From positions 1 to 64,000 of the forward strand of contig JARXWK010000008.1 in assembly GCA_029916745.1 (NCBI GenBank): a DNA stretch of 64,000 nucleotides, given 5' to 3'. The DNA comes from Dysgonomonadaceae bacterium PH5-43 (GTDB lineage: Bacteria; Bacteroidota; Bacteroidia; Bacteroidales; Azobacteroidaceae). The position numbers and the translations under genes are program-made. Of this stretch, positions 1 to 64,000 are shown piece after piece; position 1 is the first letter of the stretch; each line of letters starts with the position of its first letter. The notes under the pieces are model-generated. The model was given only the letters and a program-made list of their open reading frames with translations, was not told the DNA's origin and made no database searches.

Positions 1-411
1 ATAATAAGTTTCGTCATTACCCAAGGCAACATAGATGACAGGGAGCCTTTGTCCATGGACAGCTTCATTGAGAAGGTGTCCGGCAAACTTTATGCTGATA
101 GGGGATATATTTCACAGAAACTCAAAGAAATCTTATTTGTCGATGGCATTCATTTTGTGTATAAAATGAGAAACAATATGAAAGGAGGAGAAATCCCATT
201 AACCGACCGAATCTTGCTTCGTAAGCGGGCAGTGATTGAATCTGTTAATGATGAATTGAAAAACATATGCCAGATTGAGCACACCAGACACCGCTCTTTC
301 ACTAATTTTATAACCAATCTAATAGCAGGACTCTTAGCATATAGCTTTCTGCCTAAGAAGCCTGCCATCAAAGTTGATTATGTAGAGGACATGCAGCTTG
401 CTTTATTCTAA
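1..411 (+). CDS. IS982-family transposase, 3' part
   Basis: This is the C-terminal part of a DDE transposase. The frame is open from the first base of the window, so the true start lies outside it. The translated part has the LYADRGY and LLRKRAVIESVNDELKN blocks and the HRSF motif that I recognise from IS982-family enzymes of Bacteroidota, including the late catalytic Glu region. The reading frame ends normally with a stop codon, so nothing suggests decay in the visible part. The element end is probably within the roughly 50 bases after the stop, but the other terminal repeat is not in view. It lies upstream of, and in the same orientation as, the giant surface-protein gene. Confidence 0.85.
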   Translation: MISFVITQGNIDDREPLSMDSFIEKVSGKLYADRGYISQKLKEILFVDGIHFVYKMRNNMKGGEIPLTDRILLRKRAVIESVNDELKNICQIEHTRHRSFTNFITNLIAGLLAYSFLPKKPAIKVDYVEDMQLALF

Positions 412-439
412 TCTTATATCGAACTCACGTTAAACAATG

Positions 440-467
440 TTTGATTATTGAATATTCATTATCTTTG
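440..467 (+). promoter_or_regulatory. Putative promoter of the giant surface-protein gene
   Basis: A TATCTTTG box at 460-467 fits the Bacteroidota -7 consensus TAnnTTTG. A TTTG lies at 440-443, but the spacer of 16 nt is shorter than the usual 19-21, so the upstream half is doubtful. The start codon is about 95 nt downstream. Confidence 0.4.
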
Positions 468-563
468 TCTCGAATATAAGTAGGTTATTATCAAGAAAAT
501 ACAACTACTGTTTTAGTTGTTGTAAAGTATACATTGTTGAACATATAAAAATGATAAAAAAAT

Positions 564-3500
564 ATGAACACACTAATTATTTTTATAAAAGACAGAATGG
601 CAAGAAATCAATTCCTTGAAATTCGCAAATTAGTATCTATCGTGGCTTTTATTTTTATTAGTACACAGGGTATCTTTGCTCAATTTACAGATGGACAAAT
701 AATAACAATACAAAGTGATTATAGTACGTCTAAAAATTATTTGTCGGCAAATTCCCGTGGCGATGCCATTACTAATCCTAATACTCATAGCCTTAATTGC
801 TTGTGGAAAGTACATACAAATCCAAATAACACAAATCAATATTGTTTCGAAAGTGTAGCTTTTCCTGGTCGCTATATAAATAATAGCAGCAATAAACTTG
901 CTTTAACTATTAGCAACAATACACCCACAAATAATTCCTACTTTTTCAAATTGACCGACAACAACACACGATTACAAAGCGTATCAAGCTCAAAATATTA
1001 TTTTCGATACAACAGCGGTTGGTCTTTAAGTACTAGCAGTAACCCAATATCAGCGAGAAATTTACTTTTTGAAACCTACACATACACCCCTGACGAAGGT
1101 GAGGTAACAATGAGTATAGACCCACCTTCTAAAAAATTTCCATTATCAGGAGGTAGTCAAAACTTCACCGTGAATATTATTGGCGGTGGAGGAACTTTCA
1201 ATTCAAGCACTACAAACAACTCTATACCAACGACTTCCTTCTGGGCGGGAGGGGTAACCCTTGAATACTCCGTAAACAACGATATTTTTCAAATAAGCAA
1301 CACTTCAACTACTGGAGTTACCATAACCGTTGATGCCACCACACAACAAATAACCGGAACACTTACAGCTACAGCTAAAATCAATGACGAAACCGTCGCC
1401 ACCGTTAGAGCTACACTTAGCACCTCTCTATCCCTTTCGTTTGCACATAAAAAAGGTGCATCGGGCAGAGCCTTAATTGACAATGGCAAAGGCATTATGA
1501 TGCAAGGTGTACACGAGCAAAGGCAGGTTATATATATGAATGCCGGAGACAGTCGACAATTATTATTACCTCAGCAGAGTCAAAATTATATGGATGGCTA
1601 TATCCGATGGTATAACTACGATACTGATGCTAAAATAGCAACGGGATTTTCTAAAACAAACGGGAGCAAAACTTTTACCGATGCTGTTTTTGGACTTTAT
1701 ACCACAGGAACCTCAAGCTCTAAAGTCGGCAATCCAGGCATAGCAACTTATACCATGCCTTCTACTGTTGCCCCAATAACAATAGCTTGCGATGTATCTC
1801 AGTATGGCGATTACACTAATACTGGAGGTATATTCACAGAACCCACCTTATCTTACCGAATGATATACGAAATTCGCCCAGCTTCGGAAATGGTCGAAAT
1901 GTTAACTCCTTGCACTGGCGATAAGTTTTTTGAAGAACGTAATATTATAGCTCCTGCAGATGTTAGTATTAATATCGGACCTCAATATAAATATGTAGGA
2001 AGTGCCAATTCTTCTTATTACTATAACAACAACAGCACTCTTACCCAAATAACCTCCGCAACGTGGTATAAAAATGGCAATATACATTGGGTGTTAGGTG
2101 CTCCTGCTGATTTTCGTATGATTACTATTTCGGGAACCGCAGGAACAACAGACGTCTACACCTTAGTAGGTGAGGGTCATAATATTGTTAAACTTAATAT
2201 TACATTTAAAGATGTTGCAAATAATGGCAATACACTAGGTATAGGTCCTATGCACGAAACCAATGGCACTGCAATTATTAACAATGCAACATTAAAAGAA
2301 AAATACACCCTACTCACCAGTCGCGATTTCGATTATCAAGACGGAGGAACGGGTAATTTATACCCCAATCCTCTACCCTGGCAAGAAATGAGCTATGGAT
2401 TTACGTATACAGGAACTGGCTCTCCTACAAAATTAAGACTTCCAGGTTTTGCCGATCAAAGCGAATATGCTTTAATTCGTAACACTGCTAATTTACCTAG
2501 TGATGTTGACTGGCTACAAAAGGCTGTTGAAAATAAGAGTGGAACAAACAACGGCTACTTTGTGTATATAGATGCTGGTCTTCTTCCTGGTATTGTAGCA
2601 GATTTATCTGTAGATGGAGATTTATGCCCTGGTGCTACCCTTGCATTCTCTTGTTGGATTAATAATCTTGGAACTGGCACTAATCCTACACCTCCTAACC
2701 TAAACTTCATATTAACAGGAGTTAGCAATGGCGAAGTTAAAGAATTAGAATGCTTCACCACAGGTAATGTAAGCTCTGACGCAGACGATAGAGGTAAATG
2801 GCATCAAGTTTTTTATGAATTTACTCTTTCGGAAGAGAAATACGAAGAATATCGACTACAGATATACAACAACGGAACCAACTCTACTGGTAATGACTTC
2901 GGCATTGATGAAATCCGTATTTATACTAAGAAATTACCAAACAGAAGTACTCAAGCTATGGTAGACTGTAGTGCCGACGATGGCGTTCATACTGCTATTC
3001 TTGCAATAGACTATATGAGTCCCGCATATAAAGAAATCGTTTGGACAGAAAACGTTACCGAAGCAACCTTCTTCTATCAGTGGCAAGAAGAAAACGGCAA
3101 TGTGGTGAATATAAACAACTACCTTAATATGGCTGGCTTATCTGATGGATATGGAAAGATAACTTTAGACAAATGGCAAACAGGAGATGACGCTCCCGGC
3201 ACTGTCTATTCCAATTTAGCAACCTTTTTTGCCCAAGAAGGCACTCCTGACGAAACAACTTTCTTTTATGTAATGGAAAGCCTAAAAGACGCTAATGGCG
3301 ATGACGAAATTCGTCCAGTGCTATATATTGTGCAACGAAGCGCAATGTTTACCGTAGGCAACACTTACTACTCTGCTGTAGCCGAGTCGGCAGAAGGGTT
3401 AGGAAGAGCTGATTGTAATACACGAAGTTCTTTTACCGTTCGCCAGCCTGTGAATGTTGTTATCGACGATGGAGGATTAGGATTAAGCACCAACACTCTT

Positions 3501-6278
3501 TGCGCTGGTAATAAATATACAGTTAGAACACAATTGTTTGCTTCCGATGTTGACGGCAACGTAGTTGAAGGCTATTGTCTTTCCGACTGGTACACTGGTA
3601 GAGAACTAACTCAAACCGAAGTAGATAAAATTAACGAGAACTTAAAACTCTTTAGAGGAGTATATAAAGATGCAAATACATTTGAGAAAACTGTTTCTGG
3701 CACATACACACAGGAGGTAAAAACTTATCTACTGGACTATAAAAATTATTTCATGCTTGCGACTAAAGATGTTGAAATTGCAGTACCTGAAGCTGGACAA
3801 CCACTTGTTTATTATATCTTCCCGATTAAAGAAACAGCTGCACCCTTATCAACATCCGATACTGGAGAGTTTATTTTCTGTACCGAACCGCCCGTGCGAG
3901 CAGAGTTCAAAGGTGTTGCTTTAGCTAAGTACGGAGATGTACAATTAGGCAATTTACCACCAGAAATAGAAGATAAAATACCAAATGTAAGAGTATCAAA
4001 AAATACCGAGATAATAACAATACCTGTTTACGACTCCAACCTTGCAGATGAAGACGGAGATGTACACGGCAGCATTGACGAATTTATTATTTACGAATCT
4101 ACAGACCCTGCCTATAACAGTGACAAAACGTACGTTTTAGAAGTTCAAGAGGGTATATTGTCTTCAGGTAATTCTCTAAAACTTAAAGCTAAAGCTACTG
4201 GCAATACTTTAGAACTAAAAGAAGGATACACTTATAGTTTTTATGGAAATATAGACACCGACGAAAACTTTGGCGATTGCAGCGTTAGAGCAACATACTT
4301 TAATCTTTTAGTTGTGCCAGAAGTAGTGGTATGGAGTCCACAGGGTGATAACAGCTCTTGGAATAACGACAACAACTGGAAAACAACTGATGGACGTTCA
4401 GGATTTGTTCCGTTAGCTACAACTGATGTTATATTAAAAACTAAAAATGCTAATGGAGATATTGTTACTTGGCCTACTTTAGTTACAACATCAAACAGCC
4501 CCGAAGATAACGACTATCATACGCTAGGTGCTGGTGCCACCAATTATATAACATACGATGTTCATTACGCAAAAAATGCTTGTAAGAATATCTACTTAGA
4601 GCCTGGTGCTAAGTTGGTTAATCAACACGCGTTGAATTACGAAAAAGCATTTGTTGATATGAAAGTCGATCTTTACCGTTGGGTAATGCTAGCTCCTCCT
4701 TTGAAAGATATGTATGCGGGAGACTTCTTTATTCCTAAAAACGGATACTCGAAACAAGAAGGTTTCGAAGATGATGGAAGTATTTTCTATTCACAATCTA
4801 CCCCACCCGATCACAGACGTTACGAATATCCAAACTGGCAATCTATATATGGTAAATCGTCGTTAAACATTGCTTATGAAAATATGGACGGATATCCTAT
4901 CAACTACGGCAACGACGGTTGGTTAGATAAGCCTACAAACTATTTAGCTGAAAAATATAATCCTGGAACAGGGTTGGGTATTTGGGCTGAAGATAGAGTA
5001 CAAACTGGTAATTGGAAAGATAAAAAACCTGTAACTTTCCGATTCCCAAAAACTCAAACTTCTTATTACTACTATAACGATAACGATGCTCAAATGAGCG
5101 AATATGCATCTACTTCAAGAGGAAGTAACAATGCTGCTTTCAAATTTGCTTTCGAACCAAATGCAACTGACACAAATGGAGACCCTATAATGAAAGTTAC
5201 AATAAATAACGATGCTGAAGGTTCTGTATTTTTAGTAGGAAATCCATTTATGGCAGATTTAAGTTTAGCCGCTTTCTTAGCACAAAATCCTCATTTGTCG
5301 CGCACGGTTAGAATATTCACTAATAACGGAGAAGACTATGAAGGTGTAAATCCTCCCATAGGCGACGAAACTGTTATTTTAGAAACTGGCACTAAAACAT
5401 CTGAAGGCATTTATGCTCTATCTGAAGGAAATCAAGAACTAAAAACTTGGATACAACCAATGCGTTCGTTCTTAGTTGAATTGGCAAAAGGAACTTCTAA
5501 AACTCTCAAAGTTATATTCACTCCAGAAATGGCAGGTTTCGTTTACGACACCGACACTGAAGCATTAAGAAGCAATGTGAATAAAAAGAAAAGGGATAGA
5601 TTAACTATATCCGTCGATTGGGAAGGCAACAATAGTAAAACTATGATTGCCTTCAACGATAAAACATCAACAAGCTACGATAGTAAAGAAGATGCGCTGC
5701 TGTATTCGGGTATTTTCCAAAATTCGACTCCTGCTATTGCTGCCTACTCTGTTGCTGACAACAAAGCTTTGAGCATTAATTTAATTCCAAAAGAAGAATC
5801 AATTATGATTCCGTTAGGGTTGATGGTGAATCCTAAACAAGAGCAAGATGTTTATGCTTCGTGGACTTTCTCAGGATTAGATGGTATAAATTATGATTTA
5901 TATCTACTCGATACTAAAACTGGGGAACATAGCATACTAAAAGAAGATACACAGTTAGATTTAGAAACACCAACTAATAGTCAAAGATATTTTATTGTTG
6001 GAAATAAGCTTAACGATGTGTCTATTCCTTCTGTAGAGATTGAAGACTCTTCAAAGAGTAATGTAAAAATCAGTCAAGAAGGCACAGGTAAAGCAGTTAT
6101 ATATTCAACAGATAAAATTAAAGAGTATAGTTTCTTCAATATTTTCGGACAATTAATTAAATCTGAAAACAACATAAACCAATCTGTTTGTAGCGTTTCG
6201 CAGCTTACTACTGGAATATACATAGTTAACGTGATTACTGAAACATCATCAACGACTCTAAAAGTAATTATAAACTGA
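564..6278 (+). CDS. Giant T9SS-secreted surface protein (1904 aa)
   Basis: This is a predicted exported cell-surface protein of unknown function. A signal peptide ends near the FAQ at residues 38-40; a second ATG at 597 would give a more compact signal peptide and may be the real start. The body is rich in Asn, Thr and Tyr, with beta-sandwich-like stretches. Near residue 1270 there is a WNNDNNW motif that begins a long C-terminal region also seen, in diverged form, in the 1409-aa protein at 17815. The last 75-80 residues (YSFFNIFGQLIKS, then TTGIYIVNV and a final KVIIN) are a type A T9SS sorting domain. The stop codon is 1 nt from the start of the next gene, which implies translational coupling. 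I cannot name a substrate or enzymatic activity; an adhesin or matrix role is only a guess. Confidence 0.85.
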   Translation: MNTLIIFIKDRMARNQFLEIRKLVSIVAFIFISTQGIFAQFTDGQIITIQSDYSTSKNYLSANSRGDAITNPNTHSLNCLWKVHTNPNNTNQYCFESVAFPGRYINNSSNKLALTISNNTPTNNSYFFKLTDNNTRLQSVSSSKYYFRYNSGWSLSTSSNPISARNLLFETYTYTPDEGEVTMSIDPPSKKFPLSGGSQNFTVNIIGGGGTFNSSTTNNSIPTTSFWAGGVTLEYSVNNDIFQISNTSTTGVTITVDATTQQITGTLTATAKINDETVATVRATLSTSLSLSFAHKKGASGRALIDNGKGIMMQGVHEQRQVIYMNAGDSRQLLLPQQSQNYMDGYIRWYNYDTDAKIATGFSKTNGSKTFTDAVFGLYTTGTSSSKVGNPGIATYTMPSTVAPITIACDVSQYGDYTNTGGIFTEPTLSYRMIYEIRPASEMVEMLTPCTGDKFFEERNIIAPADVSINIGPQYKYVGSANSSYYYNNNSTLTQITSATWYKNGNIHWVLGAPADFRMITISGTAGTTDVYTLVGEGHNIVKLNITFKDVANNGNTLGIGPMHETNGTAIINNATLKEKYTLLTSRDFDYQDGGTGNLYPNPLPWQEMSYGFTYTGTGSPTKLRLPGFADQSEYALIRNTANLPSDVDWLQKAVENKSGTNNGYFVYIDAGLLPGIVADLSVDGDLCPGATLAFSCWINNLGTGTNPTPPNLNFILTGVSNGEVKELECFTTGNVSSDADDRGKWHQVFYEFTLSEEKYEEYRLQIYNNGTNSTGNDFGIDEIRIYTKKLPNRSTQAMVDCSADDGVHTAILAIDYMSPAYKEIVWTENVTEATFFYQWQEENGNVVNINNYLNMAGLSDGYGKITLDKWQTGDDAPGTVYSNLATFFAQEGTPDETTFFYVMESLKDANGDDEIRPVLYIVQRSAMFTVGNTYYSAVAESAEGLGRADCNTRSSFTVRQPVNVVIDDGGLGLSTNTLCAGNKYTVRTQLFASDVDGNVVEGYCLSDWYTGRELTQTEVDKINENLKLFRGVYKDANTFEKTVSGTYTQEVKTYLLDYKNYFMLATKDVEIAVPEAGQPLVYYIFPIKETAAPLSTSDTGEFIFCTEPPVRAEFKGVALAKYGDVQLGNLPPEIEDKIPNVRVSKNTEIITIPVYDSNLADEDGDVHGSIDEFIIYESTDPAYNSDKTYVLEVQEGILSSGNSLKLKAKATGNTLELKEGYTYSFYGNIDTDENFGDCSVRATYFNLLVVPEVVVWSPQGDNSSWNNDNNWKTTDGRSGFVPLATTDVILKTKNANGDIVTWPTLVTTSNSPEDNDYHTLGAGATNYITYDVHYAKNACKNIYLEPGAKLVNQHALNYEKAFVDMKVDLYRWVMLAPPLKDMYAGDFFIPKNGYSKQEGFEDDGSIFYSQSTPPDHRRYEYPNWQSIYGKSSLNIAYENMDGYPINYGNDGWLDKPTNYLAEKYNPGTGLGIWAEDRVQTGNWKDKKPVTFRFPKTQTSYYYYNDNDAQMSEYASTSRGSNNAAFKFAFEPNATDTNGDPIMKVTINNDAEGSVFLVGNPFMADLSLAAFLAQNPHLSRTVRIFTNNGEDYEGVNPPIGDETVILETGTKTSEGIYALSEGNQELKTWIQPMRSFLVELAKGTSKTLKVIFTPEMAGFVYDTDTEALRSNVNKKKRDRLTISVDWEGNNSKTMIAFNDKTSTSYDSKEDALLYSGIFQNSTPAIAAYSVADNKALSINLIPKEESIMIPLGLMVNPKQEQDVYASWTFSGLDGINYDLYLLDTKTGEHSILKEDTQLDLETPTNSQRYFIVGNKLNDVSIPSVEIEDSSKSNVKISQEGTGKAVIYSTDKIKEYSFFNIFGQLIKSENNINQSVCSVSQLTTGIYIVNVITETSSTTLKVIIN

Positions 6279-6279
6279 T

Positions 6280-6600
6280 ATGAAGATTAAATTATTTATA
6301 ATTAGTGCTTTAATGCTAATAACCTTTTCTCTTCAAGCTCAGAACTATGATTTTAGCGAAGGGGTTCAAAATGAAGGAAATGTAACGTATTCTATTGATG
6401 AATGCGCACTACCTTCAGATAAATACTTTAATGAGTTTATTAGAAACGAAGGAGTATTAAGAGCTCCAGGCAGACCAGAAGGAAACGATGGCGCTATTGG
6501 AAATCCAGCCCCTGTAAGAGATGGGGTTATGCTAATCGTTGGATTAGCTATCGTTTATGGGGCTATTAAAATTAAAAGAAGAAAAACATGTAAGGAATAA
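6280..6600 (+). CDS. Small protein with exosortase-type C-terminal tail (106 aa)
   Basis: The protein has an N-terminal signal peptide (cleavage probably after LQAQ), about 55 residues of mature domain, then a Pro/Gly-rich linker, the motif PAPVRDG, one hydrophobic segment of about 16 residues and a basic end (KIKRRK). That layout is the tripartite form of exosortase/archaeosortase substrates. The same layout and the P-[V/I]-x-D-G motif recur in the protein at 22077. Both genes directly follow a giant T9SS cargo gene. I infer that the tail is cleaved by the exosortase-like enzyme at 22914 and the rest is placed on the surface, perhaps attached to or assisting its large neighbour. No homologue is recognised for the mature part; a simple membrane-anchored protein is the alternative. 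Confidence 0.75.
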   Translation: MKIKLFIISALMLITFSLQAQNYDFSEGVQNEGNVTYSIDECALPSDKYFNEFIRNEGVLRAPGRPEGNDGAIGNPAPVRDGVMLIVGLAIVYGAIKIKRRKTCKE

Positions 6601-6630
6601 AACAGATAGAAAAACACTTAAACACGAAAT

Positions 6631-6678
6631 GAGGGTGAGTCAAAATAAAAAAAAGTTGGCACACCCTCTATCTTTTTT
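6631..6678 (+). terminator. Rho-independent terminator after the first cassette
   Basis: A GAGGGTG...CACCCTC stem, extended by further pairs through AGTCAA/TTGGCA, encloses an A-rich loop and is followed by TCTTTTTT. It would end the transcript of the giant gene plus small gene. The rest of 6601-6953 is AT-rich and shows no gene to me. Confidence 0.7.
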
Positions 6679-6900
6679 GATGAGTCTTCTTCCTTGAAAC
6701 ACAACAGTAAAGCTAGATACCTTCTCAAACCAAAGCAACGACAAACAATTACCACCAATAATCTTTTTCGGAAAACTTTTCAATCAAACAAAATCAAACA
6801 AACATTAACTATCAATTAGTTAGCTTTTATTTTAGAAAACTTAACAATTTATTTGAACAAAAACACTTATCCTTTGAGTGAATATTAGAAAGATTATATA

Positions 6901-6908
6901 TACTTTTG
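6901..6908 (+). promoter_or_regulatory. Putative -7 promoter box of nrdDG
   Basis: TACTTTTG matches the Bacteroidota -7 consensus and lies about 45 nt before the nrdD start. A TTTG occurs at 6873-6876, but its 24-nt spacing is longer than usual. Confidence 0.45.
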
Positions 6909-6953
6909 CCTTCTCATTACTATTAACATATTCAATAAAAGAACAAAGATATT

Positions 6954-9044
6954 ATGGACGTGCTTATCATTAAAAGAGATGGCAAAAAAGAGGTTTTCTC
7001 TTTAGAAAAGATTAAGAATGCAATAGCCAAGGCATTCTTGTCGGTTGGTAGTTTCGCTACGCAAGACGTAATAACAAACATTCTAAGTCGCGTAACTATA
7101 AGTAACGATATTACAGTTGAAGAAATTCAAAATCAAGTAGAGGTTGCTTTAATGGCCGAACGCTACTATGCGGTTGCTAAATCGTATATGCTATATCGAC
7201 AAAAGCACACAGAAGACAGAGAAGTTGCCGAGAAACTAAAATTCTTAATGAACTATTGCGATGCTCAAAATGCTGCATCTGGCAGTAAATACGATTCAAA
7301 TGCCAATGTAGAGAATAAGAATATGGCAACTCTTATAGGCGAACTCCCTAAATCTAACTTTATTCGTCTTAACAGAAAGATGCTTACCGACCGTATTAAA
7401 GAAATGTACGGAAAAGAAATCTCTGACAAATACATTGATTTACTTAACAATCATTTTATTTACAAAAACGACGAAACAAGCTTAGCCAACTATTGTGCAA
7501 GTATAACTATGTATCCTTGGCTACTTAAAGGCACTGCCGAGATAGGTGGAAACTCTAAACCTCCCACTAATCTTAAATCTTTTTGCGGAGGCTTTGTAAA
7601 TATGGTATTTATGGTATCGAGTATGCTTAGCGGTGCTTGTGCCACTCCCGAATTTCTTATGTATATGAACTATTTCATAGGCTTAGAATACGGCAATGAC
7701 TACTACCAAGGAGCCGACAAAGTTGTTGATCTATCAAAAAAACAACGCACAATAGATAAAGTTATCACCGATTATTTCGAACAGATAGTTTATTCTATAA
7801 ACCAACCAACAGGAGCAAGAAACTTCCAAGCTGTATTTTGGAACATATCTTACTACGACAAGTATTACTTCGACAGCATATTCGGAGAATTTATTTTCCC
7901 CGACGGAAGCAAACCACATTGGGACTCTCTTAATTGGCTACAAAAACGTTTTATGAAGTGGTTCAATCAAGAACGTACTCGTGCTATTCTTACTTTCCCT
8001 GTAGAAACAATGGCTCTGCTTACAGAAAACGGAGATGCTAAAGACAAAGAATATGGAGATTTTACTGCCGAGATGTATTCCGAAGGTCATTCTTTCTTTA
8101 CTTACATAAGCGACAACGCCGACAGTTTAAGTAGCTGTTGCCGACTTAGAAATGAGATTACCGACAATGGTTTCAGTTACACTTTAGGTGCAGGTGGAGT
8201 TTCTACCGGCTCGAAGAGTGTGCTTACTATAAATCTGAACCGTTGCATACAACACGCTTACCGAAAAGGTATTCATTACCAGTTTTTCTTAGAAGAAGTT
8301 ATTGATCTTGTACATAAAGTGCAAATGGCTTACAACGAAAACCTTAAATATATGCAAGAAAAAGGTATGCTTCCGTTGTTCGATGCTGGATATATAAATT
8401 TAAGTCGCCAGTACCTTACCATAGGCGTAAACGGTTTAGTTGAAGCTGCCGAGTTCTTAGGTATGGAAATTAACGATAACGATAACTACCAAAAGTTTGT
8501 GGAAAACATCTTAGGTACGATTGAAACTTACAACAAGAAATATCGCACAAAAGAATTGATGTTTAACTGCGAAATGATTCCTGCCGAAAACGTTGGTGTT
8601 AAACACGCTAAATGGGACAAAGAGGCTGGATTCGTATCTAAGCGCGACTGCTACAACAGTTATTTCTATATAGTAGAAGACGAATCTCTTAACGTAATCG
8701 ACAAGATACGCCTTCACGGTAAGAAATACATAGAACATTTAACCGGAGGTTCGGCTCTTCACTTAAATATGGAAGAACATTTAAGCAAAGAACAATATCG
8801 CCACTTACTTAAAGTAGCAACTGCTGAGGGTTGTAATTACCTAACATTCAACATTCCGAATACGGTATGTAACGATTGTAACCACATAGATAAACGTAAT
8901 CTAAAAACTTGTCCTAAATGTGGAAGCGAAAACTTAGATTACCTAACTCGCATCATCGGTTATATGAAACGAATAAGCAATTTCTCACAACACAGACAAA
9001 AAGAGGCTAAGCTTCGTCATTATGCTACGGTACAACAACTATAA
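6954..9044 (+). CDS. nrdD: Anaerobic ribonucleoside-triphosphate reductase NrdD
   Basis: This glycyl-radical enzyme reduces ribonucleoside triphosphates to deoxyribonucleotides without oxygen, in the cytoplasm. The N-terminal ~90 residues look like an ATP-cone regulatory domain. Near the C terminus are two Cys pairs (CNDC about 639-642, CPKC about 653-656) that form the zinc site, followed by RIIGY with the likely radical glycine near 669. The 696-aa length suits the family. The activase gene nrdG starts inside its last codons (23-nt overlap), so the two are co-translated. The gene indicates an anaerobic or facultative lifestyle. Confidence 0.96.
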   Translation: MDVLIIKRDGKKEVFSLEKIKNAIAKAFLSVGSFATQDVITNILSRVTISNDITVEEIQNQVEVALMAERYYAVAKSYMLYRQKHTEDREVAEKLKFLMNYCDAQNAASGSKYDSNANVENKNMATLIGELPKSNFIRLNRKMLTDRIKEMYGKEISDKYIDLLNNHFIYKNDETSLANYCASITMYPWLLKGTAEIGGNSKPPTNLKSFCGGFVNMVFMVSSMLSGACATPEFLMYMNYFIGLEYGNDYYQGADKVVDLSKKQRTIDKVITDYFEQIVYSINQPTGARNFQAVFWNISYYDKYYFDSIFGEFIFPDGSKPHWDSLNWLQKRFMKWFNQERTRAILTFPVETMALLTENGDAKDKEYGDFTAEMYSEGHSFFTYISDNADSLSSCCRLRNEITDNGFSYTLGAGGVSTGSKSVLTINLNRCIQHAYRKGIHYQFFLEEVIDLVHKVQMAYNENLKYMQEKGMLPLFDAGYINLSRQYLTIGVNGLVEAAEFLGMEINDNDNYQKFVENILGTIETYNKKYRTKELMFNCEMIPAENVGVKHAKWDKEAGFVSKRDCYNSYFYIVEDESLNVIDKIRLHGKKYIEHLTGGSALHLNMEEHLSKEQYRHLLKVATAEGCNYLTFNIPNTVCNDCNHIDKRNLKTCPKCGSENLDYLTRIIGYMKRISNFSQHRQKEAKLRHYATVQQL

Positions 9045-9480
9045 TATAGTATTCCAAGAAATTCCCAACGAAGTAACTCTGGCAATAAACATCTCCAATT
9101 GCCCTAATCGTTGCAAGGGCTGCCATAGTCCTTACCTCTGGGAAGACTCTGGAAATTTACTAAACAAGGAATCTTTAATGGAACTGCTAAACAAGTATGG
9201 CAGTTCCATTACTTGCGTCTGCTTTATGGGAGGAGATATTAGTCCCTACGAAGTAGAAGAGCTTTCTGTGTTTATACGTAAAGAATACAATCTTAAGACA
9301 GGTTGGTATTCCGGAAAAAACAAATTACCACAAAACTTATCCATATCTAACTTTAACTACATCAAACTTGGCGCCTACATTTCTGAATTAGGAGGGTTAG
9401 ATTCGCCTACTACAAACCAGAGAATGTATAAGATAGAGAATGGAGAGATGAAGGATATTACCAAGTGGTATCACAAATAA
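9022..9480 (+). CDS. nrdG: Anaerobic ribonucleotide reductase activase NrdG
   Basis: This is a radical-SAM enzyme that installs the glycyl radical on NrdD. The CPNRCKGC motif (Cys 27, 31 and 34) is the CxxxCxxC ligand set for the 4Fe-4S cluster. The 152-aa length is normal for a short NrdG. The start overlaps the end of nrdD. Its 3' end overlaps by 23 nt the 3' end of the convergent gene on the minus strand, so the two transcripts run into each other. Confidence 0.95.
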   Translation: MLRYNNYNIVFQEIPNEVTLAINISNCPNRCKGCHSPYLWEDSGNLLNKESLMELLNKYGSSITCVCFMGGDISPYEVEELSVFIRKEYNLKTGWYSGKNKLPQNLSISNFNYIKLGAYISELGGLDSPTTNQRMYKIENGEMKDITKWYHK

Positions 9481-10204
9481 AGCACAATTCTTTAGTCTTA
9501 TCATTTCCATAATAATCATGAATAAAGATAGGAAAAGCACTCAATACTGCAACCATTGGCGGTTCCCTATTAATGAACTTACTTAATTGATTCGTAAATA
9601 TTAAAGATTGAGTAATAATATCTTCAGGAAATTCAAAGGAATCAAATACGATATAATTCATCTTCTTCAAATGAACATATATCAATCGCTTCCACACTTC
9701 AGTATTATAAAGAGTGAAATTGCTTAATTCTTTCATACAAGTAGAATGAACAAGATTTTTATAGTTAATATTCTCTTTACACTCCACATTCAAGTATTTA
9801 AAAGAATTATAACAGTCAATATGCTTTAGAGACTCTACCATAGGATAACTAATATAGAGCTTTCCCTTATCTGTTTCTTCATTAAAGAAGTTCAAAAGTT
9901 TATTCAATTTATCATCATCTGCCACAGTGGAATGTCCATCGTAATCAAAGAACATATAAATCTCAGCGAAATCAGTTCTTCTATAATTCTTCAATATATC
10001 GGCATTTTGAGTTCTTTCTTTTAACAAGTTGAAAGTGTCTAAATCTTCATCAGCTTCTATATCTCTATAGATTTGATAAATCTCTCCCGAATATACACAA
10101 GTAACAACTGTATTATCTGGCACAAAAAACTCTTTTTGTAAGTTATCTACAATTTGCTTTTCGGTTTTGATTCCTTCGAATACAAATAAAATATTAGTCG
10201 ACAT
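9458..10204 (-). CDS. TOPRIM/RloB-like effector of a two-gene defence module
   Basis: The 248-aa protein opens with ILFVFEGIKTEKQI and later has YMFFDYDGH. The Glu in the first motif and the D-x-D in the second match a TOPRIM-type metal site, like RloB-like and AriB/AbiL-type proteins. It follows the ATPase gene with an 11-nt overlap, which shows that the two form one operon. Known ATPase plus TOPRIM pairs (PARIS AriA/AriB, AbiL, Gabija-like) are anti-phage abortive-infection systems in which the ATPase senses and the TOPRIM nuclease acts. I infer the same role here. I cannot tell from sequence alone which named system it belongs to, and part of the C-terminal half is unfamiliar. Confidence 0.65.
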   Translation of the reverse strand: MSTNILFVFEGIKTEKQIVDNLQKEFFVPDNTVVTCVYSGEIYQIYRDIEADEDLDTFNLLKERTQNADILKNYRRTDFAEIYMFFDYDGHSTVADDDKLNKLLNFFNEETDKGKLYISYPMVESLKHIDCYNSFKYLNVECKENINYKNLVHSTCMKELSNFTLYNTEVWKRLIYVHLKKMNYIVFDSFEFPEDIITQSLIFTNQLSKFINREPPMVAVLSAFPIFIHDYYGNDKTKELCFICDTTW

Positions 10205-11318
10205 TAAACGATTTTGCTTTATACATTTTTTCTATATTATGAGCTTCCCTTAATTCTTTCGATGTACATTTAGATAAAGAACGAATCTTTTTCTTATTCA
10301 TCAAAAAATAGCAATCGGGTCTTAGTAAATCATTGGTTAGTATAGCTGTATTATGAGTAGTAAGCACAAACTGCACTCCTGTTTTTTTCAATTCATCGAC
10401 TACTAAAGTCGACAACTCGTGATGATAAAAAGCATCAAATTCATCTATAAATAAAAAAGAAACTTTATATTCTTGTCTAATACTTTGAAACCAATAATAA
10501 AAAAGCGTCAGAGCATTAGTGCCCGTCGACATAAGGCTTGCAAATGGCAACTTCTTTCCATTAAAATCTAATACCAACGACTTTACATCTAATTCATCAA
10601 TAACATCTAATTTGCATTCAATCCCTGCTCTATTTAAAAATGATTCAAAATCGTCAACATTACCTTTATCTATTATGTCTTCCATAACATTCCGTATTCC
10701 CTTTTCCAACCCCATATAAGTAGGAGATTGCAAAGAGCGAAAGTATAACATACAATCAATAAACTTAAAGAAGTCAACAAATGCTGTATTTACAGGATTT
10801 AAGGCTAAGTCGGTATTATTTCTAATATACTTCAATACGGATAGTTCACTATTGTTTATTTCTGTTTTTAGCATCTCTGCTCCTTCAAATTTTATTATTG
10901 CATTAGAATCTTTTTTTCTGTCAAAATAAACAAGTTCTTCATTATCGATAGTAAATTTTTCGTAAACAATGGTCTTGTAATCTGTTTTCCTATACTCATA
11001 AGTTACTATTTTTGAGTTTATTAAAAACTCATAATAGAACTCCGCTTCGTCTGATTGACTATAAGCATTCAGATAATGATCATATGCTAATTCATTCCTA
11101 AACTTATCCGTTAAATGCTCTATAATATCAAAAATCGCTAAGGCTAAGTTCGATTTCCCAACACCATTATGTCCGTAAACAATAGCATTGTTTACAATAC
11201 CATTCTTAACACAATCTTTATTAAAACCGTATCCGTTTGTATCTGTCAAATCAAGTTCAAAACTGTCTTCAAAACTCTTAAAATTTGAAACTCTAAATTT
11301 ACATAGCATAGCACTCAT
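10194..11318 (-). CDS. AAA15-type ATPase of a two-gene defence module
   Basis: This is an ABC/SMC-like ATPase of the OLD/AAA_15 kind. Walker A is GHNGVGKS at residues 49-56, Walker B is in SFLFIDEFDAF, and TTHNT follows. I place the start at the ATG at 11318 (MSAMLCKF) because a TACCTTTG promoter box on the minus strand lies at 11340-11333, downstream of the longer possible start at 11357. The protein is then about 374 aa. The partner TOPRIM-like gene overlaps its end by 11 nt. The pair is divergent from topB. The context (next to an AbiE module and IS elements) supports a defence role, but substrate and trigger are unknown. Confidence 0.75.
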   Translation of the reverse strand: MSAMLCKFRVSNFKSFEDSFELDLTDTNGYGFNKDCVKNGIVNNAIVYGHNGVGKSNLALAIFDIIEHLTDKFRNELAYDHYLNAYSQSDEAEFYYEFLINSKIVTYEYRKTDYKTIVYEKFTIDNEELVYFDRKKDSNAIIKFEGAEMLKTEINNSELSVLKYIRNNTDLALNPVNTAFVDFFKFIDCMLYFRSLQSPTYMGLEKGIRNVMEDIIDKGNVDDFESFLNRAGIECKLDVIDELDVKSLVLDFNGKKLPFASLMSTGTNALTLFYYWFQSIRQEYKVSFLFIDEFDAFYHHELSTLVVDELKKTGVQFVLTTHNTAILTNDLLRPDCYFLMNKKKIRSLSKCTSKELREAHNIEKMYKAKSFNVD

Positions 11319-11332
11319 TATTAAGTTCAAGA

Positions 11333-11340
11333 CAAAGGTA
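11333..11340 (-). promoter_or_regulatory. -7 promoter box of the ATPase/TOPRIM operon
   Basis: On the minus strand this reads TACCTTTG, matching TAnnTTTG, and lies about 15 nt before the ATG at 11318. It decides the start codon of the ATPase gene. No convincing TTTG is seen at the proper distance upstream. Confidence 0.55.
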
Positions 11341-11418
11341 TGTAAAAAAAACAACAACTGTAGTTTTTTTACGGTAATTTCCCCAAACCATTAATTCCCA
11401 ACTCTCATTTTTTTGTTA

Positions 11419-11426
11419 TACTTTTG
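11419..11426 (+). promoter_or_regulatory. -7 promoter box of topB
   Basis: TACTTTTG matches the Bacteroidota consensus and lies 17 nt before the topB start codon. Confidence 0.5.
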
Positions 11427-11443
11427 CATACTTAATTAACAAG

Positions 11444-13405
11444 ATGAAAGTTTGCATTGCCGAAAAACCAAGCGTTGCAAGAGAAATCGCCTCAATACTT
11501 GGTGCTAATAGTAAAAGAGATGGATATTTTGAAGGGAACGGATACCAAGTTACTTGGACATTCGGGCACTTTTGCACCCTACAAGAACCTCACGACTACT
11601 CTCCCACTTGGAAATCTTGGTCGTTAAACACTCTCCCTATGATTCCTCTGCGTTTTAGAATTAAGCTTATAGACAACGATGGAGTTAAAAAACAATTCGG
11701 AGTAATAGAAAATCTTATCGCAAATGCCGAAGAGGTAATAAATTGTGGCGATGCCGGACAAGAAGGAGAACTAATTCAACGATGGGTTATGCAAAAGGCT
11801 CAATGCAAAGTGCCAGTTAAACGACTTTGGATTTCTTCTCTTACCGAAGATGCCATTCGTGAAGGGTTTGGCAACCTAAAAGACCAAAGCGAATTTAATA
11901 AACTTTACGAAGCTGGTCTTTCAAGAGCTATAGGCGATTGGCTTCTTGGCATAAACTCTACCAGACTTTATACTGTTAAATACGGACAAAACAAGTCGGT
12001 GCTTTCTATAGGAAGAGTGCAAACTCCAACCCTCGCAATGATAGTAAACCGACAATTAGAGATTGAAAATTTTAATCCGGAGCAATATTGGGAACTTAAA
12101 ACCGCATATCGCGACACTACTTTTTCTGCCACAAAAGGAAAGTTCACCAACAAAGAGGAAGGAGAAGCTTTTTTAGAGAAGATAAAACTTTCGGAATTTG
12201 AAGTTACCGATGTTTCTGTAAAAAAAGGAGAAGAAGCCCCTCCCCGATTGTTCGATCTTACTTCTCTTCAGGTTGAGTGTAATAAAAAATTTGCATTCTC
12301 TGCCGAAGACACCCTCAAAACAATACAATCTTTATACGAAAAGAAACTTACAACATATCCTCGTGTTGATACAACTTATCTGAGCGATGATATGTATCCC
12401 AAAATACCAAATATACTTAGAGGACTAAGTGGCTACGAAAGTCTTACTGGAAATTTATTATCCGCAAAAATACCCAAAACAAAAAAAGTTTTCGACAATA
12501 AGAAAGTTACAGACCACCACGCCATCATTCCTACTGGGGTTAAGGCTAACAACATTTCCGATAACGAACGAAAGGTTTACGACTTGATAGCTAAACGTTT
12601 CATTGCTGCCTTTTATCCTAATTGCAAAGTAGCAACAACTACTGTAATGGGGAAAGCGAGCGATGTAGAATTCAAGGTAACAGGCAAGCAAATATTATAT
12701 TCGGGCTGGCGTATAGTGTTTGGAAACGACGAAACAAGCGAAGAGAACCTACTACCTGCCTTTACCGTTGGGGAAAAAGGCGAACACGCTCCTGCTTTGA
12801 ACGAGAAATGGACTCAACCTCCAAAGTACTACACAGAAGCTACACTTCTTCGCGCTATGGAAACCGCTGGCAAGAGCATCGACAACGAAGAACTTCGTGA
12901 TGCTATGAAAGAAAACGGAATTGGCAGACCATCAACTCGTGCTGCTATAATAGAAACTTTATTCAAACGTAATTACATAAAGAAAGAAAAAAAGAATCTG
13001 CACGCAACACAAACAGGGATTGAACTTATTGGCGTTATAAAAGAAGAACTTCTTAAATCGGCAGAGCTAACTGGTCAATGGGAAAAGAAACTTCGCCAAA
13101 TAGAAAAAGGAGAATATAATCCCGGTCAGTTTATTAATGAACTCAAAGAAATGCTTGGTCAGATAGTTATAAATGTAAAAAACGACTGGGGAAGAGTTAC
13201 AATAATTGAAGAAAACAACAAACCAACAACCGAAAAAACAACAAAAAAGAAAGCCACACCTAAAAAGAAAACTACAAAAACAGAAAGCCTCGACCCAAAC
13301 CTTTGTCCTAAATGTAAAAAAGGACGAATTATTAAAGGCAAAACATCTTACGGCTGTTCTGAATGGAAATCTGGTTGCGATTACAGAAAGCCTTTTGAAA
13401 ACTAA
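11444..13405 (+). CDS. topB: DNA topoisomerase III
   Basis: This type IA topoisomerase cuts one DNA strand to relax or decatenate DNA. The N-terminal TOPRIM domain shows AEKPSVA and GDAGQEGELI (about 104-113). SIGRVQTPTLAMIV is the family signature. The catalytic tyrosine is Y305 in TTYPRVDT. After about residue 595 comes a Lys/Thr-rich linker and one C4 zinc ribbon (CPKCKKG...GCSEWKSGC). At 653 aa the gene is complete. Its stop codon is followed within 6 nt by an interspersed repeat. It is divergent from the ATPase/TOPRIM operon. TopB genes are also common on Bacteroidota mobile elements, but no conjugation genes are seen here. Confidence 0.95.
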   Translation: MKVCIAEKPSVAREIASILGANSKRDGYFEGNGYQVTWTFGHFCTLQEPHDYSPTWKSWSLNTLPMIPLRFRIKLIDNDGVKKQFGVIENLIANAEEVINCGDAGQEGELIQRWVMQKAQCKVPVKRLWISSLTEDAIREGFGNLKDQSEFNKLYEAGLSRAIGDWLLGINSTRLYTVKYGQNKSVLSIGRVQTPTLAMIVNRQLEIENFNPEQYWELKTAYRDTTFSATKGKFTNKEEGEAFLEKIKLSEFEVTDVSVKKGEEAPPRLFDLTSLQVECNKKFAFSAEDTLKTIQSLYEKKLTTYPRVDTTYLSDDMYPKIPNILRGLSGYESLTGNLLSAKIPKTKKVFDNKKVTDHHAIIPTGVKANNISDNERKVYDLIAKRFIAAFYPNCKVATTTVMGKASDVEFKVTGKQILYSGWRIVFGNDETSEENLLPAFTVGEKGEHAPALNEKWTQPPKYYTEATLLRAMETAGKSIDNEELRDAMKENGIGRPSTRAAIIETLFKRNYIKKEKKNLHATQTGIELIGVIKEELLKSAELTGQWEKKLRQIEKGEYNPGQFINELKEMLGQIVINVKNDWGRVTIIEENNKPTTEKTTKKKATPKKKTTKTESLDPNLCPKCKKGRIIKGKTSYGCSEWKSGCDYRKPFEN

Positions 13406-13410
13406 GAGTT

Positions 13411-13523
13411 GTGTGCTTCGCACAAGTTAAAAACTAAAAGATAAAAACTAAAAGTTGGCGCAAAGCGAAGCCAATCGCAATGCACAGTAGAGATGTGGGG
13501 TGCCGCATTAGTGTCCGCTAAAA
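13411..13523 (-). repeat. Interspersed repeat R1 copy fused to an IS-end relic
   Basis: Read on the minus strand this is the R1 family: palindromic GAGACG/CGTCTC part, CGCTTTGCGCCAACTTTTAG block, stuttering TTTTAGTTTTTA units and a TTGTGCGAAGCACA hairpin. Bases 13506-13523 are identical to the left 18 nt of the IS4 element at 13900, although no IS follows. Confidence 0.75.
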
Positions 13524-13547
13524 ATTGATGTACATATACCCTTTAGA

Positions 13548-13622
13548 TAGGTGATAGCCCGAATGGGCGATATATCCATAACCTTAGGTGAGCGAAGCGT
13601 TACCTAAGGGAATAAAAGTTAG
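13548..13622 (+). repeat. Partial R1 repeat, head segment
   Basis: AGCCCGAATGGGC, then CCATAACCTTAGG and GCGTTACCTAAGG match the head of the complete R1 copies at 17.0, 17.25 and 22.65 kb. The AACCTT...AAGG arms can pair as a hairpin. Confidence 0.7.
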
Positions 13623-13628
13623 CGCAAA

Positions 13629-13781
13629 GTTTCACACATTGATATAATCCGTTTCATACTTTGAAACGATCCGTTTCGCAGTTTGATATAATTCGTTTCA
13701 CGGTTTGAAACTACTTGTTTCATATAGGTGAAACACTTTGTTTCATACTAATGAAACAACCTGTTTCATACGGGTGAAACG
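13629..13781. repeat. 22-bp tandem array of GTTTCA hairpins
   Basis: GTTTCA (once GTTTCG) starts at 13629, 13651, 13673, 13695, 13717, 13740 and 13763, so the period is 22 or 23 bp. In most units it is followed by TGAAAC after about 7 nt, so each unit is a small inverted repeat. The intervening bases differ between units. No gene covers the array. Confidence 0.85.
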
Positions 13782-13804
13782 ACAAACAAGCAAGCTAAAA
13801 ACTG

Positions 13805-13899
13805 GTGTGCTTCGCACAAGTTAAAAACTAAAAACTAAGAACTAAAAGTTGGCGCGAAGCGAAGTCAATCGCAATGCACAGTAGAGACGTGGTGTGCCG
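13805..13899 (-). repeat. R1 repeat copy left of the IS4 element
   Basis: This minus-oriented R1 copy (GTGTGCTTCGCACAAG, stutter units, TTGGCGCGAAGCG, GTAGAGACGTGG) abuts the IS left end at 13900. The copy right of the IS is in the opposite orientation. Confidence 0.75.
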
Positions 13900-15213
13900 C
13901 ATTAGTGTCCGCTAAAATAAATTAAGATTTTGAAAACTATCATTTTGACAGTTCTTGTATTCTTTTTCTTCGGAAAAAAAGTCTTTCAGGTTCTTCCTTT
14001 CGAAGAGAGAGATTCCAAGAATTCTTAAGAGGTCAAATGTGGGAATCTCTATTTTGTAATCTTTTTCTACTATTGCAATCATACAATAAGTTATAATTGC
14101 CACGTAAATCTGAATTTTTACAGCATTCTCCGACATACCATAAAACCGCTTTATTTTTAGGTGTTGTTTAACCCATTTAAAGAAGATTTCTATCTGCCAT
14201 CGACATCTGTATAAGTGAGCTATTTTATCCGGTGTCATTTCAAAATTGTTAGTAAAAAACTCGAATACACGATTCTTTTCTTCAGAATAATAATATACAA
14301 TTCTTAGAGGTTGTTTATATCTTGCTGCAGCCCAACGACCGGATAATTTAATTTTCAAATCCCTTAAAACTCCGTTAGATTTGTCAGAACAATTAAATTC
14401 TTCAAGTATTTCATAATACATCTTCTTTTTACGTCGCACTATGAAAAATGCTCCTAAATCATCTATTTTTGATAAAGACAATAACTTCACATACGCCTTG
14501 TCAAATATATAGAAAGATGCTGTTTCATAAGGAAATAAATCCATCACGCCTTGGTCTCGTACTGTATTGTCAGTTATAATATTATGAATTGGTATTCTAG
14601 TAAGCAGGTCTAAAAGCACATGTAGTTTAAGACCTCCTTTACCTGCTTGCGTTGTCGACCACCAGTATTTGTTGATATCCAATGGTATGGAAGTTGAGTC
14701 GACTGCAAATACACGGTAATCAATTCCATCCATAAATAAATCATCTACATTGACTCGCTTCTTTTGCGCAAGCTCAATCACACGTTCTGCAAACAGTTGA
14801 AAAATTTTGAGTTCTCTTCGCTCATTAGCTTCTGACAATGTTGTTCGGCAAACGTCCTTCCCAAAGCCCATGTGATGAAACTTTGATTTATGAAATTTAA
14901 GCGAAGTAATTATGTCGCGCAAGCTCTCCCGAGAGGACAATTGAGCCCATATCAAAACCATTAAATGATTCCAACAGGTAAACGATTTTACATGTTTATT
15001 ACCTTGGTATTTTTTTACTAAATACTCAAAGTAATCTCTTGGTAGAAATTGACATAACTGCGTAAAAATATAGGTCCCTTTATTCATTAAGTAGCAATTT
15101 GATAGTTGCTACAAATATATAGAATTGAAAACCTCCGACAGAAAATAATAACGTAAATCGTTAATTATACAAAAGATAGAGCTAATATTAATGAATTTAA
15201 CCGGACACTAATG
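13900..15213 (-). mobile_element. IS4-family insertion sequence
   Basis: The element has terminal inverted repeats beginning CATTAGTGTCCG; about 21 of the first 25 bases match between the ends. It holds one intact transposase gene on the minus strand. No clean direct target-site duplication is visible: the flanks are oppositely oriented R1 repeats, so the sequences beside each end are inverted rather than direct copies. Confidence 0.85.
13912..15087 (-). CDS. IS4-family DDE transposase
   Basis: This 391-aa transposase catalyses cut-and-paste movement of its IS. An N-terminal segment of about 70 residues (PRDYFEYLVKKY, SFTCWNHLMVLIWAQL) is of the DUF4372 kind. It is followed by the RNase H-like domain with FAVDSTSI (first Asp), IFDKAYV (second Asp) and the RCRWQIEIFFKW block (catalytic Glu). 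The length is complete and the frame is intact, so the enzyme may be active. The start (MNKGTYIFTQL) lies about 125 nt inside the right terminal repeat, leaving room for its promoter. Confidence 0.93.
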   Translation of the reverse strand: MNKGTYIFTQLCQFLPRDYFEYLVKKYQGNKHVKSFTCWNHLMVLIWAQLSSRESLRDIITSLKFHKSKFHHMGFGKDVCRTTLSEANERRELKIFQLFAERVIELAQKKRVNVDDLFMDGIDYRVFAVDSTSIPLDINKYWWSTTQAGKGGLKLHVLLDLLTRIPIHNIITDNTVRDQGVMDLFPYETASFYIFDKAYVKLLSLSKIDDLGAFFIVRRKKKMYYEILEEFNCSDKSNGVLRDLKIKLSGRWAAARYKQPLRIVYYYSEEKNRVFEFFTNNFEMTPDKIAHLYRCRWQIEIFFKWVKQHLKIKRFYGMSENAVKIQIYVAIITYCMIAIVEKDYKIEIPTFDLLRILGISLFERKNLKDFFSEEKEYKNCQNDSFQNLNLF

Positions 15214-15301
15214 CGGCGCGCCACGTCTCTACGATGCATCGCGAGTTTACCGCTTTGCGCCAACTTTTAGTTTTTAGTTTTTAGCTTGTGCGAAGCACAC
15301 C
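15214..15301 (+). repeat. R1 repeat copy right of the IS4 element
   Basis: CGGCGCGCCACGTCTC, ACGATGCATCGCGAG, CGCTTTGCGCCAACTTTTAG and TTGTGCGAAGCACACC occur in order, matching the copies at 17.1 and 17.35 kb. Its end overlaps the last codons of abiEii. Confidence 0.8.
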
Positions 15302-16300
15302 AATCTTCCGAAATTGCTCGTTCAATTCTGCTATTCTTGCGATTAGTTTATCAAACGTCAGAGATTCTCCATAAATCATTGAAGATTGCATTTTTGAATA
15401 ATCATCTTTCCAATATTGCATAACTCCTTTGGGAGGAACAAAAGAAATAGCTCTTGGCAAAAGAGTATCATAGTCAAATCCTTTAATTCCTATAAATTTC
15501 CGACGGTGTTCAACTGTAGCTTTATACAATTCTATATCCAACAGAGCCTCTTTTGCGATAGACTTATCCATAAGTTTTTCCAAATCATAAATATGTCGAG
15601 ACATTCTTTCTACTCTAATGTCTTTCATTTCTTTTGCAAACTCTTCATGGAGCAAAAATGCTTTTTCAAGAAATGTTCTCTTAGGAGAAACAGCTCTAAT
15701 AATAAAAGATTTTTCAGCAAACGTTGCATTCGGAAACCCTTGAGAAATCATAGAATTTATTTCAACTGTTTCTATTGGTTCATTCATCGATCTACCACTA
15801 ACTTCCACCAAAATACGGCTTTGCAAATAAGAAGTTTCCGAAAATATGGATTTATAGTGTACTTCTATTATTTCTGGGTCTGTAGTAGTAACAGGAGTTA
15901 CATTAACCTTGACTTCGAATAAGGATTTATCAATTCCTAATTTCAATAACTGTTTTTCTATTTCTATACTCAGAGTCTCTCTAACAAAAGAACAAGACGC
16001 ACGACGAAGTTTATCGCTTATTTGTGTTTTAGATAATTCGCCACTAAATCCTAAAAACTCTCTATCAATGGCGATATCTACATCTTCAGAAAAACGTTCT
16101 ATCAGATTCCAGCATTTACTTAAAGAAGTTCCTCCTTTGAAGGATATATGTTGCGCAAAAGGAGACGTAAACAAAGCTCTCAACACAAGACTTACCCACC
16201 AATCTTTTTCAATGACTATAGAAGACTGCCCTACTCTTTTCGACAAGTCTTCGATTATATTTATTCGTCTTTCTTTTGCTATATTGAGCCAATTATTCAT
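15281..16300 (-). CDS. abiEii: AbiEii-type nucleotidyltransferase toxin
   Basis: This is the toxin of a type IV (AbiE) toxin-antitoxin and phage-abortive system. The family is a nucleotidyltransferase that targets RNA. The active-site block is present: GGTSLSK at residues 56-62 and RFSEDVD at 69-75. At 339 aa the length is ordinary. The start overlaps the end of the antitoxin gene by 8 nt, so the toxin is made after the antitoxin from one mRNA. The final residues GVLRTS and the stop codon come from interspersed repeat R1 (TGTGCTTCGCACAAG), so the native C terminus appears to have been replaced or extended. Confidence 0.9.
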   Translation of the reverse strand: MNNWLNIAKERRINIIEDLSKRVGQSSIVIEKDWWVSLVLRALFTSPFAQHISFKGGTSLSKCWNLIERFSEDVDIAIDREFLGFSGELSKTQISDKLRRASCSFVRETLSIEIEKQLLKLGIDKSLFEVKVNVTPVTTTDPEIIEVHYKSIFSETSYLQSRILVEVSGRSMNEPIETVEINSMISQGFPNATFAEKSFIIRAVSPKRTFLEKAFLLHEEFAKEMKDIRVERMSRHIYDLEKLMDKSIAKEALLDIELYKATVEHRRKFIGIKGFDYDTLLPRAISFVPPKGVMQYWKDDYSKMQSSMIYGESLTFDKLIARIAELNEQFRKIGVLRTS

Positions 16301-16904
16301 TTTCTGATTTGTTTATTAATGACAGAATAATATCCTTAATCCACCGGGGGGCGATATAAGCATCTGATATAATTATTTCTTTGGATTCCATTTTTAGTAC
16401 TTTGTTAACCTGCTCTAAGTCTTTATCCGTCACTTCATTTCTACCTATTTCTTTTAATGCAGAGACCACTAAAGGGGCTATCTCTCCCTTAAAAGAAAAA
16501 TTTTTAGGTGCAGTTTGCTTGAAAGTAATGGTTTGTCGGTCAATTTTAACCTTGCGAGGTATGCCATCGGTCAAATAAACAACATTCATAGGCACTTGTG
16601 TAGATAAGCCTAATCTATTCAATGCGTATGCACCTGTAGGTATAATTCGAGCTTTATCTCTGGCGGCTATCGCTTTTGCCACCGTATCCACTGATGGATA
16701 TAATATTCCTAATTCGCTATCTATCACAGGATATAAATAGACTCCTTTGGATAAACGTAATATTATCTCGTCTTTACAGATACGAGAAAGGGATTGCCTT
16801 ATAGATTCGTTACTCCCTAAATGGTCAAACTGTTCAGGAAAAAAAATCTTTCCTCGCACAAAGCCATTGATTGTTGTCAATATCTGTTTATGTATTGATT
16901 GCAT
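16293..16904 (-). CDS. abiEi: AbiEi-type antitoxin/autoregulator
   Basis: This 203-aa protein is of the DUF6088/AbiEi kind. It has a winged-helix-like N terminus (SIRQSLSRICKDEIILRLSKG) and the family's IPTGAYALNRLGL and VVYLTDG motifs. In the family it neutralises the toxin and represses its own promoter. An inverted repeat covering its promoter at 16924-16952 fits such an operator. It is the first gene of the abiE operon. Confidence 0.88.
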   Translation of the reverse strand: MQSIHKQILTTINGFVRGKIFFPEQFDHLGSNESIRQSLSRICKDEIILRLSKGVYLYPVIDSELGILYPSVDTVAKAIAARDKARIIPTGAYALNRLGLSTQVPMNVVYLTDGIPRKVKIDRQTITFKQTAPKNFSFKGEIAPLVVSALKEIGRNEVTDKDLEQVNKVLKMESKEIIISDAYIAPRWIKDIILSLINKSENE

Positions 16905-16923
16905 TTTCTTTCGCTTTTAATTA

Positions 16924-16952
16924 TGTCACAAAAGTATAAGATTTTTGTGACA
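16924..16952 (-). promoter_or_regulatory. Operator and promoter of abiE
   Basis: A perfect 10-bp inverted repeat, TGTCACAAAA and TTTTGTGACA, is separated by 9 nt and lies 20 nt upstream of the antitoxin start. Its left arm overlaps a minus-strand TACTTTTG box at 16936-16929. A bound regulator would block the polymerase; AbiEi itself is the natural candidate. Confidence 0.7.
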
Positions 16953-16998
16953 AATCCTATTGTTTCTGAATTATTGTATATAGGTTATAGAACTATGG

Positions 16999-17190
16999 GG
17001 TAGCCCGAATGGGGTATATATCCATAACCTTGGGTGGGCGTAGCGTTACCTAAGGTTGTTGTGGTATGATACCCTTCTATTACACGAGACGAGACGCGGC
17101 GCGCCACGTCTCTACGATGCATCGCGAGTTTACCGCTTTGCGCCAACTTTTAGTTTTTAGCTTTTAGTTTTTAGCTTGTGCGAAGCACAC
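16999..17190 (+). repeat. Complete R1 interspersed repeat, copy d
   Basis: Order of parts: TAGCCCGAATGGGG, ATATATCCATAACCTTGGG, GCGTTACCTAAGGTTGTTG, GATACCCTTCTATTACACG, the GAGACG-N10-CGTCTC palindrome, CGCTTTGCGCCAACTTTTAG, stutter units, TTGTGCGAAGCACA. It lies upstream of the abiE operon and in a gap free of genes. Confidence 0.8.
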
Positions 17191-17500
17191 CACCCTACGG
17201 ATAATTTCGCTCGCCATACGGCTATGCAAATTCTACCCCTTTGTGGGTCAGTGGTAGCCCGAATGGGCTATATATCCATAACCTTGGGTGAGCGTAGCGT
17301 TACCTAAGGTTGTTGTGGTATGATACCCTTCTATTACACGAGACGCGGCGCGCCACGTCTCTACGATGCATTGCGAGTTTACCGCTTTGCGCCAACTTTT
17401 ATCTTTTAGTTTTTATCTGCGAGCTTGCTCGCTTACGCTTTGCGCCAACTTTTATCTTTTAGTTTTTATCTTTTAGTTTTTATCTTGTGCGAAGCACACA
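17191..17500 (+). repeat. Complete R1 interspersed repeat, copy e
   Basis: This is a tandem neighbour of copy d. It begins with an additional leader (TTCGCTCGCCATACGGCTATG, TACCCCTTTGTGGGTCAG) shared with the copy at 22585. The 3' part contains a second CGCTTTGCGCCAACTTTTA block after CTGCGAGCTTGCTCGC, so the tail is partly duplicated. Confidence 0.8.
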
Positions 17501-17518
17501 TCTGTTTTTTATCAAAAA

Positions 17519-17551
17519 TTTGGAATTTCTCAATAATTATACATACCTTTG
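17519..17551 (+). promoter_or_regulatory. Promoter for a small RNA or the 17815 gene
   Basis: TTTG at 17519-17522, a 21-nt spacer and TACCTTTG at 17544-17551 fit the Bacteroidota promoter well. The next start codon is more than 260 nt away, and a terminator-like hairpin lies in between. Confidence 0.65.
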
Positions 17552-17557
17552 CCTTCT

Positions 17558-17746
17558 TAATTAGTAAAGAGGCATACGTTTCCCAGAGAGGGAAACTTGG
17601 TAGGTTTTGTTATAACACTTTAATGAACGCATTATTGAGCACATTTTTAACACAAAGATGCCCTTATCATGTTTGGGATTTTCCCTGAAACGTCATAGAG
17701 TTAAGAGTTTTTAAACACAAAAAACTTAACCCTATGGCTTTTGGTG
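17558..17746 (+). ncRNA. Possible structured small RNA, 6S-like
   Basis: About 190 nt separate a good promoter from a strong hairpin. ACGTTTC (17576-17582) and AGGGAAA (17589-17595) can pair with TTTCCCT and GAAACGT (17680-17693), closing a long rod. Inside, GGTAG-GTTTTGT can pair with ACAAAGATGCC. Alternatively GTTTCCC and GGGAAAC (17578-17596) form a local hairpin. The end is a CATAG-GTTAAG-TTTTT stem-loop (17694-17736) with a short U-rich stretch. A rod closed by its own ends resembles 6S RNA and the Bacteroidales-1 RNA motif, but I cannot confirm a match. It could instead be a long structured leader of the 17815 gene. Confidence 0.4.
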
Positions 17747-17814
17747 TGTCTTAATTTCAACGCAAACGAACATTTAATTAACAATTAACAATTAACATAA
17801 AGAGAAAAACAATT

Positions 17815-20800
17815 ATGAACAAAAAAAGACTTTTTGAAAAACGAAAGCAACATACATTGCGGAGCTTAGTGCTACTTGCAATATGTTGTTTGGCTTTAAT
17901 AAGCACTAATGAGGTAAAGGCAGATGTTGCACTTTACGTTAATGCTGCAAGATCTGGCACTGGAGCAAACGCTGGAACATCGTGGGCTACAGCTTACAAA
18001 AGTTTAGCTGAAGCTGTAGAGATTGCCCATACAACAAGAAAAGATGTTACGCATATTTTAGTAGCAAAAGGCACATATATGCCTGGTGATACTCACCATT
18101 ATTTTGGCATAATACCTGGGGTGCCTGGTAATATAGATGGAGCTGGTCTAGTTTCTGTAAAGTATTTCGCAGATCAACTTTATGCTAACCCTAGCACTTA
18201 TGTAGCCTCAAGCGACACAGCCAATGTTATAAAAACTGTATTACCAAGTTTTTATTTCAGACGCGATCTTGTTGTATTAGGTGGATACGCTAGCAATGTT
18301 TCAGATCATAGTACTGATGCAGCTACTAATGCAAAGTATTTCATCAAAAATTACACACGAGATATAAGTGAAGGTGCGACTATTCTAAAAGGAAAACCAG
18401 CTGTTAAGGTAGGTAACGCAGGTTATGCTGGAACTTTACATGTTGTATTAATAGCCAATGTGTCTGACAAATTTCAGCTTGATGGTTTTACTATAAAAGA
18501 AAGTTCTGGTAATTCTCTAGGAAACTCAACAGCAAGTAGAAGATTATACATAAATGGTATCAAGAGCACAGTAAAGGGTAACCTTAGGGTAATATCCCAT
18601 CTTTGTGGTGGTGGAATATACAATCATAATGCCAAACTTCATATCAAAAACACATACATAACAGATAATACGGTATCCGGTGCTGGTGCAGGTATATACA
18701 ATACCGAAGAATCTTCAATAACATTAACCAATGTTCATATTAACAGAAACACATCCAATGGTAACGGTAAAACTGAAAACGGTAATGGTGCAGATTCTGG
18801 ATCTAACGGTAGCGGAATGTGTAATTACAGAGGTTCTTCAGCTACATTAAACCATGTATATTTTTCTGAAAATACAGGTACGTATGTTATAAAACTTGAC
18901 ATTACACAAGAACATAATTTAAATGAAATGGAGATTCTAGAAATATCCAAGCCATCTTCATCAGTTTTCAACTATGTAACCATAGAAAATAATAATGGTT
19001 CAGCAATATACGTAGGTGCTAAAAACTCGCTTACAATCAACGATACTGAATGTAAAATACAAAATAATTTTGATGGCATTTCGAATGCAGGAGGAATTGT
19101 AAAAGCGACTGGACTAGAGATAACTAACCATGAAACAGCTGTAAACAATAGTGAAGGTCAGTATTTAGTAGACGTAGCGGGCACTTCAACTTATACGTAC
19201 ATAGATGGAGATATGACTCTGACCAATGTAAAGATAAAAAAATTTACGACCTTAGGAGTTCACAATTACAGCACCAATGGGAATCCTTCATCCAAGACTG
19301 GGTGGTTGAAAATGAAAGATGTGAGCATAACTGAAGGTAGAATAAATAGAACCTCTAGTACCGCTTCAACCATCTATGGACTTGGACTTCAAAATTCAGG
19401 AGGAAAAGCTGAACTAATTGGAGGATATATAAGCAATAATACAATCCTAACCAATTATTCTAATATGATTAAAATCTTTGGGGTAGGAGTTTGCAATCGC
19501 AATGCAGGATCATTAACTATGACCAATGTAACTATATCCAACAACACTGGTTCTGCTGTTAATTCCAGCAAATCAGCGACCTACGCTTTGGGTGGAGGAT
19601 TGTGTAATATTGATGAAAATACTAAATTAAATTTGATTAATGTAGCTATAATAGACAATGCGATTTCAATAAACAATACCTTTACTGGCACAGACACACC
19701 TGGATACTTTTGGGCTTTAGGAGGAGGATTTTACAATAATGCCTATGGGGAGCCAGCTACTCTAACATTAACCAATGTGACTATAGCGGGGAATACAGTT
19801 CAGGGATCTCTTAGTCGTCCAGATGATACAACTAATAAAAAACCTAAAGAATATAGGTTTTTAGTTGACGGAGCTGGATTTTGCAATCACAGTAATCTTG
19901 GTGTTAGTGGTGGACAAACAGCTATAATACCCACTGTTAATAACTCGCTTATAACACTAAATAAAAATCTAAGAAACACTACTACTCCTCATAGTAATGT
20001 ATCTGCATTTCAAGGAATTGGCAATGTAACAACGTCAGGTTCGTCAGGGATAACACCAACAACTGTTAACTACAAATACACTTTAGTTGGAGAAGCTACA
20101 TTGGTTGCAAATAACATCATAGCCAACTCAAGTAATAAAATTATGTTTAAAGATGCTGACAATGGTGATTACGACCTAATATATAACTCAAATAAAAATA
20201 CATATCCAGCTGTTAACACAGGGCTAAATTCTTTGAACTCCACAACTTCAGATCTTAATTATAAAAACCGTGTATGGGATCGCACAATCGACTTAGGTGC
20301 GTACGAAGCTGTTGGTAAATTTAAATGGAAAGGTAACGGAAATCCCAACAATCCGAGTATCAAAAACTTGTGGTCTATTGATGAAAACTGGGTATATATA
20401 GATAACGACAATTTGACACCTGGAGTTGCTCCTACTCCAGCAGATACTGATATAGAAGTTGAATACCACGATGAAGCTATAGACCTACATGTAGACAACA
20501 TATTCAATAGTGTAAAATATATACAACCTGGTGAAAGCAAAAATGCAGGCTTGGTTGTTCTTCCTGGTGCTGCAATTACAGTAGCCCAATGGGACAAAGA
20601 CTATAATGTGACAACTAAAGACGGTAAAGTAACCATAAAAACCAACGACTACAACTCGAGTGAAGATAAACCAAACGGTGCTTTAATAGTACCAAATGGT
20701 ACAGAATTATATGCAAATGTAGAGTTTAAGCATAAAGCAGCAAGTGCAGATACTGTTACCAAAATAAATACAATGACATGGCAGTATTTTGGCATTCCCG

Positions 20801-22044
20801 TAAAGGGAAATGAAACTAATGATGAATATTCAGCCGGCAATTTTGAAGGTTTTTATGTTAGACAATACAAAGAAGCAATGTGGGACGCAACGTATTGGTG
20901 GAAAATGCTTGGTTATTATGACAAAATGCGATACGATCGTGGATATGAAATAGGAGTAAAAGATAAAAATAAAAAAGTGCTTACATTCTCTGGAAAGCTC
21001 ATTACCAATGATGTAACCATCACAAATTTAACATATACTCCAAATAAAGCTTATACAGGACAGCATGTAATAACTAATCCTTTTACTGCGGCTCTAAACA
21101 TAAATGAAATCAAACATACACAAATGGATGGAAGTGTATATTTATTCCATACTGGTTCTAATGTTCTTTGGAAAGAAGCAGAATTAGATGGAGTAACTGG
21201 TGCTGGAGCTGGACAGTACATATCAGTACCAATAGCTAAAGCGGGAACTGGTGGTATTCCTGGCACTATTGCCTCTATGCAAGGTTTTGTAATGAAAAGA
21301 GGCACAACAACAGGAGCTAATGGAACGGTAACATTAAAATATCCTGATGTGGCTAAGAACACATTTATGCGTTCACATGTTGAAACTCCAGAAACGGTAT
21401 ACACATCTATAATACTTTCAAACAACGATACCATAAGAGATCGTATTTGGTTATTTACCGACAAAGAAGCTACACATGGTTATGACATTGGTCACGATGG
21501 ATACAAAATGTTTGGAGCTGCTAAACTTGCACAGTTCTATGTAAAAGAACTTGATGGTTCGGACTACCAAGTAAATACAGTTCCAAATATCGACAGCACT
21601 GCTATATGGTTCAAAGCAGAAGAAGGCATATCGGAATATACTCTTAAATTCAAACACGAAAACATCGATGATGTGTACGAAAACATTTATCTGTTAGACT
21701 TACAAACAGGCATAACAACAGATATTACAGCAGAAGGTTCGACATACAGCTTTACAGCTACAAACGAGACTGAAGCTGAAAAACGTTTCGTTATCAGTGT
21801 TAAGAAAGATTTAACAGGATTGCTTGAAATAAATCAATCAGGGTCGGATATGTTTTTACAAAACAATCACGCAACCGATGGAATAATCACAGTGCACAAC
21901 CTTTGGGGACAAAAGATTATGACTCGTACATTCCCTGCATTCAGCAGCACTACCCTTTCTGAAGATGATCTACCAAAAGGTGTGTATATCTTAAGTATAG
22001 AAGTAGAAGATGAAAAGTTAAGCAAAAAAGTGATTATAAAATAA
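17815..22044 (+). CDS. Giant T9SS-secreted beta-helix surface protein (1409 aa)
   Basis: This is a predicted exported cell-surface protein. The signal peptide ends near residue 37 (EVKAD). YVNAARSGTG, SWATAYKSLAEA and ILVAKGTYMPG are the usual opening of a right-handed parallel beta-helix, and repeated units such as LTLTNVTIAGNT continue to about residue 820. From about residue 850 (LWSIDENW) comes a C-terminal region whose order of motifs resembles that of the 1904-aa protein: an N/W-rich start, a TNPFTAAL/GNPFMADL block, then IYLLDLQTG. A type A T9SS sorting domain (VHNLWGQKI, LPKGVYILSIE, KKVIIK) ends the protein. A small tail-bearing protein follows 32 nt later. The function is unknown; an adhesin or polysaccharide-binding role is possible. 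Confidence 0.88.
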   Translation: MNKKRLFEKRKQHTLRSLVLLAICCLALISTNEVKADVALYVNAARSGTGANAGTSWATAYKSLAEAVEIAHTTRKDVTHILVAKGTYMPGDTHHYFGIIPGVPGNIDGAGLVSVKYFADQLYANPSTYVASSDTANVIKTVLPSFYFRRDLVVLGGYASNVSDHSTDAATNAKYFIKNYTRDISEGATILKGKPAVKVGNAGYAGTLHVVLIANVSDKFQLDGFTIKESSGNSLGNSTASRRLYINGIKSTVKGNLRVISHLCGGGIYNHNAKLHIKNTYITDNTVSGAGAGIYNTEESSITLTNVHINRNTSNGNGKTENGNGADSGSNGSGMCNYRGSSATLNHVYFSENTGTYVIKLDITQEHNLNEMEILEISKPSSSVFNYVTIENNNGSAIYVGAKNSLTINDTECKIQNNFDGISNAGGIVKATGLEITNHETAVNNSEGQYLVDVAGTSTYTYIDGDMTLTNVKIKKFTTLGVHNYSTNGNPSSKTGWLKMKDVSITEGRINRTSSTASTIYGLGLQNSGGKAELIGGYISNNTILTNYSNMIKIFGVGVCNRNAGSLTMTNVTISNNTGSAVNSSKSATYALGGGLCNIDENTKLNLINVAIIDNAISINNTFTGTDTPGYFWALGGGFYNNAYGEPATLTLTNVTIAGNTVQGSLSRPDDTTNKKPKEYRFLVDGAGFCNHSNLGVSGGQTAIIPTVNNSLITLNKNLRNTTTPHSNVSAFQGIGNVTTSGSSGITPTTVNYKYTLVGEATLVANNIIANSSNKIMFKDADNGDYDLIYNSNKNTYPAVNTGLNSLNSTTSDLNYKNRVWDRTIDLGAYEAVGKFKWKGNGNPNNPSIKNLWSIDENWVYIDNDNLTPGVAPTPADTDIEVEYHDEAIDLHVDNIFNSVKYIQPGESKNAGLVVLPGAAITVAQWDKDYNVTTKDGKVTIKTNDYNSSEDKPNGALIVPNGTELYANVEFKHKAASADTVTKINTMTWQYFGIPVKGNETNDEYSAGNFEGFYVRQYKEAMWDATYWWKMLGYYDKMRYDRGYEIGVKDKNKKVLTFSGKLITNDVTITNLTYTPNKAYTGQHVITNPFTAALNINEIKHTQMDGSVYLFHTGSNVLWKEAELDGVTGAGAGQYISVPIAKAGTGGIPGTIASMQGFVMKRGTTTGANGTVTLKYPDVAKNTFMRSHVETPETVYTSIILSNNDTIRDRIWLFTDKEATHGYDIGHDGYKMFGAAKLAQFYVKELDGSDYQVNTVPNIDSTAIWFKAEEGISEYTLKFKHENIDDVYENIYLLDLQTGITTDITAEGSTYSFTATNETEAEKRFVISVKKDLTGLLEINQSGSDMFLQNNHATDGIITVHNLWGQKIMTRTFPAFSSTTLSEDDLPKGVYILSIEVEDEKLSKKVIIK

Positions 22045-22076
22045 TTAAGAAACGAAACACATCAGAAAGATAAAAG

Positions 22077-22436
22077 ATGAAAAAAATAATAGTTTTATTA
22101 CTAAGTGTAGTTGTTATAGGAGCAGGCGTTAAAGCAAATGCATTTTCAGATAATGGTACATTTACGGATATGAATACTCAGGTTACTCCTTATAGTTCTA
22201 TGCCTTCTAATAGTTCTGTAAACTCAGAACTTCAGAATCTACCTGCAGGAGTATTCGGTAGCAGTATGAGAAATGTAGCAACAATGAACAATCTTGACCC
22301 TGGAGATCCAATTCCTGGAGATCTTGGTGACCCAATAACCCCAATATCAGATGGTATAGGTTTATTGCTTACTTTAGGATTGGTGTATGTACTTTTTATT
22401 GCGAGCAAGCGAGCAAGCGAGCAAGCTCGCAGCTAA
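22077..22436 (+). CDS. Small protein with exosortase-type C-terminal tail (119 aa)
   Basis: This protein has a signal peptide (ending near KANA), a Ser/Asn-rich middle, a Pro/Gly/Asp-rich linker (DPGDPIPGDLGDPITP), the motif PISDG, a hydrophobic segment of about 16 residues and a basic end. It is the second instance of the layout found at 6280; aligned, both read P-G-x-P, G, P-x-P-[V/I]-x-D-G, hydrophobic, K-R. It follows a giant T9SS cargo gene, and the exosortase-like gene is about 480 nt downstream. The last codons (ASKRASEQARS and the stop) are encoded by repeat R1 sequence (GCGAGCAAGC units), so the tail has been rewritten by the repeat but stays basic. No function is known for the mature part. 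Confidence 0.75.
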   Translation: MKKIIVLLLSVVVIGAGVKANAFSDNGTFTDMNTQVTPYSSMPSNSSVNSELQNLPAGVFGSSMRNVATMNNLDPGDPIPGDLGDPITPISDGIGLLLTLGLVYVLFIASKRASEQARS

Positions 22437-22496
22437 AAGCTAAAAACTAAAAGCTAAAAGTTGGCGCGAAGCGCAGAAAGTCGCAATGCGACGTAG
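22401..22496 (-). repeat. R1 repeat fragment overlapping the 22077 gene end
   Basis: Minus-oriented R1 tail: GCGAGCAAGC units, AGCTCGCAG, stutter units of AAAAACTAAAAG type, TTGGCGCGAAGCG and TCGCAATGCGACGTAG. It encodes the C-terminal tail of the small protein. Confidence 0.7.
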
Positions 22497-22534
22497 AAAA
22501 AGAGAGATTCACAAATGTGAGTCTCTCTTTTTTT
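22497..22534 (+). terminator. Terminator of the second cassette
   Basis: AAAAAGAGAGATTCAC pairs with GTGAGTCTCTCTTTTTT around a 4-nt loop and ends in T7. It closes the transcript of the 1409-aa protein gene and its small partner. Confidence 0.85.
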
Positions 22535-22584
22535 GAACTAAGAGCTAAGAGTGAAGAACTAAGAACGGCGCAACGCGGCACATA

Positions 22585-22848
22585 CATTAACAACCGTAGG
22601 CAACGCTTCGCTCGCCGTACGGCTATGCAAATCCTACCCCTTTGGGGTCAGTGGTAGCCCGAATGGGCTATATATCCATAACCTTGGGTGAGCGTAGCGT
22701 TACCTAAGGTTGTTGTGGCGTGCTGCCTTTCTATTACACGAGACGCGGCACGCCACGTCTCTACGACGCATCGCGAGTTTACCGCTTTGTGCTAACTTTT
22801 AGTTTTTAGCTTTTAGTTCTTAGTTCTTAGTTTTTATCTTTTCCTCCC
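22585..22848 (+). repeat. Complete R1 interspersed repeat, copy g
   Basis: This copy is nearly identical over about 240 bp to the one at 17191-17500, including the CTCGCCGTACGGCTATGC leader, the AACCTTGGG/CCTAAGGTT hairpin, GAGACG-N10-CGTCTC and the CGCTTTGTGCTAAC block. It lies between the second cassette and the exosortase gene. Confidence 0.8.
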
Positions 22849-22878
22849 CAACTCTCTTATAAATAGAATATTTTTCCG

Positions 22879-22886
22879 TAAATTTG
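22879..22886 (+). promoter_or_regulatory. -7 promoter box of the exosortase operon
   Basis: TAAATTTG matches TAnnTTTG and lies 28 nt before the ATG at 22914. It rules out the upstream TTG at 22884 as a start. No TTTG is seen at the proper distance. Confidence 0.5.
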
Positions 22887-22913
22887 TCTTGTCTAACTCA
22901 AAAAACACGGTAT

Positions 22914-23555
22914 ATGAATCGAAAAACGACAATGATATGGGACACGTTAACTCCCTTTAAGAGTATTATATACTTTACAATACTGCTATTCTTTTTTCAC
23001 TTTAGCTGGAAAATACTTATTGATGGAGACATAGAAGACGATTTTATCTTGTTCTTAGGAAAAGATATAACACCCGATTGGATATACAGTGTACAAGTAT
23101 GGTTTACTAATGCTGCCGCTTGGTTTATTCGTCTTTTCCCTAACACCGACAACTTAGTGGTTAATGGTAATGTTTTGTCTTATACCGACGGATTGATAGG
23201 AACTCGTATAATTTGGGGCTGTACGGGCATAAAGCAAATGACTATTTTTGTGGGAATTATGATATTCTACAGATGTTTTACTCTCGAGAAAGACCGTTAC
23301 TCAATAGATAAATACAAGTTCAAATTCTTACCTTATTGGAACAAACTTTGGTATATACCTCTCGGTTGTATTATTCTTACTTTGTATAACATTGTTCGCA
23401 TAGGCTCAATATCTCTTCTAATAAGATATAACCCCGACATCTTCGACTCTTTGCACGATGGTGTATTCCGAATTATTTATTACACTATAATATTTCTGTT
23501 GTGGGTGATATGGGAAGAAGTTTTTGTAATTAGAAAATCAAGAAAAAAGATATGA
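22914..23555 (+). CDS. Exosortase/archaeosortase-family transpeptidase
   Basis: This is an integral membrane cysteine enzyme of the family that cuts C-terminal sorting signals on the outer face of the inner membrane. From the ATG at 22914 it has 213 aa and about five or six hydrophobic segments. The three expected active residues are present in order: Cys103 in WGCTGIKQ, Arg162 in NIVRIGS and His181 in LHDGVF. A basic cytoplasmic stretch lies at about 125-145. It overlaps the next gene by 4 nt. The likely substrates in this window are the small proteins at 6280 and 22077, because they carry a motif-hydrophobic-basic tail. The exact Xrt subtype cannot be named from sequence reading. Confidence 0.8.
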   Translation: MNRKTTMIWDTLTPFKSIIYFTILLFFFHFSWKILIDGDIEDDFILFLGKDITPDWIYSVQVWFTNAAAWFIRLFPNTDNLVVNGNVLSYTDGLIGTRIIWGCTGIKQMTIFVGIMIFYRCFTLEKDRYSIDKYKFKFLPYWNKLWYIPLGCIILTLYNIVRIGSISLLIRYNPDIFDSLHDGVFRIIYYTIIFLLWVIWEEVFVIRKSRKKI

Positions 23556-25330
23556 AAGTCGTAGATAAAATTAAGGCATTTAGAGAATCTCTAAATACCG
23601 AAAACATACAAGCGTTTATAGTACCGAGTACCGACCCACATATTGGAGAGTATATTCCAGAGCATTGGGAGTCTCGTAAATGGCTTTCGGGATTTACTGG
23701 CTCGGCTGGCACCTTAGTTATTACATTAAACGATGCAGCTTTGTGGACCGACTCTCGTTATTTTCTTCAAGCCGAAGAACAATTACAAGGCTCTGACATA
23801 CAACTAATGAAGATGGGATTAGCAAATACTCCCGACATTAAAGATTGGATTAAAACACAACTCAATGTTGGCGAAACGGTTGCTTTCGATGGCTCTGTTT
23901 ACTCCGCTTCTGACGCTACGGCTTTAATCGGATTCTTTAATGAAGAAGGAATAGATGTAAGAACAGATTTTGATCCGTTTTATATATGGAACAATCGCCC
24001 AGCTATTCCAGAAAACAAAGCTTTTATTATTCCTAAAAGTTTTACTGGAGAAAGCACTAAAAGTAAAATAGCACGAGTGTTATCGGAATTAAAAAAAGTA
24101 AACTGCAACACTACCCTACTGGCTTCCCTCGATACAATTGCTTGGCTTTGCAACTTAAGAGGCAACGATATTAATTACAATCCGGTTGCTGTTAGCTATG
24201 CTATTGTTTCGGAAAAAGAAACTGTTTTGTTTATCAATCCTAAAAAACTAACTACAGAGGTTGTTGACTATCTCAACAACGAGGGTGTTATAATTGCAGA
24301 ATACGAAAAAGTGTTTTCTTATGTAAAAAAGTTGTCGAAACACAACAAAGTACTGCTAACTCCTAATAAAATAAATTATCATCTATACTCGTCTATCCCT
24401 TCGGAGTGTAACATCGTAAAGTGTGATGTTAACCCCGTAGACTATCTCAAAGCAATAAAAAACCAAACTGAAATAGATGGTTTTAAGAATGCTATGATTA
24501 AAGACGGTGTAGCTCTAACTAAGTTTTTTATTTGGTTAGAAAAACAACTTGCTTCAGGAAATAAAGTTACCGAACTTGACGTAAGCGACAAACTGAAAGA
24601 GTTTAGAAGTGAACAAAAACTATTCTTCTGCGAAAGCTTTACTACAATAGCTGGTTATGCAGAACATGGAGCTATTGTTCATTACTCAGCATCTACAGAA
24701 AGCAATGCAACCATACTCCCTAAGGGCATTCTGCTTATAGATTCTGGCGCTCAGTATTTTGATGGAACTACCGACATTACTCGCACTATAGCCGTGGGAG
24801 ATGTTACAGACGAGATGAAAAAAGATTTTACTAATGTTCTTAAAGGAAATATTCAGCTATCGAAGGCTATATTCCCAAAGGGAACTGTTGGTATGCAATT
24901 AGACATATTGGCTCGTCAGTTTATTTGGGAAGAAAGTCAAAACTTTTTACACGGCACCGGACACGGCATAGGGCATTTCCTTAATGTGCACGAAGGGCCA
25001 CAAAGTATTAGAATGAACTTCAACCCGGTTGCTATGGAACCAGGAATGGTAACCTCTAACGAACCCGGACTTTACAAAACTGGCAAATATGGTATAAGAA
25101 TAGAAAATCTTATTCTTACCATACCCCACAAAACCACTGAGTTTGGAGAGTTTTATGCTTTCGAAACATTAACTCTTTGTCCGATTGACAGAAAACTGAT
25201 AAACTGGACTCTTTTAACCGAAGAAGAAATGCAATGGTTAAACAATTATCATAATATGGTGTATGATAAACTAAGCCCTTTCTTATCTGATGAAGAAAAA
25301 GTTTGGCTCGAAAAATCTATAAATCAATAA
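23552..25330 (+). CDS. Xaa-Pro aminopeptidase (M24B)
   Basis: This is a cytoplasmic metallopeptidase that removes an N-terminal residue preceding proline. Two N-terminal creatinase-like domains (from DPHIGEY and WTDSRYF) precede the pita-bread catalytic domain. The metal ligands appear in order: DGTTDITRT (about 403-411), GTGHGIGHF (His, about 466), NEPG (Glu, about 502) and RIENL (Glu, about 515). The length of 592 aa fits the long AMPP form. Its ATG overlaps the exosortase stop as ATGA, so the two are translationally coupled. No signal peptide is seen, so a direct role in tail processing outside the membrane is unlikely. Confidence 0.93.
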   Translation: MKVVDKIKAFRESLNTENIQAFIVPSTDPHIGEYIPEHWESRKWLSGFTGSAGTLVITLNDAALWTDSRYFLQAEEQLQGSDIQLMKMGLANTPDIKDWIKTQLNVGETVAFDGSVYSASDATALIGFFNEEGIDVRTDFDPFYIWNNRPAIPENKAFIIPKSFTGESTKSKIARVLSELKKVNCNTTLLASLDTIAWLCNLRGNDINYNPVAVSYAIVSEKETVLFINPKKLTTEVVDYLNNEGVIIAEYEKVFSYVKKLSKHNKVLLTPNKINYHLYSSIPSECNIVKCDVNPVDYLKAIKNQTEIDGFKNAMIKDGVALTKFFIWLEKQLASGNKVTELDVSDKLKEFRSEQKLFFCESFTTIAGYAEHGAIVHYSASTESNATILPKGILLIDSGAQYFDGTTDITRTIAVGDVTDEMKKDFTNVLKGNIQLSKAIFPKGTVGMQLDILARQFIWEESQNFLHGTGHGIGHFLNVHEGPQSIRMNFNPVAMEPGMVTSNEPGLYKTGKYGIRIENLILTIPHKTTEFGEFYAFETLTLCPIDRKLINWTLLTEEEMQWLNNYHNMVYDKLSPFLSDEEKVWLEKSINQ

Positions 25331-25336
25331 AATCAT

Positions 25337-25344
25337 TATATTTG
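25337..25344 (+). promoter_or_regulatory. -7 promoter box of the 25370 gene
   Basis: TATATTTG matches TAnnTTTG 25 nt before the start codon. No clear TTTG lies 19-21 nt upstream. Confidence 0.5.
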
Positions 25345-25369
25345 TACTTCTAATTAATTTAAATAAGAA

Positions 25370-26581
25370 ATGTCGAAGATACTTATTATTGGTGCCGGAG
25401 GTGTAGGCACAGTTGTAGCACACAAAGTTGCTCAAAATCATAAAATATTTGGAGAGATTATGCTTGCAAGTCGTACTAAAGCTAAGTGTGATGCTATTGC
25501 CGAAGCCATTGGTACTAAATATGGTAACAAAAAACTACAGACTGCTAAAGTTGATGCTGATAATGTTGCCGAACTTGTTACTTTGTTTAACGACTTCAAA
25601 CCTGAGTTAGTAATTAATGTAGCTCTACCCTACCAAGACTTAACCATTATGGACGCTTGTCTTGAAGCTGGTGTTAACTACTTAGACACTGCAAACTACG
25701 AACCAAAAGACGAAGCCAAATTTGAATACAAATGGCAATGGGCTTATCAAAACAAATTCAAAGAGGCTGGCTTAACCGCTATCTTAGGCTGTGGCTTCGA
25801 CCCTGGTGTTACAAGTGTATTCACGGCTTATGCTGCTAAGCATTATTTCAGCAAAATGGAATACCTTGATATTGTTGACTGTAATGCAGGTGACCACGGT
25901 AAGGCTTTCGCTACTAACTTTAATCCTGAAATAAATATTAGAGAAGTAAGTCAGAAAGGTAAATACTGGGAAAATGGACAGTGGGTTTATACCGAACCAC
26001 ACGAAATTCATCAACCTTTGAATTATCCTAATATTGGTCCGAAAGAATCGTATGTTATCTATCACGAAGAATTAGAATCGTTGGTTAAGAACTTCCCTAC
26101 CCTTAAGCGTGCTCGCTTTTGGATGACTTTCGGTCAGGAATATTTAACTCACTTAAGAGTTATACAAAATATAGGTATGGCACGCATCGACCCTGTTATA
26201 TATAATGGAGTAGAAATTGTTCCTATACAATTCTTAAAAGCTGTGCTTCCAGATCCAGGAGAACTTGGAGAAAACTATGTTGGAGAAACAAGTATAGGTT
26301 GTCGCATCAAAGGTTTAGATAAAGAAGGAAAAGAACTCACCTATTATATATACAACAATGCAAGTCATCAGGAAGCTTATAAAGAAACAGGAACTCAAGC
26401 TGTAAGCTACACAACAGGAGTGCCTGCTATGATAGGAGCAATGATGTTTATGAAAGGGTTATGGAAAAAACCAGGTGTATTTAATGTTGAAGAGTTTGAT
26501 CCTGATCCATTTTTAGAACAACTAAACATTCAAGGACTACCTTGGAATGAAATCTTCAACGAAGACTTAGAAGTTAATTAA
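25370..26581 (+). CDS. Carboxynorspermidine dehydrogenase-like protein
   Basis: This protein belongs to the saccharopine dehydrogenase superfamily. The N terminus has the Rossmann motif IGAGGVGTVVA, followed by NVALPYQDL and CGFDPGVTSVF. The 403-aa length and the DPGVTSVFTAYAAKHYF block match carboxynorspermidine (carboxyspermidine) synthases. These condense a diamine with aspartate semialdehyde in the alternative spermidine pathway of gut Bacteroidales. The partner decarboxylase is not in this window. It has its own promoter box and is followed 46 nt later by recA. Confidence 0.85.
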   Translation: MSKILIIGAGGVGTVVAHKVAQNHKIFGEIMLASRTKAKCDAIAEAIGTKYGNKKLQTAKVDADNVAELVTLFNDFKPELVINVALPYQDLTIMDACLEAGVNYLDTANYEPKDEAKFEYKWQWAYQNKFKEAGLTAILGCGFDPGVTSVFTAYAAKHYFSKMEYLDIVDCNAGDHGKAFATNFNPEINIREVSQKGKYWENGQWVYTEPHEIHQPLNYPNIGPKESYVIYHEELESLVKNFPTLKRARFWMTFGQEYLTHLRVIQNIGMARIDPVIYNGVEIVPIQFLKAVLPDPGELGENYVGETSIGCRIKGLDKEGKELTYYIYNNASHQEAYKETGTQAVSYTTGVPAMIGAMMFMKGLWKKPGVFNVEEFDPDPFLEQLNIQGLPWNEIFNEDLEVN

Positions 26582-26627
26582 CTATTCGGTATTTTACAAA
26601 ACCATTTAATAAAAATAATTACAAACA

Positions 26628-27644
26628 ATGAGTGAAAAAGAAACAACAACCTCAGCGCCTAATGCTGAAAAGCTAAAGGCTCTAAAGGCTGCAATGGATA
26701 AAATAGAAAAGAGCTATGGTAAAGGGTCTATTATGAAAATGGGCGACAATGCCGTTGAAGAAGTATCGGTAATACCTACTGGCTCGGTATCTCTTAACGC
26801 TGCTCTTGGAGTTGGTGGCTACCCAAGAGGTAGAGTAATAGAAATTTACGGACCAGAATCGTCGGGTAAAACAACCCTTGCTATACACGCTATTGCCGAA
26901 GCTCAAAAAGCTGGTGGTATAGCTGCTTTTATTGATGCTGAACACGCTTTCGACCGCTTTTATGCAGAAAAACTTGGCGTAGATATAGAAAACCTTTGGA
27001 TATCTCAACCCGACTCTGGAGAACAAGCTTTAGAGATTGCAGAGCAACTAATCCGTTCGTCGGCTATAGATATTATAGTTATCGACTCGGTAGCTGCTTT
27101 AACTCCAAAAGCCGAACTCGAAGGAGATATGGGCGAATCTAAAATGGGTTTACAAGCTCGCTTAATGTCGCAAGCTTTAAGAAAACTTACGGCTGCTATA
27201 AATAAAACAAATACAACTTGTATCTTCATAAATCAGTTGCGCGATAAGATTGGCGTAATGTTTGGTAGTCCTGAAACAACTACAGGTGGTAATGCCTTGA
27301 AATTCTATTCTTCTGTTCGTTTAGATATAAGAAGAAGTTCTCCGATAAAAGATGGAGACGGTGTTATTGGTAACCAAACCAAGGTTAAGGTTGTTAAAAA
27401 CAAAGTAGCACCTCCTTTCCGCAAAGCCGAATTTGACATTATGTTTGGTGAAGGTATTTCTAAGATTGGAGAATTAGTTGATATAGGTTCTGAACTTGGA
27501 GTTATCAAAAAAAGTGGTAGCTGGTATAGCTACAACGAAACTAAATTAGCTCAAGGGCGAGAAGCTACTAAAGATGTTTTAAGAGAAAATCCTGAATTAG
27601 CCGAAGAAATAGAAGGACTAATAATGGAACAACTAAAAAAATAA
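26628..27644 (+). CDS. recA: Recombinase RecA
   Basis: RecA forms filaments on single-stranded DNA, drives homologous recombination and triggers the SOS response. The Walker A GPESSGKT, the [18 protein letters not shown] block and the [13 protein letters not shown] loop region are all present. The 338-aa length is typical, with a slightly short acidic C terminus. It is a single complete gene and a good phylogenetic marker for this contig. A strong hairpin lies 16 nt after the stop. Confidence 0.98.
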
Positions 27645-27660
27645 TTCTTTATAATAAAAC

Positions 27661-27693
27661 GTTTGTATCAGCTAACTATTAGCTGATACAAAC
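27661..27693. terminator. Perfect 15-bp hairpin after recA
   Basis: GTTTGTATCAGCTAA and TTAGCTGATACAAAC pair perfectly around a 3-nt loop. There is no T run on the plus-strand side, so it may terminate weakly, protect the recA mRNA 3' end, or bind a protein. Confidence 0.55.
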
Positions 27694-27749
27694 AATAATT
27701 ACCAACACCAAAAAGCTACACGATAAACTCATACTAATTCAGCTAAAAG

Positions 27750-29963
27750 ATGACAAAACAAGAAATAAATAAATATACTGAGGATATTAACCGTCTGATA
27801 GAAAATAGAAATTTAGCTCAAGCATTTAGTCTTCTTTATTCGATTTTATCTAATTTACAAAACTGGCAATTACAAGATAGGCTTTATTCGCTCGAAAGCA
27901 CTTATAAGACAATGCTAAATTACTACGTCAAAGGTGCAGAAGATTCGGAAAGAGATAAGGTTTATTCTGATATTATTCAATCTTTATATGTTATTGCCGA
28001 TCAAGTTATATTTCAAGCAAAAACAACCTACTACAATTCTCTTTTTTATGACAAAAGAAGAATTAATAAACTTTACTACAAAGAAAACAAAGACCAAGTA
28101 TATGCCGCCCTCGAAGATATAGAAGGTAAAATTGCTCTACTTAGTTTATTAGATAATAATGAGCAAAATGATAAGCTGAAAGAAATTGAGAAACAAAAAG
28201 AAATAATATCGCAAAACGTATTTAACAATATTTGGCTTAGCGATATATGGAATAGTAGCGACAAAGAAAATTGGATTAATATTATTAACGACCAATTAAG
28301 TTTCAACGATTTATCGTGCTTAATAATAACCGCCACTACTCTTAACCTTATGGAAGTATTCGACGAAAACAAAGCTCTATTATTGTTTTCGTTTGCTTCT
28401 GACGAAAACGACGACATTCGCGAACGTGCTATCGTGGGCATTATACTATTCTTGCGAAAATACAATAATCGTTTACATATATATCCTTCTTTAGGTGCTA
28501 AACTTAAACGAATAGCACAAGATGCTAAGTTTATTAATAGCATACGACATATAATTCTTCAATTTATTCTGAGTAAAGAAACTGAAAAGATAACCAAGAA
28601 GATTAACGATGAACTTCTTCCTGAAGTGATGAAGATGAAAAATAACAATCCTAAATCGGGAGATATATTTAACATCGAAGACTTTAAGATTGATGATATA
28701 GAAGATAAAAACCCCGAATGGAGAAACATTATTGAAGAATCGGGAATACAAGATAAATTACAAGAACTATCGGAGCTACAACTTGAAGGAGCTGATATTA
28801 TGCACTCTTCTTTCGCTCACCTTAAAAGTTTTCCATTCTTTAACGAGGTTACTAACTGGTTCAAACCTTTCAGTACTCCTATTGATGCTATTGGAGATAA
28901 AGCTTTAACAAACTTATCCGAAATTATAAAAGCATCTACTATGCTTTGTAATTCCGATAAGTATTCTTTTTTTATGAGTCTTTCGCAAATGCCAGAAAGC
29001 TATAGATCTATGATGACTGGGCAACTAAACGCTGAAACTAATGCGATTAAAGAGGCTATGAGTGCCGAACTGAATATTGATTCTAAAAAAATAAATTATA
29101 AAACACGACAATACATTCAAGACTTATATCGATTCTTAAAAATACACCCAAAAAGAAAAGATTTTGAAGATATATTTGATGTTAGTCCCGAATTTTATAA
29201 AGTCCCCTCTATCTATAATCTTATTAATGACGATGAAGACTTATTGATAATAGGAGAATACTACTTCGACAAAAACTATTTTACTGAAGCTGCCGATATA
29301 TTCAATCATTTACTGGAAACAGAAATCAATAATGATGCTCTTTACCAGAAAAAAGGTTACTGTCTGCAAATGATGGGAAATATAGAAGATGCTTTAGAAG
29401 CGTATCAAAAAGCAGAATTAATAAACGCAAATAATACTTGGACTATAAAAAAACTTGCATTCTGTAACAAAGCTCTTAAGAGATACGATGATGCTTTATT
29501 TTATTACAAAAAAGTAGAAAAACTTAATCCTGATAATTTATCTATACAATTAAACATCGGGCATTGTTATTTCGAACTTAAAGATTATGAGCAAGCTCTA
29601 AAATATTACTTCAAAGTAGAGTACCTTTCAAACAATAAAGTTAAAGCTCAAAAAGCTATAGCTTGGGTTTCTTTTATGCTTGGTAAATATGAACAAGCAT
29701 CAAGTTATTACGACAAGATAGGTGATGATGCTAATTATATCGACTTCTTAAATAAAGGTCATATAAAATTAGCACAAAATAAAACAACTGAGGCAATTAA
29801 AAATTATCACTTGTCGTGGAGTATAAGTAACCTTTCGGCAGAAAACTTCTTAGAGGTTTTCAATAATGATGTGCCCGAACTTATTAAAGTCGGCATAAAA
29901 GAATACGAAATTCCCTTTATTATAGATAGTATATTATATGAACCTAAAATCGCTACTGATTAG
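27750..29963 (+). CDS. TPR-repeat protein (737 aa)
   Basis: This is a cytoplasmic, mostly helical protein with no signal peptide. The N-terminal ~480 residues are charged and helical without a recognised domain. From about 500 to 690 there are consecutive tetratricopeptide repeats (for example ALYQKKGYCLQMMGNIEDAL, KALKRYDDALFYYKKVEKL). TPRs mediate protein contacts; the partner is unknown. The end overlaps by 26 nt the start of the MltF-like gene, which implies joint translation and perhaps a cell-envelope role. Confidence 0.8.
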   Translation: MTKQEINKYTEDINRLIENRNLAQAFSLLYSILSNLQNWQLQDRLYSLESTYKTMLNYYVKGAEDSERDKVYSDIIQSLYVIADQVIFQAKTTYYNSLFYDKRRINKLYYKENKDQVYAALEDIEGKIALLSLLDNNEQNDKLKEIEKQKEIISQNVFNNIWLSDIWNSSDKENWINIINDQLSFNDLSCLIITATTLNLMEVFDENKALLLFSFASDENDDIRERAIVGIILFLRKYNNRLHIYPSLGAKLKRIAQDAKFINSIRHIILQFILSKETEKITKKINDELLPEVMKMKNNNPKSGDIFNIEDFKIDDIEDKNPEWRNIIEESGIQDKLQELSELQLEGADIMHSSFAHLKSFPFFNEVTNWFKPFSTPIDAIGDKALTNLSEIIKASTMLCNSDKYSFFMSLSQMPESYRSMMTGQLNAETNAIKEAMSAELNIDSKKINYKTRQYIQDLYRFLKIHPKRKDFEDIFDVSPEFYKVPSIYNLINDDEDLLIIGEYYFDKNYFTEAADIFNHLLETEINNDALYQKKGYCLQMMGNIEDALEAYQKAELINANNTWTIKKLAFCNKALKRYDDALFYYKKVEKLNPDNLSIQLNIGHCYFELKDYEQALKYYFKVEYLSNNKVKAQKAIAWVSFMLGKYEQASSYYDKIGDDANYIDFLNKGHIKLAQNKTTEAIKNYHLSWSISNLSAENFLEVFNNDVPELIKVGIKEYEIPFIIDSILYEPKIATD

Positions 29964-31323
29964 TCTGATTATAATTACTGCTTGTATCGTCTCGTGCAAT
30001 AAACAAACCACACAAGAAGATACTTCTTACGATTTTAATCAGATAAAAGAAAAAGGAGAATTAAACGTACTTACAATTCAAGGCTCTATGTCGTATTTCA
30101 TATACAAAGGAGAAGAAATGGGGTACGAATATGAATTAGTTAAAAACTTTGCCGACAAACATAATCTAAAACTGAATATTAAGGTAGCCGATAACGTTAC
30201 TAAGCTAAACAAAATGCTTATGGATAAAGAGGGCGACCTTATAGCATACAAAATCCCTGTTACAATAGAAGGTGCTGATAGTTTAACTTATACAGGAGAT
30301 GGAGTAATTACTCATCAAGTATTAGTGCAACGATCAAACAAAGGAGATAATTTAATTAAAGACGTTACTGAGCTTATCGGTAAAGATGTTTGGGTGATAA
30401 AAGATAGTAAATACTATCATCGACTAATGAATCTAAACGACGAATTAGGCGGTGGAATAAATATTAAAAGTATAGATAAAGATACTGTTACCGTAGAAGA
30501 TTTAATAGAAATGGTATCTAAAGGAATTATTGATTATACTATCAGTGAAAATGAAATGGCTCGCCTTAATAAAACCTACTTCAGAAATATAAATATATCG
30601 TTGGCTGTTAGCCACCCTCAGAAATCTTCTTGGGCTGTAAGAAATACTTCCCCTCTATTAGCAAACGAAATAAATCAATGGTTTGAAGAAACTCAAAAAA
30701 CACATCAACATAAAGCTCGTATAAAAAGATATTTTGAAATGAGTAAACTTCCCGGCGACGAACCTTTAGCTTTGCTTGCTCCGGGACAAATATCTCCTTA
30801 CGACGATTACTTCAAAAAATATGCTAAAGTAATTAATTGGGATTGGAAGTTACTTGCATCTATCTCTTTCCAAGAATCTAAGTTTCATTTAGATAGAGTT
30901 TCGTGGGCAGGAGCTACTGGCTTAATGGGGCTTATGCCTAAAACTGCAACAGCAATGGGTATATCTCCCGAAGAAGCTTATCTTCCCGAACCAAGCATTA
31001 AGGCTGCAACAGAACTAATAAGGAGATTAAATCGTTCATTCTCTCATATTGAAGATGAAAATGAACGTATTAATTTTATATTAGCTGCTTACAATGCTGG
31101 CTCTGGTCATATTTACGACGGACAAGCTCTTGCTCGTAAATACAACAAAGACCCTCACATCTGGAAAGATAATGTTGAAGAAATGCTAAAACTTAAACAT
31201 CTACCTGAATATTATAACGACTCTGTTGTAAAGCAAGGCTTCTTCAGAAGTAAAGAGACTATAAGTTACGTGCAAAACGTAATGGAAAGGTGGAAACACT
31301 ATAATGAATTAATAACTAAGTAA
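29938..31323 (+). CDS. mltF: MltF-like membrane-bound lytic transglycosylase
   Basis: This is an envelope lipoprotein that would cleave peptidoglycan between MurNAc and GlcNAc. The signal peptide ends in a lipobox, IVSC. Residues about 40-265 form a periplasmic solute-binding-like domain (SBP_bac_3 type). Residues about 290-450 form an SLT domain with the catalytic Glu in SFQESKF and the GATGLMGLMPKTA and AAYNAGSGH motifs. This domain order defines MltF. The protein has 461 aa, and the start lies inside the preceding TPR gene. Confidence 0.92.
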   Translation: MNLKSLLISLIIITACIVSCNKQTTQEDTSYDFNQIKEKGELNVLTIQGSMSYFIYKGEEMGYEYELVKNFADKHNLKLNIKVADNVTKLNKMLMDKEGDLIAYKIPVTIEGADSLTYTGDGVITHQVLVQRSNKGDNLIKDVTELIGKDVWVIKDSKYYHRLMNLNDELGGGINIKSIDKDTVTVEDLIEMVSKGIIDYTISENEMARLNKTYFRNINISLAVSHPQKSSWAVRNTSPLLANEINQWFEETQKTHQHKARIKRYFEMSKLPGDEPLALLAPGQISPYDDYFKKYAKVINWDWKLLASISFQESKFHLDRVSWAGATGLMGLMPKTATAMGISPEEAYLPEPSIKAATELIRRLNRSFSHIEDENERINFILAAYNAGSGHIYDGQALARKYNKDPHIWKDNVEEMLKLKHLPEYYNDSVVKQGFFRSKETISYVQNVMERWKHYNELITK

Positions 31324-31331
31324 AACAAATT

Positions 31332-32300
31332 ATGATAAAATGGGGACTTATTGGGTGTGGTAATGTTTGCGAAGTTAAAAGCGGACCAGCCTTTTATAAA
31401 TGCGATGGCTCGTCGTTAGTAGCAGTTATGTGCCGTACCGAAGTTAAAGCAAAGGATTTTGCAAAACGACATAATGTTTCTAAATATTACACCGATGCAG
31501 ATGCTCTAATCAACGATCCAGAAGTAGACATTGTTTATGTTGCAACACCACCTGATAGTCACGCCGAATTAGCTATAAAAACTATGAAAGCAGGTAAACC
31601 TGTTTATGTAGAAAAACCTATGGCTACAACCTACGAAGAGTGTAAGCTAATGATAGAAGCTTCGAAGAAATACAACCAAAAGTTATTTGTAGCATATTAC
31701 AGACGACGCTTACCTTATTTCCTAAAAATAAAAGAAATATTAGACAGCGGCGTAATAGGAAAAGTACAAGTAGTGAAAGGGGAATATTTCCGTCAGCCCT
31801 CTCCTTCCGACTTAAAGAAAGAAACGCAAAACTGGAGACTAAATAAATCTGTTTCAGGAGGAGGATATATTTACGATGTAGGTTCGCATACCATTGATAT
31901 TTTAATGTTCTTATTAGGAAACATAGTACACGCCAAAGGTATAACAACTAATGTTAGTGGTTTGTATGAAGTAGAAGATACAGTAAGTGCTTCATTTCTG
32001 TTTGAGTCTGGAGCTGTAGGCTCTGCTATTTGGTCTTACGCATCTTCGGCATTACAACAAAGAAAAGACATTTTAGTTATTATAGGAGAAAAAGGCAGCA
32101 TAGAATTTTCCACTTTCGCCTTCACAGATATAATACTTAAAACAGAAAACAACGAAGAAACATTTGATATTTCTCCGCCTCAGCATATTCAATCACATTT
32201 AATTCAAAGCATTATCGACGAATTAAACAACAAAGGCAAAGCTCCATCAACAGGAGAAACGGCTGCTTTAACAAACAAAATTATAGAGGAGATTATTTAA
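31332..32300 (+). CDS. Gfo/Idh/MocA-family oxidoreductase
   Basis: This is an NAD(P)-dependent sugar or cyclitol dehydrogenase. The N-terminal GLIGCGNV Rossmann motif, EKPMATT and the GSHTIDI region are those of the family. The length is 322 aa. The substrate is not predictable from sequence. It follows mltF by 8 nt and is probably in the same transcript, ended by the hairpin at 32395. Confidence 0.9.
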   Translation: MIKWGLIGCGNVCEVKSGPAFYKCDGSSLVAVMCRTEVKAKDFAKRHNVSKYYTDADALINDPEVDIVYVATPPDSHAELAIKTMKAGKPVYVEKPMATTYEECKLMIEASKKYNQKLFVAYYRRRLPYFLKIKEILDSGVIGKVQVVKGEYFRQPSPSDLKKETQNWRLNKSVSGGGYIYDVGSHTIDILMFLLGNIVHAKGITTNVSGLYEVEDTVSASFLFESGAVGSAIWSYASSALQQRKDILVIIGEKGSIEFSTFAFTDIILKTENNEETFDISPPQHIQSHLIQSIIDELNNKGKAPSTGETAALTNKIIEEII

Positions 32301-32394
32301 AGTCTTGCTAATCTTCTATAGGGGGGGGGAAGTCTTTAACAACCATTTCCATGCAGGAAGAACATTAATTTGTTTGTCGGAGTGTGAGATTATC

Positions 32395-32446
32395 TTTCCT
32401 CTTTTTTAGGACAAAAACATAGATTTGTTTCCTAAAAAAGAGGAAA
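32395..32446 (+). terminator. Long stem-loop terminator
   Basis: TTTCCTCTTTTTTAGG pairs perfectly with CCTAAAAAAGAGGAAA around about 20 nt that can pair further (ACAAA/TTTGT). It is followed by ATTTTTG. It ends the mltF operon; the T-rich left arm may also work on the other strand. Confidence 0.7.
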
Positions 32447-32453
32447 CTTAATT

Positions 32454-32484
32454 TTTGACAAATTAATTAATTGGACTATATTTG
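32454..32484 (+). promoter_or_regulatory. Promoter of the 32508 ATPase gene
   Basis: TTTG (32454-32457), exactly 19 nt, then TATATTTG (32477-32484). This is the clearest Bacteroidota housekeeping promoter in the window. The start codon is 24 nt downstream. Confidence 0.75.
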
Positions 32485-32507
32485 TAAAATACGAATTTAA
32501 GCTCATT

Positions 32508-33254
32508 ATGTTTTTACCGATTAAAGAAATACGATTAAAGGAAAATTGTCTTATAGATGATAAGGTTTACCCATTTAATATTCCTGTAATAAAAAAATTC
32601 AAACAGATAAAGTTTGAAGAACCTGTAACATTTATAATCGGTGAAAATGGTTCTGGAAAATCCACCTTGATAGAGGCGTTTGCTATTCTATGCGGTTTTA
32701 ATCCCGAAGGAGGTTCTCGCAATCTCAACTTTACAACAATGGCTTCACACTCAAAACTTCACGAATATTTGAGAGTTGCCAGATCGCATATTAGAGAAAA
32801 GAATGGTTATTTTTTGAGAGCTGAAACATATTACAATGTAGCCACCGAAATCGAAAATTTAGATAAGGAAGGTGGTAGTGGTCCTCCAATAAAAGACTCT
32901 TATGGAGGTAAATCACTACACGAACAATCGCATGGTGAAAGTTTTTGGGCATTACTAAAACACAGATTATCGGGCGATGGATTGTATATTTTTGATGAGC
33001 CAGAGGCTGCTCTTTCTCCAATGCGCTTACTAAGCTTGCTTGTTCGTATTGATGATTTGGTAAAGCAAAACTCTCAATTTATTATTAGCACTCACTCTCC
33101 TATTCTTTTGATGTATCCAAATGCAATTATTTATGAAATAGAAAATGGAGAATTAAAACCAACAAAATTACAAGACACTCAACATTATGCAATAACAAAA
33201 TATTGTATGCAAAATCCAGATAAAATGCTTAACGAACTTGGAATAATAAAGTAA
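32508..33254 (+). CDS. AAA/ABC-type ATPase of the COG3910 kind
   Basis: This 248-aa cytoplasmic ATPase has Walker A GENGSGKS, a LHEQSHGESF signature-like segment, Walker B LYIFDEPEAAL and the H-loop STHSPIL. These fit small stand-alone predicted ATPases related to ABC/SMC proteins. It forms a single-gene transcript with its own promoter and terminator. The role is unknown; DNA repair or defence are possible but not shown. Confidence 0.85.
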   Translation: MFLPIKEIRLKENCLIDDKVYPFNIPVIKKFKQIKFEEPVTFIIGENGSGKSTLIEAFAILCGFNPEGGSRNLNFTTMASHSKLHEYLRVARSHIREKNGYFLRAETYYNVATEIENLDKEGGSGPPIKDSYGGKSLHEQSHGESFWALLKHRLSGDGLYIFDEPEAALSPMRLLSLLVRIDDLVKQNSQFIISTHSPILLMYPNAIIYEIENGELKPTKLQDTQHYAITKYCMQNPDKMLNELGIIK

Positions 33255-33256
33255 GC

Positions 33257-33297
33257 TATTAATCAAACAATAGCTGTTGGTTGATTAATAAAAAAAA
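33257..33297 (+). terminator. Terminator of the ATPase gene
   Basis: TATTAATCAA pairs with TTGATTAATA, with additional pairs in CAACA/TGTTGG. It is followed by an A run on the plus strand, so the best U tract is on the opposite strand; it may work in either direction. Confidence 0.5.
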
Positions 33298-33320
33298 CAT
33301 AGTGCGGTTTCAATTTTTCT

Positions 33321-33430
33321 CACTGAGTTTTCTTTTGCAACACACTGAGACTCGAGACAAAACTCAGTCAGTTTTTTTTGTAACACAGTACGATTTGTCG
33401 TGCCACACACCGAGAAAGCTAACAACTGAT
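33321..33430. repeat. 22-bp tandem array of CACTGAG units
   Basis: CACTGAG or variants start at 33321, 33343, 33365, 33386 and 33408, a 21-22 bp period. The bases between them differ from unit to unit. Beyond the array, up to 33646, the gap holds an R1-like fragment and AT-rich DNA without a gene I can support. Confidence 0.6.
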
Positions 33431-33525
33431 AAAAGTTGACGCTAAGCGTTGTAAAAATCAAAAATCCCTGATTTCATTGGTGTTTTTCAACTTTTATCTT
33501 GTGCTTTAGCACACTCCCCAGGTAG
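33431..33525. repeat. Diverged R1-like fragment
   Basis: ATAAAAGTTGA with GCTAAGCG on one side and TCAACTTTTATCTTGTGC with TTTAGCAC on the other form an imperfect inverted pair of R1 tails about 50 nt apart. Identity to other copies is low. Confidence 0.45.
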
Positions 33526-33646
33526 TTTTATTTTTGCACCCTTCACATCTTGTAACTTATTGAACAGTAAATGAAAAGTGTGAAGGCAAGCCATTTTAGC
33601 TGTTTTTATGCTTCTGTAACGAACTGAGCAGCAATAGGAAAGCGTA

Positions 33647-33668
33647 AAGGCAGGCTTTCACCTGCCTT
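33647..33668 (-). terminator. Terminator of the DegT-type gene
   Basis: AAGGCAGG and CCTGCCTT pair around a 6-nt loop, 7 nt beyond the stop of the minus-strand gene. On that strand it is followed by a T-rich stretch. Confidence 0.6.
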
Positions 33669-33674
33669 CACAGC

Positions 33675-34817
33675 TCAATTTTTTAATGTAGCTTTGATTA
33701 CCTCTACAACTTTTGCTAAATCGTCTTCCGTTAGAATTGAACCCGAAGGTAAGCATAGTCCGTCATCGAACAGTTTTTCGCTTGTTCCATCTCCATAGAA
33801 AGGAGCATCAGCAAAAACTGGTTGTAAGTGCATAGGTTTCCATAATGGACGCGACTCTATATTTGCAGCATCTAAAGCCAAACGAATGTCTTCTCGTGTA
33901 ACTCCTCCTGTTTGTGTTGGATCTACTAAAATAGATGTCAACCAATAGTTTGAATAATAATCGGCATTAGGTTCTGTTTGTAGTGTAATACCTTTTACAC
34001 CTGATAAATGCTTACGGTAATATTCGTTGTGTTTACGTCTTTGTAATACTCTATCGGCTAATACAAGCATTTGTCCACGACCAATACCTGCACATATATT
34101 ACTCATTCTATAGTTATATCCTATTTCGGTGTGTTGATAATGAGGAGCATTATCTCTGGCTTGTGTTGCATAAAACATTGTTTTGTTTTTCTGTTCTTGA
34201 GTAGAACATACTAAAGCACCACCTCCCGATGTTGTTATCATTTTATTTCCATTAAATGACAAACAAGCAAACTCACCAAAAGTACCACATTTGCGTCCTT
34301 TAATTGCTGAGCCTAAGGCTTCTGCGGCATCTTCAAGAACTGGGATTTCGTATTTGTTTGCAATATCCATTATCTCGTCCATTTTAGATGGCATTCCATA
34401 AAGATGGACGGGAATAATAGCTTTAGGTTTCTTTCCTGTTTTTGCTATACGGTCTTTAATAGCTTCCTCTAAAAACTTTGGAGAAAGATTCCAAGTATCA
34501 GCTTCACTATCAACAAATACCGGTTTTGCTCCCAAATAGGTTATCGGATTTGCCGATGCTGCAAATGTAAATGACTGACAAATTACTTCATCGCCATATC
34601 CTACTCCTAATTGAACAAGAGCTAAGTGTATAGCTGCCGTGCCAGCACTTAAGGCTACCACCTTTTTATCTCCCCCTAAGTAAGATTCTAAATCTTGCTC
34701 AAAACCATTAACATTAGGTCCTAAAGGAACTACCCAATTAGTATCAAATGCTTGTTGTATAAATTCTTGCTCACGTCCTCCCATGTGTGCAAGAGAAAGC
34801 CAAATACGTTTATCCAT
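33675..34817 (-). CDS. DegT/DnrJ/EryC1/StrS sugar aminotransferase
   Basis: This is a PLP-dependent aminotransferase that puts an amino group on a nucleotide-linked keto sugar for glycan or glycoprotein synthesis. The lysine for PLP is in SFNGNKMITTSGGG, preceded by EDAAEALGS. I chose the ATG at 34817 (MDKRIWLSLAHMGG) because related proteins begin there; an upstream ATG at 34838 is in frame. It is then 380 aa. PglE-like enzymes of this form make diamino sugars, but no other sugar-biosynthesis gene is next to it. GldB lies upstream on the same strand. Confidence 0.9.
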   Translation of the reverse strand: MDKRIWLSLAHMGGREQEFIQQAFDTNWVVPLGPNVNGFEQDLESYLGGDKKVVALSAGTAAIHLALVQLGVGYGDEVICQSFTFAASANPITYLGAKPVFVDSEADTWNLSPKFLEEAIKDRIAKTGKKPKAIIPVHLYGMPSKMDEIMDIANKYEIPVLEDAAEALGSAIKGRKCGTFGEFACLSFNGNKMITTSGGGALVCSTQEQKNKTMFYATQARDNAPHYQHTEIGYNYRMSNICAGIGRGQMLVLADRVLQRRKHNEYYRKHLSGVKGITLQTEPNADYYSNYWLTSILVDPTQTGGVTREDIRLALDAANIESRPLWKPMHLQPVFADAPFYGDGTSEKLFDDGLCLPSGSILTEDDLAKVVEVIKATLKN

Positions 34818-34868
34818 TATTTTAATATTTAATAGCAAACCACATACTCTATTGTTTTTATGGTTTAC

Positions 34869-35864
34869 TTACGGTTTATACTTAGATTGTTTCAATATTT
34901 CTTTATAATCTTCATTCCTCACAAAGTCTATCATAGAAATCTTAGGATTATGTTTCATATATGCTTCCACAATTCTAAAACCTACCCAAACTCCCACTCT
35001 ACCAGGAGATTCAGAATGCAAAGGTAATGTATAAGGTGCAGTTTTCAAATATTGTTGAGTTATTTTATAATTAGTAGTATAAAGATGTTGATTTTCTAAG
35101 ATAGACTTCCAGATTTCCGACTCATTAGACATACACCAATTATACTGTTCTTCATCGTAAGCCACATATTCCCAAGTATTTCTTTCGGGAAGTAGAACCG
35201 ATAATATATATCTTAGTTTGCCTTCATAAATCATATTATCCAGCAACACATCATTATTATCAATAGTGATTGGTAAATTCGCCATTAAAAAGCCCAACAA
35301 ATAGTCGGGAACAATTCTATCGGGCGACATTAACTGTCGTTGATATGCTGGGAAGTAATTTTGATAAAAAGGATAATCTGCCCCCATATATTTATCGGCA
35401 GAAATAGAAAGAATGTCGTCTGTAACAATAACATTATGCCTTAGACCTGAAATATGCATATAAACTTTAGGTTGCTTGAAGTTAGGAAACAATTCAAACA
35501 ATTTAGTTAAGCCAATACTTAGTTCTTTATTTATAGAATCTATATTTTCAAACTTAACCAACTCGTCTTTATATATCGACATTAAAGAAGAATCGGAAAA
35601 GCAAGCCCTTAAATTAGAAATAAATTTATCAGAATTAGGGTCTCCTATTCTCAATACATTCTCTCCATATTCTTTTAAGAACGTTTCATAATCGGTTGTA
35701 AAATCAGGATAAGCTTCTGGATTAATTAAATAATTGTATAAATCTCTATCAAAACGATTTATTTCGTAGTTGTTGCTATAATCTTTATTGCTCGAACAGT
35801 TAGAAGCTAACACTACAAATATAAATAAATACAAGATTCTAATGTTTTTTCCAAGATAATTCAT
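34869..35864 (-). CDS. gldB: Gliding motility/T9SS-associated lipoprotein GldB
   Basis: This is an envelope lipoprotein of the GldB family, required in gliding Bacteroidota and conserved in many T9SS bacteria. The signal peptide ends at a lipobox-type Cys (VLASNC, Cys about 23). FDRDLYNYLINP, YMGADYPFY and the late SPGRVGVWVGFRIVEAYM block are those I associate with GldB. At 331 aa the length is right. It is separate from the gldKLMN operon at 59-64 kb, as is common. Confidence 0.85.
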   Translation of the reverse strand: MNYLGKNIRILYLFIFVVLASNCSSNKDYSNNYEINRFDRDLYNYLINPEAYPDFTTDYETFLKEYGENVLRIGDPNSDKFISNLRACFSDSSLMSIYKDELVKFENIDSINKELSIGLTKLFELFPNFKQPKVYMHISGLRHNVIVTDDILSISADKYMGADYPFYQNYFPAYQRQLMSPDRIVPDYLLGFLMANLPITIDNNDVLLDNMIYEGKLRYILSVLLPERNTWEYVAYDEEQYNWCMSNESEIWKSILENQHLYTTNYKITQQYLKTAPYTLPLHSESPGRVGVWVGFRIVEAYMKHNPKISMIDFVRNEDYKEILKQSKYKP

Positions 35865-35896
35865 AATGCTTAAATTGTTTTTAATCGTTATTTCTT

Positions 35897-35965
35897 AGAA
35901 ACTGTTTAAATTTTAGTTATTCTATGGTTTGATATTATTTTTCGTCTAAAATTTAAACAGTTTCT
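35897..35965. repeat. Perfect 20-bp inverted repeat between gldB and the sulfatase gene
   Basis: The 20-nt arms at 35897-35916 and 35946-35965 (starting AGAAACTGTT in each outward reading) are perfect reverse complements around 29 nt. This could be an extended hairpin in the leader of gldB or a small non-autonomous element. Confidence 0.65.
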
Positions 35966-35975
35966 TAAACTACAA

Positions 35976-36005
35976 CCCCTCTTAGTTAATAACAAAGAGG
36001 GGTTT
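35976..36005 (-). terminator. Terminator of the sulfatase gene
   Basis: ACCCCTCTT and AAGAGGGGT pair around about 11 nt, just past the sulfatase stop codon on the minus strand. Confidence 0.7.
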
Positions 36006-36018
36006 ATATGTTGAATTT

Positions 36019-37599
36019 TTATTCTTCTACACCATATTGTGTTCTCAACTCTTCTAATTCTTTTTTAAGAGTTTGAACTAATTTCCCATCTTTCTCTTTA
36101 TTATATATGTTATTCATCTCTGTTGGGTCTTTCTTCAAATCGAAAAGTTCCCATTCATCAATATCATAATAATAATGTATAAGTTTGTAACGCTCTGTTC
36201 TTATTCCGTAATGACGCTTCACCATATGTTCGTTAGGATATTCGTAATAATGATAATACAAAGACTTTCTCCAATCCTTAACTTTTTTACCTTCTAAAAG
36301 AGGAAGTAAAGATTTTCCTTGAATATCTTCTGGAATTTCAACACCTGCTAATTCTAAGAACGTAGGAGCATAGTCAATATTTTGTACAAGTTGATTTATA
36401 TCTCCTTTTTTTCCATTAGGGAAACGCATTACAAGTGGAGTTCTAAAAGACTCTTCGTACATAAAACGTTTATCATAAAACCCATGCTCTCCCATATAAA
36501 ATCCTTGGTCGGAAGTATAAACCACTAAAGTATTCTCAAGCAAACCACTTTCTTTTAAGTAATCTAAAACACGACCTATGTTTCTGTCAACCGAAGTTAT
36601 TACACTCAGGTAATCTTTCATATATCGTTGATACTTCCACTTTGTAAGTTCTTTCCCTTCTAAATTTTTAGATTTGAAATCTTCTATAATAGGGTCGTAA
36701 TATCTGTCCCAAGCCGCCTTTTGAGCCTCGTCCATACGTCCTGCTCTACCCGTAGCTTGATATATATCTCGTCCTCCACTGTCTAAACCTTTACCTGTGT
36801 TAATCTCGCCTTCTTTGTCTGCCATCTTAAGATCGTAAATCACATACATATCTTTTTCTATGCTCATAGCTTGTTGTTGGGCAGCTATTCGTCCTTCGTA
36901 ATCATCGAAGAAGTTATCAGGAAGGGGGAAATCTACATTATCAAACTTGCCTAAATCAAGAGTATCGGGCATCCAAGTTCTGTGAGGAGCTTTATGATGT
37001 AATAATAAACAGAAAGGCTTATTAGTATCTCGCTCATTACTCAACCAATTAAGAGCTATATCGGTAGTAACATTAGTTGCATAACCGGGCATCATCTTTC
37101 TCTCTCCATTATCTATGAACATAGGATTATAATACTCTCCTTGTCCTGGAAGAATATTCCAATAATCAAACCCTGTAGGATTTGAATGTAAATGCCACTT
37201 ACCTACTATAGCTGTTTCGTAACCTGCTTGTTGAAGAAGTTTAGGAAATGTTTGTTGACTACCATCAAAAGATCCGCTATTATCTTTGAATCCATTTTTA
37301 TGACTATGTTTACCTGTAATCATACAAGCTCTACTGGGTCCGCTAATAGAGTTAGCCACAAAACTATTAGTAAAACGTACACCTTCGTTGGCTATCCTGT
37401 CGATATTAGGAGTTTGAATAAATCTTTTATCGTAAGCACTAATAGTTTGATACGAATGATCATCGCTCATTATATAAAGGATATTCATTGGTTTTCTTTC
37501 TGCCTTTTCTTTAGCAGACGCCGAACACGCCGACAGAGACAAAGCTCCGACTATACCAACCGTGCTTGCTGTTAATAAGGATTGAGTGTTTCTTTTCAT
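36019..37599 (-). CDS. Ser-type sulfatase lipoprotein
   Basis: This enzyme would hydrolyse sulfate esters, probably on glycans, at the cell envelope. A signal peptide ends in the lipobox LSAC (Cys25). The active-site motif is SGPSRACMITG, in which Ser86 would be converted to formylglycine by an anaerobic sulfatase-maturating enzyme, which is not in this window. SDDH (45-48) gives metal ligands, and YTSDQGFYMGEHG is the second metal site. The 526-aa length is standard. The neighbour upstream is a T9SS-exported glycosidase-like protein, so the two may act on one host glycan. Confidence 0.93.
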   Translation of the reverse strand: MKRNTQSLLTASTVGIVGALSLSACSASAKEKAERKPMNILYIMSDDHSYQTISAYDKRFIQTPNIDRIANEGVRFTNSFVANSISGPSRACMITGKHSHKNGFKDNSGSFDGSQQTFPKLLQQAGYETAIVGKWHLHSNPTGFDYWNILPGQGEYYNPMFIDNGERKMMPGYATNVTTDIALNWLSNERDTNKPFCLLLHHKAPHRTWMPDTLDLGKFDNVDFPLPDNFFDDYEGRIAAQQQAMSIEKDMYVIYDLKMADKEGEINTGKGLDSGGRDIYQATGRAGRMDEAQKAAWDRYYDPIIEDFKSKNLEGKELTKWKYQRYMKDYLSVITSVDRNIGRVLDYLKESGLLENTLVVYTSDQGFYMGEHGFYDKRFMYEESFRTPLVMRFPNGKKGDINQLVQNIDYAPTFLELAGVEIPEDIQGKSLLPLLEGKKVKDWRKSLYYHYYEYPNEHMVKRHYGIRTERYKLIHYYYDIDEWELFDLKKDPTEMNNIYNKEKDGKLVQTLKKELEELRTQYGVEE

Positions 37600-37638
37600 T
37601 GTTATATTATGAATTTACAAAATTAAATAATCTGATAA

Positions 37639-40428
37639 TTACAAGCAAATAACTTTATTAATTTCCATATCTTCCGAGTTATCTATAATCTTAACAACAT
37701 AAACTCCCGATTGAGAAACTGATAAAGTAAAGCTCGACATTGTTGCTTTGATATTCTTTACAATACTTCCTTTTACATCTATTACCTGAATAGTAGAACC
37801 TATTGTAACATTATCAAATTCTATTGTTTTACCGTTGCCATAAACAATACTTTTTGATTTAGAAATATTGTTATCAATATTATCTATTATATCTGATGGT
37901 TTGCCATCAAATACCACAACGTCAAAAGCTGGCAAATTAAAGGTTAATTCTTTATCAATATCTAATACCTTATTAGTTATTCCCTCATATTGGGTTTGAG
38001 AACCGAAGGCATCTGTTAAAAGTATATTTCCTGTTACGTAAGCTGGAATATCTAAGGCTTTACGCAAGGTAGTAGTAAACGTAACTGCTTTAGACGATGG
38101 ATTACGAAGAGCTAACGTAGACTTATTTTCATTCCACGAAGCCCAACCATAAACATTAGCTTTTGAACCGTCCCAAGGATTACCTCCTACCCAATGCACA
38201 TCGGCTAATACATCTGCATTATTTTTGTGCCAAGTAATACATTCAGCCAAGTCTTTCCAAAGCACTTTATTACCCCCAATGGTATTCATCAAATCATAAT
38301 CTACATACAATTCAACCATAGACGAGCCACAAGCGAAAGCACAACGCATCTCTCTTACTATTTCTTTATATGTTGCTTTAGTATTTGTGCGAGCCATAGC
38401 AGCAGGAGGACCATATTTAGTAACTATCAGTCCGTGAGTCATCAATGAGTTTATAGGACAAAGAGGTGAATTTGTAACAAAGTTTTGATATACAAGTCTA
38501 TCTCTATAAGTAATCCATTTTTCACGAGCATTACCTTGGTCTCCTATTTGATCAAAATCATTTTCTTGTCGCCACACAGCATCAGTATACTTAAACCAGA
38601 AAGGAGAAGCCCAAGTTCCTACCGTACAATTAAAGAATAAATCTTTGCGCTTATTGCGTAAAACATTAATAACATTGATAATACCCTCCGCATCTTCTTC
38701 ATTTTTTGGTCCTGTAGCACTAAAGAAATCGCTTATACCGTCGAACTTAAAGTAACGCATATCATAATCATTTACCATCTGAGAACAACGATTAGTAAAA
38801 GCATCGAAGTACACTTTGTTTGAAAGCTCGAAGTTTGAGATATTTTGTGAATATGTTGCATTCCAATAAGATAAGCGTTGAGACTTAGAAGCTCCATATC
38901 CACCCACAGGACCAAGCCAAGCTCCTATCCCACTACCTTGCTCTGTTGCTTTTGTATCTAAATTAGCAAATCCTTCTGGGAATCCTACGTGGAAATCCCA
39001 AAGACTATTAAAGTTATCCCAGCCATCGTCCCAAACGAAAGAATTAACACTAACACCGTGTGCATCGTAAAGATTTGTTTTCCAAGCGTCAAGCACTGGC
39101 AAACACTGACTTTCGACCATACGATTCAAAGGATTAGAATCATTGTTTCTATTAATATTTAATTCGTACCACGAATTATACACAGGAAAAGAACGCCAAG
39201 GCACAGCTCTTTCTCTTTCGTGATAAGACAAGAAAGACCTACGTTGTTGTCCTTCCGCTACCATACCTATAACTGTAGAAACTTTGAAAGTGTCGGTTGT
39301 TTGTAGAGTAGTGTTTCTGCTCCATCTACCCATAATGTTTGTAAAGGCATCTTTCTCAGTATTAGGGATATGAGTAATAGCAGCATCGGTGTTAGGTTTT
39401 GTAACAACAATTTCACCAGAGCTATTAATTGCTTCTGTTTTTGTTTCTCCAAAGTAACGAAGAGTATAATCTCCTGCCTGAGGAATATTAATAGTATAGC
39501 TATTCTTAGAAGCTGCATTACCCGAATATCCAACGTGGTAATCAGAAGCAACAACATCTCCCGAAGCATCTAAAACATCTACGCCCACAACATTAAGTCG
39601 ATGATTGCCCGATTTGTATTGAAACTTAAAAGTCCAAGTTCCTGCAGAAGTTATATTTACATTACCCTGAGAAACAGCTATCTCTGATTGATTAAATCCT
39701 AAACTTTTAATATTAGATGGTAGCGACTCCATTGTTTCTAACCAAGAACTGGGAGTCCAACTTATTATGCTAAAATTAGGATTATATGTACTGCTTACCA
39801 TATTGAAAGCTAAAGGAGTTTCTACTCCAGCGAAAAGATAATCAGAAGCAACTACAGCGCCTCTTGTATTTCCAACAACAGTAGGAGCATCTTTTCCTTC
39901 ATTTATCACTTTATATATCATTGGAGTTATACTCATCATCGGAGTATTTTCTGTTGTTGATATTTCAAGTTCAGTTCTAAGGTAATGAGAATTATCTCGC
40001 AATACAGCACGCCATCTTAAAGTTAAGTCACCATAAAACATTCGAGCATTAAGAGCTTTACCATTTAGTCTCTCCGAATACTTAGTAGCATTATCATCGC
40101 CCATTAAACTTACGGCTTCTGCCCCTTCCCATTCTAATTGAGAAGCATTTAACAGAGTTCCATCTCCCAACGCTATTTGAAATATCTCTGTGTTTTTATC
40201 AAGACTCATTTCCGAAGAGCCCCCAAAGAGTAGTTTTCCGTCTTTGTATATAAAAGAAACAGAAAATAAGTCGTTAGACAATACCCAACCATCATTACTT
40301 TCAGAGATAGACGCTACTCCCGGTTGAGTTAAAGAAGGATATTGTACCGTTTCTGCCTGTGATAAAGAAGGTACAAATAATAAAAGCAAGCACAAATAAT
40401 ACTTTATTTGCAAAAAACATTTTACCAT
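37639..40428 (-). CDS. T9SS-exported glycosidase-like protein (about 929 aa)
   Basis: The signal peptide ends at LSQA. I place the start at the ATG at 40428 because a promoter box lies at 40476-40469, downstream of the longer ORF's first codon. The N-terminal half is a beta-rich supersandwich-like domain; a small carbohydrate-binding-like insertion (NITSAGTWTFKFQYKSGNH, GDYTLRYFGE) follows at about residues 255-335. From about 400 a TIM-barrel-like region contains FVWDDGWDN and the candidate nucleophile in YFKFDGISDF (about 561). This recalls GH36/GH31-clan alpha-galactosidases or alpha-N-acetylgalactosaminidases. A type A T9SS sorting domain (GSTIQVIDVKGS, SQSGVYVVKI) ends the protein. The family assignment is tentative. 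Confidence 0.75.
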   Translation of the reverse strand: MVKCFLQIKYYLCLLLLFVPSLSQAETVQYPSLTQPGVASISESNDGWVLSNDLFSVSFIYKDGKLLFGGSSEMSLDKNTEIFQIALGDGTLLNASQLEWEGAEAVSLMGDDNATKYSERLNGKALNARMFYGDLTLRWRAVLRDNSHYLRTELEISTTENTPMMSITPMIYKVINEGKDAPTVVGNTRGAVVASDYLFAGVETPLAFNMVSSTYNPNFSIISWTPSSWLETMESLPSNIKSLGFNQSEIAVSQGNVNITSAGTWTFKFQYKSGNHRLNVVGVDVLDASGDVVASDYHVGYSGNAASKNSYTINIPQAGDYTLRYFGETKTEAINSSGEIVVTKPNTDAAITHIPNTEKDAFTNIMGRWSRNTTLQTTDTFKVSTVIGMVAEGQQRRSFLSYHERERAVPWRSFPVYNSWYELNINRNNDSNPLNRMVESQCLPVLDAWKTNLYDAHGVSVNSFVWDDGWDNFNSLWDFHVGFPEGFANLDTKATEQGSGIGAWLGPVGGYGASKSQRLSYWNATYSQNISNFELSNKVYFDAFTNRCSQMVNDYDMRYFKFDGISDFFSATGPKNEEDAEGIINVINVLRNKRKDLFFNCTVGTWASPFWFKYTDAVWRQENDFDQIGDQGNAREKWITYRDRLVYQNFVTNSPLCPINSLMTHGLIVTKYGPPAAMARTNTKATYKEIVREMRCAFACGSSMVELYVDYDLMNTIGGNKVLWKDLAECITWHKNNADVLADVHWVGGNPWDGSKANVYGWASWNENKSTLALRNPSSKAVTFTTTLRKALDIPAYVTGNILLTDAFGSQTQYEGITNKVLDIDKELTFNLPAFDVVVFDGKPSDIIDNIDNNISKSKSIVYGNGKTIEFDNVTIGSTIQVIDVKGSIVKNIKATMSSFTLSVSQSGVYVVKIIDNSEDMEINKVICL

Positions 40429-40468
40429 GATATTAATTTTAGTTTGTTTGTTGTTTGTTTTAACAGTG

Positions 40469-40500
40469 CAAATATAATACAAAAACTATTAAGCACACAA
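40469..40500 (-). promoter_or_regulatory. Promoter of the glycosidase-like gene
   Basis: On the minus strand TTG (40500-40498), 21 nt, then TATATTTG (40476-40469). It lies about 40 nt before the ATG at 40428 and decides that start. Confidence 0.6.
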
Positions 40501-40589
40501 TAATAGCAAACAAAAATAGCAGACCGACACATTTTGTAATATGTAATTTTCAATTACCTGTTGAAAAATTATAGCGACAATCTCCTTGA

Positions 40590-40758
40590 ATCCCCCCGTA
40601 GGCAACGCTTCGCTCGCCATACGCCTTATCTCTGGAGACGCGGCACGCCACATCTCTACTGTGCATTGCGATTGACTTCGCTTTGCGCTAACTTTTAGTT
40701 TTTATCTTTTAGTTTTTAACTTGTGCGAAGCACCAACTCTTAGTTCTTAGTTCTAAAA
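40590..40758 (+). repeat. R1 interspersed repeat, diverged copy h
   Basis: GCTTCGCTCGCCATACG, GGAGACGCGGCACGCCAC, CTCTACTGTGCATTGCG, CTTTGCGCTAACTTTTAG, stutter units and TTGTGCGAAGCAC occur in family order. The central AGCCCGAATGGGC block is missing. Confidence 0.7.
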
Positions 40759-40764
40759 ATGCAA

Positions 40765-41050
40765 AGCTTCACTTAGGGTTATCTCTACTAATAGCAATGA
40801 GGGAGTTCTACCAAGAGCGTCGGAACTCTTCTTGAGAGAGATAGAGCCGTCCATTTGCCCACGCGCTAAGTTTTACGCTCCTCTCCGAGAGTTAAGAGAT
40901 TACAGATGGTGACTATTAGGGTGGTTTGCTTACTATCTTGCCTCTTCTCTTAAATGACACAAAGGGTCTATCATGTCAAAATAATAGAAAAAAGAGAAGT
41001 CTTGTAAAAATAAGTAAGTAGAGAAAATGTCGAGAATTTGAGTGAAATAG
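40765..41050 (+). repeat. Repeat R2, left copy, with a 3-unit 23-bp array
   Basis: A leader AGCTTCACTTAGGG is followed by 23-bp units at 40784, 40807 and 40830 (TCTACTA, TCTACCA, TCTTGA). Then comes about 200 bp beginning AGAGATAGAGCCGTCC and ending AAATGTCGAGAATTTG. The whole unit is found inverted at 47769-48240 with roughly 80% identity in the 200-bp part. There is no coding frame common to both copies that I can see. Confidence 0.75.
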
Positions 41051-41096
41051 AAAACAAAGAAAGATAAAGCTTTCGCTTAATAGTTACTTCAATAGT

Positions 41097-43034
41097 TCAA
41101 ATTAGTTTTTTCTTATCTAAATCTTCGGTATAAGTAGTCCACTTATCCATTGCATCAGATACTTTCTTTTGCAGTTCGGCGTGTTGCCACAATAAATCAA
41201 CGTTAGATGCACCTTCGGGAGTATTAAGTTGAACTTCCAACTTTTGTATTTCCTCTTCTAAAGAAGAAATAGTTTTTTCAGCATCTTCAATTTGTTTTTC
41301 CAGACGTTTAATTTGTCGCTGTTGCTCCTTTCTTTCTTCGTACGAAAGCTTTGCTTCAGAAATAATTTCAACAGTTTTGTTTTCTTTTGTTTGAGTTGTA
41401 GTCTTATATTCGAGTTCGTTAAGATTTTCTATTCTTTTTCTTTCAAGAAACTCGTAAATTCCGCCAAGATGCTCTTTAACTTGTTTGTTTCCGAACTCAT
41501 AAACTTTATCAACTAAACCAGATAAAAATTCTCTATCGTGAGAAACAAGTATAACTGTACCGTCAAACTCTTTCAACGCTTCTTTCAAGACATCTTTAGA
41601 ACGCATATCCAAATGGTTTGTCGGCTCATCGAGAATAAGTAGATTTACGGGTTCAAGCAATAACTTTATCATAGCTAAACGAGTACGCTCTCCACCAGAT
41701 AGCACTTGTATTTTTTTGTCGGAAGCCTCACCTCCAAACATAAAAGCCCCAAGTATATCTCTTATTTTAGTTCGTATATCGCCAACAGCCACATTGTCTA
41801 TAGTCTGAAAAACAGTAAGCTTTTCGTCCATAAGGTCTGCCTGATTTTGAGCAAAGTAACCTATTTTTACATTATGCCCAAGCTCTAACTTTCCCTCATA
41901 GGTTATCTGATCCATTATGCACTTAACCAAAGTAGATTTACCTTCTCCGTTTTTTCCTACAAAGGCAATTTTATCTCCTCTATTGATAGTAAAGGTTGCA
42001 TTACTGAATACTAAATGATCGCCATATCGTTTTGCAAGATTTTCAACAATAACAGGGTAAGAACCCGAACGAGGAGCTGGAGGGAACTTTAATCTAAGTG
42101 TAGAATTATCCTCTTCATCTATTTCTATACGTTCAATCTTCTCAAGTTGTTTAACCCTACTCTGAACCTGTATTGCCTTGCTTGATTTATATCTGAATCG
42201 TTCGATAAAATCTTCGGTATCTTCTATTTGTTTACGTTGGTTTTCGTAAGCTCTAAGTTGTTGTTCTCGTCGCTCTTTTCTTAGTTCAACATATTTGGAA
42301 TAGTTTACACGATAATCATAAACCTTACCTAAAGAAATTTCGATAGTACGATTAGTTACATTATCTATAAATGCCCTATCGTGCGAAACCAATATAACGG
42401 CATTTGCCTGAGTCGCCAAAAAGTTTTCGAGCCACTGAATAGATTCTATATCTAAGTGGTTTGTAGGCTCATCGAGAAGAAGTATATCTGGTTTTCGTAG
42501 TAATATTTTGGCTAATTCTATTCTCATTCTCCATCCACCGCTAAACTCGTTGGTAGGACGATCGAAGTCGTTTCTGGTAAATCCTAACCCAAGTAAAGTT
42601 TTCTCAACTTCTGCTTGAACATTAGAAACCCCTTCCATAATAAGAAGTTCGTTAAGGTGGGTTATTTTTTCTATTAGTTGATGATAAGAATCCGACTCAT
42701 AATCTTCTCTTTCTGCAAGTTGATTATTTAGAGAGTCTAATTCGGCTTCCATTTTCTGGATATGCTCATAAGCTAAAGCAGCCTCATCGCGTACCGAATT
42801 TTCATCTTTCAACTGCATTTGCTGAGGAAGATAACCTATAGTTGCTTCCTTAGGCATACCAATTCTTCCCTTTGAAGGTTCTTGTTTGCCTGCAAATATT
42901 TTAAGTAGAGTACTTTTCCCTGCTCCGTTTTTACCAACGAGAGCAATCTTATCTTTCTTATCAACAACAAAACCTATGTCGTCCAAGAGATTAAAACTCC
43001 CGAACGACACGGTTAAACTTTCAACTGAATACAT
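41097..43034 (-). CDS. ABC-F family ATPase
   Basis: This is a cytoplasmic twin-ATPase protein of the ABC-F class that acts on the ribosome (translation quality control or antibiotic protection), not a transporter. It has two Walker A motifs (GKNGAGKST and GKNGEGKST), two signatures (FSGGWRMRI and LSGGERTRL), two LLLDEPTNHLD/LILDEPTNHLD Walker B regions and no membrane segment. The C terminus from about 560 is a charged coiled coil, as in Uup/YdiF-like members. The length is 645 aa. Its ATG overlaps the stop of the nucleotidyltransferase gene by 1 nt, so the two are co-expressed. Confidence 0.93.
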   Translation of the reverse strand: MYSVESLTVSFGSFNLLDDIGFVVDKKDKIALVGKNGAGKSTLLKIFAGKQEPSKGRIGMPKEATIGYLPQQMQLKDENSVRDEAALAYEHIQKMEAELDSLNNQLAEREDYESDSYHQLIEKITHLNELLIMEGVSNVQAEVEKTLLGLGFTRNDFDRPTNEFSGGWRMRIELAKILLRKPDILLLDEPTNHLDIESIQWLENFLATQANAVILVSHDRAFIDNVTNRTIEISLGKVYDYRVNYSKYVELRKERREQQLRAYENQRKQIEDTEDFIERFRYKSSKAIQVQSRVKQLEKIERIEIDEEDNSTLRLKFPPAPRSGSYPVIVENLAKRYGDHLVFSNATFTINRGDKIAFVGKNGEGKSTLVKCIMDQITYEGKLELGHNVKIGYFAQNQADLMDEKLTVFQTIDNVAVGDIRTKIRDILGAFMFGGEASDKKIQVLSGGERTRLAMIKLLLEPVNLLILDEPTNHLDMRSKDVLKEALKEFDGTVILVSHDREFLSGLVDKVYEFGNKQVKEHLGGIYEFLERKRIENLNELEYKTTTQTKENKTVEIISEAKLSYEERKEQQRQIKRLEKQIEDAEKTISSLEEEIQKLEVQLNTPEGASNVDLLWQHAELQKKVSDAMDKWTTYTEDLDKKKLI

Positions 43035-43939
43035 TAAAACAATTTATTAGGGTACTCGCCTTTGTCAATTAGGTCTTGTATTTTAGCAACTACAGCAGCT
43101 CTATCGTCGGCATAAGTTACACCAAACCATTTTGAAGGAGTATCCAAAACTTTTACTTTTATTTTTCCACTATTAATTAAACGGTCAACAGCCCAAGGAA
43201 TAAAGAATTCAGATTTAGGGTTGTCTTTATTTTCGTTTAAGAAGTCGATGAATTGTTCTTCTGAGTAATTGAAATACTCAGGAGTAAATCCCCACATATT
43301 CATAGAAACAGGAGTATTTTCAGATACTTCCACCATATTTTCGTTTTCGTCTTTATACTTAATCTTACCATCAGTATCGCGGATAATATAAGTACGTTCT
43401 ACAACAGAAGTAAGATAGCCATTAGCATCAGTCTGACAAAGACCTCTTGCTACCGAACCACTTTCAGATAAAGTATTTCCGATGCGGTAACCTATCATAC
43501 AGTATTCGTTCTCTTTGTTTTCTACCGACATTAAGAAATCTGCTAATATTTTATAGCTATCCTTACCATAGAAATCATCAGCATTAATAACTGCGAAAGG
43601 CTCTCCGATAGCATTTTTACCCATAAGCACAGCGTGGTTAGTTCCCCAAGGTTTAACTCTATCTTCGCTCAAAGTATAACCTTCAGGAAGTTTGTCTAAC
43701 TCTTGAAATACTGTTTCTACAGGTATAGTATTCTCATACTTTTTAAGAATTTTTTCGCGAAAGTCTGCTTCAAATGTTTCACGAATAACAAAAACTACTT
43801 TACCAAATCCGCCTCTAATAGCGTCAAAGATAGAGTAATCCATAATAGTTTCTCCATTAGGACCTAATCCATCTAATTGTTTAAGTCCTCCATAACGGCT
43901 ACCCATTCCTGCAGCCAAAACAAATAATGTTGGTTTCAT
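43034..43939 (-). CDS. Nucleotidyltransferase (NDP-sugar pyrophosphorylase-like)
   Basis: The N-terminal LAAGMGSRYGGLKQ is the nucleotide-binding signature of sugar-phosphate nucleotidyltransferases, followed by VINADDFYG (metal site). The 301-aa length matches a Bacteroidales family often annotated only as nucleotidyltransferase. The sugar substrate is unknown. It is the first gene of a two-gene operon with the ABC-F gene; a minus-strand TACCTTTG box lies at 43985-43978. Confidence 0.88.
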   Translation of the reverse strand: MKPTLFVLAAGMGSRYGGLKQLDGLGPNGETIMDYSIFDAIRGGFGKVVFVIRETFEADFREKILKKYENTIPVETVFQELDKLPEGYTLSEDRVKPWGTNHAVLMGKNAIGEPFAVINADDFYGKDSYKILADFLMSVENKENEYCMIGYRIGNTLSESGSVARGLCQTDANGYLTSVVERTYIIRDTDGKIKYKDENENMVEVSENTPVSMNMWGFTPEYFNYSEEQFIDFLNENKDNPKSEFFIPWAVDRLINSGKIKVKVLDTPSKWFGVTYADDRAAVVAKIQDLIDKGEYPNKLF

Positions 43940-43977
43940 AAGAATTAAAATATTTATATAAATTGTTATTTTGATAA

Positions 43978-43985
43978 CAAAGGTA
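43978..43985 (-). promoter_or_regulatory. -7 promoter box of the nucleotidyltransferase/ABC-F operon
   Basis: On the minus strand this reads TACCTTTG, about 40 nt before the start codon. No TTTG is seen at the proper distance. Confidence 0.45.
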
Positions 43986-43998
43986 TATATTTTAATCT

Positions 43999-44029
43999 AA
44001 AAAAGAGGAACTTTTAAGCCCCTCTTTTT
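43999..44029 (-). terminator. Terminator of the superoxide dismutase gene
   Basis: AAAAAGAGG pairs with CCTCTTTTT across 12 nt, and on the minus strand a T6 run is part of the distal arm. It lies about 35 nt past the sod stop codon. Confidence 0.75.
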
Positions 44030-44065
44030 ATATACGGATACAAATTTATCGAAATAGTTAGAAAT

Positions 44066-44674
44066 TTATAACTTCTCCAACTCTATCGCTTTATAATTTT
44101 TGTATCTATCTGATATTATATTCCAATCTACTATTTCCCAAAGTAAAGACAAATGCTGCGGACGTTTATTTTGGTAATCAAGATAATAAGCGTGTTCCCA
44201 AACGTCGGCTACAAATATAGGCATCAAGTTATTTCGAATAGGGTTCTCGGCATTACTTGCTTTTATAAGGCTAAGTTTGTTTTTGTCGTCTTTTACCAAC
44301 CACATCCAACCCGAACCAAATATAGATGTTGCTTGTTTTTCAAACTCTTTCTTAAACTCTTCAAAACCTCCAAAAGACTCTGTTATTGCATCTAACAATT
44401 CTTTAGAAGGAGTTGAGCGTCTGTTAGCCGAAAACGAATTAAAATAAAAAACGTGGTTCCATACCTGAGCCGCATTGTTATATATCCCTCCATCTGAGTT
44501 TTTTACAATCTCTTCTAATGTTGCATTCTCAAACTTTGTCCCGTCTACAAGATTATTCAAATTTGTTAGATAAGCATTTACGTGTTTACCCCAATGAAAC
44601 TCTATTGTTTCTTTACTAATAATTGGCTCTAATGCGTTGTAAGCATACGGCAAAATTGGCATTTCAAATTTCAT
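44066..44674 (-). CDS. sodB: Superoxide dismutase, Fe/Mn type
   Basis: This cytoplasmic enzyme converts superoxide to oxygen and hydrogen peroxide. The four metal ligands are His27 (EFHWGKH), His74 (WNHVFYF), Asp157 and His161 (FVADVWEHAYY). The 202-aa length is standard. Bacteroidales enzymes of this type are often able to use iron or manganese. It is a single-gene transcript. The gene suits an anaerobe that meets oxygen from time to time. Confidence 0.96.
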   Translation of the reverse strand: MKFEMPILPYAYNALEPIISKETIEFHWGKHVNAYLTNLNNLVDGTKFENATLEEIVKNSDGGIYNNAAQVWNHVFYFNSFSANRRSTPSKELLDAITESFGGFEEFKKEFEKQATSIFGSGWMWLVKDDKNKLSLIKASNAENPIRNNLMPIFVADVWEHAYYLDYQNKRPQHLSLLWEIVDWNIISDRYKNYKAIELEKL

Positions 44675-44792
44675 AATGTTATTTTTTAATTGTTATTAAT
44701 TTATCTACTAATAGGGAAACACACCAACAGTCTGTTTTGTTTTATAAATTTGTTTATTTATCCCTTACACAAGTAAAGACTTATTTCAAAAA

Positions 44793-44819
44793 AGCCGCCA
44801 CGATACTGTCGTGACGGCT
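44793..44819 (-). terminator. Terminator of the kinase/S41 protease operon
   Basis: AGCCG-C-CACGA pairs with TCGTG-A-CGGCT around 5 nt. On the minus strand it is followed by TTTTTTG. Confidence 0.8.
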
Positions 44820-44870
44820 ATATGTATTCTGCTTAGCAAAGATACAACACCAAAAGGCGTTTGTCAAGTG

Positions 44871-46487
44871 TTAATTAACATTCGTTTGTAATTGAAGTAT
44901 TGCTTTATTCAACACCACATCATCTCGCAACTCGTACATTTTAGTACCTTTATGGTAGTAATATTGCTGCATTATATTGTATGCAAGATGTTTAGATATA
45001 ATTTTCTTGTGCAATTCTAAATCTCTATCTAAGTCGGGCTTTAGTAGTTTCTCTAAACTCTGAAACTCTTCGTTAGCTATATCCTTATAACCTTCAAGCT
45101 CCATAGCTCGCTTTAGGGTTTCGAGAGTGCGTTCGCTTTGTAAATCGTAAGTAAAATCGACCGACTTAACGTATTCTTTAAACTCATTATATAGCTCTTC
45201 GCTAACCTCAAACTCCGAAGGAGATGCTATAACAGGATTATCAACCCTCCATTGAGCTACAAAATCGAAGAAGATAGATTTAGCTTCGAGATAGAAAATC
45301 ATAGATGGAACGTTTTCTTCTTTAACTTCAAAGTCGGGCGATATACCGCCACCATCATAAACTGGGCGACCATTACGAGTGTAGAACGTTACTGGCACGG
45401 TATCTGAGTCTGCTTTTTCTTTCTTACTATAATCTATACGCTGAATGCATCGTCCGCTCGGAATATAATACTTAGCAGATGTGAGTTTAAGCTGCCCACC
45501 ATGAGGCAAAGAACGAGTAATTTGCACCAAGCCTTTACCGTAAGTTTTTTCGCCTACAAGTATTCCCCTATCTAAATCTTGCACTGCCCCTGCTACTATT
45601 TCCGATGCCGATGCCGAATTACCATTAATAAGTATAGCAATAGGCATATCGGGAGCTATAGGTGCTTGCATAGCTTTATAAACTCTGTCGTATTGTTTTA
45701 TCTTGCCTTTCATCGAAAGTAAAGTGTCGCCTTTAGCCATAAAAAGGTTTAATATTTCAAGACATTCGTCAACTACTCCTCCTCCGTTGTCTCTTACATC
45801 AAACACAAGCGCAGAGATATTCTTATTCATAAGTTCTAAAAAAGCTTCTTTTACCGCTCTACCACTATCAACAGTAAACGAAGAAAGATAGATATATCCT
45901 ATATTATTTTCCAGAACTCCTGAATATACAACCGGATTTATATGTATTCTCTTTCTTGTTATTTCAATTTTACGAGGTTTGCTCTCTCCTATTCTTTCTA
46001 TGGTTAGAGTTAATTTAGTATTGGGCTGTCCTTTAAGAAGGTCGCTTGCTTGTTTGGTATCTTTACCTTCCATACTCTCGCCATCAATGTATAATATTTT
46101 ATCGCCAGGTATTAATCCCGACAAAACAGCAGGCATTCCTTCGTATGGTTCGCGAATAATTATAGAACTATCTTTCATAGATATTACAGAGCCAATACCA
46201 CCGTATTCACCTGTAGTCATTATCTGAAAATCAGGCATTTCTTTAGCAGGAATATACTCACTGTAAGGATCTAAATCTTTTAACATTCCGTTAATAGCCT
46301 CTTCCGTTATAGCTTCCACATCTATTGAATCGACATAATGAACAACAGTTTCTTTCAAAACAGAATTTAGTATATCCGAATACTTAACCATATCAGATAA
46401 TTGTTGTTCCGCCAACTGAGCCTGCGAACTTATTGCTATACCTATTATATATAACAATGTAATGCTTATTACTTTTATTGATTTCAT
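44871..46487 (-). CDS. S41-family C-terminal processing peptidase
   Basis: This is an exported or membrane-anchored serine protease that trims protein C termini. The signal peptide ends near SQAQ. A PDZ domain covers about 85-170 (GEYGGIGSVI, PGDKILYIDG). The catalytic Ser lies in NGNSASASEIVAG and the Lys in GEKTYGKGLVQ. A C-terminal region of about 170 residues follows, as in Bacteroidota CtpA-like proteins. The length is 538 aa. The start codon overlaps the upstream kinase stop as ATGA. Confidence 0.92.
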   Translation of the reverse strand: MKSIKVISITLLYIIGIAISSQAQLAEQQLSDMVKYSDILNSVLKETVVHYVDSIDVEAITEEAINGMLKDLDPYSEYIPAKEMPDFQIMTTGEYGGIGSVISMKDSSIIIREPYEGMPAVLSGLIPGDKILYIDGESMEGKDTKQASDLLKGQPNTKLTLTIERIGESKPRKIEITRKRIHINPVVYSGVLENNIGYIYLSSFTVDSGRAVKEAFLELMNKNISALVFDVRDNGGGVVDECLEILNLFMAKGDTLLSMKGKIKQYDRVYKAMQAPIAPDMPIAILINGNSASASEIVAGAVQDLDRGILVGEKTYGKGLVQITRSLPHGGQLKLTSAKYYIPSGRCIQRIDYSKKEKADSDTVPVTFYTRNGRPVYDGGGISPDFEVKEENVPSMIFYLEAKSIFFDFVAQWRVDNPVIASPSEFEVSEELYNEFKEYVKSVDFTYDLQSERTLETLKRAMELEGYKDIANEEFQSLEKLLKPDLDRDLELHKKIISKHLAYNIMQQYYYHKGTKMYELRDDVVLNKAILQLQTNVN

Positions 46488-47461
46488 ATTGTTTGAGCTG
46501 TTTCCTTTATACTATTCCAACGTTCAGCTGAAAGTTTTGTTCCTATAACCTGAATAATCTCACCAGCAAACAGAGTTCCTAATTCGGCACATTGCTTAAT
46601 AGTTTTATTTTGCGTTAGACCATACAAAAAACCTGCCGCATAATAATCTCCTGCCGCCGTTGTATCTAACGGTGCCACATTGCTACGCACCGGAACGTAC
46701 ACTACCTCCCCTTTACACATAACAAAAGAACCTTTAGCTCCTGTTTTTACTATACTCATTTCTACCATACTACCTATTTCCTCTACAGCTTCTTGGGGTT
46801 CTTTACCCGTTAGTGCCTTAGCTTCCTCTTCATTAGCAAATACAATATCAACATAATTATTTATTAATTTTAGAAGAAATTCTTTTTCTGCCTCCACTAT
46901 ATTGTAACTTGCCAAATCTATTGCTATTTTCAACCCTAAAGACTTGGCAATAGATAGGGCTCCTTCTATCAACTCGTGGTTTTGTACTAAATAACCTTCA
47001 ACATACAAATACGTATATTCAGATAAAACATCTTTATTTAAGTCGGTCTTGTGCATATCGCCTGCTACACCAAGATAAGTACCGAAAGTTCTTTCTCCAT
47101 CAGCACTAATAAACGTCATTGCAGTGCCTGTATGATTATTGTTTACGTGTATAAAATGTGGATTAACACCCGCTCGCATAAACTCTTCGATATAGAATTT
47201 ACCATATTCGTTATCTCCAACCTTTCCTACAAACCCAACATTTGCGTTCATATAAGAAAGCGCAAGACAAGTATTACCTGCCGAGCCTCCTGTTGTTATT
47301 TTGTAATTTATATTTGCAAGACGATTAAATATATCGTCGCGAGTTTCAACATCAATAAGACTCATACTACCCTTTTGTAAGTTAAGTTCACTCAAAAGGT
47401 TATCATTATCTATCTTCACCAATACGTCTACTAAGGCATTACCTATTCCTAATATTTTCAT
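46484..47461 (-). CDS. PfkB-family kinase, adenosine kinase-like
   Basis: This sugar or nucleoside kinase starts with MKILGIGNALVDVL. TGGSAGNTCLAL is the first PfkB signature, and DTTAAGDYYAAGFL is the second, holding the catalytic Asp. I chose the ATG at 47461 because a promoter box lies at 47489-47482, on top of the longer ORF's first codon. The protein is then about 325 aa. The resemblance is closest to adenosine kinase-like members in Bacteroidales, but the substrate is not certain. It is the first gene of an operon with the S41 protease. Confidence 0.88.
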   Translation of the reverse strand: MKILGIGNALVDVLVKIDNDNLLSELNLQKGSMSLIDVETRDDIFNRLANINYKITTGGSAGNTCLALSYMNANVGFVGKVGDNEYGKFYIEEFMRAGVNPHFIHVNNNHTGTAMTFISADGERTFGTYLGVAGDMHKTDLNKDVLSEYTYLYVEGYLVQNHELIEGALSIAKSLGLKIAIDLASYNIVEAEKEFLLKLINNYVDIVFANEEEAKALTGKEPQEAVEEIGSMVEMSIVKTGAKGSFVMCKGEVVYVPVRSNVAPLDTTAAGDYYAAGFLYGLTQNKTIKQCAELGTLFAGEIIQVIGTKLSAERWNSIKETAQTI

Positions 47462-47481
47462 CTTTATTTGTAATTTTAGCA

Positions 47482-47489
47482 CAAAGATA
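47482..47489 (-). promoter_or_regulatory. -7 promoter box of the kinase/S41 operon
   Basis: The minus strand reads TATCTTTG, about 20 nt before the ATG at 47461, and rules out the upstream in-frame start at 47482. Confidence 0.55.
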
Positions 47490-47553
47490 TTTGTTTAATT
47501 GGAAAAATACCCTTAATTTTGCAACGCATTTGAGAGAAATGCTAAAAAAACAT

Positions 47554-47627
47554 TCTTCCTTAGCTCAGTTGGTTAGAGCATCTGACTGTTAATCAGAGGG
47601 TCCTTGGTTCAAGTCCAAGAGGGAGAG
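47554..47627 (+). tRNA. tRNA-Asn (GTT)
   Basis: The 74-nt cloverleaf has a 7-bp acceptor stem (TCTTCCT with AGGGAGA), D-arm AGCTCAGTTGGTTAGAGC, anticodon stem TCTGA/TCAGA with loop CTGTTAA (anticodon GTT) and T-arm GGTTCAAGTCC. The 3' CCA is not encoded. It is followed by a terminator. It is the only tRNA I found in the window. Confidence 0.96.
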
Positions 47628-47630
47628 CAA

Positions 47631-47669
47631 CCAAAAAAAGACTCGCATTAAAGTGTGGGTCTTTTTTGG
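47631..47669 (+). terminator. Terminator of tRNA-Asn
   Basis: CCAAAAAAAGAC pairs with GTCTTTTTTGG around a partly paired loop and continues into a T-rich stretch. Confidence 0.8.
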
Positions 47670-47768
47670 TTTTTAGAATAAGTATTAGCTTTGCATCTAA
47701 AAAGCAATAGAAGAAAACAAATCTCTACTTGAATTGATAAAAAACAAAGCTGTCCGATAAAACTTTTT

Positions 47769-48240
47769 CTATTTCGTCCAAATTCTCGACATTTTCTCTA
47801 CTTACTTATTTCTACAAGACTGCACTTCTTTCTGTTATTTTGATATTATAGTCCCTTTGCTTAATCTTAAGAGCGGAGCAAGAGAGTAAGTAAACTACCC
47901 CAATAGGCAACTATCTGTAATTCCTTAACTCTCGGAGACGAGCATAAAAGTAAGCGAGTGGACAAATGGACGGCTCTATCTCTCTGGTGAAGCACTTCGC
48001 CGCTATTAGTAGAACTCCCTCGTCGTTCTTAGTAGATGGGCGAGCAGGTTGTTACTATATACCCCTTGTTGCTCTTAGTAGATAGGCGAGCTGTTTCTCA
48101 GTAGATACCCGATGCCTCTCTTAGTAGAACCACCTCGTCTTTATACTTAAAGCACCCCGTCTCTCTTAGTAGAGACACCTCGCCTATCTCAGTAGAGACA
48201 CGAGGGGTCTCTTAGTAGAGAGAAGCCCCTAAGTGAAGCT
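47769..48240 (-). repeat. Repeat R2, right copy, with a 10-unit 23-bp array
   Basis: This is the inverted counterpart of 40765-41050. The ~200-bp conserved part (47769-47990) is followed on the plus strand by units marked AGTAGA at 48008, 48031, 48077, 48100, 48123, 48168, 48191 and 48214, with degenerate units near 48054 and 48145, all on a 23-bp register. The leader appears inverted at 48227-48240. Each unit has a fixed TYAGTAGA and about 15 variable bases. Confidence 0.8.
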
Positions 48241-48372
48241 TTTACTTTTGAGGTTTATAAAGTGCTGTATTTGAGGTTGTTTATTTTTGTCAGATAAGGT
48301 TCGGAATAGAAAACAAATAGCAATAAAAGAATATTTTTGCTTGAACAAACACAGGGGTTTGCAGGTGAGCCA

Positions 48373-48463
48373 AAACTTCACTTAGGGTCTTCTCTCTTAT
48401 CAGAACGATAAGGGGTATCTAATAAGAAAGGCAAGGACGTTCTACTAACATCCTTGCCTCCTT
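48373..48463 (+). repeat. Repeat R2, third copy, leader plus 3 units
   Basis: ACTTCACTTAGGG is followed by units at 48395, 48418 and 48441 (TCTTATC, TCTAATA, TCTACTA) in exact 23-bp register. The ~200-bp trailer is absent. The last unit overlaps a hairpin that probably ends the leucine-rich-repeat gene. Confidence 0.65.
48430..48459 (-). terminator. Hairpin after the leucine-rich-repeat gene
   Basis: GGCAAGGA and TCCTTGCC form a perfect 8-bp stem. On the minus strand it is followed by TTTCTTATT. It lies about 65 nt beyond the stop of the minus-strand gene. Confidence 0.6.
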
Positions 48464-48524
48464 TTACTAAGATTGTGTTACGGAATAAAAAGGTTGCTAG
48501 CAACCTAAAATATCCGATGAGACA

Positions 48525-51500
48525 TTATTTATTGATAATAATTCTTTTCGTAACCACTCTATCTCCTCTATGTATAGATACCAAATAGACTCCCTCGTTA
48601 AGACTTGAAACATCTATTTTATCTGTAAAATTAGAATCTACCATTACCAGAGTTCCCAATTGATTGTATATCTCAATTTTCTTAATTGGATTATCTGAGG
48701 TTATGTATAAATATTGTTTTACAGGATTAGGGTATATTGACAGATTAAGATTTGAAACATTATCAATTCCAGAAGTCTGGATAACTTCCAATTTACCATT
48801 TACCAAATTGTAAGAATAATTATTGTCAAATCCGCCCGATAAAATAATATCATAAAATCCTACTGCTGAAGTTTTATCTGCTACACAAGTAATTGTTGGC
48901 AGTTCGTCTAAAACACTCGCATCATCATTATTCTTAAAACCATTGAATTGTAATGTGAAAGTAGGGTTTTCTTCCCCATAGAATTTATCTTTGTTATCAG
49001 CCGAAATAATTAATTGAGCTTTGTTTACTGTTAATAATTGTTGCTTAGATTCAGCTGTAAGATAGTTTTCATTTCCTACTGAAGAAGCTGTGATATATGT
49101 TTCTCCTGCTCCTATGATAGTTACAGTATTACCATTTATTGTTGCCACATTTGTGTTAGAACTTTCGTAAGAGATTGGCAATCCTGAATTGTTGGTTGCG
49201 CTCAAAGTAAAATCTGCATCACCATAAGTTTTTGTCGGTATTGCGGGGAAATCAATAATGTTCACCTGTATAGAATCCATATCATCTATAATATTAATAA
49301 AGTCTCTCCAGGCAATGGCTTTTTCATACAATTGTTTACTTCCAAATGGAATATGCAATGAACAGACGTTTATTTTTACACCATCAAAAGTAGTAATATC
49401 GCACAAAGGAGGTGTCTGATTTAAAGATGTAATATTATCTAAGGAGAAACAGTTATAAAATGTATTTTCCCCTAATGATGACAATGAAGAAGGAAGCGTA
49501 ACATCAGTTATGTTTCTACATTCGGCAAAAGCATAAGCTCCTATAGATACAATACCATTAGGGATATTCAATGAATTTAATCCTGTGCAGTCTGAAAACA
49601 TACCAGAAGGTATATGTTTTACATTTTCTCCAAAATTTACTATTCTTAAAGCAGTACATTTTCCGAATAGTTCATCAGGCTCATTAGTACCCTCATTACA
49701 ATTGATAGCGTTAAAATTAATCTCTCTTAAACGCGAACACTCTCTAAAAGCACCTGCTCCTATGTACGTTATATTTTCAGGAATCGTGATAGATGTTAGT
49801 CTTGTACAATTACCAAAAGCATTAGCCCCAATTGAGGTTACACCTTCGGGAATAGTGATAGAAGTTAGGCTACTACAATTCTCAAAAGAAGAATAGCTAA
49901 TAGAAGTTACACTTTCGGGAATTGTGATAGATGATAAGCTACTACAATTCTTAAAAGCAGAACTACCAATCGTAGTTACACTTTCTGGAATTGTGATAGA
50001 AGTTAGGCTACTACAATTCTCAAAAGAAGAATAGCTAATAGAAGTTACACCTTCGGGAATTGTGATAGATGATAAGCTACCACAATTCTTAAAAGCAGAA
50101 CTACCAATCGTAGTTACATTATTCCCCATAGTAACAGATGTCAAGCTACGACAGCCTTCAAAAGCAGAATTATAAATATAAGTTACACCTTCTGGAATAA
50201 TGATAGATGTTAGGCTACTACAATTCTTAAAAGCAGAATAGCCAATGGTGGTTACACTATTCCCCATAGCAACAGACGATAAGCTACTACAGCCATAAAA
50301 AATATACTCAGGCAATGATTCTACTTTTTCTCCTATAGTTACAGTTGAAAGGTTAGTACAATCAGAAAAAGGAGAGCTAGAGACCTCTGCATTTATAGCG
50401 TTGTAAGTAACTGTGGTTAGGCTTTCACAACCTGAAAAAATATACTCAGGCAATGATTCTACGCCTTCTGGAATAAGGATAGAAGTTAGGCTACTACAAT
50501 TCTTAAAAGCAGAATTGCCAATGGTAGTTACATTATTTCCCATAATAACAGATGCCAAGCTACTACAGCCAGAAAAAAGATACTTAGGCAATGATTCTAC
50601 TTTTTCTCCAATATTTACAGTTGAAAGGTTAGTACAACCAGAGAAAGGAGAGTTAGATACCTCCGCATTTACAGCATTATAATTAATGGTAGTTATGCCT
50701 GTACAACCTGAAAAAACAGATTGCTCAATTGAGGTTACTTTTTCAGGAATAGTGATAGAAGTTAGGCTACTACAATTCTTAAAAGCAGACACTCCAATAG
50801 TAGTTACACTATTTCCCATAGTAACAGAGGCCAAGCTACTACAACCAGAAAAAATATACTCAGGCAATGATTCCACTTTTTCTCCTATATTTACAGTTGA
50901 AAGGTTAGTACAATCAGAGAAGGGAGATTTATAGGAATATCCAGAGAGCTCTGCATTTATTGCATTATAATTAATGGTAGTTAAGCCTGTACAACCAGAA
51001 AAAGCATATCGCTCAATTGATGTTACACTTTCTGGAACAGTGATAGATGTTAAGCTTTCACAACCTGAAAAAATATACTCAGGCAAGGATTCTACTCCTT
51101 CTGGAATAATGATAGAAGTTAGGCTACTACAATTCTGAAAAGCAGAACTACCAATGAAAGTTACATTAGTTCCCATAGTAACAGATGACAAGCTACTACA
51201 GCCTGAAAAAAGATACTCAGGCAATGATTCTATACCTTCTGGAATAATGATAGATGTTAGGCTACTACAATTCTTAAAAGTAGAACTGCCAATAGTAGTT
51301 ACATTAGGTCCCATAGTAACAGATGACAAGCTACTACAGCCTGAAAAAAGAGAGCTAGGCAAGGATTCTACTCCTTCTGGAATAATGATAGAAGTTAGGC
51401 TACTACAATTATTAAAAGCAGAAAAGCCAATAGTAGTTACATTAGGTCCCATAGTAACAGATGACAAGCTACTACAGCCTGAAAAAAGAGAGCTAGGCAA

Positions 51501-54500
51501 GGATTCTACTTTTTCTCCTATATTTACAGTTGAAAGGTTATTACAATCAGAGAAAGGAGATTTAGAGGAATATCTAGAGAGCTCTGCTTTTATTGCATTA
51601 TAATCAATGGTAGTTATGCCTGTACAACCAGAAAAAGCAGATTGCTCAATTGATGTTACACCTTCTGGAATAGTGATAGATGTTAAGCTACTACAGTTAT
51701 AAAAAGTAGAACTGCCAATAGTAGTTACATTAGTTCCCATAGCAACAGACAATAAGCTACTACAGCCTGAAAAAAGAGAGCTAGGCAATAATTCTACTCC
51801 TTCTGGAATAATGATAGAAGTTAGGCTACTACAATTCTTAAAAGCAGATTCTCCAATGGTAGTTACATTATTTCCCATAGTAACAGATGACAAGCTACTA
51901 CAGCCTGAAAAAATACCAGAAGGTAATGACTCCACTTTTTCTCCTATATTTACAGTTGAAAGGTTAGTACAAGCAGAAAAAGAAGAACTTGAGATCTCCG
52001 CATTTATTGCATTATAATTAATGGTGGTTATACCTGTACAATCAGAAAAAATACCAGAAGGCAATAATTTCACTTTTTCTCCAATATTTACAGTTGAAAG
52101 GTTAGTACAATCAGAGAAACCATAATGATAGCTATAGCCAGAGATCTCCGCATTTATTGCATTATAATTAATGGTAGTTAAGCCTGTACAACCAGAAAAA
52201 GCATATCGCTCAATTGATGTTACACTTTCTGGAATAGTGATAGATGTTAAGCTACTACATCCTGAAAAAATGTACTCAGGCAATGATTCTATACCTTCTG
52301 GAATTGTGATAGATGTTAGGCTACTACAATTCTTAAAAGCAGAACTGCCAATAGTAGTTACATTATTTCCCACAGTAACAGATGTCAAGCTACTACAGCC
52401 TTCAAAAAGAGAGTTAGGCAATGATTCTACTCCTTCTGGAATAATGATAGAAGTTAGGCTACTACAATTCTTAAAAACAGAAAAGCCAATAGTAGTTACA
52501 TTAGTTCCCATAGTAACAGATGCCAAGCTACTACAGCCTGAAAAAATGTACTCAGGCAATGATTCCACTTTTTCTCCAATATTTACAGTTGAAAGATTAG
52601 TACAACCATAGAAAGGAGAGTCAGAGAACTCTGCATTTATAGCATTATAATTAATGGTAGTTAAGCCTATACAACCAGAAAAAGCAAAATCCCCAATAGT
52701 TGTCACATTTTCTGGAATCGTGATAGATGTTAAGCTTGTACACTCCCCAAAAGCAGAATCTCCAATCGTAGTTACATTAGTTCCCATAGTAACAGATACT
52801 AAGCTACTACAGACCCAAAAAAGAGAGCTAGGCAATGATTCCACTTTTTCTCCAATATTTACAGTTGAAAGGTTAGTACAATCAGAGAAAGGTGAGCTAG
52901 AGACCTCTGCATTTATAGCATTATAATTAATGGTAGTTAAGCCTATACAACCAGAAAAAGCCATATTTCCAATAGAAGTTACACCTTCTGGAATAGTGAT
53001 AGATGTTAGGCTACTACAATTATTAAAAGCAGAACTACCAATAGTAGTTACATTAGTTCCCATAGTAACAGATGTCAAGCTACTACAGCCAGAAAAAAGA
53101 GAGTTAGGCAAGGATTCTATACCTTCTGGAATTGTGATAGATGTTAGGCTACTACAATTCTGAAAAGCAGAACTGCCAATAGTAGTTACATTAGTTCCCA
53201 TAGTAACAGATGTCAAGCTACTACAGCCAGAAAAAATATACTCAGGCAATGATTCTACTTTTTCTCCAATATTTACAGTTGAAAGGTTAGTACAACCATA
53301 AAAAGGCGAGCTAGAGACCTCCGCATTTATTGCATTATAATTAATGGTCGTTAAGCCTATACAACCAGAAAAAACCATATTTCCAATAGTAGTTACACCT
53401 TCTGGAATAGTGATAGAAGTTAGGCTACTACAGCCAGAAAAAAGAGAGTTAGGCAATGATTCCACTTTTTCTCCAATATTTACAGTTGAAAGGTTAGTAC
53501 AATCAGAGAAGGGAGATTGATAGAAATATCCAGAGAGCTCTGCTTTTATTGCATTATAATCAATGGTAGTTAAGCCTATACAACCAGAAAAAGCATATCG
53601 CTCAATTGATGTTACACTTTCTGGAATAGTGATAGATGCCAAGCTACTACAGCCAGAAAAAAGAGAGTTAGGCAAGTATTCTATACCTTCTGGAATAATG
53701 ATAGAAGTTAGGCTACTACAATTAGAAAAAGCAGAACTACCAATGAAAGTTACATTAGTTCCCATAGTAACAGATGCCAAGCTACTACAGCCAGAAAAAG
53801 CAGACTTTTCAATTGAGGTTACACTTTCTGGAATAGTGATAGAAGTTAGGCTACTACAGCCAGAAAAAATATACTCAGGCAAGGATTCTACTTTTTCTCC
53901 AATATTTACAGTTGAAAGGTTAGTACAATCAGAGAAAGGAGATTGATAGGAATATCTAGAGAGCTCTGCTTTTATTGCATTATAATCAATGGTAGTTATG
54001 CCTGTACAACCAGAAAAAGCAGATTGCTCAATTGATGTTACGCCTTCTTGAATAGTGATAGAAGTTAGGCTACTACAGCCAGAAAAAATATACTCAGGCA
54101 AGGACTCTACTCCTTCTGGAATAATGATAGAAGTTAGGCTACTACAATTATAAAAAGCAGAACTACCAATGAAAGTTACATTAGTTCCCATAGTAACAGA
54201 TGACAAGCTACTACAGCCTGAAAAAATACCAGAAGGTAATGACTCCACTTTTTCTCCAATATTTACAGTTGAAAGGTTAGTACAACCATAAAAAGGCGAG
54301 CTAGAGACCTCCGCATTTATTGCATTATAATTAACGGTCGTTAAGCCTATACAACCAGGAAAAGCCCTATATCCAATAGTAGTTACACTTTCTGGAATAG
54401 TGATAGATGTTAAGCTACTACTGAAAGAAAAAGCAGACTCTCCAATTGATACTACAGAATAAGTTTTCTCTAAATGTGTAACGGTTTCAGGAATTGTAAT

Positions 54501-54662
54501 AACACCAGTATATGTACCATAATTCTCACCTGTTACTTCCACCTCATTCGTTTCTGAAGGCAGAATATTATAATAAATCCCGCCGCTCTCAAAATCATAC
54601 GCCCAAGCATGAATCACACAGAGTAAACCAAGCATGAAAACTAAAAAAAATTTCTTTGTCAT
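48525..54662 (-). CDS. Giant BspA-like leucine-rich-repeat T9SS surface protein (2045 aa)
   Basis: This is a predicted surface adhesin. The signal peptide ends near HAWA. From about residue 60 to 1790 there are roughly 70 BspA-type (LRR_5) repeats of 23 residues, with consensus like LTSITIPEGVTSIGSSAFSGCSS. Twelve units are replaced by longer YNAINAE/YNAIKAE units, giving a higher-order repeat. Two Ig/MBG-like domains follow (YGDADFTLSATNNSGLP, then KDKFYGEENPTFTL). A type A T9SS sorting domain (IEIYNQLGTLVM, LNEGVYLVSI, KRIIINK) ends it. BspA proteins of oral Bacteroidales bind fibronectin, fibrinogen or other cells. The DNA repeats are so alike that unit number probably varies. It is co-transcribed with the small membrane protein upstream. 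Confidence 0.92.
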   Translation of the reverse strand: MTKKFFLVFMLGLLCVIHAWAYDFESGGIYYNILPSETNEVEVTGENYGTYTGVITIPETVTHLEKTYSVVSIGESAFSFSSSLTSITIPESVTTIGYRAFPGCIGLTTVNYNAINAEVSSSPFYGCTNLSTVNIGEKVESLPSGIFSGCSSLSSVTMGTNVTFIGSSAFYNCSSLTSIIIPEGVESLPEYIFSGCSSLTSITIQEGVTSIEQSAFSGCTGITTIDYNAIKAELSRYSYQSPFSDCTNLSTVNIGEKVESLPEYIFSGCSSLTSITIPESVTSIEKSAFSGCSSLASVTMGTNVTFIGSSAFSNCSSLTSIIIPEGIEYLPNSLFSGCSSLASITIPESVTSIERYAFSGCIGLTTIDYNAIKAELSGYFYQSPFSDCTNLSTVNIGEKVESLPNSLFSGCSSLTSITIPEGVTTIGNMVFSGCIGLTTINYNAINAEVSSSPFYGCTNLSTVNIGEKVESLPEYIFSGCSSLTSVTMGTNVTTIGSSAFQNCSSLTSITIPEGIESLPNSLFSGCSSLTSVTMGTNVTTIGSSAFNNCSSLTSITIPEGVTSIGNMAFSGCIGLTTINYNAINAEVSSSPFSDCTNLSTVNIGEKVESLPSSLFWVCSSLVSVTMGTNVTTIGDSAFGECTSLTSITIPENVTTIGDFAFSGCIGLTTINYNAINAEFSDSPFYGCTNLSTVNIGEKVESLPEYIFSGCSSLASVTMGTNVTTIGFSVFKNCSSLTSIIIPEGVESLPNSLFEGCSSLTSVTVGNNVTTIGSSAFKNCSSLTSITIPEGIESLPEYIFSGCSSLTSITIPESVTSIERYAFSGCTGLTTINYNAINAEISGYSYHYGFSDCTNLSTVNIGEKVKLLPSGIFSDCTGITTINYNAINAEISSSSFSACTNLSTVNIGEKVESLPSGIFSGCSSLSSVTMGNNVTTIGESAFKNCSSLTSIIIPEGVELLPSSLFSGCSSLLSVAMGTNVTTIGSSTFYNCSSLTSITIPEGVTSIEQSAFSGCTGITTIDYNAIKAELSRYSSKSPFSDCNNLSTVNIGEKVESLPSSLFSGCSSLSSVTMGPNVTTIGFSAFNNCSSLTSIIIPEGVESLPSSLFSGCSSLSSVTMGPNVTTIGSSTFKNCSSLTSIIIPEGIESLPEYLFSGCSSLSSVTMGTNVTFIGSSAFQNCSSLTSIIIPEGVESLPEYIFSGCESLTSITVPESVTSIERYAFSGCTGLTTINYNAINAELSGYSYKSPFSDCTNLSTVNIGEKVESLPEYIFSGCSSLASVTMGNSVTTIGVSAFKNCSSLTSITIPEKVTSIEQSVFSGCTGITTINYNAVNAEVSNSPFSGCTNLSTVNIGEKVESLPKYLFSGCSSLASVIMGNNVTTIGNSAFKNCSSLTSILIPEGVESLPEYIFSGCESLTTVTYNAINAEVSSSPFSDCTNLSTVTIGEKVESLPEYIFYGCSSLSSVAMGNSVTTIGYSAFKNCSSLTSIIIPEGVTYIYNSAFEGCRSLTSVTMGNNVTTIGSSAFKNCGSLSSITIPEGVTSISYSSFENCSSLTSITIPESVTTIGSSAFKNCSSLSSITIPESVTSISYSSFENCSSLTSITIPEGVTSIGANAFGNCTRLTSITIPENITYIGAGAFRECSRLREINFNAINCNEGTNEPDELFGKCTALRIVNFGENVKHIPSGMFSDCTGLNSLNIPNGIVSIGAYAFAECRNITDVTLPSSLSSLGENTFYNCFSLDNITSLNQTPPLCDITTFDGVKINVCSLHIPFGSKQLYEKAIAWRDFINIIDDMDSIQVNIIDFPAIPTKTYGDADFTLSATNNSGLPISYESSNTNVATINGNTVTIIGAGETYITASSVGNENYLTAESKQQLLTVNKAQLIISADNKDKFYGEENPTFTLQFNGFKNNDDASVLDELPTITCVADKTSAVGFYDIILSGGFDNNYSYNLVNGKLEVIQTSGIDNVSNLNLSIYPNPVKQYLYITSDNPIKKIEIYNQLGTLVMVDSNFTDKIDVSSLNEGVYLVSIHRGDRVVTKRIIINK

Positions 54663-54668
54663 AACTAT

Positions 54669-55298
54669 TTAATTTGTATTATTATTTTTAGATTTGATAT
54701 TCTTATCATATTTGAAATACGTTGTCATATAAGAATAGAATGATGCAACAATTAATAAAATGCACGCTATAAAAACTATTAACGATAATATTTCTCCGTT
54801 AAAACAAATTACTCCTTCTTTAGAGCAGATTGCAATAAATATAAACAACTGAGAAGCCGTTATAAACCAGAAAAATATTCTATAAAAATCCGGTAGATAA
54901 TCCCAATAGTTTTTATTATCGGCATTGTATAATCCTTGAAATATATCATCATATTCTCTTTTCAGTTCCCGTTTTCTTATAATCATATTCAAATGATGGT
55001 CACGTCTAAACCCATAACCTATATTTAGAATTATCATATTCAGCAATAATAAGATAGATAAAACAATAAAAGTTGTTGCTAGTAAAATAGAATTGGAAAA
55101 GTAGATTTGATTGTTATATAGGCTTATATATGTCTGTGAATAAATCACACAATCAGCAGTATGAACATACACAAATCCAAATCCGCCAAATAAAACAAAA
55201 AGAGCAATCAAAAATTTAATAAATAACCCTTGATGATGATTTTGATTCTCTGCAAATTGAGAATGTAAAGTTTCTAAAATAGGTGATTTTTCAACCAT
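54669..55298 (-). CDS. Small multi-pass membrane protein of unknown function
   Basis: This inner-membrane protein of about 209 aa starts at the ATG at 55298 (MVEKSPILETLHSQF); a TTG at 55331 is in frame but weaker. I see four hydrophobic segments in two pairs: about 28-48 and 67-92, then about 137-156 and 170-192, with a charged loop (RKRELKREYDDIFQG) between the pairs. No family is recognised. It ends 6 nt before the giant leucine-rich-repeat gene on the same strand, so it is in that operon. A promoter lies at 55454-55482 upstream. It may help export or regulate its neighbour, or be unrelated; neither is shown. Confidence 0.7.
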   Translation of the reverse strand: MVEKSPILETLHSQFAENQNHHQGLFIKFLIALFVLFGGFGFVYVHTADCVIYSQTYISLYNNQIYFSNSILLATTFIVLSILLLLNMIILNIGYGFRRDHHLNMIIRKRELKREYDDIFQGLYNADNKNYWDYLPDFYRIFFWFITASQLFIFIAICSKEGVICFNGEILSLIVFIACILLIVASFYSYMTTYFKYDKNIKSKNNNTN

Positions 55299-55392
55299 CA
55301 GAATAAAGCGTATTGCCCTCTCCGGCTCCAAAAGAAGAGTTTATAAAATAAGAAAGCGTGGAACCGTTAACTTACTTTATCAAGTGAAATAA

Positions 55393-55415
55393 GTCAAACA
55401 CTTTCAATGTTTGAT
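55393..55415. other. Hairpin in the leader of the membrane-protein/LRR operon
   Basis: TCAAACA and TGTTTGA pair around about 8 nt, between the promoter box and the start codon on the minus strand. It may affect translation or mRNA stability. Confidence 0.35.
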
Positions 55416-55453
55416 ATGTCTAATATGTATGCCGATTGTTATTAATCGACGTG

Positions 55454-55482
55454 CAAATATAAACATAATTTTAATATTACAA
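55454..55482 (-). promoter_or_regulatory. Promoter of the membrane-protein/LRR operon
   Basis: Minus strand: TTG (55482-55480), 18 nt, TATATTTG (55461-55454). The leader is about 150 nt long. The space to 55597 holds the divergent promoter of the WYL gene and nothing else that I see. Confidence 0.6.
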
Positions 55483-55538
55483 GCGTTTTCGCCCTTAATG
55501 GACTGTTGCGGTTGCAAAATTAATTACCGAGTATGCCA

Positions 55539-55567
55539 TTGTATGACGCTTTAAATGATTATTTTTG
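55539..55567 (+). promoter_or_regulatory. Promoter of the WYL-domain regulator
   Basis: TTG (55539-55541), 18 nt, TATTTTTG (55560-55567). It overlaps the TTG at 55565 that would otherwise extend the gene, so the ATG at 55598 is the start. Confidence 0.6.
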
Positions 55568-55597
55568 TATTTAATCGATAATTTGAAGTATTTTATT

Positions 55598-56506
55598 ATG
55601 TCTCGAATCCATCATTTACAACGTAACTTGTTGATTATACACAAGATTAAAAGCTCTATGTATATCAGTTTCTCGGAACTCACTCGTTATTTAGAGCAAG
55701 AACTATTTTTTCGTGGAATACTCAATACTGGATTATCTCGCAGAACAATACAACGAGACTTCCAGACTATAAGAACTGATTTCGGTATAGATATAGAATA
55801 TTGTTATTATAATAAAGGTTATTATATTAAAGAGAATGCAATACGTTCAGACACCGAACGGTTTCTTGATTCGCTCGATATACTTTCGTCTCTTAACTCA
55901 GAAACTGGAATACCTGATTTTATATTGCCAGAGAAACATCGCCCTATGGGAATACAGCATCTGTATCATCTTATTTATGCTCTTAAAAATTCATTGCGTA
56001 TCTCTTTCTCTTATTTGATATTTGGAACGGAACAACCGTTTACTAAAGTATTGGAACCGTATGCCTTAAAAGAATGTCGGGGACGATGGTATCTTGTTGG
56101 GTGCAACACTGGAGGTAATGAACTAAAAACATACGGACTTGATAGAATATCTGATCTTGTTGTTTTAGATGAAGATTTTCATAAAAACAACTCAATAGAT
56201 GTGACTGCTAAATTCAAAGATAGTTTTGGTATTTATTCGTCTAATGAATATCCGGTAGAAGATGTTGTTCTCTCTTTTGATGCTCGAGATGGTAATTATC
56301 TAAAGTCTCTACCCTTACACCATAGTCAGACTATAATAACCGACAATAAAGATGAATTTGTTATCCGTTTACGACTTAAAATAACACTGGATTTTGTAAT
56401 GGAACTTATGTCTCGAAGCTGGTCGTTGAAGGTGATAGAGCCATTGTCTTTACGCGAACAGATACATTCTATTTGCAAATCGGCATTAGAGAGAAATCGT
56501 TCATAG
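55598..56506 (+). CDS. WYL-domain transcriptional regulator
   Basis: This is a DNA-binding regulator of about 302 aa. An N-terminal winged helix-turn-helix (residues about 5-65, LSRRTIQRDFQTIRTDFGI) is followed by a WYL domain (about 120-200; ECRGRWYLVGCN, LDRISDL) and a WCX-type C-terminal part. WYL domains sense nucleic acids or nucleotides and often control defence or DNA-damage genes. It is divergent from the membrane-protein/LRR operon and could control it through the shared upstream region; that is inference. The start is fixed by the promoter position. Confidence 0.9.
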   Translation: MSRIHHLQRNLLIIHKIKSSMYISFSELTRYLEQELFFRGILNTGLSRRTIQRDFQTIRTDFGIDIEYCYYNKGYYIKENAIRSDTERFLDSLDILSSLNSETGIPDFILPEKHRPMGIQHLYHLIYALKNSLRISFSYLIFGTEQPFTKVLEPYALKECRGRWYLVGCNTGGNELKTYGLDRISDLVVLDEDFHKNNSIDVTAKFKDSFGIYSSNEYPVEDVVLSFDARDGNYLKSLPLHHSQTIITDNKDEFVIRLRLKITLDFVMELMSRSWSLKVIEPLSLREQIHSICKSALERNRS

Positions 56507-56614
56507 TAGAACTCTCTCGCTTGTCTTATTAAAAAGCAGACATTTTCCTCTGCCTTGAGCGCAAAGCGACACACCCACATTCCCAACAACCCTGAATGGA
56601 TTCGTTTTTTAAGG

Positions 56615-56768
56615 CTTTCAGCCTTTTTGCGCCTTATCTCTGGAGACGCGGCACGCCAGTCTCTACTGTGCTTTGCGTTTTACTGCGCTTGTCGCGCAAC
56701 TTTTATCTTTTAGTTTTTAGTTTTTAACTGCGAGTAAGCTCGCTTGTCGCCAACTCTTTGTTCTTAGT
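56615..56768 (+). repeat. R1 interspersed repeat, diverged copy i
   Basis: GGAGACGCGGCACGCCAG, CTCTACTGTGCTTTGCG, CGCGCAACTTTTATC, stutter units, CTGCGAGTAAGCTCGC and TTGTCGCCAACTC follow family order. It fills most of the gap between the convergent WYL and symporter genes. Confidence 0.65.
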
Positions 56769-56769
56769 T

Positions 56770-58104
56770 CTAAATAACCTCTAACAAATCGAGGAATATA
56801 ACTATTATAGCCAATGGAACAAAAAACCTTATTAAGAACCAAAGCACATTAAATATTTTCACTTTTATTACGCCTCCGTTAGTTAACTCATCTTTAACTT
56901 CCGATTTTTTAAGTTTCCAACCTACAAATAAACTTATAAACAATGCTCCAATTGGCATTATATAAATCGACGACAGTTTATCGAAGAAGTCAAATATATT
57001 ATTGCCTAATATTTTGAAATCAGACAATACTCCCATAGAAAGCGAACACAATACACCTGTAATAGCTAATGCCACTCCCGAATACACCAATGCTTTATGA
57101 CGAGATATTTTCTTTTCTTCTGTAAGATATGAGATTATTACTTCGAGTAAAGATATTGCCGAAGTAAGTGCTGCAACTATAAGTACAATAAAAAACACAA
57201 TGGCAAATATACTACCTCCAGGCATACTTGCAAAAACTTCGGGAAGCACTATAAAAAGAAGTCCCGGTCCTTGAGTAGGTTCAAACCCAAAAGAAAATAC
57301 GGCTGGAAGTATCAAGAAACCTGCAAGCAAAGCAAATATTAAATCCATCACAATGGTTATAATACCTATTTTACAAATACTCTCCGTTTTGCCAACGTAA
57401 GAACCGTAAGTTAAAGCTATTCCCATACCTAAGCTTAAAGAGAACAATCCTTGTCCTAAGGCATTAAGAACAACATCGGGAGTAACCTTACTCCAATCAG
57501 GTTTTATCATAAAGTCGATACCTACTTGAGCATTAGGCAAAGTTAAAGAGTAAATGGCTAATATAAATACCATAATAAATAACGAAGGCATAAGTATTTT
57601 AGAATACTTCTCGATACCGTTTTTCACTCCCAACCATAATATAGACACTGTTATTCCTAAGAATAATAAGTGCATTACAACCGGAGTTATAGGCGAACTA
57701 ACAAATGATTCGAATTGTGTTTGAGCCACTCCTGTTGTTGTAAAACCTAACTGTAACGATGTAAAGAAATATTTAATAGCCCACCCTCCTACTACAGAGT
57801 AAAAAGATAAGATTATGAAAGCGCAAACAACTCCAAGCAATCCCGTAAAATACCATTTACTTCTGGGTGCTAATTTTTTGAAGGCTCCCACAGGATTAGA
57901 TTGAGAACGTCTTCCTATAATAAATTCCGACATCATCAATGGGAAGTATAGTATAAATAAAAATATTATATACACAATAATAAAAGCAGCTCCTCCATTG
58001 TTTCCTGCCATATACGGAAATTTCCATAAATTACCTAAACCAACCGCCGAACCTATCAAAGCCATTAATGCTCCCATCTGCGACGAAAATGTATCTCTTT
58101 TCAT
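56770..58104 (-). CDS. Sodium-dependent transporter (neurotransmitter:sodium symporter family)
   Basis: This inner-membrane symporter takes up an amino acid or related amine with sodium. The first membrane segment has the family motif GSAVGLGNLWKFPYM, which forms the sodium and substrate site, and there are about 11-12 hydrophobic segments in 444 aa. I chose the ATG at 58104 (MKRDTFSSQ) because a TATTTTTG promoter box lies at 58133-58126 on the minus strand, on top of the longer start. The substrate is unknown; bacterial relatives carry tyrosine, tryptophan or leucine. It is divergent from the T9SS operon. Confidence 0.93.
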   Translation of the reverse strand: MKRDTFSSQMGALMALIGSAVGLGNLWKFPYMAGNNGGAAFIIVYIIFLFILYFPLMMSEFIIGRRSQSNPVGAFKKLAPRSKWYFTGLLGVVCAFIILSFYSVVGGWAIKYFFTSLQLGFTTTGVAQTQFESFVSSPITPVVMHLLFLGITVSILWLGVKNGIEKYSKILMPSLFIMVFILAIYSLTLPNAQVGIDFMIKPDWSKVTPDVVLNALGQGLFSLSLGMGIALTYGSYVGKTESICKIGIITIVMDLIFALLAGFLILPAVFSFGFEPTQGPGLLFIVLPEVFASMPGGSIFAIVFFIVLIVAALTSAISLLEVIISYLTEEKKISRHKALVYSGVALAITGVLCSLSMGVLSDFKILGNNIFDFFDKLSSIYIMPIGALFISLFVGWKLKKSEVKDELTNGGVIKVKIFNVLWFLIRFFVPLAIIVIFLDLLEVI

Positions 58105-58125
58105 ATACTTTATTATTTTGTTTCG

Positions 58126-58133
58126 CAAAAATA
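58126..58133 (-). promoter_or_regulatory. -7 promoter box of the symporter gene
   Basis: The minus strand reads TATTTTTG about 22 nt before the ATG at 58104. The promoter of the divergent porP gene must lie in the same 63-nt space or inside the symporter gene; I cannot see it. Confidence 0.5.
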
Positions 58134-58167
58134 CAATTAATTAACCATATAATCGTTTACTAAAACA

Positions 58168-59208
58168 ATGAAAAGAATTATTGTTATAGCATCGGCTCTA
58201 TTGTTTTCGGTTATATTTACACTGAAAGCACAGTTCGACTCGCAGTTAAGTAACTACTGGGCAATAACTAATTTTTACAATCCAGCTTACGCCGGAACGT
58301 CTGGAAACATCGAATTAACAGGGCTTTACCGTCTTCAATGGTTAGGTATCGAGAACGCTCCCAAAACAGGTATTATAGCTGGAGATATGCCTCTAAAGAT
58401 TGGAGATAAGCAACACGGAGTTGGTGTTTCGATGTATAACGATAAAATAGGATTGTTTAAGTCGAACGTTTTATCCGGACAATTTGCTTATAAATTAAAA
58501 ATGTTTGGAGGAAATATGAGTATAGGCTTACAAGCTGGTTATATAAATCAATCGTTTGATGGGTCGAAGGTTGTTTTACCTGATAATGTTGGGAATAACG
58601 AAGATGGTTCTGGTTCAGGCACAAGCGACGACGCCTTCCCTACCGCCGAAGTATCTGCAACAGGGTTCGATGCTGCTTTAGGGTTGTTCTTTAGTAAACC
58701 AAAATGGTATGTTGGACTTTCCGTTACTCACCTTACGGCACCCAAATTAGACTTAAACGATAATACAGTATTAGAAATTCCACGCTCCTATTATTTTACG
58801 GCTGGATACAATATTAAACTAAACAATCCGTTATTAGAATTACGACCATCTGTTTTAGTTAAAACAACAGAGTTAAGTTCATTCTATGTAGAAGGCGATT
58901 CTTTATTAGTAGAAACAAAAGAAAATACGCTTAAGGGATTATGGACTCAAACTCAAATTGATGTAAATTTACGTATGGTCTACAACAACTCTCTGTGGGG
59001 AGGTGTTTCTTGGAGAAAAGATGATGCAGTGATAATTATGCTGGGGGGGAAGTTCAAAATGTTTGAAGTTGGATATGCTTATGATTTCCCAATTTCAAAG
59101 ATAAGAACAAGCTCAACAGGGAGTCACGAAATATTTATAAAATACGCCCTTGAAATAGATACAAAGAAGGGCAAGAAAGGAAAGTCAAAAAGCGTAAGAA
59201 TATTATAA
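58168..59208 (+). CDS. porP: PorP/SprF-family T9SS outer-membrane protein
   Basis: This is an outer-membrane beta-barrel of the PorP/SprF family, which works with the PorK/PorN ring and anchors or helps export T9SS cargo. The signal peptide ends at LKAQ. FDSQLSNYWAITNFYNPAYAGT is the family opening, followed by alternating beta strands (VGVSMYNDKIG, ALGLFFSKPKWYVGLSVTHL). The 346-aa length is typical. It is the first gene of porP-gldK-gldL-gldM-gldN, the order seen in Porphyromonas gingivalis, with 3 nt to gldK. Confidence 0.92.
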   Translation: MKRIIVIASALLFSVIFTLKAQFDSQLSNYWAITNFYNPAYAGTSGNIELTGLYRLQWLGIENAPKTGIIAGDMPLKIGDKQHGVGVSMYNDKIGLFKSNVLSGQFAYKLKMFGGNMSIGLQAGYINQSFDGSKVVLPDNVGNNEDGSGSGTSDDAFPTAEVSATGFDAALGLFFSKPKWYVGLSVTHLTAPKLDLNDNTVLEIPRSYYFTAGYNIKLNNPLLELRPSVLVKTTELSSFYVEGDSLLVETKENTLKGLWTQTQIDVNLRMVYNNSLWGGVSWRKDDAVIIMLGGKFKMFEVGYAYDFPISKIRTSSTGSHEIFIKYALEIDTKKGKKGKSKSVRIL

Positions 59209-59211
59209 AAT

Positions 59212-60633
59212 ATGAAGAAGTTAATTTTTCTAACTATTACAACGGTTATATTAACAGCCTGCGGACGTTCAGTTTCTGGCGATGGCGGTGAGCTTAGTGG
59301 CGTTAGAGCTACTGCTTGGAACGAACCTAATCCTCACGGAATGGTACTTATTAAAAGAGGTTCGTTTGAAATGGGACCTCAAAAGAACGATACTGTTTGG
59401 GGTATTTATCAAAACCCAAGGGGTATGTCGTTAGATAATTTTTGGATGGACGATACCGAAATTACTAACGCTGAATATCGTCAGTTTGAATATTGGGTCA
59501 GAGACTCTATAATCAGAGATAGACTTTACGACCCTGCTTATGGAGGCAACGACCTTTTTAAGATAGAGGAAGATAAAGACGGTAATCCTTACGACCCTCC
59601 TATTATCGACTGGAAAAGACCTATCCCTACCGAAAGAAGGGCTACCGAAGACGAGTGGATAGCTATACAGAGTGTAAATTACACTCACCCGGTTACTGGT
59701 GATGTAAAATTAGATCCAGATCAAATGATTTATCGCTACTCTACTTTTGATGCTACTCAAGCTGCTCTAAGACGTAATAGATTAGACCCAACAAAAAGAG
59801 TTTACAACACTGATATTACTGTTAATCCAGACGAAGTAATTATGATTTCTAAAGATACTGCTTACTTCGATGATGAAGGCAGAATTATTAGCGAAACCAT
59901 TACTCGTCAACTTTCTACTTTGTGGGACTTTGAAAACAGTTACATAGTGAACATACACCCCGACGAATCTGCTTGGGTAAACGATTTCAACAATTCTTAC
60001 AACGAGCCTTATATGCGCTTGTATTACAATCACCCAATGTACGACGACTATCCTGTAGTTGGTGTGTCTTGGGATCAAGCAAATGCTTTCTGTAATTGGA
60101 GAACTGAATATCTTAAAAAGTCTCTCGACGAAACAAGAAAAAACACTATCGAACCTTATCGCCTTCCTACTGAGGCTGAGTTTGAATATGCTGCTCGTGC
60201 TGGCAACTCCGACAACATTTACCCTTGGAGCAAAGAAGGTACTCAAGGTGATAAAGACTGCTTCTTAGGAAACTTCAAACCAGGAGAAGGAAATTACACT
60301 GCCGATGGACATATGATTACTTCTCGTGTTGCTTCTTTCACTCCTAATGCTTTTGGGTTATATGATATGGCTGGTAATGTTGCCGAATGGACTTCTTCTG
60401 CATTCTTAGAGTCGGGACCTGAAATTATGAACGATATAAACCCTGAATACAGATATAGAGCGGCAAAAGAAGACCCCTACTCTATGAAAAGAAAAGTAGT
60501 TAGAGGTGGTTCTTGGAAAGACGTTGCACATTTTATTCGCTCAGACATTCGCAGCTCTGAATATCAAAACGAACAACGTTCTTATATAGGTTTCAGATGT
60601 GTAAGAACTCAAGTCGGAGCTTCTAAGAGATAA
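59212..60633 (+). CDS. gldK: T9SS ring lipoprotein GldK/PorK
   Basis: GldK/PorK is an outer-membrane lipoprotein that forms, with GldN/PorN, the periplasmic ring of T9SS. The signal peptide ends with lipobox LTAC (Cys about 17). The rest is a formylglycine-generating-enzyme-like fold: GSFEMGPQ, DDTEITNAEYRQF, GVSWDQANAFCNW, LPTEAEFEYAAR, GNVAEW and RGGSW. It is not expected to be an enzyme. The length is 473 aa. The overlap with porP is nearly zero, and gldL follows after 35 nt. Confidence 0.95.
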   Translation: MKKLIFLTITTVILTACGRSVSGDGGELSGVRATAWNEPNPHGMVLIKRGSFEMGPQKNDTVWGIYQNPRGMSLDNFWMDDTEITNAEYRQFEYWVRDSIIRDRLYDPAYGGNDLFKIEEDKDGNPYDPPIIDWKRPIPTERRATEDEWIAIQSVNYTHPVTGDVKLDPDQMIYRYSTFDATQAALRRNRLDPTKRVYNTDITVNPDEVIMISKDTAYFDDEGRIISETITRQLSTLWDFENSYIVNIHPDESAWVNDFNNSYNEPYMRLYYNHPMYDDYPVVGVSWDQANAFCNWRTEYLKKSLDETRKNTIEPYRLPTEAEFEYAARAGNSDNIYPWSKEGTQGDKDCFLGNFKPGEGNYTADGHMITSRVASFTPNAFGLYDMAGNVAEWTSSAFLESGPEIMNDINPEYRYRAAKEDPYSMKRKVVRGGSWKDVAHFIRSDIRSSEYQNEQRSYIGFRCVRTQVGASKR

Positions 60634-60668
60634 TTAAATAAAATAAGTAAGTAAAAAAACATCATACA

Positions 60669-61703
60669 ATGGGATTCAAAAAAAGATATAAAAACTTTGT
60701 GGAGAAGTTCTTATCCGGAGAACAAGGTAAAAGATTTTTTCACATTTTCTATAATTTAGGTGCTGCTATAGTTGTTATTGGTGCCTTAGCAAAAATTAAT
60801 CATTGGCCTTGGGGCTTAGGTAGTTTTCTTTTAGGTTTAGGTTTATTTACCGAATTCTTTGTCTTTCTTATTTCCGCTTTCGACAAACCAACGAGAGAAT
60901 GGTTGTGGGACAGAGTATTCCCTGTGTTAGACTCTGGAGATGAAAAAGATAAACCCGAATTTCAAGGAGGCTCAGGTACTGTTATTGTAGGGGGTGGTTC
61001 TTCTGAAGGTAACGGATCTCCTGTTGTAATCGGAGGTGTATCTTTCGGCAATAATACACAAACAGCATCTGAAGCGGTAGAAAATATGTCGCCAGGACAG
61101 GTTCGCCAATCATTCGGCATTCCTAATGCTGTAGATATTTCGGAAGAAGACACAAATGCCCTTACTGCAAGTATTAAGAAAATGGCTGCCGCCGCCGACC
61201 AATTATCTAAGATGGCAGAAATGACAGAAGCTACTCAAACATATCTCGATCAAGTAACTTCGATGTCGGAAGATATGAAGAGATTTAGCGAGGTAACCAA
61301 CAATCTTACTGGTGTATCTGATGTATTATTAAAATCATACGAAAGCATAACCAACAATTCAGATGGTATAACTCAATCATCTCAAGGATATGTTCAACAG
61401 ATGGATAATCTGAATAGAAACATACAAGGACTTAACACTATATACGAAATACAGTTGAAGAGTGTAAGTTCTCAAATAGATGCAATAGAGAAAATTAATT
61501 CGGGATTGATGCGTATTAGAGATTTATATGAAGGTTCGATAGTAGACAGTTCGGTATTCCGTACCGAAACAGAACGAATGGCAAATCAGTTACAACAACT
61601 AAATGCTGTTTATAGCAGACTGTTAAATGCTATGACTGTTAATATGTATAACAATCCTGGCTTCCCTACTAATAACCCAAGTGGTACTAATCCTAATATT
61701 TAA
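60669..61703 (+). CDS. gldL: T9SS motor protein GldL/PorL
   Basis: GldL/PorL is the inner-membrane partner of GldM and forms the proton-driven rotary motor of T9SS. Two membrane segments lie at about residues 24-44 and 50-72, with the HWPWG motif between them; a Glu in the second segment (GLFTEFFVF) is the proton-carrying residue in homologues. A cytoplasmic domain of about 250 residues with coiled coils follows (METTQ-like and Asn-rich stretches). The length is 344 aa, slightly longer than in P. gingivalis. Confidence 0.93.
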   Translation: MGFKKRYKNFVEKFLSGEQGKRFFHIFYNLGAAIVVIGALAKINHWPWGLGSFLLGLGLFTEFFVFLISAFDKPTREWLWDRVFPVLDSGDEKDKPEFQGGSGTVIVGGGSSEGNGSPVVIGGVSFGNNTQTASEAVENMSPGQVRQSFGIPNAVDISEEDTNALTASIKKMAAAADQLSKMAEMTEATQTYLDQVTSMSEDMKRFSEVTNNLTGVSDVLLKSYESITNNSDGITQSSQGYVQQMDNLNRNIQGLNTIYEIQLKSVSSQIDAIEKINSGLMRIRDLYEGSIVDSSVFRTETERMANQLQQLNAVYSRLLNAMTVNMYNNPGFPTNNPSGTNPNI

Positions 61704-61720
61704 TCTTTAATTAAAATAAG

Positions 61721-63286
61721 ATGGCTTCAAATAGCGCAAACTCTCCAAGACAAAGAATGATAAACCTGATGTATCTGGTTTTCATTGCAATGATGGCACT
61801 AAACGTATCGTCGGAAGTGCTTGATGGCTTTGAATTGGTAGAAGAAAGTTTGCTTCGTTCGGTAGAAGCTGTATCTCAAAATAACAAACTTTTGTTTTCC
61901 GACTTAGAGTATTCTTACAAAAACAATCCTGAGAAGACGAAAGAATGGTATGAGAAAGCGCTAACCGTAAAAGAAAAAACAGACTCTTTATTCAATTATA
62001 TGCAAGAACTAAAGGTACGCATTGTGCAAAAGGCTGACGGTAAAGATGGAGACCCTGAAAACCTTGAACACCCCGACGACCTTAATGCCGCTTACGAAGT
62101 TATGTTCGAGAGAGGCAAAATGGACGCTAACAAATTGAAAGAAGATATTAATGTATACAGAGATTATATAACCTCTTTAATTAACAACCCTAACATTAAA
62201 GAGATTATAGAAAATAATTTAAGCACAGAACCCTCAGATAAGGCTAAAGAAAAAAACATATCGTGGGAAGAGTCGATGTTTTGGCAAATGCCTGTGGCTG
62301 CGGCTATAACTCTTGTTACTAAACTGCAAAATGATATTCGTGCTGCAGAAGGAGAAGTTTTAAGCGATCTGCGCAACAACATAGATATAGATGACTTCCG
62401 TGTAAATAGAGTTCAATCTTTTGTTATTCCAGAAGCACAGACGGTTGTTAAAGGAACTCCTTTCAAAGCCGACATTGTTCTTTCTGCTCAAGATTCAACA
62501 AAACGTCCAAAGATATTTGTTAATGGGAAACAACTTCCTGAAGATGCTTTAGGCAAATATGTTGCAAACACAAGTTCTACAGGAGCATTCCAGTTAAAAG
62601 GACATATAGAAATGCCAAGAGAAGATGGTTCGTTTAGCAAACACGACTTTAGTTATCAGTATTTTGTAGTAGAGCCAAGTGCTACTATAGCTCCTCTTTT
62701 AATGAATATGCTTTACGCTGGTATTAATAATGAAATACGTATAGCAGTACCAGGTGTAGCAAGCGAAAATGTTACTGCCACCATCTCTAACGGAACTCTA
62801 TCTCGTAAAGGTAACGACATTTGGGTTGCTACTCCTCGTTTAGGTTCTGATGCTGTTATTACTGTAAGCGCAAAAATGGCAGGAGGTAGAACTCAAGAAA
62901 TGGCTAAAACAACTTTTAGAGTACGACAACTACCCGACCCTACTGCTTTTCTTAATATAACAAATGTTGATGGCAACAAGGTCAGATTTAAAGGAGGTAA
63001 AATATCTAAAACTGTTTTATCGAATGTAGATGTTGTAAATGCAGCTATCGACGATGGCATTCTGGATATTGCGTTCAAGGTAATTAGATTTGAACTAACA
63101 ACTGTTGGTGGTACAGGACTAACAATAAGAGAATTATCTGACGGCAACAAACTATCGAACCGTCAAAAAGATATGATTAAAAGGCTAAATCGACAACAAA
63201 CAGCATTAATTAGAGGAATAGTAGTTCAAGGTCCTGACGGATTGGAAAGAACTCTTACTTCTCCATTAGAAATAATAATAAATTAA
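61721..63286 (+). CDS. gldM: T9SS motor/shaft protein GldM/PorM
   Basis: GldM/PorM has one N-terminal membrane helix (RMINLMYLVFIAMMALNVSS, about 11-30) and a long periplasmic shaft of four domains that links the GldL motor to the GldK/GldN ring. The region from about 225 holds the Ig-like domains (PRLGSDAVITVSAKMAGGRT). The 521-aa length fits the family. It lies 17 nt after gldL and 11 nt before gldN. Confidence 0.95.
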   Translation: MASNSANSPRQRMINLMYLVFIAMMALNVSSEVLDGFELVEESLLRSVEAVSQNNKLLFSDLEYSYKNNPEKTKEWYEKALTVKEKTDSLFNYMQELKVRIVQKADGKDGDPENLEHPDDLNAAYEVMFERGKMDANKLKEDINVYRDYITSLINNPNIKEIIENNLSTEPSDKAKEKNISWEESMFWQMPVAAAITLVTKLQNDIRAAEGEVLSDLRNNIDIDDFRVNRVQSFVIPEAQTVVKGTPFKADIVLSAQDSTKRPKIFVNGKQLPEDALGKYVANTSSTGAFQLKGHIEMPREDGSFSKHDFSYQYFVVEPSATIAPLLMNMLYAGINNEIRIAVPGVASENVTATISNGTLSRKGNDIWVATPRLGSDAVITVSAKMAGGRTQEMAKTTFRVRQLPDPTAFLNITNVDGNKVRFKGGKISKTVLSNVDVVNAAIDDGILDIAFKVIRFELTTVGGTGLTIRELSDGNKLSNRQKDMIKRLNRQQTALIRGIVVQGPDGLERTLTSPLEIIIN

Positions 63287-63297
63287 ACTCACAATAT

Positions 63298-64000
63298 ATG
63301 AAACCCGTTTATTATATCATTTTAGCACTTGTATTAATGTTTGGTGCTCAAGATATGTTCTCGCAACAAACTCGCCCTTCAAGGGTAAGACCTTCTGTAG
63401 AAGCGAAATCAAACAATATGCCATCTTTAACAGATAGAGCAAAAATAAAGAATGAAATAGAATCATCAGCTCAATCTCATATTACTTGGGAAAGAGAAAT
63501 ATATCGTTTCGTTGACTTAACAAAAGAAAACAACGCAGCTTTGTATTACCCTACTCAACCAATAGGTAATCGTATGAACCTCTTCACTATTTTGTTTAAG
63601 CTATTAGTTGACGATAAGATTACTGCTTATAACTTTATAGACGACAGAGAAGTGTTTACAGAGGCTGAAAAGGTTAATGTAGAAGATTTGTTAAATAAGT
63701 ATCAAGTATATTTCTCTAAAGAAGGAAATCAATTAAAAGTTGAAGATACAGACATTCCAAGCAGTGAGGTTACCAAATATATGATTAAAGAAGGTTATTT
63801 CTTTGATGCCGCTACAGGCAGTTTTCAAACTAAAGTAATAGCTCTTTGCCCTATATTAGTAAGAAATGAAGATTTCGGAACATCAGAAGATGCTTTATTC
63901 TGGGTAACTTATGATGATATTCGTCCTTATATTTCTCGCGAAATGATTATGACTTCTAACTACAACAATTCTCTAACTTATACAATAGATGATTATTTCC
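63298..64000 (+). CDS. gldN: T9SS ring protein GldN/PorN, 5' part
   Basis: The ATG at 63298 opens a frame that runs to the window end without a stop (234 codons seen). The signal peptide ends near FSQQ. The mature part has VWEREIYR-like (ITWEREIYRFVDLTKENNA), ALYYPTQPIGNRMNLF and ALFWVTYDDIRP, which belong to GldN/PorN, the periplasmic partner of GldK in the T9SS ring. Its position after gldM confirms the assignment. The C-terminal part is outside the window. Confidence 0.93.
   Translation, partial: MKPVYYIILALVLMFGAQDMFSQQTRPSRVRPSVEAKSNNMPSLTDRAKIKNEIESSAQSHITWEREIYRFVDLTKENNAALYYPTQPIGNRMNLFTILFKLLVDDKITAYNFIDDREVFTEAEKVNVEDLLNKYQVYFSKEGNQLKVEDTDIPSSEVTKYMIKEGYFFDAATGSFQTKVIALCPILVRNEDFGTSEDALFWVTYDDIRPYISREMIMTSNYNNSLTYTIDDYF

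Follow-up and report, generated by a model that had tools for sequence, protein, structure and literature searches.

The 23-bp array from which this study started probably forms the interior of a modular, non-autonomous interspersed repeat that has spread through the intergenic regions of one lineage. Judged by its sequence organization, the element constitutes a new family of such repeats, in one class with BOX (compared by its description) and BrickBuilt. The evidence comes from the window, a stretch of 64,000 nucleotides of Dysgonomonadaceae bacterium PH5-43, and from a search of the draft genome (2,537,984 bases, 46 contigs).

Three copies of the element in the window

The initial annotation had described ten units carrying the octamer TYAGTAGA on a 23-bp register, and this array is real. 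Eight octamers lie between 48006 and 48219 in steps of 23 (22 once) or doubles of it, degenerate cores recognized by eye occupy the register places 48052 and 48144, and an independent Tandem Repeats Finder call returned periods of 23 and 46. The improbable part of the array is the register; the octamer by itself is just mildly over-represented, with 15 matches in the whole window against 6.9 +/- 2.7 in shuffles, 1 of 100 of which reaches 15.

Read on the minus strand, the leader CTTCACTTAGGG (48238-48227), exact at 81 genome places and with a sharp left boundary, is followed by ten 23-bp units (47997-48226) and by the conserved 233-bp tail of what we call the long form (47764-47996), which occurs at at least 40 genome places and was aligned from 37 copies. 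The number of ten is confirmed by the gap between leader and tail, whose 230 bases are ten units exactly, and unit alignment showed that the array is without position 8 of the 11-unit plan of the family. The core of each unit is a 10-bp near-palindrome, TCTACTAAGA, or TCTTAGTAGA when its centre is inverted. Upstream of the leader lies an A-rich conserved start, AAAAGTAAAAG (48249-48239, minus strand), which corresponds to AAAATGCAAAG in most copies. This copy also has a left outer arm (48239-48298, minus strand) that starts with CTTATCTGACAAAA and is common to five copies, with CTTATCCGATTAGAA in others, and an outer end CTGTCCGATAAAAC (47750-47763, plus strand) that resembles the terminal repeat found in an insertion sequence resident on contig 26; arm and outer end are weakly inverted relative to each other (8-9 of 13 alike, by eye). 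The element therefore extends from about 47750 to 48250 or further, past the coordinates first noted. A promoter scan found none in the window copies, a result of little weight because the scan looks for sigma-70 sites.

The leader had been placed ahead of all three arrays of the window, and CTTCACTTAGGG is indeed present at each of them, at 40767 (plus), 48376 (plus) and 48227-48238 (minus), but relative to the other two the array described above is reverse-complemented, which places its leader at its high end. The two further copies had been credited with three units each, which is correct for the copy at 48376 but not for the copy at 40767, which has about two. This second copy is a long form (40756-41087, plus strand), composed of AAAATGCAAAG and the leader (40756-40778, by sequence reading and leader match), an array reduced to about two units (40779-40823, by tail match and sequence reading) and a tail that runs through the right end of the family, ...TAGTTAC (40824-41087, tail match 40835-41054). 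The third copy is a short form (48376-48480 overall, plus strand) with the leader at 48376-48387 and three units reaching 48456, the third of which forms part of a terminal hairpin with covarying arms, AGGCAAGG...CCTTGCCT, followed by a T-rich stretch (48429-48459). About 65 bases past this hairpin ends a convergent gene (48525-54662, minus strand). Its product of 2045 amino acids contains many leucine-rich repeats, of BspA type by the flanking-gene match, with a T9SS sorting domain at its end, and the gene itself contains long 69/138-bp tandem repeats.

Copy number, distribution and the two forms

The exact leader occurs 81 times in the genome and its reversed pattern never; when one mismatch is allowed the numbers are 93 and 7. 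The genome-wide search with leader and register that had been proposed as a check recovered 82 leader-bearing elements with the 23-bp step, of about 0.1-0.55 kb each, which are the 81 exact leaders minus one with no array behind it (C2:23371) plus two with one-mismatch leaders (L011 and L024). Among the 81 copies in the fetched loci, 33 have the tail (long form) and 48 are without it and were called short, at least three of the latter (L036, L064, L081) being untypable as they meet a contig end or another insert; the 82nd is the long copy at 40767 of the window, outside these loci. At L025, L030, L037, L084, L085, L086 and L089 there are tails or pieces of arrays whose leader is altered or absent. 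All these counts are lower bounds, because 40 of 119 element candidates and 40 of 63 tail candidates were scored. A crude caller recorded no ORF of at least 80 amino acids spanning the element in 80 of the 81 copies, and the copies are, like those of a MITE, short, non-coding, numerous and intergenic.

According to the searches made, the family is restricted to one lineage. The exact leader gave one single match in 44 other family genomes (in G038) and zero in the remaining 43, and a DNA search of 38 relatives did not find the element. The pattern AAGCTTCACTTAGGGNNNNCTCT had no match in viral contigs or in 84,980 species genomes, among which its own genome is possibly absent, and plasmids and phages gave no match at E 1e-5. 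In the portions available of the open papers, we found no account of the element.

The left boundary is sharp: in the 38 copies with unique left context, conservation per base rises abruptly to 87-100% at AAAATGCAAAG, and the flanks are otherwise unrelated. According to the motif rule by which contexts were assigned, the remaining 43 copies adjoin other dispersed repeats (33 and 5) or have the left arm of the window copy (5). Non-unique left contexts were found in 30 of the 33 long copies and unique ones in 35 of the 48 short copies. At the right, long copies are conserved to AAAGCTTTCGCTGAATAGTTAC in 18 of 35 cases (allowing up to 7 mismatches of 22) and divergent beyond. The element thus has two alternative 3' modules, a conserved tail of about 240 bp in the long form versus no tail and often a hairpin in the short form. 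Runs of the tetranucleotide GATA were seen at the right flank of the element in L039 and L075.

The units are ordered and specific to their position

Spacing between cores bore out the 22-23 bp described at the outset: over 76 arrays, 569 of 650 spacings are 23, 43 are 22 and 29 are 46. The distance from leader to tail in the 33 long arrays corresponds, in whole steps within two bases, to 7 units in one array (L035), 9 in two, 10 in eight, 11 in twenty and 12 in two. When these 33 arrays were aligned unit by unit, each position showed a consensus of its own. Outside the core, units at the same position of different copies had an identity of 0.77, against 0.39 for units at different positions, whether of one copy or of two, and for 325 of 342 units the closest counterpart was the unit at that position in another copy. 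This alignment replaced an earlier comparison in fixed register (0.596 for the same position, 0.401 for different ones), which was superseded because the register shifts after unit 4. The proposed combination of a fixed core with a variable interior thus stands for the differences between unit positions, but at each position the interior is conserved across copies. The doubt raised together with it, that the variable bases are random drift and the leader absent elsewhere, is dispelled by this conservation and by the 81 exact leaders.

The conservation of units by position implies that the array was built once and then copied as a block, whole units being lost or gained, possibly by slippage or recombination between units. 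A minisatellite homogenized separately at each locus is excluded by the conservation of each position across copies, as is a CRISPR-like store of spacers, given that the bases between cores are common by position to the 33 arrays.

Over all 11 positions, conservation between copies is 0.90 in the core and 0.84 outside it (p = 0.07), while in units 5-11 the core is somewhat better conserved than the rest (p = 0.03). An inverted centre (TAGT or CAGT for ACTA or ACTG) was found in 69 of 225 exact cores of units 1-3 versus 1 of 235 in units 4-11. The idea that stem length drives this inversion was discarded, its frequency showing no rise with the surrounding palindrome (p = 0.053); the stem is 3 bp long in 40 of the 41 unit-2 cores that are inverted. 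L078 and L065 carry in place of unit 2 the sequence TCGTCGTTGTTACTAGATAGGCG, which looks like a copied arm.

Folding of the array and the terminal hairpin of the short form

In a sample of every fourth copy (21 in total, 20 shuffles each), arrays folded better than their shuffles on the leader strand (mean z -4.0) and on the other strand (-3.6), and they do so on both strands because the units occur in both orientations. The halves of 76 arrays showed no excess of complementarity within copies over that between copies, either in longest exact match (p = 0.11) or in duplex energy (p = 0.82). In L078, TCGTCGTTGTTACTAGATAGGCG completes a perfect inverted match of 42 bp with later units, and pairs taken across copies reach 45. 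The long-form tail presented no covariation and no conserved RNA structure in 37 copies, and Rfam returned no match except a tRNA.

The short form often ends in a hairpin, which in the window copy reads AGGCAAGG..GTTCTACTAAC..CCTTGCCT and then CCTTTTACTAAGATTG. Its arms covary, with a mean of -13.0 kcal/mol for native pairs versus -10.4 for chimeric ones (p = 0.0004) in 20 of the 47 scored short copies, selected by a motif score of at least 24, a cut-off set in the same script for a motif earlier read off by eye. As 8 or 9 of these 20 hairpins fold worse than or about like their chimeras, the signal comes from the remaining copies. Hairpins classed as terminator-like by a custom rule were present in the leader direction in 10 of 45 short versus 0 of 33 long copies (p = 0.004) and in the opposite direction in 10 of 45 versus 1 of 33 (p = 0.02), the short stretches including some unique DNA outside the element. 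A standard terminator scan detected nothing in two short loci, L061 and L047.

Short and long forms differ in gene context

We recorded ORFs of at least 80 amino acids, called with a crude ORF caller, on both sides of 69 copies. The context of the two forms is different (p = 0.0017): on the 3' side a convergent gene is found in 27 of 37 short copies (p = 0.008), whereas for long copies the gene points away in 21 of 32, which is not significant alone (p = 0.11). Hairpins were recognized by eye in 22 copies, namely 18 of the 20 of the covariation test (without L046 and L081) plus L060, L074, L079 and L080, and 20 of them had a called gene on that side. This gene was convergent in 16 of the 20 (p = 0.012), and 11 of the 16 have their stop codon 25-95 bases from the hairpin. 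No protein family was enriched among the ORFs that flank the copies (148 in all), the commonest of the families listed accounting for no more than 2 of 66 and 3 of 82. By coordinate reading, six of the 37 T9SS sorting domains of the genome lie beside an element.

It is likely that the short form often carries a terminator acting in both directions and persists where this is harmless, and that the long form is tolerated upstream of genes. If the hairpin stopped transcription, short copies would persist mainly beside convergent gene ends and the hairpin-free long copies could be tolerated upstream of genes, and the place of the repeat among genes would follow from its own end module.

Comparison with BrickBuilt, BOX and SPRITE

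The initial annotation had compared the array with the 23-bp minisatellite of BrickBuilt, and the likeness holds for the plan and fails for the sequence. In the part of its description available (PMC4596501), BrickBuilt has a 23-bp unit, a leader and a tail, about 20 intergenic copies and a narrow host range, with a unit number that varies between copies and ends that are often missing; it has IS5-type ends, GAGACCTTTGCA, and some target duplications, four homologues in P. gulae DSM 15663 and a reported link with secreted (T9SS) proteins. It thus shares with our element the 23-bp tandem unit, the leader, the tail, the intergenic copies and the variable unit number. It differs, as far as that description goes, in that its IS5-type ends are absent here, where the ends are others and target duplications are not clear, in that its terminal repeat is not our leader CTTCACTTAGGG, and in that our element has a second, short form with a hairpin. 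BrickBuilt units are also near-identical within an array, while those of our element are ordered, distinct and 39% alike outside the core.

The direct comparison drew on the genome of P. gulae DSM 15663, in which 27 stretches with the end motif yielded two 23-bp arrays. One, L191, has the unit AGACCATAGTATCCTCTCATATG and lies about 190 bases from the motif; the other, L192, has the unit AGAGGATACTATGGTCTCATATG and lies more than 1 kb from it. We take both for BrickBuilt by period and host and, for L191, by the end motif. Their units are the reverse complement of each other in another phase and match internally at 91% and 89%. Three units of our element matched the P. gulae units at 10, 10 and 12 of 23 places (shuffle means 10.5-10.7), with shuffles as good in 89%, 87% and 18% of cases, so the two arrays resemble our units no better than shuffles do; blastn of one element against the two P. 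gulae loci gave nothing below E = 0.35. The P. gulae unit consists of a 17-bp near-palindrome plus CATATG and is for this reason close to its own reverse complement.

The boxB unit of BOX is about 45 bp long. BOX of Streptococcus pneumoniae is described, in the part of the account available (PMC3049150), as modular, with a variable boxB number, more than 100 copies, an enrichment between convergent genes, target duplications and inverted ends; in relatives from S. suis the same inner module is combined with alternative end modules. Our element has in common with BOX, so described, a start and an end module that are fixed, inner tandem units in variable number and the convergent-gene context, and with the S. 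suis relatives the alternative ends. BOX would differ from it in sequence and unit length, and differs in its described inverted ends and target duplications and in its unrelated host. SPRITE, also from S. pneumoniae, carries a terminator-like hairpin close to the 3' termini of convergent genes (PMC3049150, same part); it resembles our short form as a dispersed repeat with such a hairpin at convergent gene ends but is described as one long hairpin, without leader or array. BrickBuilt and BOX are classed as prokaryotic MITEs in the portion available of PMC10969869. The accounts of BOX and BrickBuilt (PMC4596501, PMC3049150), in the parts available, do not mention position-specific units in fixed order, core inversions confined to the first three units or a covarying hairpin end in one of two forms.

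Alternative explanations

The array could instead be a series of phased protein-binding sites, by which the copies organize the chromosome or regulate their neighbours. The strict 23-bp spacing (569 of 650), the presence of one near-palindromic 10-bp core in nearly all units, the better conservation of this core in units 5-11 and the location of copies at more than 80 intergenic places would suit such a function. We nevertheless consider it unlikely, since over all 11 positions the difference in conservation is not significant, arrays shrink to two units (40767) and seven (L035), the core is freely inverted in units 1-3 and the flanking genes are without an enriched family. A more elaborate version, to which we give little credence, sees in the approximately ten ordered 23-bp sites a composite landing pad for host proteins and in the 3' modules a transcription stop or insulator, so that a selfish repeat would have turned into chromosome-wide punctuation; if true, it would set a stop at convergent gene ends against an insulator upstream of promoters. 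A structured transcript of the array, consisting of stacked hairpins, is very unlikely: the folding on the leader strand and the 42-bp inverted match of L078 recommend it, but the opposite strand folds equally, arm complementarity is a family-wide trait that individual copies do not maintain, and neither covariation in the tail nor an Rfam match other than the tRNA accompanies it.

The same 23-bp period and plan in two Bacteroidales could also mean that our element and BrickBuilt diverged from one ancestral repeat, but with a unit similarity equal to that of shuffles, no blastn match below E = 0.35, other ends and another internal identity, we judge this highly improbable. Length differences in whole units are what an ordinary minisatellite, expanded separately at each locus and with random drift in its variable bases, would leave, and yet units conserved by position and a non-core identity of 0.39 within arrays make this origin improbable in the extreme. 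We prefer the modular interspersed repeat, in which the array most likely plays a passive, structural role. Few bacteria are described as having modular repeats built around an inner tandem array (BOX, BrickBuilt), and an unrelated sequence with the same plan and the same 23-bp step in Bacteroidales suggests that this plan may arise repeatedly. The more than 80 paralogues of this single genome allow a direct comparison of how units are lost, cores inverted and 3' ends chosen.

Putative mobility and resident insertion sequences

The mobility of the family is an inferred property, and the spread of the preferred modular repeat would have taken place by transposition with the enzyme of another element. 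Target-site duplication was not above control: of the 15 long copies in which both ends are present, at most 7 shared a 4-mer or a longer word over all boundary offsets, and mismatched controls gave a mean of 6.4 and a maximum of 8. An apparent TAGTT target duplication of the long form was rejected because it came from a neighbouring repeat and the control was equal. The inverted ends of the long form, AAAGCTTCACTT and AAAGCTTTATCTT, are weak (shuffle p = 0.04), and candidate inverted ends of the short form, TTATTGYTGTA, were dismissed as convincing on both sides only in L048. The genome has no Y1 transposase (PF01797), a domain present in 5 of 14 control genomes, and so lacks this mark of REP/RAYT elements; it also has no DDE_3 transposase, and no transposase-bearing copy of the element was seen among the fetched loci.

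DDE_Tnp_1 has six matches in the genome. The insertion sequence of contig 26 has the ends TACTGTCCGATAAAA; ACTGTCCGATAAAA is common to it and to the outer end of four copies. The tail-side end CTGTCCGATAAAAC or a close variant is present in four long copies (L001, L002, L003 and L020), that of the window included, and three of these four also have CTTATCYGA in a left arm that is inverted, by eye, at 8-9 of 13 places. From these shared ends and arm, a few copies may have been moved by the contig-26 enzyme, which would perhaps make this resident insertion sequence with ACTGTCCGATAAAA ends their mover; no parent transposon was seen for the leader or ...TAGTTAC ends.

Inverted pairs of CTGTCCGATAAAA about 50-130 bases apart (C3:125568-125700, C26:5688-5814, C23:46643-46690) resemble small MITEs belonging to the insertion sequence of contig 26. 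At about 13803-15302 of the window, a DDE_Tnp_1 transposase (14080-14721) lies between inverted copies of TGGTGTGCTTCGCACAAGTTAAAAACTAAAAACTAAGAA 1500 bases apart, relatives of which directly flank the leader of the array element, on its outer side, in many copies. Beside this transposase, at 13629-13780, there is an unrelated 22/23-bp minisatellite (GTTTCACA... / TGAAACAACTTG...). A mosaic of further intergenic repeat families (CTTTTAGTTTTTAACTTGTGCGAAGCAC and others) occupies 13400-13900, 15213, 17091-17497, 22431-22840, 40640-40760 and 56630-56774 of the window, and the genome seems heavily loaded with them. To the right of the element in L053 and L076, at contig ends, ACGTGAGTTCGATATAA equals the start of the MITE239 end of P. 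gingivalis as given in the available part of PMC4596501, a match that hints at a shared IS5-type element.
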